From Planctomycetota bacterium (GTDB lineage Bacteria > Planctomycetota > Phycisphaerae > Phycisphaerales > Phycisphaeraceae): a DNA stretch of 51,530 nucleotides. The stretch is from positions 1 through 51,530 of the forward strand of contig JAJRRC010000041.1 of the NCBI GenBank assembly GCA_024279865.1. Reading direction: 5' to 3'. Under the pieces are notes generated by a model that ran no database searches, was not told the DNA's origin, and saw only the letters and a program-made list of their open reading frames with translations. This document shows, in pieces, positions 1 through 51,530 of this stretch (positions are counted from its first letter, which is position 1; each line of letters starts with the position of its first letter). The position numbers were made by a program, and so were the translations under genes.

Positions 1-175
1 CCCCCCCGGAAGTTGGCCCTTGGTGAACACAAAGCTCTTGGGAATCCCCCCCCGGAAGTTGGCCCTTGGTGAACACAAAGCTCTTGGGAATCCCCCCCGG
101 AAGTTGGCCCTTGGTGAACCTCAAGCCTTTGGTGTCCCTACCCCGGAAGTTTTTCCTTGGCAAGTTTTGGGTCGA
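1..175. repeat. Long-unit tandem array of the CCCCCGGAAG family (about 46-bp unit, 4 copies)
   Basis: GGAAG occurs at 8, 54, 99 and about 145, so the period is 45-46 bp. Each of the first three copies is a run of 7-8 C, then GGAAGTTGGCCCTTGGTGAA, then a more variable CAAAGCTCTTGGG-type tail; the fourth is degenerate. The left edge is cut by the window. The short open frame through it (66-290) is only repeat sequence. The same unit design recurs at 43134-43278 and as single copies at 41171-41217 and 27371-27463. Confidence 0.85.
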
Positions 176-307
176 GGGGTTTAATTTTTTCGGACGGGCA
201 AGTTATTTGGTTGTGGCTGGCATTGGCGGGATGTATCATCCCAAAAATCACCGATCACCGGGAGACACGGCTTTCATAGTTTCTTACTGATAGCTTTTTA
301 AAAAAAC

Positions 308-343
308 AACCCCAGAAGTGCCGTTTTGGCTGCTTCTGGGGTT
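308..343. terminator. Strong hairpin, probable intrinsic terminator
   Basis: AACCCCAGAAG at 308-318 pairs perfectly with CTTCTGGGGTT at 333-343, an 11-bp stem with a 14-nt loop. T-rich sequence lies on both sides, so it could stop transcription from either direction. The rest of 176-619 shows nothing else recognisable. An open frame runs from a GTG at 467 into the gene below, but its first 50 codons do not look like protein. Confidence 0.6.
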
Positions 344-619
344 GGGTTGTTTGATGGCTTTGTGTTTGGAGGTTCTTTTGGACTTGCTTTTACTTCAGCA
401 CAATGCGATAAACGTTAGTGCGGTCAGTAAGATCACACGCTTTCGAAAGTTTGAGGCTGAGGAAGCGTGCCACTGAACAAGATTCATTGTCATATACTGC
501 ATCATGGCTCGGTTCTCCGTAAAAGCAATGAACTTAGTTCAATCGGCGTGCCAAAAACAAGAATGCTTGTGTTTGGTGTCTGTAAGTTCATGTCCAACAT
601 TTGTTTAAGTCAGAAAATA

Positions 620-2566
620 ATGTCTTTTCAAAACAATTTAAAAACTCGAATGTGGTTCAAACGCAACATGGCGTTGCTGTTGATGTGGAGTTTGTTCACC
701 CCGTTGGCGGTGGATGGTCAAACGGTGGTGGTTCCCAATGGCCAGCCACAAGCAGATCAGGCCGTTACTTCAGCCAAGCAGGCAGCATTACCGAGGGAAT
801 TACCGGGGGCACTTCCGGGGGCGGGGGTGGATTGGGCCGATGCTGGGGTGATTTACGATTTGATTGGTCGTTGGGTGCGAGATGGGCGTGTGGGATTGCC
901 TGGTCCGCAAACGCATTTGGTCACCAACTTCGGGGGCATGCGGGTGACCTTGCGGTGGATGGGAAAAACCTATGGCATCGGGGACAGTCTTGTCGAGCCA
1001 GCCAAGCAAATTCCCGGGCATAAGTTTGACCTGCTGCATCACGCTCGTAACAGCACCACGGCTGCTTTGCGAATGCTTCGGTCACGGCTACCCCAATGGT
1101 CCACGATGTCTGCTGGACAAAGAGCGTCTATCTTGGTTGATTTGCAGATTGCGCGTACGGCAAAGCCGTTGCCCATGCGGTCGGACCGCCCGACAGCCCT
1201 TTTTTCGCCTGGGTTTCATGGCTTAATTCTGACCGCCCCGCATAACCATCATGCCTGGAGTTGGCCTGCAACGAACCTGAGTATGAATTTAAGTCCTCAA
1301 AGCCAGCTTTGGACCTTGCTACGGGAACTGGGCTATGAGCCTGATTTTAAAACCGTGCTCGCCAAGGCTCAGACGTCGTTGCGATTTCATTGTTTTTCGG
1401 TGATCCATTTGGTGCAGCCGGCGGTAGATTTGCCGGTGACGCGATTGATCCGTGGGCAGGTGATTTTGCCGCCGATGTTGGATGGTCGTACGCTGACGGC
1501 TTTGACAGATCGCTTGGCAGGTCATTTGGCCCAGCGTCAACGAGATAACGGCACGATGGCTGGGACGTATCGGCCCACTGCCAACCGGTATGACCCGCTC
1601 GATGCAAACCTTGAACATCAAGCAATGGGTGCTTTTGCCATGGCCAAATGGGTACAGATGGATGTTTTAACCCGCGGTCCGGTGGAGGACCCTGTGGTGG
1701 CTAAGGCGATCAGGCAGGCAGTGAAATACCTGCTGGGTCAATTCGATGACCGAACCATTCGTCAATCGCCTGCTGCGGTGGCGTGGACGCTGCGAACGTT
1801 GGTGGCGGACCCGCAATTTTCGGATTACAAGCAACAACGCGATGAATTGGCTGCAGCGCTTGGCGGGCTTCAGCGGGAAGACGGAGCGTTTCTAATCAAT
1901 CGTCGGGAAAAAACCAAGCCCGCTAAGTTGGCGGATCAGTTGTTGATTCTCAATAGTTTGATTGCGTATTTTGAACAGACACGCCAGGCAATGATTAAGC
2001 CGATTATAGACCGATCTGTTTTGTACTTGAACCAGACCAATCAGGCAGTTCCACTTCAAGCGATGGGGCTGGCTATCACGGCTGAGAAACGCTTGTCAAA
2101 ATTGCAATGGGAGTCGGCTTTGACATTGTTGTCGTCATCGCAACTGGTTGATGTGATGCGCCAACTGCTTTTATATCATCAGGTGATGCAGGCTCCGCAA
2201 GTAGGTCCAAGTGATGTGGTGGGGGGGTTTGATCTGCGACCTAGACGGACGGACCTCCCGCCGACGCCTGATTGGCGGAGTGCTTATGGTCTTTGGCTTG
2301 TCGCTGGGGTGATGACCGATGAAAAGGTTGCTCGGAAACTGGGCCTCTCTGAAGCTGAACTGGTGGTGCGAGGTTCCATGGCCGCCCGTTTTCTGGCTCA
2401 ATTGAGTTTTACCGAGCCTGCCTGTTTCTACGGCATGGGCCGTCAGGAGATGCAAGGCGGCATTCGCTTGACCCCTTGGCAGAATCTGATGCCCGTCCGC
2501 GCAACAGCCACCGCACTGCTCGCCTGCCTACACTTACGCCACGCATTGATAGTGTCTGAAAAATAA
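620..2566 (+). CDS. Secreted alpha-helical repeat protein of unknown function
   Basis: Product of about 648 aa. Starts at 620 (MSFQNN) or 650 (MWFKRN) both give a basic n-region and the hydrophobic stretch ALLLMWSLFTPLAV, a likely signal peptide; neither has a clear ribosome binding site, and an in-frame GTG at 467 is less likely because it would bury the signal. The mature part is mostly helical. Residues around 350-500 (AAALGGLQREDGAF, LILNSLIAYF) resemble the alpha/alpha-toroid repeats of prenyltransferase/squalene-cyclase-like folds, but no catalytic motif was recognised. Residues about 56-70 are read from a GC-rich repeat array (LPGALPGAG), just after the signal region. It precedes glnA with a terminator between, so it is probably its own transcript. 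Function not assigned. Confidence 0.7.
   Translation: MSFQNNLKTRMWFKRNMALLLMWSLFTPLAVDGQTVVVPNGQPQADQAVTSAKQAALPRELPGALPGAGVDWADAGVIYDLIGRWVRDGRVGLPGPQTHLVTNFGGMRVTLRWMGKTYGIGDSLVEPAKQIPGHKFDLLHHARNSTTAALRMLRSRLPQWSTMSAGQRASILVDLQIARTAKPLPMRSDRPTALFSPGFHGLILTAPHNHHAWSWPATNLSMNLSPQSQLWTLLRELGYEPDFKTVLAKAQTSLRFHCFSVIHLVQPAVDLPVTRLIRGQVILPPMLDGRTLTALTDRLAGHLAQRQRDNGTMAGTYRPTANRYDPLDANLEHQAMGAFAMAKWVQMDVLTRGPVEDPVVAKAIRQAVKYLLGQFDDRTIRQSPAAVAWTLRTLVADPQFSDYKQQRDELAAALGGLQREDGAFLINRREKTKPAKLADQLLILNSLIAYFEQTRQAMIKPIIDRSVLYLNQTNQAVPLQAMGLAITAEKRLSKLQWESALTLLSSSQLVDVMRQLLLYHQVMQAPQVGPSDVVGGFDLRPRRTDLPPTPDWRSAYGLWLVAGVMTDEKVARKLGLSEAELVVRGSMAARFLAQLSFTEPACFYGMGRQEMQGGIRLTPWQNLMPVRATATALLACLHLRHALIVSEK
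787..828. repeat. GC-rich 12-bp array inside the secreted-protein gene
   Basis: Degenerate to exact copies of TTACCGGGGGCACTTCCGGG-type units, in frame, read as L-P-x repeats (RELPGALPGAG). The element is in the TTCCGGGGG orientation relative to the gene. Confidence 0.85.
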
Positions 2567-2593
2567 GCAGGCTTCAATGGCTCTTATTGAAAA

Positions 2594-2620
2594 TGCCTAA
2601 AAAATAGGCAATGCTCTTTT
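2594..2620 (+). terminator. Weak hairpin after the secreted-protein gene
   Basis: TGCCTA (2594-2599), A5 loop, TAGGCA (2605-2610), then a T-rich stretch from 2616, beginning 28 nt after the stop codon. The stem is only 6 bp, so this is a modest terminator. Confidence 0.45.
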
Positions 2621-2626
2621 TGGTTA

Positions 2627-2650
2627 TTTAAATACCAAAAGGTATTTAAA
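2627..2650. promoter_or_regulatory. Perfect 10-bp inverted repeat upstream of glnA
   Basis: TTTAAATACC, AAAA, GGTATTTAAA. It lies 60-80 bp upstream of the sigma-54 promoter at 2710-2726, where an NtrC-type enhancer-binding protein would be expected. The sequence is not the canonical NtrC site, so the binding protein is unknown. Confidence 0.5.
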
Positions 2651-2709
2651 CTGTTTTTGCCCCATTTTTTTTAGGCAATGAACGACTTTTACAAGGGTCG
2701 GACTTGCAT

Positions 2710-2726
2710 TAGGCACGAATTTTGCA
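2710..2726 (+). promoter_or_regulatory. Sigma-54 (RpoN) promoter of glnA
   Basis: TAGGCACGAATTTTGCA matches the -24/-12 consensus TGGCAC-N5-TTGCA: GG at 2712-2713, GC at 2723-2724 and correct spacing. Transcription would begin near 2736, leaving a leader of about 105 nt that contains three 10-bp repeats. Sigma-54 control of glutamine synthetase is well established in other bacteria; here it is read from sequence only. Confidence 0.75.
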
Positions 2727-2792
2727 ATCCTATTCTTTCTTGACTGCGAATTACGCAACCCACAGGCATGGCCGGTGGGATTGATTAACGAC

Positions 2793-2822
2793 ACAACGTT
2801 TCACAACGTTTCACAACGTTTC
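2793..2822 (+). repeat. Three tandem copies of ACAACGTTTC in the glnA leader
   Basis: Exact 10-bp direct repeats at 2793, 2803 and 2813, ending just before the ribosome binding site AGAAAGG. They fall inside the predicted transcript, so they could bind a regulator or be a slippage product. AACGTT inside each is palindromic. Confidence 0.7.
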
Positions 2823-2841
2823 ACACAGAAAGGTGACAACC

Positions 2842-4257
2842 GTGACTCCACAAGATGTACTGAATCTGGCCAAAGAGAAGGGCGTAAAAGTCCTGGACCT
2901 TCGTTTTATGGACTTCCCTGGGATGTGGCAGAATACCTCCTATCCCATCAGCGAATTGACCCTCGAATGCTTTGAAGAAGGCTTCGGTTTTGACGGCTCT
3001 TCGATCCGTGGTTGGCAGGCCATCAATGAATCAGACATGCTGATCATTCCTCAGGCCGACACCGCTTTTATCGATCCATTCCTCAAGTACCCCACCCTTT
3101 GCCTCATCTGCAATATTGCTGACCCCATCACTGGTGCGGACTACACCCGTGACCCACGCAACATTGCTAAAAAAGCGGTTGAATATCTCAACGAAACCGG
3201 CATTGCCGACACCTGCTTCATCGGACCTGAAGCAGAATTCTTCCTCTTTGATGATGTGCGATACAACTCCAACGAACATGAGTCTTACTATCACATCGAT
3301 TCGTGCGAAGGCGCTTGGAACACCGGCCGTAAAGAAGAAGGTGGCAACTCAGGTTATAAAGTACGCTACAAAGAAGGCTATTTCCCCGTGCCTCCCACCG
3401 ATCAGTTGATGGACATCCGCACCGAAATGATGCTGCACATGCTCGACGCTGGTATCGACGTGGAATGCCATCACCACGAAGTCGCCTCCGGCGGCCAGTG
3501 CGAAATCGACATGCGATTCAGCCCATTGCTGGACATGGCAGATCAAATGATGAAGTACAAGTACATCGTCAAGAACACCGCTGCCAAGCATGGCATGAGC
3601 GCAACCTTTATGCCTAAGCCCATCTGGAACGACAACGGTTCAGGTATGCACACCCACTTGTCACTGTGGAAAAACGATCAGCCTTTGTTTGCTGGTGACG
3701 GCTACGCTGGCATGAGCGAAATGGCACTGCACGCCATCGGCGGCATCATCAAGCATGCTCGTTCCCTGATCGCTTTCACCAACCCTTCGACCAATAGCTA
3801 TAAACGCTTGGTCCCCGGTTTTGAAGCACCTGTGAACTTGGCTATGAGCAGCCAGAACCGATCAGCTGCCATCCGCATCCCAATGTACAGCCCATCCCCC
3901 AAGGCCAAACGCTTTGAATTCCGCTGTCCAGACCCAAGCTGTAACCCATACCTTGCCTTCAGCGCTTTGCTCATGGCTGCCATCGATGGCATCCAGAACA
4001 AAATCGATCCAGGCAACCCATTGGACGTGAACATCTACGACCTGAGCCCTGAAGAAGCCCGCGACATCCCAACCACCCCAGGCTCACTCGAAGAAGCCCT
4101 CGGTGCATTGAACGATGACCACGATTACCTCCTCAAGGGTTCAGTCTTCACCCCAGACGTGGTCGATACTTGGATTGACTACAAAATGGAAAATGAAGTC
4201 AACGAACTCAAACAGCGACCTCATCCCCATGAATTCACCATGTATTACGATATTTAA
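2842..4257 (+). CDS. glnA: Glutamine synthetase, type I
   Basis: Product of 471 aa, the usual GSI length. It makes glutamine from glutamate, ammonia and ATP in the cytoplasm as a dodecamer. Visible family motifs are [11 protein letters not shown] near residue 50, [11 protein letters not shown] near 135, the ATP region [11 protein letters not shown] near 265, and NRSAAIRIP near 342. Tyr399 in [12 protein letters not shown] matches the adenylylation site of GSI-beta enzymes, so GlnE-type control is possible. The GTG at 2842 is chosen because AGAAAGG ends 8 nt before it; the in-frame GTG at 2833 would overlap that site. It stands alone behind a sigma-54 promoter and ends in a strong terminator. 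Confidence 0.97.
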
Positions 4258-4330
4258 ATTTCAAGTTAATCAGTTGTCTGCTATCAGTTGTCAGTAAGAG
4301 CAGAATAGCCGCAATCGATTTTCCGTATTT

Positions 4331-4374
4331 AACCGTGGCAGTGTGAGTCAAGCTTGCACTGCCACGGTTTTTTT
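4331..4374 (+). terminator. Intrinsic terminator of glnA
   Basis: AACCGTGGCAGTG (4331-4343) pairs with CACTGCCACGGTT (4356-4368), a 13-bp perfect stem followed by T7. The T-run overlaps the stop codon of the convergent queD-family gene. Between glnA and this hairpin the phrase TCAGTTGTC is duplicated (about 4270-4292). Confidence 0.9.
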
Positions 4375-4759
4375 ACGCAGGGCGATACACCGCTGTGCAG
4401 CCGGGGGCTTCGCCGACGCCGACGCTTTGAAGCTTTACGGCATCGGGTAACTGCGGGGCAATCGCCTCGGCTAACCACCACGCCACCCGCTCGGCAGTGG
4501 GATTCACCACCAGCTCACCTGTGCTATCAGCGAACGGCTCAACTTCATTGAGGTTTTTGTTGTGGACCGTGCCAAGCAACGCATCAAGCAACGGCTCAAG
4601 CTCATGAAAGTCCATGACCGTTTCCATCGCATCAAGCTGCTGCGACTCAACCACCACCGTCACCGCCCAATTGTGCCCATGGATGGTTTCATAAGAACCA
4701 TCGGGCAAACGCAGCGCATGGGTTGCACAGAAAACACGTTCAATCTGAATTTCATACAT
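4373..4759 (-). CDS. 6-pyruvoyl-tetrahydropterin synthase / QueD family enzyme, PTPS-III-like
   Basis: Product of 128 aa with the T-fold pterin-enzyme pattern. Zinc ligands are the His of CATH (residues 11-14) and the two His of IHGHNW. The catalytic Cys that QueD and PTPS carry before HGH (C-x3-HGH) is absent; instead Glu stands three residues before it (ETIHGH). As I recall, E-x2-HGH marks the PTPS-III group, which releases 6-hydroxymethyl-dihydropterin and replaces FolB in folate synthesis. So folate is at least as likely as queuosine. The start at 4759 has GGAG 6 nt upstream. No queC, queE, folE or folK is nearby. A REP-like element begins 13 bp upstream. Confidence 0.85.
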
Positions 4760-4772
4760 GACAAACTCCAAG

Positions 4773-4798
4773 GACGCGCAAGCTGTTAGCTTGCGGCT
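4773..4798 (+). repeat. REP-like palindromic element, copy 1
   Basis: GACGCGCAAGCTGTTAGCTT then GCGGCT. CGCAAGCT and AGCTTGCG form an 8-bp stem with a 3-nt loop. Orientation A (GACGC end to the left). It pairs with copy 2, oriented oppositely, 60 bp away. Confidence 0.85.
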
Positions 4799-4858
4799 AT
4801 TTTCAAACGATCAACCGAATGATTGCTTAGTTGACCATTATTTTAGACACATGACACC

Positions 4859-4885
4859 AGCCGCAAGCATACTTGCTTGCGCGTC
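4859..4885 (-). repeat. REP-like palindromic element, copy 2
   Basis: AGCCGCAAGCATACTTGCTT then GCGCGTC, the reverse orientation of copy 1. Its GCGTC end is 4 bp from the GC-rich array that starts at 4889. Confidence 0.85.
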
Positions 4886-4888
4886 CCC

Positions 4889-4982
4889 ACTTCCAAAAGG
4901 TTTCCAAGAGGCTTCCGGGGGGTTCCGGGGGGTTTCCGGGGGGGCTTCGGGGGAGCCGAGGGGAAAAATTCCGGGGGGGGGG
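4889..4982. repeat. GC-rich 12-bp array upstream of the Hsp70 gene
   Basis: Irregular repeats of TTCC followed by 5-9 G, becoming purer to the right (GGCTTCCGGGGGGTTCCGGG). It fills the space between REP copy 2 and the Hsp70 start at 5022 and so covers most of that gene's promoter region. Confidence 0.85.
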
Positions 4983-5021
4983 ATTTGGTTTGAACGCCTT
5001 GCTATTCTACACTTTGCCATT

Positions 5022-7001
5022 ATGACTGAAAAAGAGCAAGCGCCCCTCATCGTCGGCATTGACCTGGGAACGACCAATAGCCTTGTCGCCTGGTGCGACC
5101 AAGCAGGCCCTCGCATTTTAGAAAATGCAGACCAAGCCCGTTCACTGCCCAGCGTGGTCCGCTTTGATAGCCAAGGAGAACCTCAGGCCATCGGGCAAGC
5201 GGCCCATGACCATGCAGTGGAATACCCCACAGAAACGGTCTTCAGCGTCAAGCGGCTGATGGGTCGTGGGATGGCTGATGTCCAGTCGGAGTTGGCTTAT
5301 TTGCCTTATGAGGTGGTTGGGGGCGAACAGGACACCGCGCGGGTTCAAATCGGCGAAGCCGTGCTTTCACCCCAGCAGATTAGCGCGATCCTGTTACGCG
5401 AATTAAAAGAACAAGCAGAACAAGCCCTCGGCCAACCGGTTGAAAAAGCAGTGGTCACGGTGCCCGCGTATTTTGATGATGCCCAACGGCAAGCCACCCG
5501 CGATGCCGGCCGTATTGCCGGGCTGGACGTGGTGCGGATTGTCAATGAGCCCACAGCCGCTGCGTTGGCGTATGACCTGGGACGAGCCGAACCCCAGGCA
5601 GACGTTCATCTGAACACCAAGGTCAATCCAGAGGCTTGTACCACCCCCCCCCCGGAAGCCCCCCCGGAAGCCCCCCCGGAAGCCTCCCCGGAAGTGGCAG
5701 ACGCGAAAGCAAGTGTGCTTGCGGCTATTTCCCCAGCCTCCATCATTGCAGTCTTTGACCTTGGCGGCGGCACGTTTGATGTGTCAATCCTTCGCCTCCA
5801 AAAAACCGAACAAGGCACCGTCGATCAAGTCCTCGCCACCGCGGGCGATACCCATCTCGGCGGTGACGACATTGACCGGGCGATTGTTGAATTGATCCAA
5901 AAAGAAATTCAAGAGCAGTTCGGCACAGACATCGCGTTTCCCCCCAGCACCCGACAAGCCTTTCGGCAATTTGCCGAGGCCACCAAAAAACAACTTTCCC
6001 AAGCCACCTCCGCGACCATCGAAGTGGACCTTGGTGAAGACCGTCTGTACCAACGAACACTCACACGTGAGGAATTGCAGACCTTTCTTGATCCATGGAT
6101 TGATCGGGCGATGGTTTGCTGTCGTCAAGCAATCAAGAGTGCCAAACTCACAGCAGACAAAATTGACCGGGTGATTCTTGTCGGCGGGTCCACACGGATT
6201 CCGGCTGTCCGCCAAGCCGTCGCAGAATTGTTTGGAACCGATCCCTACACCGCGTTGAACCCTGACGAGGTGGTGGCATTGGGTGCGGCTGTTCAGGCAT
6301 CCATTCTCGCAGGCGTGAACCGGGACCGACTGTTGCTCGATGTGATTCCGCTGTCCTTGGGTATTGAAACCTTGGGCGGAGCGGTCGCCAAACTCATCAT
6401 GGCCAACAGCACCATCCCAGCCCGAGCGACCGAGCAATTCACCACCCATGCTGACGGCCAGACCAACGTTAAAATTCACGTCCTTCAAGGTGAACGCGAA
6501 CTGGTCAAGGATTGTCGCAGCCTCGGCGAATTTGACCTGCAAGGCATCCCACCCATGCCCGGAGGCTTGCCCAAAATCGAAGTGACTTTCCTCGTCGATG
6601 CCAACGGCGTATTGAACGTCACCGCCATCGAAAGACGATCCGAAAAAGCAGCCCGCGTCCAAATGATCCCCAATCACGGCCTCACCCGCGCCGAAGTGGA
6701 CCACATGGAGGCTCAAAGCCTCAAATACGCCCTTGAAGACATGACCGCTCATCAACTGATTGACCTGAGAAACCAAGCCCGACTGGACATTCGATCCATC
6801 AAACGACAACTCGACAAAGTCGGCGACCAACTACAACCAGAGCAACGACAGGACATTGAGCAAAAAGTAGAAAAAGTTCAAGCCTTCATCGCTCAGGCCA
6901 GTCCCGATGCCAATACTTTTCATGAGGCCATGGATGCCATGGACAAAGCCACCGTTCGCCTTGCTGAGCTGGCGATCAAGCAAACACTGGCAGAGCCCTA
7001 A
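5022..7001 (+). CDS. hscA: Hsp70-family chaperone, HscA-like, carrying a repeat-derived insert
   Basis: Product of 659 aa. The ATPase domain shows GIDLGTTNS (residue 12), [24 protein letters not shown] (245), and [11 protein letters not shown] (about 387); the substrate domain shows [14 protein letters not shown] (about 439) and [15 protein letters not shown]. The latter region, with [15 protein letters not shown], is closer to HscA (the Fe-S assembly chaperone) than to DnaK. No isc or suf gene is adjacent, so a general chaperone role remains possible. Between AYDLG and [10 protein letters not shown], where HscA has under ten residues, lie about 55 residues, including [13 protein letters not shown] from a GC-rich array and [11 protein letters not shown] from a REP element. 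The ATG at 5022 has no clear ribosome binding site; the upstream open frame is repeat DNA. Confidence 0.9.
5641..5695. repeat. GC-rich 12-bp array inside the Hsp70 gene
   Basis: Four near-perfect units of CCCCCCCGGAAG in the sense strand, read in the P-P-E-A frame (residues about 208-225). It is followed 4 bp later by a REP-like element. Confidence 0.95.
5700..5726 (+). repeat. REP-like element, copy 3, inside the Hsp70 coding sequence
   Basis: GACGCGAAAGCAAGTGTGCT then TGCGGCT, orientation A. The stem GCAAG/CTTGC is kept while the left arm has drifted. It is translated without a stop as [10 protein letters not shown]. The GACGC end faces the array. Confidence 0.8.
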
Positions 7002-7186
7002 ACAGGCCTGGAAATAAGCCCAATAATCGGAATAATCCCAAAAGTCCGAATAAAATCCTTGTTTTGAACAAGTGATCGGGATATCCTTATAGATGAGGTA
7101 CATTCGGTGGCAGTTCATTTGCCGCGACATTATTCATCCATTTGTTGATTGATCCTGCGACGTACATATCTAAAATTCAGCCAAGG

Positions 7187-7234
7187 TGGGCTGGGGGAAA
7201 ATCGGGGAGGTTCCGGGGAGGTTCCGGGGGGGGT
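7187..7234. repeat. GC-rich array between the Hsp70 gene and a small ORF
   Basis: Units of GGGGAGGTTCCGGGG type, ending 22 bp before the GGAGG ribosome binding site of the gene at 7268. The part of the intergenic region to its left (7002-7186) shows nothing recognisable. Confidence 0.85.
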
Positions 7235-7267
7235 TGAAAAGTGATCGATACGAAACGGAGGTTCCAC

Positions 7268-7657
7268 ATGATTTACGTCCATGAAGCGCAACCCGAGAAT
7301 TTGCGTTTGTTACGAATGCATTGGCAAAAAATCACGGATCTGCACATTGAAAAGTTATCTCGTGCGGACCCGATGTTGTACGATCGGTTCGAACGGGTTT
7401 CGATGGATTTGTTGCCTTGCTTGGCGACCTTGTTGGATGAGCATCATGATCGCTGCGCGCAAACTTTCGAGGCCACCATCCGTCGGGTCGTTCTGGAGCA
7501 GATGTTTGTTCTTGATTCGATGAATCATGAACCTAGCCAAGAAGATTTTGAAGACTTGGTTTTAATGCTGGTCAGTGCGTTGGAAACCGTGCGTCATCAA
7601 TTGCTCACCGAAGGCCAGTGGTCTGAAAACCAATCGCCTCCCCAAATGTTCGGCTAG
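7268..7657 (+). CDS. Small conserved-looking hypothetical protein
   Basis: Product of 129 aa. The ATG at 7268 has GGAGG at 7257-7261 with 6-nt spacing; a start at 7241 would place that site inside the gene. The protein is acidic and predicted helical (LLRMHWQKITDLHIEKL, DLVLMLVSALETVRHQLL), with no signal peptide or membrane segment. No family was recognised. It stands alone between a GC-rich array and a REP element. Confidence 0.7.
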   Translation: MIYVHEAQPENLRLLRMHWQKITDLHIEKLSRADPMLYDRFERVSMDLLPCLATLLDEHHDRCAQTFEATIRRVVLEQMFVLDSMNHEPSQEDFEDLVLMLVSALETVRHQLLTEGQWSENQSPPQMFG

Positions 7658-7710
7658 CGGATTTTGCACCAATATTTATCACCTTTGACTAGGTTGGTCG
7701 TTTAAAAATC

Positions 7711-7736
7711 AGCCGCACGCATACTGCGTGCGCGTC
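7711..7736 (-). repeat. REP-like palindromic element, copy 4
   Basis: AGCCGCACGCATACTGCGTG then CGCGTC, orientation B, no array beside it. The stem GCACGCA/TGCGTGC is perfect. The rest of 7658-7862 has no recognisable feature. Confidence 0.85.
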
Positions 7737-7862
7737 TGGCGAGTGAGAGGAAATGAGGGAAAATGCTCGAACGCTTTTAGTGCTTTGAACGCTTAAAACA
7801 AGATACCACGTCCAAAGGAAAACGGGAAAACTCAACTGTGATTGGTATAGCAGCGTTTTTTT

Positions 7863-8722
7863 TTAATAACGCCAAGTAAACCCGGTGAAAGATCGTACAT
7901 CTTGAGCGGCGTTGTTGAGTCCAATCATCGTGCCGACGTCCCAGATGAGGTTGTCGGTTAACGCATTAGGTCAGGCCGGTGGAAAAGACGGCTTGGTAGG
8001 GGTGTCCGCTGGCAGTGGTCGCGGTGCCGATGTATTCGAAGTAGGCACCGAGGCGGCTTAAGAGGTCCACGCCCAGCACGGCCGTATGCACCCATTCAGT
8101 TTCATAATCGCCAGTGGCGTCATCGTAAACCGAGCCCACTTCGAGCATGAACCCAAGTCCCCAGGTTTCTGCGACATCCCAGCCATGGCTGAGGATCAGT
8201 CCACCTTCGACTTGGTTGTTGCTGAGGGTGGTATGGGTTGGGATTTTGATGAAAGGCATGATGCCAAAGGCAGTCTCTCCGCCATCGTTGCCCCAGATAT
8301 TAATTTTCAAACGAGCGGTCACATCGCCCGTGTCGGTGATACTTGTGGGGGTAGTGCCTGTTGAGGCAGATTCTTCATGCACGACCAGAGGCATGATCAG
8401 TTGCAAATCGATTTGATTGGTTTAGTCCGACTTTGAAATTGGTATCCAAAATGGTGTAGGCATCGGTGCGTTCGCCGCGATCGTTGTCGTGCGCAAAATC
8501 AAAAAGGCTCACTTCCAATTGAAAGTGACCCGCATCGACGGTGTAGGGACTTTCGGTGCCGTCGGGTCGATCGGCACTGAGCGGCCGCATCTGGTCGATA
8601 GGGGTGGGATTGAAAAGCGTGTACTGGCGTTTGTCGGGGGTGGTCTCGCCCCCGACGGCAGCGGCAGTCAAAACAAGGCCAGCCAACACGGTTGTTGCCA
8701 AGGTGCGGGAAATCGAGGTCAT
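7863..8722 (-). pseudogene. Outer-membrane transporter-like gene (phenol-degradation MetA family type) broken by two frameshifts
   Basis: Read from the ATG at 8722 (AGGAAG 6 nt upstream), the frame gives a signal peptide (MTSISRTLATTVLAGLVL) and LFNPTPIDQMRPLSADRPDG, typical of this family. It breaks near 8415, where one extra A turns the expected GLNQS-IDLQLIMPL into GLNQSNRFATD and a stop. The second frame runs to a TAA near 7966. There again one extra A (ACCTAATGCG for ACCTATGCG) gives a stop; the next frame continues YALTDNLIWDVGTMIGLN and ends naturally at 7863. Restoring both sites gives one continuous protein of about 285 aa. Both errors are outside long homopolymers, so true decay is more likely than sequencing error. 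Confidence 0.85.
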
Positions 8723-8912
8723 GGGTTGCTTCCTGTGAATAGAGGGCCGAATTGCAATTTTTAGAACTATAATCATTTACTTTGAGTTGTCAAAATAAAT
8801 AAATCGACCAGGCAAAATACCAGCAGGGCCTCTGGGGCGATATGATGGTGGCATCAAATATTTTCCACACCATTTTAACGGGTTTTTACTCATTGGCGGG
8901 CTTGTCTTAGGC

Positions 8913-9533
8913 ATGTTGGCGGGCCCTTGGGGCTTGGGACGCATGGCACCTGACCAATATGCTCGGTGGTTTCCCAGTCCTTTGGCCATTCAATTGCAAC
9001 TGGATACCATTGATCAAACGCGCGCCCGTCTTGGGGCCACGGGGGTAACCCCGGTCGCCTTGGTGGAGTATGACCATCAACGACAAGCCGAGCGAGACGA
9101 GCTTCAACAACAGCTTCAAAAAACACGTCACATCAAAGGCTATATGGATAGCCTGATTTTGGCGGTGGTTGTGTTGATGGTGTTTGAATTTTTACTCTCA
9201 AGTCAGGCTCCCCCCCAAGCGGTGATTCGTACAATGCGTTTTACCTTGCTGAGCTTGTGGCTCGCAGGATTATTGGCTCAGCCGTTTTTGTTTGCGGATA
9301 TCTCCTTGGCAGTGGTGGGAATCGCAGTTGGGGTCGGTGTCTTGGCGATTTTTTTATTGTCCCCCCCCCCGGAAGCCCCCCCGGAAGCCCCCCCGGAAGC
9401 CCCCCCGGAAGCTCCCCCGGAAGTAACCCCGGCAATTTCCCCGGCAACGACTTCAAAAAAATCTCCGGTTTCATCTTTGAAATCTGATTCGGTATCTTCT
9501 GATAGTTTTACGAATCTCGGAGGGAAAAGGTGA
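8913..9533 (+). CDS. Membrane protein with a repeat-encoded proline-rich tail; N-terminus uncertain
   Basis: Product of 206 aa from the first in-frame ATG. Membrane segments are visible near residues 77-93 (ILAVVVLMVFEFLL) and 112-148. Residues 149-177 are the array product [20 protein letters not shown], followed by a Ser/Lys-rich tail. The in-frame codons before 8913 (GFLLIGGLVLG) look like half of another membrane helix, yet have no usual start codon. In the neighbouring frame an ATG at 8842 begins MMVASNIFHTILTGF, which would join it exactly if one T were added to the T5 run at 8883-8887. The gene may therefore start at 8842 and carry a frameshift. Its stop overlaps the next start (TGATG). 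Confidence 0.6.
   Translation: MLAGPWGLGRMAPDQYARWFPSPLAIQLQLDTIDQTRARLGATGVTPVALVEYDHQRQAERDELQQQLQKTRHIKGYMDSLILAVVVLMVFEFLLSSQAPPQAVIRTMRFTLLSLWLAGLLAQPFLFADISLAVVGIAVGVGVLAIFLLSPPPEAPPEAPPEAPPEAPPEVTPAISPATTSKKSPVSSLKSDSVSSDSFTNLGGKR
9360..9441. repeat. GC-rich 12-bp array inside the membrane-protein gene
   Basis: About five regular copies of CCCCCCCGGAAG followed by decayed ones (CCCCGGCAATTT), in the P-P-E-A frame. It lies at the C-terminal tail rather than in a domain. Confidence 0.95.
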
Positions 9534-10393
9534 TGGCCAAGGAATCTTTTCCTCACAAACTCGATCTTTACCGCATGGCAGTGCAGCATCCCATGGCAGA
9601 AATTTCATTTTTGATGCGTGCATATGGGTGGGCCAATGAATCACGTGAGCCACGGATTTTACGGGAAGATTTTTCCGGGACCAGTGTGATTGCCATGACA
9701 TGGTTATTGATGGACCCGGATCGACAAGCAATCGCCGTTGATTCACACGAGCCCACGTTGCAATGGGCTGAGCATTTGGCCAAAGAGGAGCTTGGTCACA
9801 TCGCGGATCAGCTTCAGTTTTGTCATGGGGATGTGTTGTCCATTGCCCAGCCACAGGCAGATTTGATTGCAGCTTTAAATTTCAGCTCGTTTGGGTTTCA
9901 TTGCCGTGAATCTTTGTTAGGGTATTTGAAGCATGCACGCACTTGTTTGAAGCCGGGGGGGGTGTTGGTTTTGGATGCGTATGGCGGACTTGGTGCGATG
10001 CGGATAGGCACCCAGAGCCGTATGGTGCAGCTACCGGGTGAGTTTTTAGAAAAATTTCCGGGGGCGCTTCCGGGGACGCTTCCGGGGGCCGGGGGGGCTT
10101 TTGAATATCAGTGGGAGCAAGCCAGTTTTGATGCCATGACCCATCGCACGGATTGTCGCATTCATTTTGTCATGGCTGACGGGACGGTTTATCGCAATGC
10201 TTTTCAGTACGATTGGCGATTGTGGACGCTGGTTGAATTGCAAGAATTATTAGCAGAAGCGAACTTTGGGCGTGTGACGGTGTGGTGTGACACGCTTTGT
10301 GAGGAGACTGGCCAAAGTGATGGTCTTTACGAACCTTTGGACCAGTTGCCGGCCCGTGAAGACTGGGTCGCCTACATCACGGCCGCTCAATAA
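9533..10393 (+). CDS. Class I SAM-dependent methyltransferase with a repeat-derived insert
   Basis: Product of 286 aa. Rossmann motifs are visible: LREDFSGTSVIAMTWLL (motif I region, residues about 43-60), AVDSHEPTL (motif II acidic residue, about 67) and CLKPGGVLVLDAYGG (about 140). Substrate unknown. The start at 9533 has GGAGGG 8 nt upstream and overlaps the stop of the membrane-protein gene by one base, so the two are translationally coupled. Residues about 174-189 (KFPGALPGTLPGAGG) come from a GC-rich array, between the domain core and EYQWEQASF, where related enzymes have a short loop. Confidence 0.85.
   Translation: MAKESFPHKLDLYRMAVQHPMAEISFLMRAYGWANESREPRILREDFSGTSVIAMTWLLMDPDRQAIAVDSHEPTLQWAEHLAKEELGHIADQLQFCHGDVLSIAQPQADLIAALNFSSFGFHCRESLLGYLKHARTCLKPGGVLVLDAYGGLGAMRIGTQSRMVQLPGEFLEKFPGALPGTLPGAGGAFEYQWEQASFDAMTHRTDCRIHFVMADGTVYRNAFQYDWRLWTLVELQELLAEANFGRVTVWCDTLCEETGQSDGLYEPLDQLPAREDWVAYITAAQ
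10054..10098. repeat. GC-rich array inside the methyltransferase gene
   Basis: Units of TTCCGGGGGCGC and CTTCCGGGGACG ending in CCGGGGGGG; in the L-P-G-x frame. Confidence 0.92.
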
Positions 10394-10487
10394 CGTAAGA
10401 GCTTGAAACTGGACCGTATCTGCGATACCAACTAAAGTAGCCAATCTCTTAATAGATGTACGAATAACCCAACCGGAAGGACTCACC

Positions 10488-11903
10488 ATGAAGAATTTGA
10501 AGACAACTTTGACCTTGTTTTTATTAGGAATGATCGCGTTTAGCGCTCAAACCCAAGCTCAGAACGATACCGTTCGCCTCACAGCAGCTTTCCCCACGGG
10601 TAAAAAAACCACCAGTGTCATGCTGCTAGAAAAAACCGCACCCCGAAACGTGTGGCTCAACCGCAGTTTTTCCTATCAGTTAACCGTGACCAACATCACC
10701 GCCAATGTGCTGCGGGATGTGACGCTGACTGAAACCTTGGCCAAAGATTTTAAACTGGCCTCGACAAGCCCCAAAGCAACCACCTTGTCCAACGGCAAGC
10801 TGCGATGGAGCCTGGGCAACCTTGCTCCCAAAGCCTCCAAAACTTTCACCGTCACAGGCACCGCGTCAAAGCTCGGTGCTTTTGAAAACTGTGCGACCTT
10901 GGCTTATGACATGGGTGCTTGCTTGGCGATCAACGTTATTGAGCCAGCTTTGAAACTCACCAAGACCGCTCCTGACAAGGTGCTTTTGTGTGATACCATT
11001 CCCATGACCATCACCGTGACCAACACCGGCGTGGGTGCAGCTCGCAATGTCGTCATCACCGACGCACTGCCCAAAGGCATGACCACCACCGATGGTAAAA
11101 CCAGCCTTAGCTACAACCTCGGATCACTTGCTGCGGGCCAAAGCCGTCAGTTCGATATCCTGGTCAAAGCTTCCAAGACCGGCTCCTTCACCAACAACGC
11201 AGTCGCCAAAGCCGACGGCGGGCTGACCGCAAACGCTTCAGCCAAAACCATCGTCTCCCAACCCGTGTTGACCATCACCAAAAAGGGACCTGCCAAACGA
11301 TTTGAAGGTCGTCCCATCAAGTACAGCCTTCACGTGGCCAACACCGGCGATGGCGTGGCGAAAAAAGCAGTGGTCACCGACGTGATCCCTGCCGGAACCC
11401 GTGTGCTTAAGATCGGCCAAAACGGCACGCAAGTCGGCAACCAGGTTGTCTGGGAACTCGGCGATTTGGCTGTGGGCGCGTCACGTGACCTGACCTTGGC
11501 CTTGGTCGGAACCCGATTGGGACACATTAAAAACGTGGCGACCGTCAAGGCTTACTGTGCGACGGCAGTTGCTGCGACCGCCAAGACCGAAGTTGCAGGC
11601 ATCCCTGCGATCCTCTTGGAACTCATCGACGAACAAGACCCCATCGAAATCGATGCCAATGTGACCTATATGATTCGCGTGACCAACCAGGGTTCACTCG
11701 CTGGCACGAACATCAATATTGCCACGATCCTCGAAAAAGCCATGGTTTACGTTTCTTCCACCGGTGCGACCAAGGGAACGGTTTCGGCTGATGGCCGCAG
11801 TGTGACCTTTGCTCCATTGGCGAGCTTGGCTCCGAAGAAGCAGGCTGTTTGGCGTGTGGTTGTCAAAGCAGCCCAGACCGGCGACGTGCGATTTGGCGTG
11901 TAG
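10488..11903 (+). CDS. Secreted DUF11-repeat surface protein, ending at a probable premature TAG
   Basis: Product of 471 aa. GGAAGGA precedes the ATG by 7 nt. Signal peptide LFLLGMIAFSAQTQAQ. Four DUF11-type beta-sandwich repeats begin near residues 45, 160, 275 and 385, each with the pattern Y-x-(L/I)-x-V-x-N then LG-(N/S/D)-L-A (for example YQLTVTNITANVLRDVTLTE, MTITVTNTGVGAARNVVITD). Such repeats occur in large surface proteins of planctomycetes and others. The frame is stopped by TAG at 11901-11903, but continues in the same frame for 20 sense codons (LTSDQIKRPVRETESTHFYE) to a TAA at 11964. That tail looks like the true end; one substitution, for example GAG to TAG, would explain it. Confidence 0.9.
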   Translation: MKNLKTTLTLFLLGMIAFSAQTQAQNDTVRLTAAFPTGKKTTSVMLLEKTAPRNVWLNRSFSYQLTVTNITANVLRDVTLTETLAKDFKLASTSPKATTLSNGKLRWSLGNLAPKASKTFTVTGTASKLGAFENCATLAYDMGACLAINVIEPALKLTKTAPDKVLLCDTIPMTITVTNTGVGAARNVVITDALPKGMTTTDGKTSLSYNLGSLAAGQSRQFDILVKASKTGSFTNNAVAKADGGLTANASAKTIVSQPVLTITKKGPAKRFEGRPIKYSLHVANTGDGVAKKAVVTDVIPAGTRVLKIGQNGTQVGNQVVWELGDLAVGASRDLTLALVGTRLGHIKNVATVKAYCATAVAATAKTEVAGIPAILLELIDEQDPIEIDANVTYMIRVTNQGSLAGTNINIATILEKAMVYVSSTGATKGTVSADGRSVTFAPLASLAPKKQAVWRVVVKAAQTGDVRFGV

Positions 11904-11965
11904 TTGACTTCCGACCAGATCAAGCGACCTGTACGTGAAACGGAATCCACCCACTTCTACGAATA

Positions 11966-12067
11966 ATACCAATCATGTTTCAAACTTGTGCGTTTTGTTG
12001 TTCGCGGAGACTGAATTGACAAGACTTTGTAAAATTCTCAACGCGCCACAAAAAGATGCAATGCGTT
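11966..12067 (-). repeat. Dispersed repeat family Y, copy 1 (inverted)
   Basis: The reverse complement reads GCATTGCATCTTTTTGTGGC, GCGTTGAG, then CTTGTCAATTCAGTCT and ends ATTGGTATT. It aligns over about 100 bp with 19895-19994 and 33471-33570. It begins exactly at the natural stop of the DUF11 gene and lies before its terminator. Confidence 0.8.
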
Positions 12068-12102
12068 TAAGTTTGTAGAAACAAAGACAATCAAATAATT
12101 GG

Positions 12103-12142
12103 CCGCAGCCCGATGTGTACGCATTGGGCTGCGGTTTTTTTT
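12103..12142 (+). terminator. Intrinsic terminator after the DUF11 gene
   Basis: CCGCAGCCC (12103-12111) pairs with GGGCTGCGG (12126-12134), followed by T8. Confidence 0.9.
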
Positions 12143-12285
12143 GGATGAACCAAGACGCCAGGTTGGGGCCAGAGGCATTGTGATGCGTTCATTCGTTACA
12201 AATGGAACCTTTGGATTTTGAATACTTTAAATGGACTAAGGTTCGGCCCGCTCTCTTTCGATAACAAAGGCAAGAGAGTGGGTCT

Positions 12286-13221
12286 ATGCTTCAGCAAAAA
12301 CTACAAACGTTTCTTCGTCATCCTGTCAAAGCCGTGCAACATCGTTTTCACGTGAGCGCGCTGGAAATGCAGCACGCCCTAGCGGCACGCAATACCAAAA
12401 TCCATGATCAGCCCGTGTTTGTTCTGGGGAATCAAAAGTCAGGTACCACCATTCTCGCTGCGTTGCTCGCCAAAGCTTCAGGCCGGGACGTGACACTGGA
12501 CCTCGATCATTTTAATAACAATTACAGCAACTACGATGAAATTTTTAACCGTCAATTATCTTTTCGTCGGTTCTTGGAAATGAATCGGCAGGAATTTTCC
12601 AAACCGATTATCAAAGAGCCGAATCTGACGCATTTTTTTCCGGAGCTGAAAATTTTTTTCCCATTGGCTCGCTTTACTATGGTCATCCGTGATCCACGCG
12701 ATAACATTCGGAGCATTCTCAATCGCTTTGATTTGCCAGGCAATCAGCAAGAACTCACTGCAGAACAACAAAAACGTCTGATTGGCCCTTGGCCTTTGGT
12801 TTTTGATGGTTCATGGGTTGGGTTGTTGGCAGAGAATTATATTCAGATGCTTGCTCAGCGGTGGGCTTTGTTTGCCGAGTTGTATTTGGAGAACCAGCAA
12901 GAAATTGCCTTGTGTCGTTATGAGGATTTCCTTGCGGATAAAGTAGGGGCGGTCCACCGACTGGCTGAGGCTGCGGGCATCATTGTTTCCAATGACATTC
13001 GGGCTGATGTGGATACCCAGTATCAATCCAAAGGCAAGCGAGAGGTGGAATGGGCGGGCTTTTTTGGAAAAACCAACCTGCAAGCCATCAATGATATTTG
13101 TGAGCCTGCGATGAGGCGTTTGAATTACGCAATGGACAAGACGGGGATTAAGCCTTTGGTCTGTCCTTTGACGAAGGCTTCAAAATTTCCCAAAGTATCT
13201 GGCACGCTTGAAGCTCTTTGA
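12286..13221 (+). CDS. Sulfotransferase-family protein
   Basis: Product of 311 aa. Sulfotransferases move a sulfuryl group from PAPS to a hydroxyl or amine. The 5'-phosphosulfate-binding loop is NQKSGTTILAALL (residues about 48-60). The 3'-phosphate region is VIRDPRDNIRSILNRF (about 133-148). The distance between them is normal for the family. The ATG at 12286 follows GAGAGTGG by 4 nt. Cytoplasmic, with no signal peptide. It converges with the EF-hand gene, 4 bp between stops. The acceptor, polysaccharide or small molecule, cannot be told from sequence. Confidence 0.85.
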   Translation: MLQQKLQTFLRHPVKAVQHRFHVSALEMQHALAARNTKIHDQPVFVLGNQKSGTTILAALLAKASGRDVTLDLDHFNNNYSNYDEIFNRQLSFRRFLEMNRQEFSKPIIKEPNLTHFFPELKIFFPLARFTMVIRDPRDNIRSILNRFDLPGNQQELTAEQQKRLIGPWPLVFDGSWVGLLAENYIQMLAQRWALFAELYLENQQEIALCRYEDFLADKVGAVHRLAEAAGIIVSNDIRADVDTQYQSKGKREVEWAGFFGKTNLQAINDICEPAMRRLNYAMDKTGIKPLVCPLTKASKFPKVSGTLEAL

Positions 13222-13225
13222 ATTT

Positions 13226-15310
13226 TTATCTGAAAATAGTCCAGACGATCAGGCTTAGCATGAAGGCCAAGATCGCAATGACCCACCATGGCAATCCCAG
13301 GTCAGGCAATCGGCTGGCATGTTTGGGTTCTTGTGTGAAATGGCGAGCTTGAACATTGGTGAGTTTCATGCGGGCATTGATTGCCCAGCCGGACCCTTCG
13401 AGGATGGAGCTTAAATCTCGTTGCCGCAGTTTGATGGCTGCTAAAACAGCAATGGGAATCAAGACCGCCACCAAGGCTGCCAGCAAACCACCCAGCGATT
13501 TCAAAACGCCATAATCCAAAACGGTTTTTGTAATGTACGCCAGTGAAGAACCGATGGCCGCCAACGCAACCCCGCCGCCGGCGAGCATACTCCCCGCCAT
13601 CATCGCTCCTCCCCCGGACATTCCCCCAGAACCCCCCCCGGAAAGTCCTGTGGTTGTCTCGGTGGCATGGGTTTGGTTCAAGGTTGACTGGGTGGCTGAG
13701 TCAAGTTTCTTTTCAGCAGCGGTGGTCATTTTTTCAATCTTGCCGCTGATGAGTGTGGCAATGCGTTTGAAGGGCGCGACGAGTGCTTCGGTGAGGCTAA
13801 TGGGGTTTTCCACAATATGTACGACGACGGCGTGATGTTCGTGGCCGCGTAGGTCATGAAAAATACCACGTTTACCGACGGAGAGGCTTCCTTTGCCGCC
13901 AGCGGTGATGGGAAACGCCAAGTCCAAGTCGTCCCCCACACGCACATACAACACAAAAATATCACTTTGACTGGTGGCTTTGATATGACTGGCTCGGTCC
14001 GGCACGCCGATGGCCATGTTAAAACAGCGGCCGTCCATGATGAGCGTGCCATGTTCAAATATGGCACGGCTGGCGGGGTCGTACAAATGCGGAAAGCTCA
14101 CAAAATTGTTGGCGAGATTTAAGAGATGTCCTTGGTACAAGGCCAATTTTTCGACCAGTCGAATATCCGCCAACTCCACAGCCGTCTCATGGCTTGAGGC
14201 AATCAACGCTCGCAAGGGGTCAAAAAATCCATCTGCCAAATCGCTTTTCAGTTGTTCAGAGTCATAACTGAGCAGGGTCGCAGCAGGTTTTTTTTGGAGC
14301 CACGCGTCGTAGTTGCCAAAGAGATGACAGACCTGTTGCCATTGATCCAAAGACAAGCCCGGCTCCTGGTCCATGTCCAAGGGCTTGAGGACCTGCTCAC
14401 GAAAAGCATACAGGGATGGACGGTATGCCTGATTGATGACCGCGTCTTGTTTTAAAAGATTGTCCGCTGTGGGCGTGGCGATGGATTGTTGGCGAAGCAA
14501 GGCCAAGACAGATTGGGAGCTGTTGAAATCGGTGGCTTTGACTTCTGCGGCTTCTGGGCCGAAGTTTGCCGCGTAAGCCGGGTCGTGCGCCACGGCAAGG
14601 CATCGGCTGAAAAAATGATCCAGCGGTTCACGAATGGCGGTAAAAATTTGGTACGCAGTATCACCGTCATCGCCAAAAGGTGAAAGCTTGGATTTTGCCT
14701 CGGCCATTTGATCACGCCACGCCAAGCACTGCTTCGCTTCAGCAATGAATTGATTGAGCTGGGCAAGTCCCACGCCTTGTTGGCCACTGGGATGGGGTGA
14801 TCCGCCGGTGACCTTGATGATCCGACGCATGGCATCGCCCATGGCTTCGTTGGGCAACGCAATGCCTGCTTCACTGACTTGGGCTTGCTGAGCTTGAATT
14901 TTGATTTTTCGGATGTCCGTCAGTAAAAGTTCACGATCATCGGGATGTCCAAGTTTGGCGAGCATTTTGCGAGCTTGGGCCAGGATTCGTTGCCCGTCAG
15001 TGTAGGTCGGGTCGATATGATTAAGAGACAGGGACGTGGACTGGGCGGTGATGCTTGTATGTATTTTGAGCTGTCCGGTGAGCCAACGCACAGCCTGTTT
15101 TAATTCAGCCGCGCCCAGTCGGCCGTCTTCATCGCAATCGATATACGATAGAAAAACATCATCGCAACGCAGTGATTGGATCGGCACGCTGGTCGCAATC
15201 CAATGCACTTCTTGCACCTCAGCGACGGCTGCCAAAGAGGCCGCATCGTGGATGTCCAGATGCCACACTCGTCCAATACATTTAAATCGTGTTCGGCTGA
15301 TGAGTTTCAT
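13226..15310 (-). CDS. Large EF-hand membrane protein of unknown function
   Basis: Product of 694 aa. One clear EF-hand loop, DCDEDGRLGAAEL, stands near residues 57-69 (acidic positions 1, 3, 5, Gly6, Glu12), and should bind calcium. The central part is helical and unassigned; PDRASHIKATSQSDIFVLYV and RGIFHDLRGHEH suggest a second, globular domain. The C-terminal third has about three membrane segments (ALAAIGSSLAYI, LLAALVAVLIPIAVLAAI, WWVIAILAFMLSLIVWTIF). Residues about 555-568 (LSGGGSGGMSGGG) come from a GC-rich array, just before the first membrane segment. The start at 15310 was chosen because GAGGAT lies 10 nt upstream; an earlier in-frame ATG at 15346 is less likely. Confidence 0.75.
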   Translation of the reverse strand: MKLISRTRFKCIGRVWHLDIHDAASLAAVAEVQEVHWIATSVPIQSLRCDDVFLSYIDCDEDGRLGAAELKQAVRWLTGQLKIHTSITAQSTSLSLNHIDPTYTDGQRILAQARKMLAKLGHPDDRELLLTDIRKIKIQAQQAQVSEAGIALPNEAMGDAMRRIIKVTGGSPHPSGQQGVGLAQLNQFIAEAKQCLAWRDQMAEAKSKLSPFGDDGDTAYQIFTAIREPLDHFFSRCLAVAHDPAYAANFGPEAAEVKATDFNSSQSVLALLRQQSIATPTADNLLKQDAVINQAYRPSLYAFREQVLKPLDMDQEPGLSLDQWQQVCHLFGNYDAWLQKKPAATLLSYDSEQLKSDLADGFFDPLRALIASSHETAVELADIRLVEKLALYQGHLLNLANNFVSFPHLYDPASRAIFEHGTLIMDGRCFNMAIGVPDRASHIKATSQSDIFVLYVRVGDDLDLAFPITAGGKGSLSVGKRGIFHDLRGHEHHAVVVHIVENPISLTEALVAPFKRIATLISGKIEKMTTAAEKKLDSATQSTLNQTHATETTTGLSGGGSGGMSGGGAMMAGSMLAGGGVALAAIGSSLAYITKTVLDYGVLKSLGGLLAALVAVLIPIAVLAAIKLRQRDLSSILEGSGWAINARMKLTNVQARHFTQEPKHASRLPDLGLPWWVIAILAFMLSLIVWTIFR
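13608..13646. repeat. GC-rich array inside the EF-hand gene
   Basis: Three units (CTCCCCCGGACA, TTCCCCCAGAAC, CCCCCCCGGAAA) on the plus strand; the gene, on the minus strand, reads them in the S-G-G frame. Confidence 0.85.
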
Positions 15311-15456
15311 GTTTTTAATTATCCTCGGCGGCCTGAGCCAATGCAATTTTCAATGGGCCTAAGCCAAGTCCTTTTTGTGGGATTCTTTTTGATGGGGGGC
15401 TGGTGGTGGTTTGTGGATCGCTTGAAATCGCTTCCTCATCGGTTACACTGGCCCGC

Positions 15457-16527
15457 ATGGCTAAAAAACAGCTCAGTTACGCGGATTCCGGGGTGGATAT
15501 TGATGCCGGTGATCAGGCAGTGGATCGCATGAAGCACCACATTCGCCGAACCTATGGTCCACGCGTGCTGGGGAAGTTCGGCAGCTTTGCCGGCTGTTTT
15601 CGTTTGGACTACAACGAAAAATTATTCAAACGAAATTACCGTGACCCGGTCCTAGTTAGTTGTGCTGATGGTGTGGGGTCCAAGGTCATGCTGGCGATTC
15701 AGATGGGCATCCTAGATACCGTGGGTCAGGATTGCGTGGCCATGAACATCAATGACTTGATTGTTCAGGGCGCTGAGCCGTTGTTCTTTTTGGACTATCT
15801 GGGGATTCACTCGGTAGACCCCTTGGAAACTGAAAAAATTGTCAAAGGCATTGCCGACGGCTGCCAAATTGCAGATTGTTCACTCATCGGCGGGGAGACC
15901 GCTGAGTTGCCTGACATTTACAAGCCTGGCGATTTTGACCTGGCGGGCTTTTCCGTGGGCGTTTGTGAACTCAAACGGATGATTGATGGCTCACGCACCG
16001 AACCTGGCGATGTGATTCTGGGATTGACTTCCTCAGGCGTTCACTCCAACGGCTACTCCTTGGTCCGCGCGATCATCAAGCACGCCAAGCTGGATATCGA
16101 AAAATCTTACTCCCAGTTGAAAACGGACAAAGCGCTTGGCGAAGTTTTGCTCACACCCACGCGTATTTATTCTCGGCCGATCACTTCGATCCTCCGACGA
16201 TATCAGACCAAACAGCCCATCAGCGCGATGAGCCACATCACCGGCGGCGGGTTGCCTGGCAATGTGCATCGAACCCTTGGGGATCATGTCGATGCCAAGC
16301 TCAATCTCAAAGCATGGACCGTGCCACCGATTTTCAAATTCCTGCAAAAGCAAGGCAACGTGAAAACCGCAGAAATGCTCCGCGTGTTCAATATGGGCAT
16401 CGGCTATATTTTGATCGTTCGCCCTTGGTTCAGTGAATCCATTACCGCTCAGCTTCAGAAGCAGGGACAAGAAGTGGTCACCCTGGGCAAACTGGTTCGT
16501 GGCAGCGGCAAAGTTCGCTTGAAATAA
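15457..16527 (+). CDS. purM: Phosphoribosylformylglycinamidine cyclo-ligase (AIR synthetase)
   Basis: Product of 356 aa (E. coli 345). It closes the imidazole ring in purine synthesis: FGAM plus ATP to AIR. Family motifs are YADSGVDIDAG (residue 6), the ATP loop VSCADGVGSKVMLA, MNINDLIVQGAEPLFFLDYLG, LIGGETAELPD, and GVHSNGYSLVR near 195, HITGGGLPGNV near 260. The upstream in-frame extension to 15403 does not resemble the family. No strong ribosome binding site is seen. No other pur gene is nearby. Its TAA runs straight into a C-rich repeat array. Confidence 0.96.
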   Translation: MAKKQLSYADSGVDIDAGDQAVDRMKHHIRRTYGPRVLGKFGSFAGCFRLDYNEKLFKRNYRDPVLVSCADGVGSKVMLAIQMGILDTVGQDCVAMNINDLIVQGAEPLFFLDYLGIHSVDPLETEKIVKGIADGCQIADCSLIGGETAELPDIYKPGDFDLAGFSVGVCELKRMIDGSRTEPGDVILGLTSSGVHSNGYSLVRAIIKHAKLDIEKSYSQLKTDKALGEVLLTPTRIYSRPITSILRRYQTKQPISAMSHITGGGLPGNVHRTLGDHVDAKLNLKAWTVPPIFKFLQKQGNVKTAEMLRVFNMGIGYILIVRPWFSESITAQLQKQGQEVVTLGKLVRGSGKVRLK

Positions 16528-16576
16528 CCCCCCCCCCGGAACCTCCCCCCGGTACTCCCCCGGTATCCCCCCGGAA
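16528..16576. repeat. GC-rich array starting at the purM stop codon
   Basis: TAA is followed at once by ten C, then GGAACCTCCCCCCGGTACTC and CCCCGGTATCCCCCCGGAAT. Zero bases separate the stop codon and the array. Confidence 0.9.
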
Positions 16577-16752
16577 TTTTACAGGCAGCCCCTCGAAGTC
16601 GCTATGGGTGCGTGGTGGATTTTGGCATGGTCAATCAAGCGGGAAGTTTTGAGGCCCCATTTTCTTCCTCCTGTAAACGTAACAATCCATACAAACAGAC
16701 ATAAGGGTTTGTAAGACCTTTTTTCGGGGTCATTTTCTCCCCAATGAGAGAC

Positions 16753-16768
16753 TCTATCGGACGATAGA
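16753..16768. promoter_or_regulatory. Palindrome TCTATCG-GA-CGATAGA before the PAS/GAF sensor gene
   Basis: A perfect 7-bp inverted repeat with a 2-bp centre, just before the first ATG (16776) and 77 bp before the preferred TTG start. It could be an operator or a small leader hairpin. Nothing else was recognised in 16577-16752. Confidence 0.4.
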
Positions 16769-16844
16769 TTGAGTAATGAAGGTGTCCGTACGTGCGGGCC
16801 GTCTGTGGCACTTGCCATGGGATGGGGGAAAGGCAGGAATCATT

Positions 16845-19337
16845 TTGCAGCTACGTCATTCTGTGGTTTTTAAATTGATGGCGAGTCTCGTGATTGGCGG
16901 GATTTGCGTCTCGGCTGGTTTGAGCGTGCTGGGGTTCCAACGCATCAACGCATTGGGGCAGATGCAGATTACCCAGCAAGCGGCCTTGACCACCCGGAAT
17001 ATGCAAACGGTCTTGCGAGGCCTCTTTTTTAGTACAGGCTCAAGGCATACGCCCACTTCACTGGAAATTCATCAAGCTCTTGGTCCGCTGTTGGGTTCGT
17101 CGTCGGTGGTGGCGGCTCGCATTAAAATCAATCGCCAAAAACCTGTGGTGCTTGGTCCGTGGCCGACGGAAGATTTGGATGAATTTCGTCTGTGGCCGTT
17201 GTCGGAGTATGCCGTGATAACGGGTACGGAAATTGATCTCGAACGGCGGACTTTGATCCAGGCTCCATTTCGTATAAATCGGCAAACAACGACATTGGAG
17301 GTTTTGGTTGATGGGCCGTCGGCGTTGTGGCAGGTGCGTGGACAAGTGCTGGACCAGATTGTGTTGCATTGGTTGTTCTTGGGGTTCATGTTGTTGCTGG
17401 GTTTGATTTGTTTACGCCGTTGGTTTTCCAGTCCATTGACTGAGCTGATGGGTTTGATTCAGGCACACACCGGCGCGGAGCCGTTTTATCGATTGGCCAA
17501 AGAAGACCGAACCGAATTTGCCCGTCTTGCCGAGGCGATTGCCGGGATGTTGACCCGTTTGGATACGACGACCCAGCGTTTACGCAAACGTGAGCGGGCG
17601 TTTGAAAATTTATATCAATCTGCACCGGCTCCCTTGGTGAGCTTGGACCTCCAAGGCAAAATTGTGGATGCCAATCAGCTAGCCGCCCAGATGCTGGGCA
17701 TGGTCGACGAAAAAGAAATGATCGGCCAACAGATGTTCCAGTTTGTCAGGCCAGTCGATCAATCTTTACTCAAACATACCATTGACCGTCTCAATACCTA
17801 TCAGTCTCCACGCTGTAACATCGAGCTGGGCAAGGGGCGTGATGTGGTGAACGTGGTTGTTGAATGTGCGGGCATGCGAGACGAACAGGGGTCTTTGATT
17901 CGCGTGCGTTTGGCGTTGCTGGATGTGAGTGAATTGCGGAATTTACAGTCAGAGCTTGAAGATCACAATCATTTAATGAAGTTGCTGATTAATCACATGT
18001 CCGATGGGATTGTGTTGATTGATCAGGACAATATCGTCGCGGCTTGTAATGAACGGCTCGCTTTGTTGTTGCACTCACAGCCTGATACGTTTGTGGGCAA
18101 GCCTTACGATGCAGATACGTTCTGGGATGAATTGGGTTTGGTGAATCGGGACGCGTTTCTTCGGCGGATCAAACAGGTGGCCGCGGAGCCCAATCGTGCG
18201 GTGCGTGAGCGCGTTGATACACGGGTGGGAACGTTTTTGTTCCAAGGCATTCCCGTGGTGGATCAAGAAAAACGAGCCACGGCTTGGTTGTGGGTGATGA
18301 CAGACATTACCTCTCAAGTGAAAAGCCAGAAACTACTTGTTCAGCAAACCCAACAGCTTCAAGGTCTCAAGCAGCTTGGGCAAAAGCTCTTTGAAGTTTC
18401 CAGTACCGATGATTTGCTGACGCTGGTGGGAACTCAGTTGTTTGATATTTTCCATGTGGAAGCCATTGGTGTTGCGCTGCGTAGTACCAATCCCCAGGCC
18501 CGTAGCCGTCAGATCATTCATCGGGGCTCGATGTCTTGCTTGCTCAAACCCCATCAGGAATTGACGGTGGCCATTGAGCAAAACTTTATGCATCAGATTT
18601 TGTCCCAGCGAGAGGTTACCTGCTGGGCAGAAATGCCACGCTCGACACCTTGGGGGAAAGCTTTTACCCGAACCGGATTGACCTCGCTGGCGGCTTGCCC
18701 CTTGGTGGGTCATGCAGACCCGCAGGGTGTTCTCTGGATTGCTCGACGCGGAGGCGAACACATTGAAAGGCATCACCTGTATCTGCTCGAAGCGCTCGCG
18801 CCACTGATCGCCAGCCGTTTGGAAATCGCCCAGTTGGGCAATCGTCTCAGTAGCCTGCAACTCACAGATCCGATCACAGGCTTACCCAACGAACAACATT
18901 TGCGGTACGAACTTGGCAAACGCCTCAAGGACCCCGAAGCCTTCAAAACGCCTTCGGCCCTGTGTGTGGTTCAGCTCGAAAACTTTGAAAAACTGTGCCA
19001 AGAGGTCGATACACAAACGTGGCATCGCCTGCTGAAACAAATCGGCATCAATCTTCGACGTCATGCCCGATCTTCCTGTATGGTTTGTCGATTGCCCGGA
19101 GCGAGATTTGCAGTCCTCTGCTCCCAGATGGATGAAAAGGGTGCGCAAATGGTGGCGCAACGATTGCAGCAAGCTGTTGCTCAATATCGTCCCAAACTCC
19201 CCGACGGCCACGCATGGCAACTACACGCGAGCTTGGGCATTGTCATGATCCCCCGTGATGGCTCTGATCCCAAAGAGCTTCTGCAATTGGCCCAAGACCG
19301 AGTTGAAGAAACGCTCTTGGCTGGCCATTTGGTCTGA
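16845..19337 (+). CDS. Membrane sensor with two PAS-like domains, GAF and a degenerate GGDEF domain
   Basis: Product of 830 aa from a TTG at 16845, which has AGGCAGGAAT closely upstream; an in-frame ATG at 16776 lacks a binding site. Membrane segments lie near residues 7-28 and 170-192, flanking a 140-residue outer sensor region; a HAMP-like linker follows. Two PAS regions begin near FENLYQSAPAPLVSLDLQG and LINHMSDGIVLIDQDN, then a GAF domain (LKQLGQKLFEVSSTDDLL). The C-terminal domain begins LTDPITGLPNEQHLRYEL as in diguanylate cyclases, but the GGDEF signature is LPGARF. The metal- and GTP-binding residues are missing, so it should not make c-di-GMP. No EAL domain follows. It probably signals by binding or partner contact. 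Confidence 0.88.
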   Translation: MQLRHSVVFKLMASLVIGGICVSAGLSVLGFQRINALGQMQITQQAALTTRNMQTVLRGLFFSTGSRHTPTSLEIHQALGPLLGSSSVVAARIKINRQKPVVLGPWPTEDLDEFRLWPLSEYAVITGTEIDLERRTLIQAPFRINRQTTTLEVLVDGPSALWQVRGQVLDQIVLHWLFLGFMLLLGLICLRRWFSSPLTELMGLIQAHTGAEPFYRLAKEDRTEFARLAEAIAGMLTRLDTTTQRLRKRERAFENLYQSAPAPLVSLDLQGKIVDANQLAAQMLGMVDEKEMIGQQMFQFVRPVDQSLLKHTIDRLNTYQSPRCNIELGKGRDVVNVVVECAGMRDEQGSLIRVRLALLDVSELRNLQSELEDHNHLMKLLINHMSDGIVLIDQDNIVAACNERLALLLHSQPDTFVGKPYDADTFWDELGLVNRDAFLRRIKQVAAEPNRAVRERVDTRVGTFLFQGIPVVDQEKRATAWLWVMTDITSQVKSQKLLVQQTQQLQGLKQLGQKLFEVSSTDDLLTLVGTQLFDIFHVEAIGVALRSTNPQARSRQIIHRGSMSCLLKPHQELTVAIEQNFMHQILSQREVTCWAEMPRSTPWGKAFTRTGLTSLAACPLVGHADPQGVLWIARRGGEHIERHHLYLLEALAPLIASRLEIAQLGNRLSSLQLTDPITGLPNEQHLRYELGKRLKDPEAFKTPSALCVVQLENFEKLCQEVDTQTWHRLLKQIGINLRRHARSSCMVCRLPGARFAVLCSQMDEKGAQMVAQRLQQAVAQYRPKLPDGHAWQLHASLGIVMIPRDGSDPKELLQLAQDRVEETLLAGHLV

Positions 19338-19373
19338 CCTCATGTTGCTCAAAATGAACTTGGGCCGTGTCTC

Positions 19374-19396
19374 GGTGTTGCTCAAACACCACATCC
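19374..19396 (+). terminator. Weak hairpin after the sensor gene
   Basis: GGTGTT, 5-nt loop, AACACC, then CACATCCCCCATTTTT. The short stem and late T-run make this uncertain. Confidence 0.35.
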
Positions 19397-19603
19397 CCCA
19401 TTTTTCAATGAATAAAAAGAAGCCTTCTTTTTAATTTGAAAAATCGTAAATAGTTTTGTCTTAGCAGCTTACAAGAAAAATTAAATAGAGATCTTTTTTT
19501 TTATCCAGTTGGCACGGAGGTTGTGATATACCTTTCTGTGTTTTGGGATATTTTAGTGAACAAAGGTTCACGTTATTGGCTATTTGAAAAAAAGAGATCA
19601 ACC

Positions 19604-19876
19604 ATGGATGAACAAAAATTTCAAGAAAAATTAGGCGAACTGATGGGCGAAATTTCAACATTGCCCAAAGATGAACGCGAACGCATGACGGCTCTGGCTC
19701 AAAAAACCCAACAACGTCAGCAAAAACTTCGCAAGACCGTACACGACCTACAGGAAAGCCTTGATTACCTGCGACTGTCCATTAAGTATTTGGTCTTTGA
19801 TCTCGAAGCGACCCGTCGGGAAAATAGCTACCTGCGAAAAATGCTCGAAGAAGATCACGCAGACGGCAATGACTAA
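19604..19876 (+). CDS. Small coiled-coil protein of unknown function
   Basis: Product of 90 aa from the ATG at 19604 (MDEQKFQEKLGEL). Almost wholly helical and highly charged, with heptad spacing through QKLRKTVHDLQESLDYLRLS and YLRKMLEED, so a dimeric coiled coil is likely. No signal or membrane segment. No family was recognised with certainty. Family-Y repeat and a terminator follow. Confidence 0.75.
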   Translation: MDEQKFQEKLGELMGEISTLPKDERERMTALAQKTQQRQQKLRKTVHDLQESLDYLRLSIKYLVFDLEATRRENSYLRKMLEEDHADGND

Positions 19877-19894
19877 AACAGAAACAACGTTTGA

Positions 19895-19994
19895 TACGCA
19901 TTGCGTCTTTTTGTTGCGCGTTGAGCGTTTCATAAAGCCTTGTCAATTTCGTCTTCGCGAATAACCATTCGCACGAGTTTTTTTGGAATTGGTT
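19895..19994 (+). repeat. Dispersed repeat family Y, copy 2
   Basis: ACGCATTGCGTCTTTTTGTT, GCGCGTTGAG, CTTGTCAATTTCGTCTTC, then the hairpin GCGAAT-AACC-ATTCGC and ATTGGT at the end. It sits between the coiled-coil gene and its terminator. Confidence 0.85.
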
Positions 19995-20041
19995 TGATAC
20001 GATTTTTAATCCGTGACGCTCTTAGGCAAAATATCCACGGT

Positions 20042-20074
20042 AACGGACACATCCCCGCGATGTGTCCGTTTTTT
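20042..20074 (+). terminator. Intrinsic terminator
   Basis: AACGGACACATC (20042-20053) pairs with GATGTGTCCGTT (20059-20070) around a 5-nt loop, then a T-run. It serves the coiled-coil gene; on the minus strand no T-run follows, so it is not a good terminator for ribD. Confidence 0.92.
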
Positions 20075-20088
20075 GTTTTGTTTTGTTT

Positions 20089-21216
20089 TTAGGGCGTTGA
20101 TGACAGCCGGTAATCCAGCAGCAGGTCATCGTCGAGCCGTTGCGTGCGGACTAGTTGCAGGGGAAGCCCTTGGTCCATCCGCTTGCAAGACTTGCCTTGA
20201 GCGACGGACATGGCTGTCTCATCTGACAACAAGCGAGGGCAGACAAAGGCCAAAACCTGGTCGACGAGCTTTTGTTTGAGGAGGCCGCTGTAGATGCCTT
20301 GGCCCCCTTCGACGAAGAGATGGGTCATTTGGTGATGCTTGGCAAGCTGTTTGAGCAAGGTGCGTAGGGAAAGATGATTGGCTTTGTTTAAGGGGAGGCC
20401 GAGGAGTTCAACGCCTCGCTGGGTCAAACGTTTGGCTGTGGGAGAATCGAGCTGTTGTTTGTCGGTGACGAGGAGGAGGGGGGCTTGGTCTAGGCTTTGA
20501 ACCAGTTTGCTTGTGAGGGGGATCTGTAATTGTTTATCAATAATGATACGGGTGGCGGTTCGGCGTTTGGGGACCTCTCTGGCGGTGAAAAGTGGGTCAT
20601 CGGCAAGGACGGTTCCGATGCCCCCGAGGATGCCATCGACACGGCCTCGCCATTGATGGACGACGCGACGACTTTTTGGGCCGCTGATCCATTGGCTATG
20701 GCCTGTGGCGGTGGCGATGTAGCCGTCGAGTGTCTGGGCCCATTTGGCGGTGACCCAAGGCAAGCCTGTTTGGATGCGTTTGAGGTACGCTTCATTGAGA
20801 AATCGAGATTCAGCTTCGCAAAGACCCACCTCCACTTGCAGACCTTTGCGGCGGAGCAGGGCAATGCCTTGACCGCTGACCGCGTGGAAGGGATCTTTCA
20901 TGGCAACGATGACGCGGCTGATGCCTGCATGCAGGAGGGCCTCGGTGCAGGGCGGGGTTTTGCCGTGATGACAGCACGGTTCGAGTGTGACGTAGCAGGT
21001 GGCATTTTTGGGATTGACTTTGCAGGATCGGATCGCTTGGACCTCTGCATGGGGTCCGCCGTGGTGTTGATGCCAACCTTCGCCGATGATTTTTCCCTTG
21101 GCGACGAGGACTGCGCCGACCATGGGGTTGGGCTCAACTTTGCCCCGTCCACGGGCTGCGAGGGTGATTGCTCGTTTCATAAAAGTGGTATCGAGGGCCT
21201 GAGCAAGGTTTGTCAT
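20089..21216 (-). CDS. ribD: Bifunctional riboflavin biosynthesis protein RibD (deaminase/reductase)
   Basis: Product of 375 aa. It deaminates the pyrimidine formed from GTP and then reduces the ribose, the second and third steps of riboflavin synthesis. The N-terminal deaminase has the zinc motif HAEVQAI (His and catalytic Glu, about residue 56) and PCCHHGKTPPC (Cys pair, about 80). The C-terminal reductase (from about 150) has TAKWAQTLDGYIAT and LFVEGGQGIYSGLL. The length is normal. No other rib gene and no FMN riboswitch was seen; its start is only about 35 bp from the divergent porin promoter. Confidence 0.95.
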   Translation of the reverse strand: MTNLAQALDTTFMKRAITLAARGRGKVEPNPMVGAVLVAKGKIIGEGWHQHHGGPHAEVQAIRSCKVNPKNATCYVTLEPCCHHGKTPPCTEALLHAGISRVIVAMKDPFHAVSGQGIALLRRKGLQVEVGLCEAESRFLNEAYLKRIQTGLPWVTAKWAQTLDGYIATATGHSQWISGPKSRRVVHQWRGRVDGILGGIGTVLADDPLFTAREVPKRRTATRIIIDKQLQIPLTSKLVQSLDQAPLLLVTDKQQLDSPTAKRLTQRGVELLGLPLNKANHLSLRTLLKQLAKHHQMTHLFVEGGQGIYSGLLKQKLVDQVLAFVCPRLLSDETAMSVAQGKSCKRMDQGLPLQLVRTQRLDDDLLLDYRLSSTP

Positions 21217-21251
21217 GGCTTTATCATACCTTAACGGAAAATTTAATTTGA

Positions 21252-21279
21252 TTGACAGTAGGTTTATGCCGGTTATTAT
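21252..21279 (+). promoter_or_regulatory. Sigma-70 type promoter of the porin gene
   Basis: TTGACA (21252-21257, perfect), 16-bp spacer, TATTAT (21274-21279, 5 of 6). Transcription should begin near 21286, giving a leader of about 37 nt that includes AAGGAGG. Confidence 0.75.
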
Positions 21280-21322
21280 TAAAAGCTACTGGATTTTTTG
21301 CCATTTTAAGGAGGCATTGTTC

Positions 21323-22822
21323 ATGGGACGCAAAACACTTGCATTGGGAATGGCCCTGCTAGTTTGTTCAACGGGGTCTGCTTGGGCTGGTTCGAATGAC
21401 GACGCATTGCAGGCTAAGGTACAACGCCTCGAAAATCTGGTGACTCAACAGTCTCACCAGATTCAACAGCTTCAATCAGCAGCCGGTGAAAACTGGCTCA
21501 GCGAACAACGTGCAGAGCAGGTTAAATCACTGGTCAGAGATGTTCTCGCTGACGCAGACACCCGCGCCAGTTTGCTCGAAAACGGCCTTAGTGCAGGCCA
21601 CAACGGCAAAAACTTCTACCTTGCTTCTGAAGACGGCAACTTCCTGCTGGCGGTCAGAGGCTATATGCAGCTTCGCTATATTTTCAACTCACGTGACGGT
21701 GGACGTAATAATCCTGCCACCGGCCCGGCCGCGGCTCGTGCCCCTGGCGTCAGTGCCACCACCTTCGACAACGAAGAAGGCGGCTTTGAACTCTCTCGTG
21801 CCAAGCTGACCTTCTCAGGTCATGTGATTGACCCACGACTCCAATACTCCTTGGGTCTTAAAACCGATTCCAACTCCGGCGAAGTTTTGCTCGACCATGC
21901 AGTCTTCTGCTATGCCCTGACGAGCAACGTCAAAGTCTGGGGCGGTCAAACCAAAGCTGCCATGCTTCGTGAAGAAAATATCGAAGCAACCCATCAGTTG
22001 GCAGTGGACCGTTCACTGGTCAACGAAATGTTCTCCACCGGCTACGTCCAAGGCATCGGTGCCATCTGGACCGCCACTGAAGACCTGACCCTCCAAGCAG
22101 CACTGCACGATGGTTCACGCTCCGGCGAATCCGGCGATTTGGCCAATACCTCTAATCCAGGGATGTCCTTTGACTCAGATAGCACCGACTTTGCCATTGC
22201 TCTGCGAGCAGACTACAAAGTCTGGGGCGACTGGGAACAGGCCAAAGACTATTCCGCATGGTCAGGCGAAGAAAAAGCACTGTTCATCGGTGCAGCCTTC
22301 AACTGGGACAATGTCGAGCACGGCAGCACCGGTACCACCGCTCTGCATGACCTTGCTGATGATATTTTCACTTGGACCGTCGATGCTCAGCTCGAAGTCA
22401 ACGGCTTTAATGCATCCATTGCTTTCGTGAGCCAGCACTTTGATGTGGCAAATAGCAATCCTTCAGCTTACGGCGGAAATATCACCAATCAAGGCCTTGT
22501 CGTACAGGCTGGCCAATTCATCTTGCCTGACCAATTCGAAGTGTTCACCCGCTATGAATTGCTCTTGATCGATGACAACAATGCGACCCTCGCATCTACT
22601 GGCGATATCGACAATATCAACATTTTGACCTTTGGCGGCAACTACTACTTTAGCCGTCACAATGCCAAGTTCACCCTGGACACCGTGGTCGCTCTGAACG
22701 CACTAGACACACGGCACATCCAAAGCCCCAGCGTTTCACCACGCTCACTGGGTCTGCTCCACGACAAAGACGGTGAAGATCCTCAGATCGCGGTGCGAGC
22801 TCAATTCCAGTTGATGTTCTAA
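21323..22822 (+). CDS. Outer-membrane porin of the OprO/OprP (phosphate-selective) type
   Basis: Product of 499 aa. AAGGAGG lies 8 nt before the ATG. Signal peptide LALGMALLVCSTGSAWAG. Then a short coiled coil (ALQAKVQRLENLVTQQSHQI), a common N-terminal trimerising segment in this group. The rest alternates as beta strands: FLLAVRGYMQLRYIF, FELSRAKLTFSGHVIDPRLQYSL, VKVWGGQTKAAM and a C-terminal QIAVRAQFQLMF ending in an aromatic residue, as outer-membrane barrels do. Specificity for phosphate is not shown; no pho gene or Pho box was found. Strong promoter and terminator flank it, suggesting an abundant single-gene transcript. Confidence 0.85.
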   Translation: MGRKTLALGMALLVCSTGSAWAGSNDDALQAKVQRLENLVTQQSHQIQQLQSAAGENWLSEQRAEQVKSLVRDVLADADTRASLLENGLSAGHNGKNFYLASEDGNFLLAVRGYMQLRYIFNSRDGGRNNPATGPAAARAPGVSATTFDNEEGGFELSRAKLTFSGHVIDPRLQYSLGLKTDSNSGEVLLDHAVFCYALTSNVKVWGGQTKAAMLREENIEATHQLAVDRSLVNEMFSTGYVQGIGAIWTATEDLTLQAALHDGSRSGESGDLANTSNPGMSFDSDSTDFAIALRADYKVWGDWEQAKDYSAWSGEEKALFIGAAFNWDNVEHGSTGTTALHDLADDIFTWTVDAQLEVNGFNASIAFVSQHFDVANSNPSAYGGNITNQGLVVQAGQFILPDQFEVFTRYELLLIDDNNATLASTGDIDNINILTFGGNYYFSRHNAKFTLDTVVALNALDTRHIQSPSVSPRSLGLLHDKDGEDPQIAVRAQFQLMF

Positions 22823-22854
22823 ATCAACAACGGGTCTAATATAAAGACACAATC

Positions 22855-22891
22855 AACGGTCACCTTGCTATGGCAGGGTGACCGTTTTTTT
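22855..22891 (+). terminator. Intrinsic terminator of the porin gene
   Basis: AACGGTCACC (22855-22864) pairs with GGTGACCGTT (22877-22886), then T7. Confidence 0.93.
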
Positions 22892-23005
22892 GCGCTCAAA
22901 CAAAAAATAAAAAATAAAAAACGGTCGGCTAGTTGAAGCGACTTCTAAACAAAAGTTAATTTTTTTTTGGCTTAGGCACAGAACCTTGCCGGGCAATCGC
23001 TACAA

Positions 23006-23036
23006 GCCCTACAGATGGGCGCTAAAATGCCCTGTT
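23006..23036 (+). promoter_or_regulatory. Possible attenuator: two mutually exclusive hairpins before the first PEP-CTERM gene
   Basis: GCCCT, ACAGAT, GGGC, GCTAAAAT, GCCCT, then T6. The central GGGC can pair with either GCCC copy. Pairing with the right one places a short stem directly before the T-run. Stems are only 4-5 bp, so this is a weak candidate. The remainder of 22892-23221 shows nothing recognisable apart from a small GAGCC/GGCTC hairpin near 23180. Confidence 0.3.
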
Positions 23037-23221
23037 TTTTCACAGGTGTTTGCATTGTCCTTGAAGCATTGTGGGGGTTCTCTAGACTTAAACTTATTGC
23101 CAACTCCGTTTTTATAGGCAAATAGAGAGAAGCGACAGGGCTTTTTTAAGGCCAGTCAACAAAACGCAAAAACAGACGGAGCCTAGTGGGCTCATGTCAG
23201 ACATCCGTGAAGGGATATAGC

Positions 23222-23917
23222 ATGATGGGACGTACAAGAAAATCATTTGTGGCAGTGGCTGCTTTGGCTGTGAGTTTGATTGTTTGCCAAGCGAACGCTG
23301 GCCTCGTTGTCTTGGACGACTTTGCAGCAGGTGTGAATCTCAACACCATCGCGCCTCCACCGGTGGTCTCCTCAGCAACCAACGACGGCAGCCATGCGGG
23401 CGTACTGGGTAACTTCCGCGATACATCCCTCTTTGCAGCCTCCGGCGGCATCTCCGTCCTCTATTCACCTATCATGGCAAACACCCTGTTTTTCGCAAGC
23501 TTGCCCGGTTCAACAGGTTCCTACACCTCGGTCTACGACGGCTTTGGAACGGGTGGATCATTGGGTGCAAATCTGAACTCTGGCAACAGCGATCGCTTCG
23601 CTGTGGGCGTGGTTACTTCTGATGCGTCTGGCCTCGTTGAAATCACCGTCACCGACACCGGCGGCAACTCTGCCACCGTCGCTCGATTGATCCAAGACAG
23701 CGTGGTCGAAACGTTGGAATTTCTCTTTAGCGATTACGCAGGTGTGAATGCTGCAAGCGTGAGATCAATTTCCCTGAAAATTTCCTCAGCAGACCCAGGT
23801 GCAGACTTCACCCTCGGTGCTTTGAGTACCATCCCCGAACCCGCCAGCCTCAGCCTATTGTGCTTGGGTAGCTTGGCTCTACTGCGTCGCTCACGCAAGA
23901 AGCGATTGGTAATCTAA
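23222..23917 (+). CDS. PEP-CTERM sorted surface protein, paralogue 1
   Basis: Product of 231 aa. GAAGGGA precedes the double ATG at 23222/23225. Signal peptide FVAVAALAVSLIVCQANA; C-terminal sorting signal IPEPASLSLLCLGSLALL followed by RRSRKKR. Exosortase and its partner are expected to cleave at the PEP motif and deliver the protein to the surface or matrix; no exosortase gene is in the window. The body is beta-rich and unassigned. Shared with the next gene: SNDGSHA-like, RDTS, YDGFGTGGSL, and an identical last 23 residues, so the two are tandem duplicates. Confidence 0.92.
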   Translation: MMGRTRKSFVAVAALAVSLIVCQANAGLVVLDDFAAGVNLNTIAPPPVVSSATNDGSHAGVLGNFRDTSLFAASGGISVLYSPIMANTLFFASLPGSTGSYTSVYDGFGTGGSLGANLNSGNSDRFAVGVVTSDASGLVEITVTDTGGNSATVARLIQDSVVETLEFLFSDYAGVNAASVRSISLKISSADPGADFTLGALSTIPEPASLSLLCLGSLALLRRSRKKRLVI

Positions 23918-24050
23918 ACAGGATTGCTTGGTCAACAAGCGTTGGCCTACAACCACCGTTTTTTCATTTTGAATCCAGCGACAGATGTTGTACGCATGGC
24001 CCTTGTTTAAAGCAAGGGAATTACAAATAACAAGACAAGAGGGGGCGACC

Positions 24051-24896
24051 ATGACCGGGCGAATCATTCAACAAATGTGGGCAGTTGCTGCACTGGCTAT
24101 CGTTCTGATGGTCGGGCAAGCGAAGGCTGATCCTGTATTAGTTATTAGTGATCCCACATTTGGCCAGACTCCAACAGATGTGATGGTCATCGATTCTTTT
24201 TCAGCAGGTGTTAATTTAAACTCACTGTTTGGGCCAAGCTCCGCAAGCAATGATGGCAGTCATGCCAGTACCATAGGACGCTACCGTGATACATCTACAC
24301 AGGCAAGTGTGCATCCGGCAGTACCGTTTGGCTTGGGTTTTGCGAGCGCTTCGTATTCGCCCGCCATTGGCAATACGCTAAAAGTATTATTTTCACCTTT
24401 TACAACTGGAAGTTACACGGCCGTTTACGATGGCTTTGGAACGGGTGGCTCGCTCAATGCCGATTTAACTACAAATCATTTACCCAACAATCGGTTTGTG
24501 ATTCAAGTAGCACATAAGAATGTCGTATTCGGGAGCGGCAGCGCAACCCTTGAAATTGCAGTTGTAGATAACCATGGTAATCACGCCAGTGTGGTACAAC
24601 GCATACCCGATACCAGTGGTTCTATCACCATCGTCGGAGGTGTCAATACTCAATTTCTATTATCAAAAACCATGGAGTTCTTTTTTACAGACTACACCGG
24701 TGTTGATCTGGCTAACGTTAAGTCTATTACGATGCAGGTCGCTCTTGCCCAATCGAGTTCCCGACCATCTGGGCAGGAGATATTTTTCGGCCCTCTGGGG
24801 ATGGCCCGAGTCCCAGAACCTGCAAGTCTGAGCCTGTTGTGCTTGGGTAGCTTGGCTCTACTGCGTCGTTCACGCAAGAAGCGATTGGTGATCTAA
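24051..24896 (+). CDS. PEP-CTERM sorted surface protein, paralogue 2
   Basis: Product of 281 aa. GAGGGGG lies 5 nt before the ATG at 24051. Signal peptide AVAALAIVLMVGQAKA; sorting signal VPEPASLSLLCLGSLALL plus RRSRKKRLVI. It shares SNDGSHAS, GRYRDTS, SYTAVYDGFGTGGSLNADL and the C-terminus with paralogue 1 but is 50 residues longer. The leader has a hairpin CCCTTG/CAAGGG at 24000-24018. No terminator separates the pair convincingly, so cotranscription is possible. Confidence 0.92.
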   Translation: MTGRIIQQMWAVAALAIVLMVGQAKADPVLVISDPTFGQTPTDVMVIDSFSAGVNLNSLFGPSSASNDGSHASTIGRYRDTSTQASVHPAVPFGLGFASASYSPAIGNTLKVLFSPFTTGSYTAVYDGFGTGGSLNADLTTNHLPNNRFVIQVAHKNVVFGSGSATLEIAVVDNHGNHASVVQRIPDTSGSITIVGGVNTQFLLSKTMEFFFTDYTGVDLANVKSITMQVALAQSSSRPSGQEIFFGPLGMARVPEPASLSLLCLGSLALLRRSRKKRLVI

Positions 24897-24930
24897 ACAC
24901 CCAAACCCAAATTCAAACCTTGATTTTTTT

Positions 24931-24972
24931 AAACCGCTGAATGCATGGATTGCCTTCAGCGGTTTTTTTAGG
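24931..24972 (+). terminator. Intrinsic terminator of the PEP-CTERM pair
   Basis: AAACCGCTGAA (24931-24941) pairs with TTCAGCGGTTT (24955-24965), then a T-run. Confidence 0.93.
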
Positions 24973-25205
24973 CGAATGACCGAACGATGGGCGGGGGCAA
25001 CCGGGGGTGATCGGGGCGGGCAAAACAGGATGAAAACCCTAAAAGGTCTTTTTTTGCAGGCTTTGATCAATCCCTTACGCAATGAATACCCGGTTCATCC
25101 TGTAAAAAAATGCTGGACTTTTGCCAAGTTCGCGCCAATAATAGAGTGTCGGCACATTGCACACATCTTTGGGGTGGAAACGATTTTTAACCCTGCTGAC
25201 ACCAT

Positions 25206-25234
25206 GTTGAGGGGGAAATACAGATACCCTCAAC
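25206..25234. promoter_or_regulatory. Inverted repeat GTTGAGGG / CCCTCAAC upstream of the CBS gene
   Basis: A perfect 8-bp inverted repeat with a 13-bp spacer, ending about 42 bp before the CBS start. Could be an operator or a leader hairpin. Nothing else was recognised in 24973-25276. Confidence 0.45.
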
Positions 25235-25276
25235 AAGACTCATGTGGATTCTATAACTTATTGAAAGGAACCCTGT

Positions 25277-25717
25277 ATGCCCAAAATCAGCTTAATTCTG
25301 TCGGAAAAAGGTTCGGTGGTTCACCAAGTCACCCAAGGTGCAACCGTTCTTGAAGCAGCCAAGATCATGAACGACCACCAATGTGGCTCCTTGGTGGTCA
25401 TGAAAGATGACAAACTCGTTGGCATCATTACCGAACGTGACGTTCTGTCTCGTGTGGTGGCTGAACAACGTGATCCCGCTTCGACGCCTGTCGTGGCAGT
25501 CATGACCCATGAAGTGGCAGTGTGTGGGCTTGAAACCAAAATCGAAGAAGCTCGTACCGTCATGCGAAATCGACGTATTCGCCATCTTCCTGTGGTGGAT
25601 AAAGACCACAAACTGCTGGGAATGATCTCCATTGGTGACCTCAATGCCTTTCGACTCAACGGCCAAGAGCAAACCATTCATTTCCTCCATGAATATCTTT
25701 ACGGCGAAACAGTCTAA
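25277..25717 (+). CDS. Twin CBS-domain protein
   Basis: Product of 146 aa made of two CBS domains (residues about 10-60 and 72-125), as seen in LVGIITERDVLSRVVAE and LLGMISIGDLNAFRL. CBS pairs bind adenine nucleotides and act as energy or redox-linked switches on a partner protein. There is no catalytic domain, so it must act on another protein, unknown here. GAAAGGAAC lies 6 nt before the ATG. Confidence 0.9.
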   Translation: MPKISLILSEKGSVVHQVTQGATVLEAAKIMNDHQCGSLVVMKDDKLVGIITERDVLSRVVAEQRDPASTPVVAVMTHEVAVCGLETKIEEARTVMRNRRIRHLPVVDKDHKLLGMISIGDLNAFRLNGQEQTIHFLHEYLYGETV

Positions 25718-25752
25718 AAGAAGCTGCTTGTGATCAGCCATGAACCGTTGGC

Positions 25753-25828
25753 CAAAGAAGAAAATCTAACTGGGATTGATAGGGACGCACCATTGCTAAA
25801 CACCAGCTTTCCCAATTTTTCTTCTTTG
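25753..25828. terminator. Long imperfect hairpin between the CBS and pseudouridine synthase genes
   Basis: CAAAGAAGAAAA (25753-25764) pairs with TTTTCTTCTTTG (25817-25828), and inside it TGGGA (25771-25775) with TCCCA (25810-25814). It starts about 35 bp after the CBS stop and contains a T-run, so it may end that transcript. Confidence 0.5.
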
Positions 25829-25956
25829 CGTCCTTCATGCTAAAATTTCTCCCATCGTTCTTTATGTGATGTGTGGTGCTGGCCTATGGTTGGCAATTTG
25901 CCACACGCTTCTTTTACCGATGGCTGATACCAATCGCTTTTAACTTAAATAAAAAG

Positions 25957-27003
25957 ATGGCTCACCAGCCCAAGCAAGGCCAGCGACTGGATGCGTTTGT
26001 CGCCCAGTGGCTGTCGCTATCGCGTCATGAAGTTCGCACGCTGCTGTCGCTTGATGCGATAGTGGTTAATGGTAAATCTTGCGGGTCAAAAGGTTATTTG
26101 CTGAGGCCCTCAGACCAGGTCGAAGTTTTACCTGATGCAATCGCCAAGCGTAATCAGATTGAACCAAACCCTCAGCTTAAAATTCCCTTGCTCTACAAAG
26201 ACCCCACGCTCGTCGTCGTGGACAAGCCCGCAGGCGTGGCAGTGCATCCCTTACACCCCGGACAGACCCAGACGGTCCTCAACGGGCTTATTACGCTATT
26301 CCCGCAACTAGGGAGAGCAACCCAAGAGAATATTTCAAGCATTGCTTCAAGCAATATTTCAGAACGCACCTCCGAAGAAGAACTTCCCGGGGCGGTCAGT
26401 CAGACCAAAGGAAAGCTTCCGGGGGAACTTCCGGGGGCCGGGGGGGTGGGGGAAGGTGGATTGCGCAGTGGGGTGGTGCATCGGCTTGATGTGGATACCT
26501 CAGGCGCGTTGGCCATTGCCTTGACCGAGGCTAGTTGGAAGCGTTGGCGTGCAGCGTTTTCCGAGCATCAGGTGACTAAGCTTTACCATGCGTTGGTGGT
26601 GGGTCATCCTGCTGCGGCAGGGAAGGCAGCCTTGTCTTTGCGTATCACACAGCATCGGCCAGCCAAGGTTCGCGTGGTTGAAAAGTCCGAGGGTTATTTG
26701 TGTGATCTTTCTTGGCGTGTGCTTGAGACGTATGAGCAAGCGTCTTTGGTTGAAGTGAATTTGGGGACGGGATTTTTGCATCAGATTCGTGTGATGTTTG
26801 CCCATTTGGGTCACCCGGTTTTAGGTGATTCGTTGTATGCCTGTGAGTTGGCGGATTTGAAAGTTACTTCGGGAGTAGTGTTGCCGTTGCCTGAGGCTCC
26901 ACGTCAGATGCTTCATGCGGCCATGTTGGCATTGGATGGCCTGGAAATTCACTGTCCGGTCCCGGCAGATTTTGAGCAGGTGTGTGAGGCTTTGCGTGGT
27001 TGA
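25957..27003 (+). CDS. RluD-type 23S rRNA pseudouridine synthase with a repeat-derived insert
   Basis: Product of 348 aa from the ATG at 25957. The S4 RNA-binding domain (GQRLDAFVAQWLSLSRHEVR) is followed by the catalytic domain with VVVDKPAGVAVHPLHPG and HRLDVDTSGALAIAL, where the Asp of HRLD is the nucleophile; C-terminal GFLHQIRVMFAHLGHPVLGD is also typical. RluD/RluC-type enzymes modify 23S rRNA; which uridine is unclear. Between LFPQLGR and LRSGVVHRLD, usually a few residues apart, lie about 50 residues that include LPGAV, KLPGELPGAGG from a GC-rich array and a small direct repeat (AATATTTCA, twice). The insert sits beside the active-site strand but in a loop. Confidence 0.92.
   Translation: MAHQPKQGQRLDAFVAQWLSLSRHEVRTLLSLDAIVVNGKSCGSKGYLLRPSDQVEVLPDAIAKRNQIEPNPQLKIPLLYKDPTLVVVDKPAGVAVHPLHPGQTQTVLNGLITLFPQLGRATQENISSIASSNISERTSEEELPGAVSQTKGKLPGELPGAGGVGEGGLRSGVVHRLDVDTSGALAIALTEASWKRWRAAFSEHQVTKLYHALVVGHPAAAGKAALSLRITQHRPAKVRVVEKSEGYLCDLSWRVLETYEQASLVEVNLGTGFLHQIRVMFAHLGHPVLGDSLYACELADLKVTSGVVLPLPEAPRQMLHAAMLALDGLEIHCPVPADFEQVCEALRG
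26374..26455. repeat. GC-rich array inside the pseudouridine synthase gene
   Basis: An isolated unit AACTTCCCGGGGCG, a 23-bp gap, then GCTTCCGGGGGAACTTCCGG and GGGCCGGGGGGG. In the L-P-G-x frame. The end motif CCGGGGGCCGGGGGGG is shared with the arrays at 10054 and 27371. Confidence 0.92.
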
Positions 27004-27086
27004 CGGGAAAATGCGTGAGCCACAAAAGACACAAAAAGCAGAGAGGCTCTGTCGGTTAAAATACGCTTTGATGAGGCGTTTGGTCG

Positions 27087-27134
27087 GAATCCGACTCTTC
27101 AGCAGACTTCAGAGTTCGGTTTTGTGATCGCGGT
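27087..27134 (+). repeat. Dispersed repeat family X, copy 1
   Basis: A 48-bp element beginning GAATCCGACTCTTC and ending TGATCGCGGT; identical to copy 2 (41107-41154) at 43 of 48 positions. CCGA-CTCT and AGAG-T-TCGG form an 8-bp stem with one bulge followed by T4. It could end rluD transcription, but copy 2 has no gene upstream on its strand. Confidence 0.8.
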
Positions 27135-27159
27135 ATGTTAGACATTTGGCATGATGACT

Positions 27160-27228
27160 GGCATTGCGTATTTTTGTTGCGTTAAGGATTTTATTAATTT
27201 TTCCCAGTCTCGTTTGAGTGATCATTTG
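27160..27228 (+). repeat. Dispersed repeat family Y, copy 4 (degenerate)
   Basis: GCATTGCGTATTTTTGTTGC, then GTT-AGG-TTTTAT and CAGTCTCGT follow the order of copies 2 and 3 with several gaps. It lacks the terminal hairpin. Confidence 0.5.
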
Positions 27229-27235
27229 AAAACTG

Positions 27236-27260
27236 GCCGCACGCTTACAGCGTGCGCGTC
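27236..27260 (-). repeat. REP-like element, copy 5
   Basis: GCCGCACGCTTACAGCGTGC then GCGTC, orientation B, stem GCACGCT/AGCGTGC. It forms a facing pair with copy 6, 27 bp away. Confidence 0.88.
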
Positions 27261-27287
27261 TTAACTCGCGTTTTCGATGTTTTAGCA

Positions 27288-27313
27288 GACGCGCAAGCTG
27301 TAAGCTAGCGGCT
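27288..27313 (+). repeat. REP-like element, copy 6
   Basis: GACGCGCAAGCTGTAAGCTA then GCGGCT, orientation A; one stem mismatch (AGCTAGCG for AGCTTGCG). Confidence 0.85.
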
Positions 27314-27370
27314 AGTTCAACGTAGAACCCAAAGAGTTATCCTTATTAGACGCTACAGTTGAATTTTTCA

Positions 27371-27463
27371 CGATCTAGGGAAAATTTCCGGTGGGATAAC
27401 CCAGACGTGCAAGGTATTGCCTAAGGAAAACTTCCGGGGGAACTTCCGGGGGCCGGGGGGGGG
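27371..27463. repeat. GC-rich array abutting the phosphoesterase stop codon
   Basis: Seen on the minus strand, the gene's TAA is followed at once by CCCCCCCCCGGCCCCCGGAA, two GGAAGTT units, then a long-unit tail (TTTTCCTTAGGCAATACC, TGGGTTATCCCACCGGAAAT). The intergenic block 27004-27463 therefore consists almost entirely of repeats of four families. Confidence 0.9.
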
Positions 27464-28270
27464 TTATCGTCCTTCTAGGAGGCGTTGTCCTAGGAATTCG
27501 TTGAGGTCGCCGATGGCATTGATTTTGTTGATGACTGCATGGATGTCGTATTCGATTCGGATAAAGTCCACATATTCGGAGCTGATGATGGCGTAGCTTG
27601 CTCGTGGGTCCCGGTCTCGTGGTTGGCCGACGGAGCCGGGATTGATGATGCACTTTTCGTGGTCATTGAACTGGTAGCGTCCGTTGAGGTCAGCCGGTGG
27701 ATAGAAGTCTGGTTCATCGGTGAAGACGCCTGCGACATGGGTGTGGCCGCAGAAACAGCGTTGATCGATTCGCTCGAAGATTTGTCCCATTTTGGTGGGT
27801 GATGCAATGACATCATCGGGGAAGATATATTCGTTGATCGGCCTTCGGGGTGATGCGTGGACGCAGAGGGTGCCATGAAAAACGTGTCGAATTTCGAGGT
27901 TGCCTAGAAACTCCCAGCGTTTGCGTCGGACGACGGGTTCTTCTTCGAGTTCGAATTGGCGGCGTGTCCAGAAGGCGGCTGCTTCAGCGCTGGCGTTAAA
28001 GGCGGTGGGTTCATAGAGGCTCGCAAAGTCATGGTTTCCCATGAGTGCCCATTCACAATTTTCCATGACCAGGTCGAGACATTGGCAGGGGTTTGGCCCG
28101 TAGCCGATGATATCGCCCAAGCAGCAGATGCGTTTGATGTCTCGTGCTTGGATGTCCGCTAGGACGACCTGTAAAGCGTCGAGGTTGCCATGGATATCAC
28201 TGATCAAGGCAAAGCTGCCTTGGCCTCCAGTGGGGTTATTTTGGTCAGATGTGGTTGGAGCGTCGGTCAC
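27464..28270 (-). CDS. Calcineurin-like metallophosphoesterase
   Basis: Product of 268 aa from the GTG at 28270, with AGGA 7 nt upstream; an ATG at 28336 would overlap the divergent gene. The five metal-binding blocks of the family are in order: DIHGNLDAL (about residue 23), GDIIGYGPNP (about 51), GNHDF (about 77), HASPRRP (about 143) and GHTHVAG (about 177). It closely follows the YfcE/ApaH-like group, acting on phosphodiesters or diadenosine polyphosphates; the substrate is not known. Divergent from the glycosyltransferase, starts 46 bp apart. Confidence 0.92.
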   Translation of the reverse strand: MTDAPTTSDQNNPTGGQGSFALISDIHGNLDALQVVLADIQARDIKRICCLGDIIGYGPNPCQCLDLVMENCEWALMGNHDFASLYEPTAFNASAEAAAFWTRRQFELEEEPVVRRKRWEFLGNLEIRHVFHGTLCVHASPRRPINEYIFPDDVIASPTKMGQIFERIDQRCFCGHTHVAGVFTDEPDFYPPADLNGRYQFNDHEKCIINPGSVGQPRDRDPRASYAIISSEYVDFIRIEYDIHAVINKINAIGDLNEFLGQRLLEGR

Positions 28271-28315
28271 TACAGATTCCTGTTTTTCGTGCGTGCGGTA
28301 TATAGTAGACGATTC

Positions 28316-29359
28316 ATGGCTGTTCAGCACAACCAACTTGCTTCTTCTGGCCGCGTTTTAATCGTGAGGCCGACGGCTTTGGGCGATGTTTGTCGCACGG
28401 TGCCTGCGTTGGTGACGCTGCGCCGAGCCTTTCCCGATGCGCGCATTGACTGGCTGGTGCATGAGGGTTTTACCGAGGCGATTGAACATCACCCTGCTCT
28501 TGATGGGGTGATAGGCTTTCCCCGCAAGCGTTTTAGTAGGCTATTGACCCATCCACAGCATTGGCGTGCATTTGGTCGCTGGCTCGGCCAGTTAAAGCGG
28601 AATCGATATGACTTGGTGGTGGATTTGCAGGGGCTTGCCCGTTCGGGATTTTTTTCCTGGTGGACCGGTGCCCAGACGCGTATCGGTTTTGCCAATGCCC
28701 GTGAAGGCGCTTGGCTTGGTTATACCCAGCGTTATGAGGTAGATCGCAAGTTGCACACGGTGGATCGCATGTTGGGTCTTTTGGAGGCTGCGGGTTTTGA
28801 GGTGGTGCGGGACATGTCGCTTTATGTGAGTGAGAGGGATCGCCAGTGGGCGGGTTCTTATTTGAAAGAGCGTGGGTTATTGGATCGGCCGTTTGTTTGT
28901 TTGGCGCCGACGGCTCAATGGTTGTGTAAATGTTGGCCGTTGGATCGGTTTGAACAGATCGGCGGTCGTCTTCAAAAAGAAAAAAACTGGGGCGTGGTGG
29001 TGCTGGGCGCTCCTTCAGAACAGGCCCAGATTCAGCCCTTGCTTGACGGTTTGGGGGTGGACTTGCCCAGTACCACGGTGGGACAGTTGATGGCCTTGGT
29101 CGAGGCATGTTCGCTGTTGGTTTGTAATGATTCTGGGCCGTTGCATATGGGGGTTGGGTTGAACAAGCCGATTGTGAGTTTATTTGGGCCGACGGACCCG
29201 GCGGTGGTGGGTCCTTATCAGCGATCTGAATCGGTGGTGGCGGTGGCTGATGCCCAGGACGTTTCTTACCGAGTCCGCAAGGATGACCAGACATTGATTG
29301 GTCAGATTTCTGTGGAGTCGGTTTGGGACAAAATTCAAGCGGTGTTGCCGTCATCCTAA
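28316..29359 (+). CDS. Glycosyltransferase family 9 (heptosyltransferase-like)
   Basis: Product of 347 aa. N-terminal RVLIVRPTALGDVCRTVPAL and C-terminal LLVCNDSGPLHMGVGLNKPIVSLFGPTDP are the two signatures of GT9, in which heptose or similar sugars move from ADP-heptose to lipid A core. The Asp of GD near residue 24 is the expected base. The family is found in LPS synthesis of Gram-negative cells. TATAGT at 28301-28306 lies 9 nt before the ATG, so the transcript may have a very short leader. No other LPS gene is close. Confidence 0.9.
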   Translation: MAVQHNQLASSGRVLIVRPTALGDVCRTVPALVTLRRAFPDARIDWLVHEGFTEAIEHHPALDGVIGFPRKRFSRLLTHPQHWRAFGRWLGQLKRNRYDLVVDLQGLARSGFFSWWTGAQTRIGFANAREGAWLGYTQRYEVDRKLHTVDRMLGLLEAAGFEVVRDMSLYVSERDRQWAGSYLKERGLLDRPFVCLAPTAQWLCKCWPLDRFEQIGGRLQKEKNWGVVVLGAPSEQAQIQPLLDGLGVDLPSTTVGQLMALVEACSLLVCNDSGPLHMGVGLNKPIVSLFGPTDPAVVGPYQRSESVVAVADAQDVSYRVRKDDQTLIGQISVESVWDKIQAVLPSS

Positions 29360-29399
29360 AACAGGTCCAGTCCCGATATCAACGGCCATGTGTGTGAAA

Positions 29400-29429
29400 T
29401 TGCCGGGGAGACTTCCGGGGGCGTATAAT
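29400..29429 (+). promoter_or_regulatory. valS promoter with a GC-rich repeat copy in its spacer
   Basis: TTGCCG (29400-29405, 4 of 6), 18-bp spacer, TATAAT (29424-29429, perfect). The spacer GGGAGACTTCCGGGGGCG is a copy of the GC-rich repeat. Start near 29436. Confidence 0.65.
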
Positions 29430-29476
29430 GGCCGGTTTGCTTCTTTAGATTGAACAAAACGATGGAAACGCTTGGT

Positions 29477-32400
29477 ATGACGAACAGTGAATTAGCCACG
29501 ACTTACGCACCCAAAGAGGTGGAATCTCAGATCACCGACCGCTGGAATGAGGCGGGGGCCTTTGCAGCCTCGCCTGATGCTGCGGGCGAGTCTTATGCGA
29601 TAGTCATTCCCCCGCCGAACGTGACGGCCGCGCTGCACATGGGACATGCCTTGAACAACACGCTTCAGGACATTCTCATTCGCTATCACCGCATGGCAGG
29701 ACGCAATGCGCTTTGGATGCCTGGCACCGACCATGCGGGCATTGCCACGCAAACGGTCGTTGAAAAACGGGTATTTGAAGAAGAAGGCAAACGTCGCACC
29801 GATTTTGAGCGTGATGAATTCGTGGGCAAAATTCAAGCATGGAAAGACCAATACGAAAAACACATCACCGATCAGCTCAAGGCCATGGGCTGTTCTTGTG
29901 ACTGGGATCGACAACGGTTCACCATGGACCCCACTTGCACCAAGGCAGTTCGAGAAGCCTTCTTTCGGCTATTCAAAGATGAACTGATCTACCGTGGCAA
30001 ACGGCTGGTCAACTGGGACCCTGCGACCCAGACCGCTTTGGCAGATGATGAAGTGGAAGCTTGCGATATTGATGGCAGCTTCTGGTACTTGGACTACCCC
30101 GTCTGCGATGAACAAGGCAATCTCACCGGCGAACAGGTGACCGTCGCGACCACACGACCTGAAACCATGCTCGGCGACACGGCTGTGGCAGTGAACCCAA
30201 ACGACCTGCCACACGCCAAATATATCGGGCAATACGTCAAGCTTCCCATCGTCAACCGGATCATCCCAATCGTCGGCGACGATTATGTCGTCACGCCTGA
30301 CCCCAACTCCAGCGACGAAAAAGCAAAATTCGCCAGCGGATTTTTGAAAGTCACCCCCGCCCATGATCCCAATGACTGGGAAATCGGATTGCGTCATCAA
30401 TTGGAAGTTATCAATGTCATGGCCCCCGACGGCTCCATCTCCGACAAGCATGGCTGGAGCGATGTGGGAGACGCGGGTTTTATCTTGGGTCAATCCCGCG
30501 AAAAAGCGAGCAAAGCCATCGTGCAATGGTTCAAAGAAAATGGCCAGCTCGCAGAAGTTCGCCCTTACCGTCACAGCGTGGGACATAGCTATCGCAGCCA
30601 TGTGCCGGTGGAGCCTTACCTTTCAGATCAGTGGTATGTGAAGGTCACCGATCAACGCTTGGCCGGAGCTGCTCTGGGTGCGATGGCCAAAGATCAGCGG
30701 GCTGAGTCGGAGGGCTGTGTCTGGACGGACGACAATCCTTTTGAGCAAGCACCGCAGCAGGGCGATGGAGAATTAACGTTTTATCCGCCTCGTTACGCGA
30801 AGACTTTTCAGATGTGGCATGAGAATTTACGCGACTGGTGCATTAGCCGTCAGTTGTGGTGGGGACATCGGATTCCGGTTTGGACTTCCACGGGGAGGCA
30901 CCTTGAATTGAATTCAGATTTGGCGTGCAGTCAAACATTTGGCGATCAGCAATTTATTTGTCTTAAAACCGATGACGCCGATTTGATGCGTCAGCTTGAA
31001 AAGGCTGGTTTTGTGCAAGATTCTGACGTGTTGGATACTTGGTTCAGCAGCGCGTTGTGGCCGATGTCCACGATGGGTTGGCCCGAGCAGACCGCTGAAT
31101 TAGAAACATGGAACCCGTCGAACACGCTTTGCACAGCCCGTGAGATTATTACGTTGTGGGTGAGCCGCATGGTAATGTTCAATCGTTATTTGCGAGGCTG
31201 CTTGCCGTTCACCGATGTTTTTATTCATGCGATGATTCAAGACGGCCACGGGCAAAAGATGAGTAAATCTTTGGGCAACGGCGTGGACCCGTTTGATATT
31301 ATTCACTCTCATGGCGCTGATGGGATGCGGTTCACGCTTGCGAGTATGACGACTCAGACCCAGGACGTACGCTTGACGGTGGACATGGTTTGCCCGCACA
31401 CGGGAAAAATGTTTACGCCTAAATATGTCGGGGATGGCCGAGGCCACAAGGTGGCCGCTGCGATCCAAGACAGTCCTTTTGCCAAGGGCAAGCAGATGGT
31501 CTCCAGCTACGGCATGGCCACGGGCAAAGCCAAGCCCACCGATGCCATGCCTGTGGCTCGCAACACCAGTGAGAAATTTGATGTCGGTCGTAACTTTGCC
31601 AACAAGCTTTGGAACGCAGTGCGATTTGCACTGTCAAATTTAGAGAAAACCCCCGCCCCCGGAAGCCCCCCCGGAAGCCCCCCCGGAAGTACCCCCGGAA
31701 GTACCCCCGGCATCGCCCCCGGCACTGCCACAGAAGATTCTCTGGGAGTCGCAGATCGTTGGATTCTCTCAAGGCTCACCCAAGTCGCGGCTGCGACGGA
31801 AAAAGCGATTTTGAATTACGAGTTCAAACCTTATGCTGACGGGTTGTACGACTTTATTTGGCGAGAGGTTTGCGATTGGTACATTGAGGCGATCAAGCCC
31901 ACGGTGGCCAACAATCGAACCCAGCGAAAAGTTTTATCGGTGGTGTTGGATGTGACGTTGCGACTATTGCACCCGGCGATGCCTTATATCACCGAAAAAC
32001 TTTGGGAACGCCTCAACGAAGTGGTTCCTGACCGGACGCTTGAAGGCTTTGAATTGCCTGTGCATGAATTACTGGTCAAGACGGCGTGGCCTAAGATTTC
32101 GGATCAATGGGTTGATCCCCAGGCAGAGCAAACTTTTGCACTGATGAATAATCTGGTGACAGCGATTCGGCAGGTGCGAACGTCTTACAAAATTCCACCT
32201 CGCCAAAAGCTCGTCGTGACTGCCAAGGTGTCTGCGTCGTTGCAGGATCAGATTTTGCCTAGTGTGGACGTGTTACAAACCTTGGCGAGCCTTGAAAGTT
32301 TTGCGTTGTCCGAGTCCGGGGTCGCCCCCCAGGGTGCGGCCGTCACGGTGGTCGGTGAGATTGAACTTTATGTTCATGATCTGGTCGACGCTGAGGCTGA

Positions 32401-32584
32401 AAAAGATCGCTTGGGCAAATTGATTGAACACGTGCAAAAAAGTATTCAAACACTCCAAGGCCGCCTGTCCAACGAAAGCTACACCGCCAAGGCGCCCGCT
32501 CACTTGGTCGAACAGACCCGGGGCCAACTGTCCGACAAGCAAAGTGAACTGGCCTCGCTTGAACAACAACTTCAGGTTCTCTAA
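29477..32584 (+). CDS. valS: Valyl-tRNA synthetase with a repeat-derived insert
   Basis: Product of 1035 aa from the ATG at 29477 (MTNSELATTYAPKEVESQI); ATG 29462 is an alternative. Charges tRNA-Val. The HIGH signature is PPPNVTAALHMGHAL, the editing domain includes TTRPETMLGDTAVAVNP, KMSKS is GQKMSKSLGNGVDP, the anticodon domain follows from about 700, and the C-terminal coiled coil ends in LSDKQSELASLEQQL. Two extra segments: about 55 residues before GRNFANKLWNA (VCPHTGKMFTPK and following), which may be lineage-specific, and residues about 724-752 ([18 protein letters not shown]) between NKLWNAVRFALSNLE and VADRWIL, from a GC-rich array. The next gene, recO, begins 8 bp after the stop. Confidence 0.97.
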   Translation: MTNSELATTYAPKEVESQITDRWNEAGAFAASPDAAGESYAIVIPPPNVTAALHMGHALNNTLQDILIRYHRMAGRNALWMPGTDHAGIATQTVVEKRVFEEEGKRRTDFERDEFVGKIQAWKDQYEKHITDQLKAMGCSCDWDRQRFTMDPTCTKAVREAFFRLFKDELIYRGKRLVNWDPATQTALADDEVEACDIDGSFWYLDYPVCDEQGNLTGEQVTVATTRPETMLGDTAVAVNPNDLPHAKYIGQYVKLPIVNRIIPIVGDDYVVTPDPNSSDEKAKFASGFLKVTPAHDPNDWEIGLRHQLEVINVMAPDGSISDKHGWSDVGDAGFILGQSREKASKAIVQWFKENGQLAEVRPYRHSVGHSYRSHVPVEPYLSDQWYVKVTDQRLAGAALGAMAKDQRAESEGCVWTDDNPFEQAPQQGDGELTFYPPRYAKTFQMWHENLRDWCISRQLWWGHRIPVWTSTGRHLELNSDLACSQTFGDQQFICLKTDDADLMRQLEKAGFVQDSDVLDTWFSSALWPMSTMGWPEQTAELETWNPSNTLCTAREIITLWVSRMVMFNRYLRGCLPFTDVFIHAMIQDGHGQKMSKSLGNGVDPFDIIHSHGADGMRFTLASMTTQTQDVRLTVDMVCPHTGKMFTPKYVGDGRGHKVAAAIQDSPFAKGKQMVSSYGMATGKAKPTDAMPVARNTSEKFDVGRNFANKLWNAVRFALSNLEKTPAPGSPPGSPPGSTPGSTPGIAPGTATEDSLGVADRWILSRLTQVAAATEKAILNYEFKPYADGLYDFIWREVCDWYIEAIKPTVANNRTQRKVLSVVLDVTLRLLHPAMPYITEKLWERLNEVVPDRTLEGFELPVHELLVKTAWPKISDQWVDPQAEQTFALMNNLVTAIRQVRTSYKIPPRQKLVVTAKVSASLQDQILPSVDVLQTLASLESFALSESGVAPQGAAVTVVGEIELYVHDLVDAEAEKDRLGKLIEHVQKSIQTLQGRLSNESYTAKAPAHLVEQTRGQLSDKQSELASLEQQLQVL
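31648..31735. repeat. GC-rich array inside valS
   Basis: About six units of CCCCCGGAAGCC and CCCCCGGAAGTA, decaying to CCCCGGCATCGC at the right. In the P-G-S-P frame. Confidence 0.95.
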
Positions 32585-32592
32585 AAGTTTTC

Positions 32593-33447
32593 ATGGCACG
32601 TATCAAAGATCAAGCCATCTGTGTTCGTATGCTTGACTGGTCTGAGACCAGCCAGATTGTGGTCCTGCTCACGGCTGAGCATGGATTGGTTCGTGGCCTG
32701 GCCAAAGGGTCCAAACGATTCAGCCCCAGCAGTATCGCCCGATTCAGTGGTGGAATCGAACTACTCACCGGTGGGCAAGTCGTCGGCAACATCAAACCCA
32801 ATGTCGAACTGATGAACATCACCGAATGGGATCTGCAACAACCCTATCGGCATCTGCGTCAAAATCTCAGACTTCATCACCTGAGCATGTACGGGGCAGA
32901 CCTCGTCGCGGCCATGCTCGCAGACCATGACCCCCACAAACGAACCTTTGACGCTTTGACCACCTTCTTAGAAGAACTGTCTCTCCCCCCGGAAGCCCCC
33001 CCGGAAGTTCCCCCGGAAGTTCCAGAGGGAGCCTTGTCCACTAGCCGCACGCTTACAGCGTGCGCGTCTGAAGCATCCGGGGGAACATCCGGGGGGGCTT
33101 CCGGGGGGGGAGCGTTGTTGCGGTTTCAATGGGATATTCTTCAAGACAGCGGCTATCGCCCGAATCTTGATGAAGACATCCTCACCGGCAAGCCGTTGCC
33201 CAAACGTCCGACGTATCACTTTCACCCGCTCCGTGGTGGATTCAGTAGCCAGGCAGCTAGGCAAAGCTGGGGTGTGAGGCAGCAAACCATTGACCTCTTA
33301 AAAGCAGTGGCACGCAAACAACCTTTGGAGGCTTCAGGCATTGATCGGGCCAATCGACTGTTGTGTACTTACATTCGAGCGATTCTGGACCGGGAATTGC
33401 CGACGATGGGTTTTGTGTTAGAAGAAGAAAAAACGCCCGTGAACTAA
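32593..33447 (+). CDS. recO: DNA repair protein RecO with a composite repeat insert
   Basis: Product of 284 aa (usual about 240-250). The N-terminal OB fold reads IKDQAICVRMLDWSETSQIV and LVRGLAKGSKRFSPSSIARFSGG; the helical C-terminal domain resumes at LLRFQWDILQDSGYRPNLDE. RecO loads RecA on SSB-coated DNA with RecR. The zinc Cys motif of some RecO proteins is absent. Residues about 131-173 ([34 protein letters not shown]) are wholly made of array, REP element and inverted array, placed between the two helices after FLEEL. Without them the protein has normal length. The gap of 8 bp to valS suggests one transcript. Confidence 0.93.
   Translation: MARIKDQAICVRMLDWSETSQIVVLLTAEHGLVRGLAKGSKRFSPSSIARFSGGIELLTGGQVVGNIKPNVELMNITEWDLQQPYRHLRQNLRLHHLSMYGADLVAAMLADHDPHKRTFDALTTFLEELSLPPEAPPEVPPEVPEGALSTSRTLTACASEASGGTSGGASGGGALLRFQWDILQDSGYRPNLDEDILTGKPLPKRPTYHFHPLRGGFSSQAARQSWGVRQQTIDLLKAVARKQPLEASGIDRANRLLCTYIRAILDRELPTMGFVLEEEKTPVN
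32983..33111. repeat. Composite element inside recO: array, REP, inverted array
   Basis: Left array 32983-33018 (CCCCCCGGAAGCCCCCCCGG and GGAAGTT units, P-P-E-A frame). REP copy 7 at 33043-33068. Right array 33069-33111 (CATCCGGGGGAACATCCGGG, GGCTTCCGGGGGGG, S-G-G frame). The two arrays are reverse complements of each other, so the whole is a long imperfect palindrome with a stop-free reading frame through it. Confidence 0.95.
33043..33068 (-). repeat. REP-like element, copy 7, inside recO
   Basis: AGCCGCACGCTTACAGCGTG then CGCGTC, orientation B, perfect 7-bp stem. Translated as SRTLTACAS. Identical over its length to copy 5. Confidence 0.92.
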
Positions 33448-33470
33448 CACCCCATGGCTGTGAGTTATAT

Positions 33471-33570
33471 GCATCGCATATATGATGTATGCGTTGAGAC
33501 TTTTATAAAGCCTTTTCAATTCAGTCTCGGCGAATCACCATTCGCACGAGTTTTTTGTGGGATTGGTATT
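33471..33570 (+). repeat. Dispersed repeat family Y, copy 3
   Basis: ATGCGTTGAG, CCTTTTCAATTCAGTCTCGG, hairpin GCGAAT-CACC-ATTCGC and ATTGGTATT at the end. The loop differs from copy 2 while the stem is kept. It fills the recO-thrS gap (33448-33644). Confidence 0.85.
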
Positions 33571-33644
33571 AGTCGCTCCCCAAGGCCAAAACCGATACAC
33601 TTGGCTTTTAAATTGTAATCGATGACCCTTTAGAGATAGATGTA

Positions 33645-35777
33645 ATGAAAATTCAGCTTCCTGATGCCAGCGTGAGAGAATATGACCAACCGATGACCCC
33701 TGCCCAAGTGGCGGCCGACATCGGTCCGGGCTTGGCCAAGGCTGCCATCGGCGCCAAAATCAACGGCAACCTCGCGGACCTGCATCAACCCATAACCGAA
33801 GATTGTGAACTGGCTCTGATCACCTCCCCTCGCACGGATAAAAAAGGACGCACCAAGGGCGATCACAATCCCGATGCTTTGTACCTGTTGCGACATTCAT
33901 GTGCCCATGTCATGGCAGAGGCGATTGAGCGGCTTTGGCCTGATACACAATTGGCTTATGGCCCGCCGTTGGAACATGGGTTTTATTATGACTTGGCTTT
34001 GGATACGCCGATCCGTTCGGAAGATTTTGTGAAAATCGAAGCGGAAATGAAAAAAATCATTGAGGCGGATCGACCCTTCACCCGCAGTGAGCTAGATCCC
34101 CAAGCGGGCATGGCCAAGCTTCAGGAAGAAAACAACAAATACAAAATGGATAACGCTCAACGCGCTCTCGACGCAGATGCCAAAACACTGAGCTGGTACA
34201 CCACCGGGGATGCTTCGGGAAGTACTTCCGGGGATGCTGCTGGGGAAACTTCCGGGGGTACTTCCGGGGGTACTTCCGGGGGCGGGGGATGGGAAGACCT
34301 TTGCATGGGGCCCCACTTGCCACGCACGGGTCTCATTGGCGGATTTAAGGTGATGAGCATTGCCCAGTCCCATTGGCATGGCGATCTGGAATCCGATGCC
34401 TTCCAGCGGGTGTATGGGACAGCCTTCTTTTCCCAGGCGGACCTTGAAGACCACCTCGAAAAACTCGAAGAAGCTCGCCAACGCGATCACCGCGTCGTCG
34501 GCAAACGATTGGGCCTGTTTGAAATTGATGAAGCCGTGGGCCAGGGATTGATCCTCTGGAAACCCAACGGCGCGATTGTCCGACAAGAACTCCAAGATTT
34601 CATCGGCGAACACCTCAAGCGACAAGGCTACAGCCAAGTCTTCACCCCGCACATCAGCAAGCTTGATCTGTACCGAACCTCAGGTCACTATCCCTACTAT
34701 GCAGATTCGCAGTTCCCGCCACTGGTGGACCGGGAAGTGATTCAAAAACTGGCTGACGAAGGATGCTCCTGTAGTGACCTTGCCAATCGGCTCGAAAAAG
34801 GTGAAATTGAAGGTTATCTCCTCAAGCCGATGAATTGCCCGATGCACATCAAAATTTTTGATAGTGAAAAACGATCCTATCGCGACCTGCCCATTCGTCT
34901 TGCTGAGTTTGGCACGGTTTATCGCTGGGAACAATCTGGCGAACTCGGAGGCATGACCCGCGTGCGTGGTTTTACCCAGGACGACGCGCATCTGTTTGTC
35001 ACCGAAGACCAATTGGCCCAGGAACTGCAAGGTTGCCTCGAACTGGTCAAGCTGGTTTTCAAAACCCTGGGCATGACCGATTACCGCGTGCGGGTGGGCT
35101 TGCGGGACCCCGACGGCGACAAGTACGTCGGCACAGCGGACCAATGGAACAAAGCAGAGGCTGCCTGTAAAAATGCGGCGGCAAGTTTGGGCGTTCCGTT
35201 TACCCTCGAGCCGAGCGAGGCAGCTTTCTATGGCCCGAAAATTGACTTCGTGGTCCGTGATGTCATCGGCCGTGAATGGCAACTCGGAACCGTCCAGGTG
35301 GACTACCAATTGCCCGAGCGATTTGATCTGGAATATGTCGGATCTGACAATCAGACCCATCGGCCGATCATGATCCATCGTGCGCCGTTTGGCTCGATGG
35401 AGCGTTTTGTCGGCGTGTTGATTGAACATTTCAATGGGGCGTTCCCTTTGTGGCTTAGCCCTGAACAAGTTCGCGTTTTGCCGATCTCTGACAAATTTAT
35501 TGACTATGCTGCGCAGGTCAACGACGCACTTAAAGCCGTCGGCATCCGAACCAAGATCGATGACTCCAATGAACGTGTCAACGCCAAGATCAAGGTTGCC
35601 CAAGAGCTGAAAGTGCCTTATATGCTTGTGGTGGGTGGCCGCGATGCCGCGGGTCAAACGGTGAGTGTGCGTGAAAGGTTTGAGGGTGATTTGGGCGCGA
35701 TGCCGTTGGATGAATTTGTGACACAAGTTGCCCAGGAAATGACCAGTAAGGGTACCACTCGCGTTCAGGTTTCATAA
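33645..35777 (+). CDS. thrS: Threonyl-tRNA synthetase with a repeat-derived insert in the editing domain
   Basis: Product of 710 aa (usual about 640). TGS domain 1-65. The editing domain shows HSCAHVMAEAIERLWPD (zinc/editing His pair) and YYDLAL. Class II core: MNCPMHIKIF, motif 2 TVYRWEQSGELGGMTRVRGF with FTQDDAHLF, motif 3 HRAPFGSMERFVGVLIEH, then the anticodon domain from VRVLPISD. Residues about 187-215 (TSGGTSGGTSGGGG) break the conserved segment that normally runs Y-x-x-G-x-(F/Y)-x-D-L-C-x-GPH: here SWYTTGD, the array, then WEDLCMGPHLP. The insert is therefore beside the editing site. The ribosome binding site is weak (GAGAT). No T-box leader was seen. Confidence 0.97.
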   Translation: MKIQLPDASVREYDQPMTPAQVAADIGPGLAKAAIGAKINGNLADLHQPITEDCELALITSPRTDKKGRTKGDHNPDALYLLRHSCAHVMAEAIERLWPDTQLAYGPPLEHGFYYDLALDTPIRSEDFVKIEAEMKKIIEADRPFTRSELDPQAGMAKLQEENNKYKMDNAQRALDADAKTLSWYTTGDASGSTSGDAAGETSGGTSGGTSGGGGWEDLCMGPHLPRTGLIGGFKVMSIAQSHWHGDLESDAFQRVYGTAFFSQADLEDHLEKLEEARQRDHRVVGKRLGLFEIDEAVGQGLILWKPNGAIVRQELQDFIGEHLKRQGYSQVFTPHISKLDLYRTSGHYPYYADSQFPPLVDREVIQKLADEGCSCSDLANRLEKGEIEGYLLKPMNCPMHIKIFDSEKRSYRDLPIRLAEFGTVYRWEQSGELGGMTRVRGFTQDDAHLFVTEDQLAQELQGCLELVKLVFKTLGMTDYRVRVGLRDPDGDKYVGTADQWNKAEAACKNAAASLGVPFTLEPSEAAFYGPKIDFVVRDVIGREWQLGTVQVDYQLPERFDLEYVGSDNQTHRPIMIHRAPFGSMERFVGVLIEHFNGAFPLWLSPEQVRVLPISDKFIDYAAQVNDALKAVGIRTKIDDSNERVNAKIKVAQELKVPYMLVVGGRDAAGQTVSVRERFEGDLGAMPLDEFVTQVAQEMTSKGTTRVQVS
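34204..34287. repeat. GC-rich array inside thrS
   Basis: Left part decayed (GGGGATGCTTCGGGAAGTAC), right part regular (ACTTCCGGGGGT three times, then GGCGGGGG). In the S-G-G-T frame. Confidence 0.95.
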
Positions 35778-35787
35778 GGAATGGTCT

Positions 35788-36228
35788 ATGTCTGAATCCT
35801 TTGCTTTAAATACTTCACAGTATGTGATTGTGGCTGGCTACGGGCCAGTGGGGCGGGTGGTTTGTGATTTATTGAAACAAGAAGGTGCGAAGATCACGGT
35901 GGTGGAGTTGAATCCCAACCAGTCGCCCTCGGATCATTGGCATTTTGTGTATGGGGACATTCGCAGGGAGGCGGTCTTAATTGAAGCTGGGATTGAAAAA
36001 GCGGACGCATTGATTTTGTGTGTCCCCGATGAAGACCAAGCCGTCACTGCTTGCAAAGTTGCCCGGCAACTGAATCCTTCTATTTTTATTGCAGCTAGGA
36101 CCAATTTCCTGAGCAAAGGGTTGCTTGCGACTCAAGCCGGCGCAGATCACGTCGTGATCGAAGAAGTCATTACCGCTCATGCCATGAAACAGGCGGTTCT
36201 CACTGGGCTGCTTCATAAACAGGCCTAG
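35788..36228 (+). CDS. TrkA-N (RCK) NAD-binding domain protein
   Basis: Product of 146 aa, a single Rossmann domain: VIVAGYGPVGRVVCDLL (dinucleotide loop, residues about 13-29), VVELNPNQ, VYGDIRREAVLIEAGIEKADALILCVPDE. It resembles the N-terminal regulatory half of K+ channels and transporters, here without the C-terminal domain or a channel, so it probably gates a partner coded elsewhere. AAGGA lies 7 nt before the ATG. Only 10 bp after thrS, so likely cotranscribed. Confidence 0.88.
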   Translation: MSESFALNTSQYVIVAGYGPVGRVVCDLLKQEGAKITVVELNPNQSPSDHWHFVYGDIRREAVLIEAGIEKADALILCVPDEDQAVTACKVARQLNPSIFIAARTNFLSKGLLATQAGADHVVIEEVITAHAMKQAVLTGLLHKQA

Positions 36229-36381
36229 CGTGCATCACACGCTCAATTAGGATGCACTGAAGTCCGGTTGTAGCGACTGGGCAATCTGGGTTTGCATAAA
36301 AACTTTTTTTCTATTGGCCTTGGCTGTTTAATCAATCGTATCTTTGAAGTATTCATTTAGAGTATTTAAAGGAGGCCCGTT

Positions 36382-36897
36382 TTGATTGATGCCCCGCCGG
36401 CTGTGCCGACTCGTCGTACGTTTGAAATTGCCAATGATCCGACCCGTATATCATCTTTGGTTGAAGAAATTCTTGAAGAATTAGAGTTGATGGCGATTGG
36501 TGATGATAGCTTGCAAATGAAGGTGACACTGGCACTTGGCGAAGCTTTGGCCAATGCGTTGTATCACGGCAATTTGGAATTAGAATCCTCATTAATGGAT
36601 AATGAAATGGAGCCTTATTACGAATTGGCTGAGAAACGGCTTGCCAAGCAACCCTACGCCAGCCGGATTATTCGTCTCGAGGTCAATCAGCATTTGGACC
36701 GAATTCAGTTTGTGGTTCAGGATGAAGGGCCTGGCTTTGATATCACCTGTTTGCCCGATCCCACGGATGACGACAATCTTGAACGATTCAACGGTCGGGG
36801 CTTGTTTTTGATTCGAAATTTGATGGATCAAGTTGTTTTTAGCGCCAAAGGGAATCAAATTGCAATGACCAAATGGCATTCCTCTGATAGTTCTTAA
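36382..36897 (+). CDS. RsbW/SpoIIAB-like anti-sigma or serine kinase ATPase
   Basis: Product of 171 aa from a TTG at 36382, supported by AAAGGAGG 5-6 nt upstream. GHKL ATPase motifs are visible: N box LALGEALANALYHGN (about residue 53-67), G1 DEGPGFD (about 115) and G2 GRGLFLI (about 140). Such proteins bind a sigma factor or phosphorylate an antagonist. Neither partner is adjacent; the PilZ gene follows by 31 bp, which may join stress signalling to c-di-GMP. Extra residues between the N and G1 boxes (LESSLMDNEMEPYYELAEKR) are longer than in RsbW. Confidence 0.88.
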   Translation: MIDAPPAVPTRRTFEIANDPTRISSLVEEILEELELMAIGDDSLQMKVTLALGEALANALYHGNLELESSLMDNEMEPYYELAEKRLAKQPYASRIIRLEVNQHLDRIQFVVQDEGPGFDITCLPDPTDDDNLERFNGRGLFLIRNLMDQVVFSAKGNQIAMTKWHSSDSS

Positions 36898-36928
36898 GGA
36901 CGGTCCAAGACCAGCCGATAAAAACAAT

Positions 36929-37324
36929 ATGACGACACAGCCACGTCAAAATATTATGCACCTGTTGCAAGGTAACAAGCACGATGAACGCCGTCAGCAC
37001 GGCCGCATCCGGTGTACGGCCTTGTTCACCCGGTTTGGCAAAATCCTTGATATGTCTGCCTCAGGCATGAGGGTGCATTGCAAGGGTTGGCGTACGCCCG
37101 AACTCAATGATGTCATGGAAGTGGAGATTAAGCATCCCCATGGCGTGATTATGGTCACCTCCAAAATCGTTTGGCGAGAACGACTTGGGCTACGACAATA
37201 CATGACCGCTTTTCGGTTTATGGATCTCACTCCGGAAAAACAACGCCAAATTGTTGAAGTGGCTCAAGAGTCTCTCCAGGCAGCAGCCCTCGAAGAGACC
37301 GCCCAGAGCAGCACACACTCTTAA
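36929..37324 (+). CDS. PilZ-domain protein, likely c-di-GMP receptor
   Basis: Product of 131 aa. The bipartite c-di-GMP signature is complete: R-x3-R as RRQHGRIRC near residue 27 and D-x-S-x-x-G as DMSASGM near 45. One PilZ domain fills the protein. The target is unknown. It follows the RsbW-like gene closely, and the window also codes an intact GGDEF protein. Confidence 0.88.
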   Translation: MTTQPRQNIMHLLQGNKHDERRQHGRIRCTALFTRFGKILDMSASGMRVHCKGWRTPELNDVMEVEIKHPHGVIMVTSKIVWRERLGLRQYMTAFRFMDLTPEKQRQIVEVAQESLQAAALEETAQSSTHS

Positions 37325-37384
37325 GCTCCGTCATATTTCCAGATGCTTTTTGACGAGGCATTGAATGCCTATTGCAGAGAGGTG

Positions 37385-38212
37385 TTATTGTACGTCCAGG
37401 ACATATTTCTGGATCACATGTGCAACACCATCGTCATCATTAGAAGGTGCAATGATGTCTGCGTGTTTGTGAATAATCTCCCAGCCGCTCTTCATGGCCA
37501 CACCCAGTCCAGCCCAGCGGATCATACTCACATCATTGGGCGCATCACCAATGGCCATGCAGTTCTCCGGGGCAATGTTGTACTGATTGGCGACATATGT
37601 AAGGGCTTTGGATTTGTCTGCATCTTTGTGGATGTACTGAAGCAAATGGTCGTCAGTGATGGCGGACATCATTTGACCTGCGAATTTAGAGTCGAGAGCT
37701 TTGCGAAGTTTGTCGATGCGTTCGGGCGGCGCTAAAACCAAAAGCTTGGTCACCGGCACATGCAAAAAAGCATCCAAAGGCCCCACAAAGTCCGGGGCAA
37801 ACTGACGAGAAATCTCCGTGGGCAAACTATCATCCACATAATCCGTGTACCACTTGTCCAAAATCTCCAGACTAATCACACACTTCGGATCGGTCTTGCG
37901 AGCAAGCTTGATCATCTTACGCACCATCGCTGAGGCCAACGGCTGATGAAGAACATTTTTATTGGTCTTGGGGTTCACCACCAACGCGCCGTTGTAAGTG
38001 ATCCAATAAGAATCAATCTGTAACGCTTCAGCTAAATAACGCATCCCGCGAGGCGGTCGAGCGGTGGCGATGACGACATGGACGCCAGACTTTTGAACTT
38101 CTCGAATCGTCTGGACCGTGCGGCGGGTGACCTGCTTGTCTTCACGCAACAACGTGCCATCGAGATCAATGGCAATCAACTCAATCTTGCGTTTGGGAAA
38201 AGCGTCTGGCAT
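37385..38212 (-). CDS. HAD-superfamily phosphatase, Cof type
   Basis: Product of 275 aa. HAD motif I DLDGTLLRED (Asp nucleophile, residue about 16), motif II IATARP (about 48), motif III Lys in KSKALTYV (about 199), motif IV GDAPNDVSMIRWAG (about 218). The C2-type cap marks the Cof group, which acts on sugar phosphates, pyridoxal phosphate or flavins. The start is 2 bp after the mutS stop, so the two are cotranscribed. Confidence 0.93.
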   Translation of the reverse strand: MPDAFPKRKIELIAIDLDGTLLREDKQVTRRTVQTIREVQKSGVHVVIATARPPRGMRYLAEALQIDSYWITYNGALVVNPKTNKNVLHQPLASAMVRKMIKLARKTDPKCVISLEILDKWYTDYVDDSLPTEISRQFAPDFVGPLDAFLHVPVTKLLVLAPPERIDKLRKALDSKFAGQMMSAITDDHLLQYIHKDADKSKALTYVANQYNIAPENCMAIGDAPNDVSMIRWAGLGVAMKSGWEIIHKHADIIAPSNDDDGVAHVIQKYVLDVQ

Positions 38213-38214
38213 TG

Positions 38215-40992
38215 TTAAGCGTCCAGTTTATCCTGTAATTGTCTTAAAAAATCAAACGCATCAATCGGCGTCATGTTCAAAAGGTCTGCGTCACGTAACA
38301 ACGCCAACGCAGGATGTGGTAAATACTCGGTAAACAAAGACATCTGTGCCTCGGAGGAGCCGTCCGGCGGAACTGCTGCAAGCAACTTCGCTTTTGCGTC
38401 AGAAGATAAAATACTGGAAGAAACAGAGCCCGCTCCAGAAGTCCCAATGCTGTGGGTCGGATGCTCGGCGAGATCGCCAGAAGCATTTGCAGAGGCGTTT
38501 CCAGGGACGTTACCGGGGACGCTGCCGGGGGCATTTCCGGGGGCGGGGGTGTGGCTGACGACGAGTTGTTGCATCAGGTGGTTGGCGCGGTCGATGACGG
38601 CTTTGGGTAAGCCTGCGATTTTGGCGACATGGGTGCCGAAGCTCCGGTCGGTAGCGCCGGGCACGATGCGATGGAGGAAAACGATTTGTTCTTGCCACTC
38701 GCGCACGGTGACTTTTAAGTTGATCACCTGTTCAAATTGTTCTGCGAGATGGGTGATCTCATGGTAATGCGTTGCAAACAGCGTGCGGCAGCGGCGATTC
38801 GCCAAATGTTCTGCAATCGCCCACGCCAAACTGAGCCCGTCGAGTGTGCTGGTTCCACGTCCGATTTCATCGAGGATGACGAGGCTGCGTTCGGTGGCGT
38901 GGTGGCAGATGTTGGCGGTTTCTGTCATCTCGACCATGAAGGTTGATTGGCCGGTGTGCAGTTCGTCGCTGGCACCGATGCGTGTGAAAATACGGTCACA
39001 CAAACCGATGGTTGCTTCGTCGGCAGGGACGAAGCTTCCTGTGTGCGCCAGTAGGACGATCAACGCGGTTTGCCGAATGTAGGTTGATTTACCAGCCATG
39101 TTCGGGCCGGTGATCAGTGAGAGGGTCGCCTGTTGTCCGAGCTGAACATCGTTGGGGACAAACTGGTCACCTAGCAATTGGTCTAGCACGGGGTGACGGC
39201 CGTTGCGAATGTCTGCCATGGGTTCTTCGACGAGCGTGGGTTTGACGTAGCGATACTTGACGGCCCGGTGGGCGAAGCAGCCCAGTACGTCCAGGTCTGC
39301 GACCCATTGAGCAAACGCATGGAGGTGTTCGAGTTTTTGCTGGGCTTCATGGCAAAGCTGTTCAAACAAAAATTGTTCGCGTGTGTTAGCCCGCTGTTCT
39401 GCTGAAAGCACTTTGCCTTCGTATTCTTTGAGGGGGGGGGTGATGTAGCGTTCAGCATTTTTGAGGGTTTGCTTGCGTGACCAGGCATCGGGCGATTTGT
39501 CACGGTGCATGGCGGTGACTTCAATGTAAAACCCAAAGACTCGGTTATAGCCGACCTTTAAATTCGGAATGCCGGTTTGTTCAGATAGTTCTTTTTGATA
39601 CTGGGCAAGCCAGGTATGACTGTCACGTTGGAGCGACCGGTACTCATCAAGCTGGCTATCATAGCCATCACGAATCAGTCCGCCGTCACGCAAGTGGGCA
39701 GGTGCAGCATCGACGCAAGCCTCGGTGATGGTATACGCCAGAGCGTCCAAGACATCCGCCACAGCAGAAAGTTTGTCATGGTAATCCACAATGCTCGGCC
39801 GTTGGTCCAGTAACTGGGCAAGGGATCTAGCTTTGGCCGCACTTTGTCCCAACGCGGCCAGATCGCGTGGCGAAGCGCGGCCCACCGCGATGCGGCTGGT
39901 GATTCGTTGAATATCAGCAATGGTATCGAGTTCGTCTCGCAATTGATCCAAAAACAAACCATCATCTACCAACACGCCCACAAGCCGTTGGCGTTCTTCA
40001 ATGATCGCTCGGTCACACAATGGATAACAAAGCCAATGGCGAAGCTGACGTTTGCCCATTGCGGTCACACAATTTTGCAGGATCGCCAATAAGCTGCCTT
40101 CGGTCGTCTGGGCTCGCAAGGTGTGTTGCACTTCGAGGCTGCGTAGTGAAACCTGATCGATGACCAGATAACGGCTACGCTCAAAACGCTTGGGGGGTTG
40201 GAGATGAGAAAAACGTCCATCTCCGATACTCGCGCATTGGGTTTCAAGCAAGTAATGCAAAAGACCCGCAGCAGCACCCAAGACCGGGTCTTCTTCTTCA
40301 AGACCAAAACCTTCAAGGGTGGTGACTTCATATTGCTTGCACAACATTTCTACCGCTTGGGGTTGATGAAACTGCCAACCGGGACGCGAGGTCAAAATAC
40401 AACCTGCTGCGTTGGCAAGTTCTTTTATTCTGGAGGGGACGTCATCGGTCGCCGTTTGCACATAGAGCAATTCGGCAGGTCCCAGGCGGACCAGTTCATC
40501 GACGACATCGCCAGCATCAAAGGTGGCAAGAGTGAAACGGCCCGTACTCAGTTCAAGCCACGCGCAGGAGGCTTGGCCGTCGTTGCCGAACACGATGGCC
40601 GCCAATGGGTTTTCACTACCTTCTTCAAGGAGCGCTTCGTCGGTGAGTGTGCCTGGGGTGACGACGCGGGTGACATCGCGTTTGACGATGCCTTTGGCGT
40701 GCTTGGCATCTTCGACCTGATCGCAGACAGCAACGCGGTAGCCTGCTCGGATCATGCGATGCAGGTAGCCGTCGACGGCATGGAAGGGAACCCCGGCCAT
40801 GGGAACGCCTTTGGTGCGTTCGGTGAGGGTAACGCCTAGCACTTTGTGGGCGAGCTTGGCATCTTCATGAAACATTTCATAGAAATCCCCCATTCGAAAG
40901 AACAGCACACAGTCGGGGTGGCGTTCCTTAAAATGATGAAATTGCCTCATGGCAGGCGTTGGATTGTTTGCGTTACGCACCTTGGTGGCCAT
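38215..40992 (-). CDS. mutS: DNA mismatch repair protein MutS with a repeat-derived insert
   Basis: Product of 925 aa (E. coli 853). Mismatch-binding FFRMGDFYEMF (Phe-x-Glu, residue about 30-40); Walker A TGPNMAGKSTYIRQ (about 650); signature GQSTFMVEMTETANI; Walker B ILDEIGRGTSTLDG; then ATHYHEITHL. After TDRSFGTHVAKIAGLPKAVIDRA and LMQQLVVSH, residues about 814-836 (APGNAPGSVPGNVPGN) come from a GC-rich array, leading into a variable region and the C-terminal FLRQLQDKLDA. The array lies between the ATPase and the C-terminal dimerisation segment, outside conserved motifs. No mutL is nearby. Confidence 0.97.
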   Translation of the reverse strand: MATKVRNANNPTPAMRQFHHFKERHPDCVLFFRMGDFYEMFHEDAKLAHKVLGVTLTERTKGVPMAGVPFHAVDGYLHRMIRAGYRVAVCDQVEDAKHAKGIVKRDVTRVVTPGTLTDEALLEEGSENPLAAIVFGNDGQASCAWLELSTGRFTLATFDAGDVVDELVRLGPAELLYVQTATDDVPSRIKELANAAGCILTSRPGWQFHQPQAVEMLCKQYEVTTLEGFGLEEEDPVLGAAAGLLHYLLETQCASIGDGRFSHLQPPKRFERSRYLVIDQVSLRSLEVQHTLRAQTTEGSLLAILQNCVTAMGKRQLRHWLCYPLCDRAIIEERQRLVGVLVDDGLFLDQLRDELDTIADIQRITSRIAVGRASPRDLAALGQSAAKARSLAQLLDQRPSIVDYHDKLSAVADVLDALAYTITEACVDAAPAHLRDGGLIRDGYDSQLDEYRSLQRDSHTWLAQYQKELSEQTGIPNLKVGYNRVFGFYIEVTAMHRDKSPDAWSRKQTLKNAERYITPPLKEYEGKVLSAEQRANTREQFLFEQLCHEAQQKLEHLHAFAQWVADLDVLGCFAHRAVKYRYVKPTLVEEPMADIRNGRHPVLDQLLGDQFVPNDVQLGQQATLSLITGPNMAGKSTYIRQTALIVLLAHTGSFVPADEATIGLCDRIFTRIGASDELHTGQSTFMVEMTETANICHHATERSLVILDEIGRGTSTLDGLSLAWAIAEHLANRRCRTLFATHYHEITHLAEQFEQVINLKVTVREWQEQIVFLHRIVPGATDRSFGTHVAKIAGLPKAVIDRANHLMQQLVVSHTPAPGNAPGSVPGNVPGNASANASGDLAEHPTHSIGTSGAGSVSSSILSSDAKAKLLAAVPPDGSSEAQMSLFTEYLPHPALALLRDADLLNMTPIDAFDFLRQLQDKLDA
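38486..38549. repeat. GC-rich array inside mutS
   Basis: On the plus strand CGTTTCCAGGGACGTTACCG, GGGACGCTGCCG, GGGGCATTTCCGGGGGCGGG. The gene (minus) reads the P-G-N/S-x-P frame. The array is purest at its N-terminal side. Confidence 0.93.
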
Positions 40993-41106
40993 AGGTCATA
41001 AATGTAGCTTAAAAGCGGTTAGCTGTCAGCTAGCAGCGGGCAGTCAGAGGGAAAATAAAGAGGGACGGGGGGTAAAGGCTTTAAGCTCGGAGTTTTCTTA
41101 GAGTAA

Positions 41107-41154
41107 GAATCCGACTCTTCGGAAGACCTCAGAGTTCGGCTTTTTGATCGCGGT
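41107..41154 (+). repeat. Dispersed repeat family X, copy 2
   Basis: GAATCCGACTCTTCGGAAGA onward to GATCGCGGT; 43 of 48 positions match copy 1. The stem is followed by CTTTTT on the plus strand. The region 40993-41106 has only short direct repeats (GTTAGCTGTCAGCTAGCAGC). Confidence 0.8.
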
Positions 41155-41170
41155 GAGAAAATGAGCTTAA

Positions 41171-41217
41171 AAAACCCAAATCGCAAAGCTTTTCCCCAAG
41201 GTCAACTTCCGGGGGGG
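41171..41217. repeat. Single long-unit copy abutting the UDP-glucuronate decarboxylase stop codon
   Basis: On the minus strand TAA is followed at once by CCCCCCGGAAGTTGACCTTG, GGGAAAAGC and GATTTGGGTT, the same design as the units at 1-175 and 43134-43278. Confidence 0.85.
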
Positions 41218-42201
41218 TTATTGGATTTGGTGGTTGGTGGGGCGGCGGAATTGGTCTAGTTGTAGTGACTGGAAGTAGGCAATGGTTTTCTTGAGGCCGT
41301 CTTCGAGTTTGACTTTGGGTTCCCATCCGAGTTTTTCCTGGGCTTGGGTAATAATGGGTCGTCGTTGGGTGGGGTCATCTTTGGGTAGGTCTTTGTAGAC
41401 GAGTTGGCTATTGGAGCCGACAAGTTTGATGACGATTTCAGCGAGTTGTTTGATGGTAAATTCACCGGGGTTGCCGAGGTTGACCGGTCCGATGCAGTCA
41501 TCGGGTGCGTCCATGAGTTTGAGGAAGCCGTTGATGAGGTCGTCGACATAGCAGAAGCTTCGTGTTTGTGAGCCGTCGCCGTAGATGGTGATATTTTCGT
41601 TGTTGAGTGCTTGGATGATGAAGTTAGAGACAACGCGTCCGTCGTAGGGGTGCATGTGTGGGCCGTAGGTATTGAAGATGCGGACGACGCGGATGTTCAC
41701 GCCGTTTTGTCGGTGGTAGTCAAAGAAGAGGGTTTCCGCACAGCGTTTGCCTTCGTCGTAGCAGGCTCGCAGTCCGATGGGGTTGACGTTGCCTCGATAG
41801 GATTCGGGTTGTGGGTGGACATCTGGGTCGCCGTAGACTTCACTGGTGGAGGCTTGAAAGATTTTGGCACCCACGCGTTTGGCCAGGCCTAGCATGTTGA
41901 TCGCGCCCATGACGGAGGTTTTGACGGTTTTGATGGCGTTGTATTGGTAATGGACCGGGGATGCAGGGCAGGCAAGGTTGTAAATTTCATCGACTTCAAC
42001 CCACAACGGCTGAGTCACATCATGGCGAATGAGTTCAAAGTTGGGTTTGCCCAGCAGATGAGCAATGTTGGACTTTTGACTGGTGAAGAAATTATCTGCA
42101 CAAATCACGTCATGACCTTTGTCAACGAGTCGTTGGCAAAGGTGAGAGCCAAGAAAGCCAGCGCCGCCGGTAACCAGAATACGTTTAAGAGGTGATGCCA
42201 T
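41218..42201 (-). CDS. UDP-glucuronate decarboxylase (UDP-xylose synthase)
   Basis: Product of 327 aa from the ATG at 42201 ([13 protein letters not shown]); the longer open frame to 42396 reads through repeat DNA. It turns UDP-glucuronate into UDP-xylose for surface polysaccharides, using bound NAD. Extended-SDR motifs: [12 protein letters not shown] (residue about 10), STSEVYGDP (about 110), YDEGKRCAE (catalytic Tyr and Lys, about 140), [22 protein letters not shown]. The stretch [20 protein letters not shown] is typical of this enzyme rather than of GDP-mannose dehydratase. No glycosyltransferase is adjacent. Confidence 0.93.
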
Positions 42202-42285
42202 GATGGTTCTTTCGGTTAATTCGCTGGTTGGGATAACGCTAAATACTGTGAATCGGTTAGGATATCGGTTTGATTGAGCTAGCGA

Positions 42286-42366
42286 AACCCCCGGAATTTT
42301 TTCTTTGGAAGTTTTGTCGCAGTTCCGTGGAAGTTTCTTTGGTTTTTCTTGGAAGTTTTCCTTGGG
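42286..42366. repeat. Degenerate array upstream of the UDP-glucuronate decarboxylase gene
   Basis: CCCCCGGAATTTTTTCTTTG, then GGAAGTTTTGTCGCAG, GGAAGTTTCTTTGG and GGAAGTTTTCCTTGGG. GGAAGTTT is kept while the C runs are lost. It lies in the leader or promoter region of the gene on the minus strand. Confidence 0.7.
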
Positions 42367-42469
42367 TATCATGATGCTCTGTGCTTGTGGCGTCAATATG
42401 CAGCGATGACCGGTGCCAAGTCCAGAACGTTTGATTTTGGATGGAAATCGGCTTTTGAGAATATTTTCT

Positions 42470-42976
42470 ATGGCTCAGACCACAATTAACAAGCGGTATA
42501 GCACCAATCGGGTGACGACGAAGTATCCGCATGTGGGTTTATTTGATGTTGTGGAGCAGCAGGTATGGATTGCTCGCCGTCGTTTGGGGGTGGTGCCGAT
42601 TCGGCTCAGTCATGCTCGGCTACTCAAAGGTGGCACCAATACCACTTCTACCGCCGACAAGGATCAATTCATGTGTATCTGGTATCACACGCCTGATACG
42701 GGCGAGGGATCGATTCATGGGTATCCCATCGAATGGTCCGAAGCCCATCTTTTGGTCCGCATGGACCCAAACTGGAGTTATCGATCCCGGAAGTTTATTC
42801 CTTCAACCGATATCCGCCGGGTGGAACGGAACATTGACCGTCAATTTGCCTGGGGGGAAAAGATTTTTCGTCAATACGCAGCTCTCAAGCCAGCATTCCC
42901 ATTGAGCTGGCATTTTGTCGGCCCGCGTGCTGCGGATTCGATGTTTTATGTGCAACGTATTGAAGGCAAGGGCTAG
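42470..42976 (+). CDS. Hypothetical protein
   Basis: Product of 168 aa from the ATG at 42470 ([14 protein letters not shown]). Basic at the N-terminus, with [25 protein letters not shown]-type motifs in the centre and many aromatic residues; no signal or membrane segment. No family recognised. The adjoining 42977-43522 has no other gene; it holds a tandem array and the candidate RNA below. Confidence 0.7.
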
Positions 42977-43133
42977 CCCGCTACGCGAGCGGTCTGTGGG
43001 TAGGGGTGGCGTCTGGCAAATCAGAATCATTCACATGGCGAAAATCCCAAAAGGGGGATTGATCTTTTTGCATGGGTTTGAGATTGAGGGTGGTTGCAAG
43101 TTGGATATTGATCGTTTGCGAATCTAGAATTTT

Positions 43134-43278
43134 CGGGGGCAACCCCATGGTGTAAGGTTTGCCTAGGGCCAGCTTCCGGGGGGTAACCCAATCGCTCTAG
43201 GTTTTCCCAAAGGCCAGCTTCCGGGGGGCAACCCAATCGCTCTAGGTTTTCCCAAAGGCCGGTTTCCGGGGGGGGGGA
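43134..43278. repeat. Long-unit tandem array (about 54 to 58-bp spacing, three copies)
   Basis: CTTCCGGGGGG occurs at about 43173, 43221 and 43265, separated by GTAACCCAATCGCTCTAGGT and TTTCCCAAAGGCC. The second and third units are nearly identical. It is the reverse complement of the unit found at 1-175. It ends 3 bp before the T-run of the candidate RNA. Confidence 0.9.
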
Positions 43279-43280
43279 GT

Positions 43281-43460
43281 AAAAAAAATCAGCGAAGGTG
43301 CTAACTGATTGGTTGTGTTAAAACAGCCGAGGTTTACGAAACCCATGGGGCATCCGATCACCGATGCGTGGCCGTTTGGTCCAATTGGCGTCTCGTCCGT
43401 GAGTTGCCAATGGCTTCAACACAAAATCCGTCAGCGCGAGTCCGTTCTACCTTCGCTGAA
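43281..43460 (-). ncRNA. Candidate structured RNA, about 180 nt, closed by an 11-bp stem and ending in a T-run
   Basis: On the minus strand TCAGCGAAGGT (43459-43449) pairs with ACCTTCGCTGA (43299-43289), then T8. Inside, a second helix joins CTGA-GG-TTGTGTT to AACACAA-CC-TCAG, and AGCC to GGCT. Within that lie three hairpins: ATTGGC/GCCAAT, GCATC/GATGC and GGTTT/AAACC. There is no open frame of note. It starts about 60 bp after the mraZ stop on the same strand, so it may be an independent RNA gene or the mraZ transcript's 3' end. Length and closing stem recall 6S RNA, but the inner branched form does not fit well. No known family was recognised. Confidence 0.5.
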
Positions 43461-43522
43461 AACTCACTATCCCCCGAAACGATGACTTTGACTGTCCACA
43501 GCTAGAGTCAATCGTTATTTAT

Positions 43523-44029
43523 TTATTTTTCATCGGTGGGTGCCTTTGTGGGGCTCACCAACGCTTCGTCTCGCATGGCCTGTCTGGGATGCATCAAGAG
43601 CTCTGGTCGCTGCTCGAGCATTTGATTCATGTAGGCTTGCCATGCCTCTCGGTTCCATATTTCAAGGTGATCGTTTACGCCGACCACCGTGACATCGCCT
43701 GTCATTTCGGTCATCTGAAGCAAGTTTTCGGCAATGCGGATGCGTCCTTGCTTGTCTAATTCCGTCCGGCTGGCCAGTGAGAAGAAGAGCCTCTCGTAAG
43801 GCAATAACTCTCGCGGGCTGCGTGGACTCTGGTCCAACTGCTCTGCACGCTGCTCGAAACGGTCACCAGGCCAAACGCATAGTGCTTGTCTTGCCTCGTC
43901 TGGCGTGACGTACAAACACCCTTTTCCTTGAGATTCATGACCAGCTTGAAGCTGTTTACGAATTTCAGAAGGAATGGCCAGTCGATTTTTGGCATCAATG
44001 GTATGCTCGTAGATTCCGGTAAAAACCAT
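43523..44029 (-). CDS. mraZ: MraZ transcriptional regulator
   Basis: Product of 168 aa with two AbrB-like halves: FTGIYEHTIDAKNRLAIPSEIR (residue 3) and TELDKQGRIRIAENLL (about 90), followed by GVNDHLEIWNREAW. MraZ normally heads the division and cell-wall cluster and represses it. Here it is followed not by rsmH-ftsL-ftsI but by a candidate RNA and a repeat array, so it is a lone copy. AGGACGG lies 6 nt before the ATG. Its own promoter carries MraZ-type boxes. Confidence 0.95.
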   Translation of the reverse strand: MVFTGIYEHTIDAKNRLAIPSEIRKQLQAGHESQGKGCLYVTPDEARQALCVWPGDRFEQRAEQLDQSPRSPRELLPYERLFFSLASRTELDKQGRIRIAENLLQMTEMTGDVTVVGVNDHLEIWNREAWQAYMNQMLEQRPELLMHPRQAMRDEALVSPTKAPTDEK

Positions 44030-44062
44030 GTGTCACCGTCCTGTCGCTTTAACGACAATGGG

Positions 44063-44097
44063 ATGATAACCCACTTCGCCCCACTTTGCAACACTTT
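44063..44097 (-). promoter_or_regulatory. mraZ promoter overlapped by three MraZ boxes
   Basis: Minus strand: AAAGTGT (44097-44091), AAAGTGG (44087-44081) and GAAGTGG (44077-44071), spaced exactly 10 bp. These match the AAAGTG(G/T) direct repeats I recall as MraZ boxes. -35 TTGCAA at 44091-44086, 17-bp spacer, -10 TATCAT at 44068-44063, so the boxes cover the -35 and spacer, as expected for self-repression. Confidence 0.8.
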
Positions 44098-44131
44098 ACA
44101 GAACGGAAGCCCCAAAAAACTTTAATTTTTT

Positions 44132-44782
44132 TCAAGGCTCGGAAATTCCCTCCCGAATGGCGTATCTTGCAAGTGCCACGCGGTCATGGACATCGAGTTT
44201 TTTCATGAGTTTTTCAGCATGTCCTTCGACGGTTTTAACGCTGAGAAACATTTGTTGGGCAATTTCTTTTTTGGCCAGACCCCGAGCGAGGTATCGCAGC
44301 ACCTCGATCTCTCGACCGGTCAGATGGCTCAAACGAGAATGGGTCGGAGAGGCCAAGTGCACGCCATCTTCATCAGCCACAATTCGCTGACGAACCTCGG
44401 GCGAATAATAGACCCGTCCGCCAGCCACCCGTTTGATGGCATTGATTACGGTTTCAGTTGATTCCGATTTGGTCAAATAGCCACGGGCATCGACCGCCAG
44501 AGCTTGTTCGATGTAGTGGTCATGAAAAAAAGCGCTCAGGAAAATCATGCGAGTTGCTGGCTGGGCGACCATGATCTGCCGAGCTGCTTCAAAACAGGTC
44601 ATGCCAGGCATGTCAATGTCCATCAAAATGACCTGAGGGCGAAGTTCTTTGGCAAGCTTGATTGCGTGCAGGGCATTGGGTGCGGTTCCCACGATGGTTA
44701 AGTCAGAATCCGTTTCCAATAAATGGCAAAGCGATTCTCGAAACAAGGCATGGTCATCGACGATGAGCAATGAAATAGGCAT
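44132..44782 (-). CDS. NarL/FixJ-type response regulator
   Basis: Product of 216 aa. Receiver domain with acidic pair DD (residues 9-10), phospho-acceptor Asp in MDIDMPG (about 56) and the conserved Lys in YLTKSES (about 105). LuxR helix-turn-helix LTGREIEVLRYLARGLAKKEIAQQ with VKTVEGHAEKLMKKL (about 150-195). It begins 3 bp after the histidine kinase stop, so they form one operon and are the natural cognate pair. It ends next to the mraZ promoter. Confidence 0.94.
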   Translation of the reverse strand: MPISLLIVDDHALFRESLCHLLETDSDLTIVGTAPNALHAIKLAKELRPQVILMDIDMPGMTCFEAARQIMVAQPATRMIFLSAFFHDHYIEQALAVDARGYLTKSESTETVINAIKRVAGGRVYYSPEVRQRIVADEDGVHLASPTHSRLSHLTGREIEVLRYLARGLAKKEIAQQMFLSVKTVEGHAEKLMKKLDVHDRVALARYAIREGISEP

Positions 44783-44785
44783 GAG

Positions 44786-47164
44786 TTACCTCTCAATCGG
44801 CTTGGATGATTCAAGCATTTGGGCAACGATCTGTTGCAGTTGGGACATGGGAAAGGGCTTGGCCAGAAATTGGGTATTGGGAATGGGAGGCATGATATCA
44901 AAACGCTTGGGATTGCCTGAAATCAAAACGGCAGGAATGTCCCGATGGGTTTGTCGCAAAAGCTCCAGGCATTGCATACCCGGGACGCCTGGTAGATCAA
45001 GGTCCAAGACTGCCAAATGAATGGCGTTGCCATGCTCTTTGATTTTCTGCGAGACCTCTGAACCTGTGACACAAAGAATCGTACGCCAATTCGCGTCTTC
45101 GAGCGTGGTCGCCACAATCTCAGCCACAAATTGATTGTCTTCTGCGACCAGAATCAACGGCTGCTTTGATTGGGAACCTTCGTTGTCAGATTTCGACGAG
45201 GCGAGTTTTGCGAGATTGCTTTCTGAGGCGGTCGGCGTTTGGGGGTGCAGAGGCAGTTGCGAAGGGGAGGCCACGGGCATGGTCAGCGTCATGGTGGTTC
45301 CTTGGCCGAGTTCGGATTGCACATGAATTTCGCCTTGCAAATTGATCACAATGCCGCGTACGACCGCCAATCCCAGCCCGGTCCCTTCGCTCCGCAGTTT
45401 GGTGGTGAAAAAGGGATCGAACATTTTAGACTGGGTTTGTTGGGACATGCCTGCCCCGGTGTCGGTGACTTGGATTTGGGCTTGGGGCGGATTGTTTTTG
45501 GTTTCTTGGATGATGACGTGCAAGGTCCCGCCCTGAGGCATGGCATCGCGTGCATTGAGGGTCAGGTTCATCACGACTTGTTGGATTTCGGTGGGATTGC
45601 CCCATACCCACAACGGCGACTGAGGCAAAACGGAGACTTCGACTTCGATTGAAGCGGGGAACAACCTTGCCAAGAGTCGCATGATGTCAGGCACAAATTC
45701 GCACAAATTCACAGCCTGTTTTTTGGCGGGTGGTTTTTTGGCGAACATGAGCAATGAATCGGTCACGCCACAGGCCTGTTGGGCGACACGTTGAATCATT
45801 TGCAAAGAGGGTTTGGCGGCATGGTCTTTGTCAATTTGTTTTTGTGCGACATCCACATGGCCAAGAATGGCGGTGATCAGGTTGTTAAAGTCATGTGCCA
45901 TGCCACTGGCGAGTGTGCCGACGGCTTCGAGTTTTTGGGTTTGGCGTAGTTTGTATTCCAGTTTGGTCTGTGTTTGCTGGGCGAGCTTTTTTTCTGTGAT
46001 ATCATTTTGAATCCCAATGCAATGGGTGACTTGCCCGGCCTCATTGAGGACCGGCGAAACCGAAAGCTCGCTCCAGAAGGGCGTGCCATCTTTGCGTGTT
46101 CCTTCAAGGGTGACATGGGCTTGGCGATGTTCTTGCATCACTTGGCAGAGCGTTTGACGGCTTGATTCATTGGCAAGAATATTTAAAAGAATTTCGCTGT
46201 GCTGTCCGACGACTTCGTGCGCGTCGTAACCTGAAATGCGTTCAAAAGCTTTGTTCACATAAATGACAGGGTTTCCTGCTTGCTGAGCGTCGAGGATAAT
46301 AATCCCATTGGCTGCCGAGGCCATCGCTCGTTCGCGGACTTGTAAATCACGCTCTGATTGTGCCCGTCCGATCGCGCCACTAAACATTTCTCCGATAATA
46401 CGCAGCAATGAAATGGTGTCATCCGTCCATTGTCGTGGACGATGAATCGAATCAAACCCGACCAATCCGATGACTTGGCCTGTACGCAAAATAGGGACGG
46501 TGACGAGGGATTGAATTTCTTCACGAAGCCATTCACGTTTTTCTTGTGCTGCTTCAGGGCCCAGGGCTTTGACCTGAGGCACATAAACGACCTCGCCTTG
46601 AAGTGTCTGCCCCAGGGCATAGGGAAAGTGGTCACAAGCAACATGACGCAAAAATTCACGTTGAGGGGCGATGTCCTTGCCGCACCATTCATGGGTGCAA
46701 CTGGCGGTCTTGTGGTCTTCACTGAAAAGGAATAAATAACTTCGATCCACTCCCATGAATTGTCCGATTACGCCGATTGCTCGGTTGATTTCATCATCAA
46801 CTGCAGAGAGGTCTAGGTTGATGAATCGCGTGGACATCGCAGACACCAATGCTTCAAACGAAGCGTGGTAACGAAGCTGGTTTTCAACGATTTTTTGTTG
46901 TCGATAAGCTCGAAGGACCAGCAAGAGCATCAGGCCGGTGGTTCCCAGCGTCAGCCACCATGCCGCCTCGGGCATCGCTTTGGTTGTGATGTGACTGTGG
47001 AGCCATTCAAAATTGATAATCTCAAGGAACAACGCAACGCAGCAGGCCAGCATGAGGCCAGTGGTCATGTCCAGCGAAAACCTGCTACGAGAATTGGCTT
47101 GCGGCAACTCGTATGATTCGTTTGTACGCTGGGTACGTGATTTTAGAATTGAAGACTCACCCAC
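44786..47164 (-). CDS. Hybrid sensor histidine kinase (membrane, GAF, PAS, kinase, receiver)
   Basis: Product of 792 aa from a GTG at 47164. Two membrane helices (about 33-50 and 72-86), then GAF (about 105-265), PAS (about 285-400: YVNKAFERISGYDAHEVVGQ), HisKA with H box GMAHDFNNLITAILGH, ATPase N box VVMNLTLNARDAMPQGG, G1 DTGAGM, G2 GTGLGLAVV, and a C-terminal receiver with Asp in LAVLDLDLPGVPGM. The PAS domain resembles LOV (SGYDAHEVVGQ) but has GQHSEILL where LOV has the flavin Cys, so blue-light sensing is unlikely. It phosphorylates the downstream LuxR-type regulator or passes phosphate through its own receiver. A TATAAT only 8 nt upstream suggests a leaderless mRNA. Confidence 0.93.
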   Translation of the reverse strand: MGESSILKSRTQRTNESYELPQANSRSRFSLDMTTGLMLACCVALFLEIINFEWLHSHITTKAMPEAAWWLTLGTTGLMLLLVLRAYRQQKIVENQLRYHASFEALVSAMSTRFINLDLSAVDDEINRAIGVIGQFMGVDRSYLFLFSEDHKTASCTHEWCGKDIAPQREFLRHVACDHFPYALGQTLQGEVVYVPQVKALGPEAAQEKREWLREEIQSLVTVPILRTGQVIGLVGFDSIHRPRQWTDDTISLLRIIGEMFSGAIGRAQSERDLQVRERAMASAANGIIILDAQQAGNPVIYVNKAFERISGYDAHEVVGQHSEILLNILANESSRQTLCQVMQEHRQAHVTLEGTRKDGTPFWSELSVSPVLNEAGQVTHCIGIQNDITEKKLAQQTQTKLEYKLRQTQKLEAVGTLASGMAHDFNNLITAILGHVDVAQKQIDKDHAAKPSLQMIQRVAQQACGVTDSLLMFAKKPPAKKQAVNLCEFVPDIMRLLARLFPASIEVEVSVLPQSPLWVWGNPTEIQQVVMNLTLNARDAMPQGGTLHVIIQETKNNPPQAQIQVTDTGAGMSQQTQSKMFDPFFTTKLRSEGTGLGLAVVRGIVINLQGEIHVQSELGQGTTMTLTMPVASPSQLPLHPQTPTASESNLAKLASSKSDNEGSQSKQPLILVAEDNQFVAEIVATTLEDANWRTILCVTGSEVSQKIKEHGNAIHLAVLDLDLPGVPGMQCLELLRQTHRDIPAVLISGNPKRFDIMPPIPNTQFLAKPFPMSQLQQIVAQMLESSKPIER

Positions 47165-47172
47165 GAAGTGAC

Positions 47173-47178
47173 ATTATA
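47173..47178 (-). promoter_or_regulatory. -10 box TATAAT next to the histidine kinase GTG
   Basis: Perfect TATAAT on the minus strand, 8 nt before the GTG at 47164; transcription would start on or just before it. No good -35 at 17 bp. Confidence 0.4.
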
Positions 47179-47240
47179 CATCACGGGTGAATCAAACAAT
47201 GTTGTCATTGAGGTATTGGGTGAAAATTACCCTATATAGA

Positions 47241-47342
47241 TTACCACGTACATGCCGTCGTGATCCAGATCGTCACAATGCTCCAAAGGTAACAACGTGC
47301 CTGAATCGAAATCATGCTGTTTAGTGTTTCGGTGAGTCCCAT
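47241..47342 (-). CDS. Very small hydrophobic peptide ORF (33 aa)
   Basis: ATG at 47342 with AGGAG 8 nt upstream (47355-47351), ideal spacing. The peptide begins MGLTETLNSMIS and continues ARCYLWSIVTIWITTACTW, one probable membrane span with few charges. Its 5' region holds an 11-bp hairpin. It lies 76 bp upstream of the kinase on the same strand. It may be a leader peptide, a small membrane regulator or a type I toxin; no family is recognised. An overlapping 60-codon frame (47227-47409) has no ribosome binding site and is rejected. Confidence 0.45.
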   Translation of the reverse strand: MGLTETLNSMISIQARCYLWSIVTIWITTACTW

Positions 47343-47368
47343 TTTTTCTACTCCTGTGTGATATGAGG

Positions 47369-47399
47369 CTCTGTCTTGTCCCCCATGCACAAGACAGAG
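47369..47399. promoter_or_regulatory. 11-bp hairpin upstream of the small peptide ORF
   Basis: CTCTGTCTTGT (47369-47379) and ACAAGACAGAG (47389-47399), 9-nt loop. No T-run follows on either strand, so it is more likely a leader structure or operator than a terminator. The rest of 47400-47732 shows nothing recognisable. Confidence 0.5.
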
Positions 47400-47732
47400 T
47401 GCGTCCCAAAATTTCTATCGACAGGGGTTTGGGGTGACTGAAGGGGAATGAAAAAAAAAGATGAAGATTATTTTCCAGAATTCGCTTTGTGTCGGTTGGG
47501 TGGTTTTACAGAGTTCTCAAGTCCAACGAATAGCAGCATAAAAACAGGGGGTTGAGGCTGCTATTAAAGGCATGAAGGATCGGAGGGCTTTAAAGCGAAA
47601 AACCATTTTGAGAAAATGTTTCCATATATTTCCTTATATAACTGAATCGTCATACATATTAAGACGACAAACAAAACAGGGGTGTTCACATTTGTGGCGT
47701 TATGGCACTCTTTGAGCAATAAAAGGTTGTTT

Positions 47733-47738
47733 TATAAT
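47733..47738 (+). promoter_or_regulatory. -10 box TATAAT next to the HDOD-GGDEF start
   Basis: Perfect TATAAT ending 1 nt before ATG 47740 and 7 nt before ATG 47746. Transcription would begin at about 47745, so the mRNA is probably leaderless from ATG 47746. The -35 is weak (TTGAGC, 15 bp). Confidence 0.5.
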
Positions 47739-47745
47739 TATGACC

Positions 47746-49398
47746 ATGCCGATTGCAAATTCTGAACAAGCCCATCACGAGACAACAGGGGAGTCACCAT
47801 TAGTGATTAATACTTGCGAAACCACGCTTGGCCAGGCCATTGACCCGAGTAATGAATTGGTGCGTAAAACTTTGGCCAAGCTCGGCCCGGCACTTGTTCA
47901 GCCTAGCGCTATTTTTGCGTTAATGGATACGGATCCCAAAGAGATGAAGGCTGTCAAACAAGCCATCTGCCATTGTCCCACACTCACCGCACGGGTGATG
48001 GGCGTGATCAATTCAGCGGCCTTTGGTATCTGTCGGCAAATTACATCCATTGACCGAGCGATTCAATTGCTGGGGCCCAGTCGCGCACGCTCGATTGCCT
48101 TGGCCTATGGGTTACGCATTCTGACCGAGCGAAGCAATTTGCCACGTGAAATTGGAGATGTGATTTGGGCCAACAGTATCCAAAAAGCAATTGCAGCTAA
48201 AAAATTCTGTGAAGCCACCGACAGCTCACTCGCCAATGAAGCTTATAGCCTGGCACTTGTTCAGGACATTGGACTTCCCATGTTAATCAGTGCGGATTTG
48301 CCTTATTTCCAAAACCACATTTCTCTGTTCAGTTCTTCGGTGCAATGGTGTGAGTACGAACAAGAACGCTTTGGCTTTGACCATACGGCCGTTGGACAGG
48401 GACTGTTGCGAGAATGGCATGCGTCACAAAAACTTCAAGATGCGGTTTTGAACCACCATCAACCCCCCTCAAAAGAACTTGCGATGGACAGCGGCATTGG
48501 AGACTTGGCACTGTTTCTTGCGAGCCTGCTTCCACATCTACACGAAGAACCTTCTTCAGAGAGCCTTGAATGGCTCCAAGCAATCCATGCACGATTTTTG
48601 AGTCATGCTTATGCCAGTCCGGATCAATTCCTACGATCAGTTTCTGAAGAAACACAGTCTTTGTGCCATCAAAACAAAAAAGTGAATTCCACGGAATCAA
48701 TCATTCGCAAGTTGACCGCACAAGTAACCACCACGGCCATTACGCACGCTGCCAAACTTTGCCGCCTCGAATCGGATGTGAGTCAAACCAAACAGGGTCT
48801 TAGTAATCTGAAGTTACAGGCTTTCACCGACCCACTGACCAAATCCCTGAATCGTCGAGGTTTTGCAAAATTGGCCCAACGCCGCCTAGAACTCACCGCA
48901 GTTGAAGGGTCAGGCGTCTGCTGTATGCTCGGCGATCTAGATGATTTTAAAAAGATCAATGATACCCATGGCCACGACATCGGCGACCAGCTTCTCAAAG
49001 GACTCGCACGCGTTTTACGCAAAAAAGCGGGTTCTAAAAATCTCGTCGGACGCCTCGGCGGCGATGAATTTGCCATTTTTATCACAGGGGTTGACCAAGC
49101 CCGTGCCTACAAGGCTGCTCATAAAATCATCACTGCCATCGAAGGCAAGGAAGTTCGATTGCGAGACGACATCATCATCACCGCCCATTTTAGCCTTGGC
49201 GCGATCTATGCCGAGACCAACTTAGACGATATGACCGTGGATCAACTGCTGGCCTTGGCGGACCAGGCAATGTACCAACGCAAAAACGCAGGCAAGCATG
49301 GCATGGTCTTTCAAACATTTCCCGAAGAATCACTCAGCCAAAAATCGCCAGTCAATCGTCCCAAAAGTATCATTCGCAACACGCCCCGCGAATCGTAA
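47746..49398 (+). CDS. HDOD-GGDEF protein, probable diguanylate cyclase
   Basis: Product of 550 aa from ATG 47746 (552 from 47740). The N-terminal HDOD domain (residues about 35-260) has FALMDTDPKEMKAVKQAICHCPTL-type motifs and LALVQDIGLPML. A linker follows, then a full GGDEF domain (about 365-525): DPLTKSLNRRGF, GDLDDFKKINDTHGHDIGD and the active site RLGGDEFAIF. It should make c-di-GMP. The RxxD inhibitory site, usually five residues before GGDEF, is absent, so no product feedback is expected. Divergent from the kinase operon. PilZ at 36929 is a possible receiver. Confidence 0.93.
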   Translation: MPIANSEQAHHETTGESPLVINTCETTLGQAIDPSNELVRKTLAKLGPALVQPSAIFALMDTDPKEMKAVKQAICHCPTLTARVMGVINSAAFGICRQITSIDRAIQLLGPSRARSIALAYGLRILTERSNLPREIGDVIWANSIQKAIAAKKFCEATDSSLANEAYSLALVQDIGLPMLISADLPYFQNHISLFSSSVQWCEYEQERFGFDHTAVGQGLLREWHASQKLQDAVLNHHQPPSKELAMDSGIGDLALFLASLLPHLHEEPSSESLEWLQAIHARFLSHAYASPDQFLRSVSEETQSLCHQNKKVNSTESIIRKLTAQVTTTAITHAAKLCRLESDVSQTKQGLSNLKLQAFTDPLTKSLNRRGFAKLAQRRLELTAVEGSGVCCMLGDLDDFKKINDTHGHDIGDQLLKGLARVLRKKAGSKNLVGRLGGDEFAIFITGVDQARAYKAAHKIITAIEGKEVRLRDDIIITAHFSLGAIYAETNLDDMTVDQLLALADQAMYQRKNAGKHGMVFQTFPEESLSQKSPVNRPKSIIRNTPRES

Positions 49399-49430
49399 AA
49401 TGGACCATATGCTCTAGCCTAGGCGATTCT

Positions 49431-49466
49431 CAAAGCCACCCCGCAGGCTTGATGGGGCCTTGTTTT
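49431..49466 (+). terminator. Weak hairpin after the GGDEF gene
   Basis: CAA-GCC-CCCC facing GGGG-CC-TTG with mismatches, then TTTT. The stem is imperfect. Nothing else was recognised in 49399-49653. Confidence 0.35.
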
Positions 49467-49653
49467 AAAAGAAACATTCTCTTCATGTATCAGCCCACAC
49501 AGAGACGCCCATGTGGTGTGTTGCTTGTCAGCAAGCCGTCAATTGAGATTTAGACGCATGTGATAGTTGCCGCCCACCCATGCCATACCTACAATTTGGT
49601 TAAGGTTCTCCTTGTCCCAATCATGGGTAGGCTGAAGCCTGTAGAGATCGACC

Positions 49654-50157
49654 ATGCAAAAACGCAAATGCGATAAATGCGACCAGCCAGCCACCTATCA
49701 TGCGGTGGAAATTGTGAGTAGCCAGAAAGTTGAAAAACATCTGTGCGATATCCATGCTGCTGAAGAAGGGCTTACCTTCAAGGCTGCGCCCAAACCCATC
49801 AATGAACTGTTGACCAATTTCGTCAAAATGCACAGCGGCAACACCCCCAAGCAGGAAATGACCTGCGAACATTGCGGGTTAACCTTTGCCCAGTTTCAAC
49901 AGCGGAGCCTCCTCGGTTGCCCCGGCTGTTATGAAGCCTTTGGTCAATCCATGGCACAACTGCTAAGCCGAGCCCATGAAGGGTCCGAACAGCATCATGG
50001 CAAAGTCCCACAACGTGCGGGAACCGGTCAGGTACAGCAACATCAACTGCTCCGTATGAGAAAACGGCTCGATGAAGCCGTCGACGCAGAAGATTATGAA
50101 CTGGCGGCTCATCTTCGCGATGAAATTAACCACATGAGCGAAGGGGCCCCCTCATGA
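49654..50157 (+). CDS. mcsA: McsA-like zinc-finger / UVR-domain activator
   Basis: Product of 167 aa. Zinc pairs CDKCDQ (residue 6) with LCDIH (about 31), and CEHCG (about 71) with CPGCY (about 90), then a C-terminal UVR motif LRMRKRLDEAVDAEDYELAAHLRDEI. In Bacillus McsA activates the arginine kinase McsB. Its stop overlaps the McsB start by 4 bp (ATGA), so translation is coupled and the pair is stoichiometric. Confidence 0.9.
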   Translation: MQKRKCDKCDQPATYHAVEIVSSQKVEKHLCDIHAAEEGLTFKAAPKPINELLTNFVKMHSGNTPKQEMTCEHCGLTFAQFQQRSLLGCPGCYEAFGQSMAQLLSRAHEGSEQHHGKVPQRAGTGQVQQHQLLRMRKRLDEAVDAEDYELAAHLRDEINHMSEGAPS

Positions 50158-51215
50158 GTCTTGGACGGATGGCAGATCACGGCGGAGAATGGCTCGGTGG
50201 GACCGGCCCCGAAAGTGACATCGTTCTTTCTAGCCGCGTACGCCTGGCGAGAAACCTGGCGGGCTTCCCCTTTGTCAATCGCGCAACCAACCGACAACAA
50301 TTAGACATCCTTCAGCAATGTCGTGAACAAGTCCTTCAGGGAAACCTGGCGGACGACATGATCTGGGCAGATCTCAATGACTGTGATCAACTCGAACGCC
50401 AACTGCTCGTCGAACGACACCTTATTAGCCGTCAACATGCCAAAGCAAGCGACGATCTCCCACGCGGCGTGGCAGTCGGAGCCAATGAATCCGTCTCCAT
50501 CATGGTCAACGAAGAAGACCATCTACGCATCCAGGTTTTACGTAGCGGCATGCAGCTGACCGAAACCTTCAACCAGATCAACCAACTCGATGATGCACTT
50601 GAACAACGACTCGATTTTGCCTACTCCAAACAGTACGGCTATCTCACGGCTTGCCCAACGAACGTCGGTACCGGCATCCGCGTCAGTGTTATGATGCACT
50701 TGCCAGCCTTGAAACTCACCGGTGAAATCGACAAGGTCCGACGTGCAGCCAAAGACATGCACCTCGCCGTCCGAGGTATGTTCGGCGAAGGTTCTGATGC
50801 GATTGGCGACCTCTACCAAATTTCCAATCAAACCACGCTTGGCCGAGGTGAACAGGAAATTCTTGCAGACTTTCAACACACCGTGGTCCCGCAAATCATC
50901 GCGTATGAAAAGCAGGCCCGGCAAGCTCTGATTCGCCAAAAGCCAACCCTTTTGGATGATAAAATTTGGCGTGCTTGGGCAACCTTGACCCATGCTCGAC
51001 TTTTGCGAACCGATGAAGTGCTGGTTCTGCTGTCACACCTGAGGCTGGGTGTGAACCTCAGTCGCGTGGATAAAATCAGCATGCGAACCATTAACGAATT
51101 GTTCCTGATGAATCAGCCGGCCCACCTGCAAAAAATCGTCGGCACCGAGTTGGACCCCGTTCAACGAAGAGAAGCCCGCGCCACGCTGATTCGCCAACGA
51201 TTGGCTGCGTTGTAA
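50154..51215 (+). CDS. mcsB: Protein-arginine kinase McsB
   Basis: Product of 353 aa. Guanido-kinase fold: DIVLSSRVRLARNLAGFPF (ATP arginines, residue about 22), NEEDHLRIQVLRSG with the NEED loop (about 122), YLTACPTNVGTGIRVSVMMHLP (catalytic Cys region, about 164-185), and DLYQISNQTTLGRGEQEI (about 222). It phosphorylates arginines to mark proteins for ClpCP in Bacillus. The C-terminal RDXXRA-type pArg pocket was not clearly seen. ctsR and clpC, normally in this operon, are not in the window. Confidence 0.95.
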   Translation: MSLGRMADHGGEWLGGTGPESDIVLSSRVRLARNLAGFPFVNRATNRQQLDILQQCREQVLQGNLADDMIWADLNDCDQLERQLLVERHLISRQHAKASDDLPRGVAVGANESVSIMVNEEDHLRIQVLRSGMQLTETFNQINQLDDALEQRLDFAYSKQYGYLTACPTNVGTGIRVSVMMHLPALKLTGEIDKVRRAAKDMHLAVRGMFGEGSDAIGDLYQISNQTTLGRGEQEILADFQHTVVPQIIAYEKQARQALIRQKPTLLDDKIWRAWATLTHARLLRTDEVLVLLSHLRLGVNLSRVDKISMRTINELFLMNQPAHLQKIVGTELDPVQRREARATLIRQRLAAL

Positions 51216-51220
51216 ATTTG

Positions 51221-51295
51221 ATGCTCTAAAATATGTGAAGCCAAACGCCTCCCCGGACGCGCACGCTGTAAGCGTGCGGCTGCTTGTTAGAGCAT
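51221..51295. repeat. 9-bp inverted repeat flanking REP copy 8
   Basis: ATGCTCTAA (51221-51229) and TTAGAGCAT (51287-51295) enclose the REP element. They begin 5 bp after the mcsB stop. This could be a hairpin terminator of mcsAB or a trace of insertion next to the transposon. Confidence 0.5.
51256..51281 (+). repeat. REP-like element, copy 8
   Basis: GACGCGCACGCTGTAAGCGT then GCGGCT, orientation A, perfect stem. It is preceded at once by GCCTCCCCG, a remnant of a GC-rich unit, at the GACGC end. Confidence 0.9.
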
Positions 51296-51353
51296 TTCAA
51301 GTAATTGTTCTTCGGATTCCGATAAGTTTATTTTAGGCATGGAGGCGTTTGTG

Positions 51354-51530
51354 ATGACTTATTCAATGGATTTACGTGAGCGTGTGGTACAAGCTCTCAA
51401 GCGTGGCATGTCGGTTACACAGGTAGCTCGGCAGTTTGGCGTTTCAAGGCCCGCAGTTCGCGACTGGCAGGAACGATCTCAACGTGGCCAATTACCACCT
51501 GGCGTACCCGGCCCCAAAGGGCCCACCAAA
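51354..51530 (+). mobile_element. IS630-family transposase, N-terminal part, cut by the window edge
   Basis: 59 codons are visible, beginning MTYSMDLRERVVQALKRG; GGAGG lies 8 nt before the ATG. SVTQVARQFGVSRPAVRDW is the N-terminal helix-turn-helix and RGQLPPGVPGPKGP the following arm, a combination typical of IS630 transposases. The DDE catalytic part is beyond the edge, so intactness and the right end are unknown. The left end was not identified with certainty. Confidence 0.85.

Follow-up and report, generated by a model that had tools for sequence, protein, structure and literature searches.

A REP hairpin between facing G-rich arrays in the recO gene of a Planctomycetota bacterium looks like a meeting of two dispersed repeat families

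The recO gene of this Planctomycetota bacterium lies at positions 32593-33447 on the plus strand of the window, the 51,530-nucleotide stretch of DNA analysed here, and the genome assembly that holds the window comprises 3.42 Mb in 122 contigs. The gene encodes 284 residues, with Pfam matches to RecO_N at residues 1-84 and to RecO_C at residues 174-269, and it carries an in-frame insert. The left arm of the insert (32981-33026, plus strand) holds an array of three units of CCCCCGGAAG with the spacers CC and TT, its predicted translation being PPEAPPEVPPEV; read directly, 32985-33023 is CCCCCCGGAAG-CCCCCCCGGAAG-TTCCCCCGGAAG-TTCC. Some 20 nt separate the left array from a REP hairpin (33043-33068, plus strand), which consists of AGCCGCACGC-TTACA-GCGTGCG and a CGTC tag. 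The right arm (33067-33112, plus strand) carries the units CATCCGGGGG, CATCCGGGGG and CTTCCGGGGG, with the spacers of the left arm in mirrored order and with ASGGTSGGASGG as predicted translation; direct reading of 33073-33110 gives GCATCCGGGGGAACATCCGGGGGGGCTTCCGGGGGGGG, and ATCC replaces TTCC in two of the three right-hand units. An earlier note on this DNA had described an array, a REP hairpin and an inverted array within recO, read through without a stop. Direct reading confirms this order, and the recO frame is free of stops across codons 131-173. One correction concerns the right array, two of its units being CATCCGGGGG and only one CTTCCGGGGG.

A repeat search found the two arms to be 46 nt long and 89% complementary. 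The local arm score of the insert is 31; of 300 pieces of 155 bp drawn at random from the window, nearly all score 5-12. The RNA fold predicted for the insert has an energy of -112 kcal/mol and, relative to 200 dinucleotide shuffles, a z-score of -10. The insert amounts to about 36 extra residues that are absent from 29 relatives; the loop between RecO_N and RecO_C is 44 residues long here and 7-10 residues long in those relatives.

The REP hairpin and the arrays each belong to a dispersed family. Both were counted by pattern searches at stated mismatches, with loci taken as short stretches. The recO-type REP is a multi-copy palindromic stem-loop within the size range of the REP class (20-40 bp), with 84 copies in the genome at no more than two mismatches and none in the reversed control. 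A second stem variant is present in 36 copies, again with none in the reversed control. CGTC follows the stem immediately in 61 of the 84 copies, the remainder having mostly CGGG or TGTC. The flanks of these 84 copies differ markedly: CCGGGG units occur within 60 bp on the CGTC side of 24 and on the other side of two (Fisher p = 2e-6). The tails on the CGTC side moreover favour one strand orientation, with 39 instances of CCGGGG to four of CCCCGG. Perhaps the array is linked to the REP on one side because REP tails are a source of the unit or a target that it prefers. Most intergenic REP copies sit in a longer element ending in TAGAGCATTTTGCAT and ATGCAAAATGCTCTA. This MITE-like element, which encloses the REP hairpin at several loci of the genome G000 (for example L084, L098 and L088), had no mover that we could identify.

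The array unit is still more widespread. CCCCCGGAAG is the most frequent 10-mer of the window, with 33 copies. A search of the genome for the two-unit array pattern gave 115 occurrences, and its reversed control gave none; arrays of at least two units form 66 separate loci. Their core is CCCCCGG, the most frequent unit is CCCCCGGAAGYN and the first spacer base is a pyrimidine in all 106 cases in the arrays of the genome. The pattern is present in 22 of 51 genomes of the family, representing 18 of its 33 genera, and in 9 of 392 genomes across the phylum. When a collection of 84,980 genomes was searched with the three-unit pattern, 53 stretches were found, 50 of them from Phycisphaerales or Planctomycetota, and the relatives that share the array are nearly all Phycisphaerales or Phycisphaeraceae. 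The array is thus a dispersed minisatellite largely confined to Phycisphaerales and, since it is found in many genomes of the lineage, a trait of that lineage rather than an accident of assembly. Canonical G-quadruplex motifs (G3+N1-7) are present on the G strand of 54 of the 66 arrays and in 19 of 2000 random pieces; judged by motif, most arrays are capable of forming G-quadruplexes. Tandem repeats of 46 and 45 bp were also noted in the window, at 1-119 and 43135-43273, respectively, with one CCCCCGGAAG unit at each junction, as if a segment had been duplicated between units.

At least 29 of the 66 arrays lie in coding sequence, as judged from codon statistics. Two of them are in the neighbours of recO, and both of these lack any REP. 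The valS array (31656-31722, plus strand) falls between the catalytic and the anticodon-binding domains, the Pfam matches ending at 642 and starting at 769; the thrS array (34204-34282, minus strand), SGGTSGGTSGGG, immediately precedes the match to the SAD domain of a gene that itself lies on the plus strand. In a gene of the DnaK/Hsp70 family (4758-7001, plus strand), array and REP occur together at 5645-5726 on the minus strand, with four units on the CGTC side of a REP at 5700-5726; this stretch is in frame and within the ATPase domain. The true start of the same gene probably lies downstream of a second REP (4859-4885), which a G-rich array follows; the two together span 4859-4953 on the plus strand. 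Coding arrays use five of the six frames, PGSx or SGGx being the most common readings, and run in both orientations, which argues that they arise at the level of DNA. In long open frames, 43 of 52 distances between adjacent CCGGGG cores are divisible by three; outside such frames this holds for 3 of 25 (p = 3e-9), and values of 7, 8, 10, 11 and 13 are common there. The loci in this comparison were not picked for their arrays; some caution is due, as the open frames were called by stop codons, which are themselves influenced by the repeats. The contrast is best read as selection retaining those array copies in genes that preserve the frame.

Facing arrays also occur round loops that hold no REP. 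Four such array-loop-inverted array hairpins were found in other open frames (L059, L160, L170 and L132), of which L059 resembles a CysJ-type flavoprotein and L160 an SCO1-type protein, these names coming from sequence reading and not from a domain search. In the CysJ-like frame the hairpin (L059, 313-372) is in frame, and its loop is a 9-bp tandem repeat, three copies of CCCCTGACT. In rnpB (L158, 1584-2039; contig C68, about 38080-38540), helix P1 is lengthened by facing 12-bp arrays that coincide exactly with both P1 strands, and the order of spacers is identical on the two arms. In the same contig, inverted arrays enclose the gene for tRNA-Leu(UAA) (L157, 1537-1776; about 31236-31475) and are followed by an array of CCCCCGGTT with a 9-bp period. 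The inverted arrays around both RNA genes are predicted to fold into long stems.

When arms were compared with those of unrelated arrays, the spacers in mirrored order agreed more than expected at recO (random-array frequency 0.04), rnpB (0.01), L065 (0.03) and L167 (0.03); several other inverted pairs did not exceed expectation. Values of 0.08 or below were obtained for 5 of 18 inverted neighbours and for 1 of 13 direct neighbours. At recO the match between the arms extends to CAGA/TCTG at their inner end. Such matched arms are suggestive of inverted copying and fall short of proof.

Overall, we consider it somewhat more probable than not that the recO insert is the local meeting of a Phycisphaerales-specific GC-rich minisatellite with a CGTC-tagged REP and its G-rich tail, followed by expansion and inverted copying. 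The starting points, all of them shown here, are the two families, the one-sided association of the REP, the absence of the insert in relatives, the mirrored spacers and the frame filtering. A REP with a G-rich tail, or alternatively an array, would first have entered a tolerant loop of recO. Slippage or unequal exchange, favoured by strands prone to form G-quadruplexes, may then have multiplied the units. Inverted copying of the right array, in the form of template switching on the hairpin, could have given rise to the left one or brought it into agreement with the right. The 36 extra residues, which are probably flexible, would be tolerated by RecO, the insert being close to neutral.

The closest competitor to this sequence of events dispenses with inverted copying: a REP bearing a G-rich tail of its own entered recO, where an array that was already present, or that grew later, faces the opposite way by chance. 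We regard this as possible, with a distinctly smaller probability than a meeting followed by inverted copying. It accords with the restriction of G-rich REP tails to the CGTC side, with the REP-less arrays in valS and thrS on either side and with the tail of the recO REP itself, CGTCTGAAGCATCCGGGGG, which resembles CGTCTGGAGCATCCGGGGGGCATCCGGGG, the tail of the REP copy at C46:39659. Against it speak the spacers, which correspond in mirrored order between the two recO arrays, and the continuation of the match to CAGA/TCTG.

Some points weigh against a local meeting with expansion and inverted copying. The signal from mirrored spacers is modest at each locus and, at rnpB, could be produced by selection for pairing in P1. 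Moreover, slippage alone cannot place one 10-mer at dozens of unrelated sites. For the seeding of the unit at such loci our working guess is ectopic copying from existing arrays. It is rather unlikely, though worth entertaining, that an unrecognised process specific to Phycisphaerales actively seeds CCCCCGGAAGYN at new positions in genes and non-coding RNA genes and copies it in inverted form round hairpins, giving matched stems such as those of rnpB, tRNA-Leu and recO. Templating by a telomerase-like reverse transcriptase was rejected, as a domain search of the two array-richest genomes, this one and G015, found no RVT_1; loss of mismatch repair was likewise set aside, a MutS gene being present in the window at 38551-40959. 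No SbcD above the curated family cut-off was found in any of the 51 family genomes, compared with 8 of 14 control genomes that have it. A nuclease that destroys hairpins may therefore be missing, and hairpins may survive better. Because this lack is family-wide, it does not explain the richness of this particular genome in arrays and is permissive at most.

The earlier note had likened the insert to a small mobile element with long inverted ends. The corresponding explanation, in which the whole composite is a MITE-like transposable element with the arrays as its inverted ends and a transposase acting in trans, now seems improbable. In its favour are the long, inverted, stop-free arms, the presence of the insert in recO and its absence from relatives, and an IS200-like TnpA encoded in the genome; in addition, many intergenic REPs lie within the longer element with the ends TAGAGCATTTTGCAT and ATGCAAAATGCTCTA, so MITE-like elements do exist here. 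The composite is, however, unique. Among 114 REP copies examined for flanking arrays, comprising the 84 close copies and 30 of the second variant, that in recO is the only one with an array to its left and to its right, so that none of the others shows the three-part form. The recO copy consists of hairpin and tag only, without the longer MITE-like ends, and the loops of the other array hairpins are unrelated. No target duplication accompanies the insert: the longest direct repeat at its edges is 4 bp, which is at chance level, and although the insert is missing from the 29 relatives, these are too diverged to define an exact empty site. Nor do related recO genes point to gradual growth of the array, since they have no array at all. 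A mobile composite was rejected in the absence of a second copy and of a target duplication. A RAYT as the mover of the REP was rejected also: the only Y1_Tnp matches in the genome are an IS200-like TnpA of 155 residues and a second copy, cut short at the end of a contig, and no REP-like site is near either gene, so that no REP-flanked RAYT gene was found. The further suggestion that array and REP travel together holds in part. They are linked on the CGTC side, as in the array and REP of the DnaK-family gene, but most arrays have no REP and array hairpins form without one. The recO insert appears to be an uncommon encounter between two families of repeats, not a small transposon.

Similarly improbable is the proposal that the array hairpins are selected structures, either stems in mRNA and non-coding RNA or G-quadruplex regulators, whose function keeps the arms complementary: the inverted arrays lie exactly at helix P1 of RNase P RNA and round tRNA-Leu, where they would give long stems, but P1 is ordinary, short and array-free in 25 relatives, most arrays in genes are unpartnered and the stem has no obvious role in the recO, CysJ-like and SCO1-like frames.

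In-frame repeats in essential genes (recO, valS, thrS and the DnaK-family gene), together with those in P1 of RNase P RNA, show the tolerance of core proteins and RNAs for DNA that is selfish or born of slippage. That units are spaced differently in open frames and in non-coding DNA amounts to a natural experiment in the shaping of repeat growth by selection. If the order-wide seeding of one unit does have a dedicated cause, it would represent a novel route by which short DNA spreads.

The combination of array and REP, the 12-mer family and the rnpB arrays had no match in the literature searched, and a search on tandem repeats in Phycisphaerales yielded a single paper, with a title and abstract that give no hint of these arrays. 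Template-switch mutation at quasipalindromes and palindromes in coding sequence are already known (PMC7202029, PMC8604942, PMC6649704); as far as the accessible parts of these papers describe them, one arm is copied from the other, as proposed here, and this happens within coding sequence too, whereas the arms in the present case are minisatellite arrays and the copying step is inferred. In Beggiatoaceae, going by the accessible part of the report (PMC4679880), one short unit, TAACTGA, similarly forms arrays at more than 100 loci of a single lineage, but those direct repeats are intergenic and AT-rich and, unlike the arrays described here, are not paired in hairpins. Arrays of the G-quadruplex-forming heptamer GGGNATC are dispersed in Xanthomonas and Nostoc genomes, mostly outside genes (Rehm 2015, PMC4692102). 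They share with the present family short G-rich tandem units at many loci per genome, a variable number of units and a G-quadruplex motif; the heptamers are under-represented in coding regions, whereas the units here are mostly 12-mers and are common in frame within genes. The REP finds its counterpart in the CGTC-tagged REPs, including the Rickettsia palindromic elements RPE-4 and RPE-6, which occur in frame in genes, among them genes for DNA repair and tRNA synthetases (Di Nocera 2013, PMC3733652). The likeness extends to the short palindrome, the one-sided CGTC tag, the many copies, the in-frame positions within genes and the fact that no transposase gene is flanked by REPs; what distinguishes the present family is the G-rich arrays on the CGTC side and, at recO, the minisatellite arrays that face each other across the hairpin.

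Follow-up and report, generated by a model that had tools for sequence, protein, structure and literature searches.

What does the stretch of DNA immediately behind mraZ encode in this planctomycete? A first-pass annotation of the window, i.e., the whole 51,530-nt stretch of DNA that was analyzed, had proposed a new structured RNA at this place, with a perfect closing stem, inner hairpins, and a T8 run on the minus strand, and had considered a 6S-like role conceivable. The analysis described below indicates that the stretch probably encodes a regulatory RNA of the Csr/Rsm type that acts in trans and carries an antisense arm against the flagellin mRNA.

A conserved, folded RNA is linked to mraZ

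The window's copy of the RNA is ~180 nt long and matches covariance model R1, which was built from 8 sequences and used with a hit threshold of E up to 0.01, at 164.6 bits; the gap between the mraZ stop codon and the RNA is 62 nt (Table 1). The proposed 11-bp closing stem (P1) and the T8 run behind it are both present on the minus strand, and conservation among the inner hairpins extends to SL1, P3, and P4a. When folded on the minus strand, a 220-nt segment reaches −87.6 kcal/mol, compared with −63.2 ± 4.7 for dinucleotide shuffles (z = −5.22; 0/200). Since the plus strand also folds well (z = −3.19; 1/200 shuffles), the strand is not set by fold energy alone, and the minus strand was assigned because the homologues keep a constant orientation relative to mraZ. 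Together, P1 and the U8 run form a possible transcription end, and a T run of at least 4 occurs near the RNA 3′ end in 20 of 39 homologues from the window's family and in 1 of 8 from its sister family. The sequence scan revealed no promoter or terminator of standard type for the RNA.

Table 1. Coordinates of the RNA, its structural elements, and the neighboring mraZ gene in the window
Feature	Position	Strand	Basis or remark
Whole structured RNA	43281..43461 (5′ end 43461, 3′ end 43281)	minus	ends inferred from covariance model
mraZ	43523..44029	minus	Pfam PF02381, 82.5 bits; upstream of the RNA, same strand
P1 5′ arm UCAGCGAAGGU	43449..43459	minus	perfect 11-bp pairing with ACCUUCGCUGA, arms 149 nt apart
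P1 3′ arm ACCUUCGCUGA	43289..43299	minus	sequence; homologue alignment
U8 run directly 3′ of P1	43281..43288	minus	sequence
SL1, GA[ACGGAC]UC, first CsrA-type hexaloop hairpin	43438..43447, loop 43440–43445	minus	ANGGAN in 47/47 homologues
P2 5′ arm GCUGAC	43430..43435	minus	predicted fold; homologues read by eye
P2 3′ arm GUUAGC	43300..43305	minus	predicted fold; homologues read by eye
P3 hairpin, second CsrA-type hexaloop [ACGGAC]	43384..43411, loop 43395–43400	minus	ANGGAN loop on a stem of at least 3 pairs in 42/47 homologues
P4a hairpin GCAUCGGUGAUCGGAUGC, core = flagellin-complementary element	43350..43367	minus	core in 38/47 homologues
21-nt stretch complementary (one G-U) to own-genome flagellin 3′ UTR (contig C57 near 67909)	43348..43368	minus	

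An initial DNA search detected the RNA in 11 of 101 related genomes, mostly downstream of mraZ. With covariance models R1 and R2, the RNA was found in 39 of the 51 genomes of the window's family, and R2 also detected it in 8 genomes of the sister family, f6 (family labels f1 to f6 were assigned by the search tool). The counts exclude the R1 and R2 matches in genome G017 (both are the flagellin site, and the R1 match was removed from the family count), an antisense match at locus L024, and locus L088, a duplicate of L049, and they include genome G033, which was added by R2. We found mraZ upstream on the same strand at 45 of the 47 loci (37/39 in the family and 8/8 in f6), and the two loci without a visible mraZ lie on contigs that start 235 and 469 nt ahead of the RNA. 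The distance from mraZ to the RNA ranged from 56 to 421 nt in the family and from 12 to 56 nt in f6. Among the family genomes without detected RNA that were checked for mraZ, 9 of 11 lacked this gene as well. A two-motif pattern returned 11 named records, comprising Phycisphaeraceae/Phycisphaerales MAGs and the complete Planctomycetes genomes strain ZRK32 and syqfu.

Across four helices in 30 homologues, 95.5% of the pair cells kept their pairing and 42 cells changed on both sides, compared with 11.9 in shuffled data (0/500), in an alignment that leans towards structure because it was fitted to a model already holding most of the scored pairs; slid controls all fell far below the real covariation score. 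Specifically, P1 is 98.5% paired, with double changes at 3 pairs, and P3, a longer and freely covarying stem, displays double compensatory changes at all 4 scored pairs. SL1 is a two-pair hairpin, GA[ACGGAY]UC, whose stem is 100% paired in 29 of 30 rows with letters and shows an A-U to G-C change (the stem is GG/CC in G020); in f6, read by eye, the stem is GC/GC in G059 and G071 and UA/UA in G067. The core of P4a, AUCRGUGAUCGG, is nearly constant. The homologues also folded better than their shuffles (60 each), with a median z of −2.63 in the family (n = 39; 30/39 below −2) and −3.21 in f6 (n = 8). The conserved pairing therefore settles the matter against a chance origin of the fold; with a z of −5.2 for the fold, homologues found by covariance model, and compensatory changes in the stems of related genomes, the lack of which the first-pass annotation had named as a refutation, the proposal of a new structured RNA downstream of mraZ is borne out.

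The window also contains 33 copies of a ten-base word, CCCCCGGAAG (0.19 expected), frequently arranged in 12-base tandem arrays, with sites including 5649–5682, 9366–9423, 31656–31701, and 43173–43227. The same word occurs within a 45-base repeat located just past the RNA 3′ end (43135–43273).

The RNA matches no Rfam family

Rfam returned nothing at gathering score in the window and no match for the stretch at E up to 10. This agrees with the first-pass annotation, which had found no likeness to tmRNA; the genome's tmRNA sits elsewhere, on contig C33 (167.8 bits). The 6S-like role, by comparison, did not survive the analysis and is now so improbable that we give it virtually no weight: the RNA resembles 6S RNA (RF00013) in length and long closing stem only, has no match to that family at E up to 10, and has as its conserved features hexaloop hairpins and a flagellin-complementary arm, with no bubble resembling an open promoter. 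A 6S-like locus was identified elsewhere in the genome, on contig C95 (41.4 bits, just under the 46.4-bit cut-off; E = 7.5e-7).

The Rfam models of CsrB, CsrC, and RsmX/Y/Z gave no match for the window's RNA. Applied to 20 loci, the CsrB model yielded one sub-threshold match, at L196 in another family of the order, in the right place (19.8 bits, with a cut-off of 71; E = 0.2). The GacA-type upstream site, TGTAAG-N5..9-CTTACA, is absent from the window. Directly upstream of mraZ, at 44132–47164 on the minus strand, lie genes for a response regulator of the LuxR type and for a hybrid PAS/GAF histidine kinase in a GacA/GacS-like layout. We rejected GacA-like control as a candidate, as the regulator and kinase are not conserved at mraZ, with only kinase fragments in 8 other loci.

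Two hairpins match the CsrA recognition site

Structures of RsmE-RNA complexes define the CsrA/RsmE site as a hairpin whose six-base loop reads ANGGAN, and one CsrA dimer is able to span sites 10–63 nt apart (PMC7652899). SL1 and P3, whose loops are ~43 nt apart, match this published CsrA/RsmA recognition hairpin and are predicted to bind CsrA, which is encoded in all 51 family genomes, mostly in two copies. ANGGAN hairpins numbered 62 in 30 RNAs, compared with 3.2 expected. Each RNA contains 2–4 ANGGA, two hexaloop hairpins are conserved in the window's family, and the N of the P3 loop motif is A, C, G, or U among the homologues.

Similar hairpins were found downstream of mraZ in regions where the RNA model finds nothing. 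In 19 such regions (from f2 to f6 plus two outliers of the window's family), we counted 44 hairpins with a stem of 3 or more, versus 1.8 by shuffling; as controls, the antisense strand gave 1 hairpin, the upstream sequence 5, and the sequence beyond the regions 3. The number per region varied from 0 to 5, with none in the f6 genome G063 and in one f5 region. Outside the order, 27 regions behind mraZ contained 6 hairpins (2.6 expected), and mraZ is usually followed by an ORF of ~300 codons that is taken to be a putative rsmH. Because the arrays occur inside the order and not outside it, a CsrA-type RNA behind mraZ appears to be a trait of the order. These arrays constitute the strongest independent support for the CsrA-type reading.

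Two further arrangements were observed. At L191, in the f5 genome G066, three ANGGAN hairpins lie 700–1100 nt upstream of the mraZ stop rather than downstream, and the CsrA-type RNA may have moved relative to mraZ here. At three f3 loci (L085, L086, and L087, ~800–955), the interval from ftsK to the next same-strand gene holds two ANGGAN hairpins, one of them near the Shine-Dalgarno sequence of the gene after ftsK (start MIAHQKTVKSAHYDLRR or upstream); these hairpins likely belong to a CsrA-controlled leader. The weak order-wide R2 matches at these loci (three weak matches were read) are located behind ftsK and were rejected as copies of the RNA.

The P4a arm and the flagellin 3′ UTR are complementary and change together

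In many genomes, model R2 produced secondary matches that were short and covered P4a only. These sites are the reverse complement of P4a and are located 48–99 nt past the flagellin stop codon (167 nt in G047), directly before the terminator. A 14-letter pattern, GCATCRGTGATCGG, occurred 73 times in the 51 genomes, and its backwards control did not occur (0). Sorting assigned 28 sites to the RNA and 35 to the antisense orientation behind the flagellin stop codon; the remaining 10 are one in G006 (at a contig end), one in G017, and 8 elsewhere, 7 of which are a G variant.

In genomes with both sequences, an unbroken duplex of 11–25 nt (Watson-Crick plus G-U) can be formed at P4a in 36 of 39 pairs and is absent in three (G021, G033, and G078). 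The predicted duplex energy in the window's genome is −58.9, versus a mean of −28.6 and a best value of −41.9 for 500 shuffled UTRs. In f6, the RNA reads AUCAGCGAUCGG and the flagellin UTR reads CCGAUCGCUGAU, a co-change in which the f6 RNA has C for the family's U and the f6 UTR has G for the family's A. Pairing scores of the f6 RNAs were 37.4 with their own UTRs, 22.2 with family UTRs, and 21.8 with shuffled UTRs. Comparison of own with permuted pairs gave 34/20000 for the family, 4/20000 for f6, and 0/20000 for all, using permutations that ignore relatedness. Most family flagellin UTRs were located through the motif itself and are therefore unable to show how often the element is absent; of those picked without it (G021, G027, G033, and 7 f6 UTRs), 7 of 10 pair with the RNA. 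In G033, the core is missing from the RNA and the element is missing from its flagellin UTRs alike. Conserved complementarity and co-change with one specific mRNA, as found in the 36 of 39 pairs and the permutations, are expected of a trans-encoded, base-pairing antisense sRNA.

The two partners do not always occur together. The flagellin element is kept in G009, G014, G016, and G028, which are without mraZ and without detectable RNA; G037, also without detectable RNA, has an altered element, and none was found in the flagellins seen in G036, G042, and G003. A search for the RNA elsewhere in the element-keeping genomes without mraZ gave weak matches only, and the five that were read look like chance. 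Such retention of the flagellin element where no RNA is detectable speaks against a strict dependence between the two, and the element may therefore have a second role or linger after RNA loss. Among RNA-bearing genomes, no flagellin with the element was confirmed in G001, G010, G019, G026, G046, and G050, and that of G006 is cut by the contig end, in part because the assemblies are incomplete.

Could the shared element instead act as double-stranded DNA, as a site bound by a transcription factor or by a protein linked to the terminator, with no RNA-RNA contact? The element is nearly palindromic and its flagellin copy can persist in genomes without the RNA, both of which fit such a site. We nonetheless consider this reading improbable, as the orientation is constant (sense in all RNAs and antisense in all 35 flagellin copies), the position at which the partners differ has A or G opposite U, which RNA pairing tolerates, and the extra flanking pairs, which extend the duplex up to 25 nt, are genome-specific. 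An RNA that serves solely as a CsrA-binding sponge would account for the hairpins being the oldest and widest feature and for the arrays without the P4a element in other families, G013, and G029; its flagellin complementarity would be real and serve another end, e.g., a 3′ UTR decoy that removes the RNA and thereby frees CsrA. The flagellin mRNA of Campylobacter is known to titrate the CsrA system (PMC4894983). This reading is unlikely, though not negligible, given that 38 of the 47 RNAs retain the P4a element and that changes in the element go along with changes in the UTR.

A small ORF overlaps the RNA in the sister family

The first-pass statement that the stretch has no protein-coding signal stands for the window's family and fails in f6, where a conserved ORF of ~72 codons (..DWHPAxISDRxLxEL..RLGGAFAxIxLS..; loci L018 and L078–L084) overlaps the RNA. 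This ORF reads ISDR at P4a and GGAFA at the P1 3′ arm, SL1 sits at its Shine-Dalgarno sequence or start, and its frame is not open in window-family sequences. Pfam returned nothing for the small protein at E up to 1. Because of the overlap, part of the conservation in f6 may be coding, and the f6 locus is possibly a dual-function RNA/mRNA.

The overlap bears on whether the element acts merely in cis, as a structured 3′ UTR or terminator of mraZ or as a leader for a gene further downstream, and has no role in trans. Its constant position beside mraZ would fit, as would the terminator-like P1 and U run in about half of the family homologues and, in f6, the overlap with the small ORF start and the CsrA-type hairpin at its Shine-Dalgarno sequence. 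Against this, the next gene 3′ of the RNA in the window is convergent, the P4a core and the ANGGAN loops are kept more strictly than a terminator would need, and the flagellin match would be left unexplained, which makes a purely cis-acting element highly unlikely.

Proposed mechanism

In the window's genome, flgL, fliW, csrA, and flagellin follow one another in this order. A CsrA-type site over the flagellin Shine-Dalgarno sequence reads ACGGAG or AUGGAG in 11 of the 13 leaders read and ACGGAA in the other 2. Many flagellin leaders (L219–L234) also contain GCATCAGT..GATCGGA ~100 nt before the start codon, which resembles P4a in sense orientation. Pairing of this leader element with its own 3′ UTR was considered and rejected, with only 2 of 12 leaders at or under 10% of shuffles.

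The probable explanation given at the outset, a trans-acting Csr/Rsm-type RNA with an antisense arm against flagellin mRNA, predicts transcription of the stretch, CsrA binding, and a duplex in the cell as follows. The RNA would derive from the 3′ part of the mraZ transcription unit or be transcribed from a promoter of its own, and the long P1 helix would close it. SL1 and P3 would dock one CsrA dimer, and the RNA would therefore sequester or carry CsrA. P4a would open and pair with the flagellin mRNA 3′ UTR just before its terminator. Because a CsrA-type hairpin covers the ribosome-binding site in the flagellin leader, the most likely role of the RNA is to tune flagellin synthesis, with CsrA either removed from the message or brought to it. 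We favor a local antagonist or guide acting on flagellin, atop a general sponge, with a sign of effect that the sequence does not give; two conserved hexaloop hairpins are few for a sponge, which counts against this explanation.

Bacteria of the Planctomycetes phylum have a swimming/sessile life cycle, and the RNA may tie cell division to flagella building. As a more speculative extension, which we hold tentatively and regard as possible rather than expected, the RNA could be a CsrA guide that holds a dimer, finds the flagellin 3′ UTR, and delivers or withdraws CsrA there, such that a cell-division gene sets flagellin output. It could have started out behind mraZ as a sponge with several hairpins, acquired the flagellin arm in the common ancestor of the two families, and come to overlap a small gene in one of them as a dual-function RNA.

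Relation to known regulatory systems

The RNA shares with CsrB/CsrC and RsmX/Y/Z of Gammaproteobacteria (Rfam RF00018 and relatives) hairpins with ANGGAN loops, a csrA gene in the genome, and, in the order's other families, several hairpins. Unlike them, it occurs in another phylum, is linked to mraZ, has two conserved sites and a P1-closed fold with an antisense arm, and comes with neither an Rfam match nor a GacA-type site of the above consensus in the window. McaS of E. coli is a base-pairing sRNA that also binds CsrA, and SR1 of Bacillus pairs with ahrC mRNA in a reaction promoted by CsrA. Both resemble the RNA described here in having a pairing arm and GGA sites on one molecule; the latter differs from them in that it is unrelated in sequence and context and that its predicted target is a 3′ UTR element at the terminator, kept across genera. 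The existence of sRNAs combining a pairing arm and GGA sites is also noted in PMC7652899.

Two features are shared with the circuit of CsrA, FliW, and flagellin in Bacillus subtilis and Campylobacter jejuni: the fliW-csrA-flagellin neighborhood and the CsrA-type site that covers the flagellin ribosome-binding site. The latter is described for flaA of Campylobacter, an mRNA that is targeted by CsrA and also titrates it (PMC4894983). That circuit, unlike the system proposed here, is described as operating without antagonist sRNAs. In PMC7652899 and PMC4682653, CsrA-antagonist RNAs are described as a Gammaproteobacterial device and other phyla are expected to use FliW, with the latter source expecting Planctomycetes to use FliW instead of antagonist sRNAs. 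The literature searches made on Planctomycetes returned no publication describing a CsrA-antagonist RNA, or an RNA behind mraZ, in this phylum. Csr-type RNAs and base-pairing sRNAs are known kinds; their occurrence in this phylum, the link to mraZ, and the combined presence of a conserved flagellin arm appear to be new.

Here, an mraZ-linked RNA with CsrA-type hairpins is found alongside csrA and fliW in the same genomes, and in the window's family this RNA has a flagellin-specific pairing arm. If true, this would represent a second, independent origin of Csr RNAs and the first Csr-type RNA aimed at one mRNA, and would provide a direct handle on division-motility coupling in these Planctomycetes.
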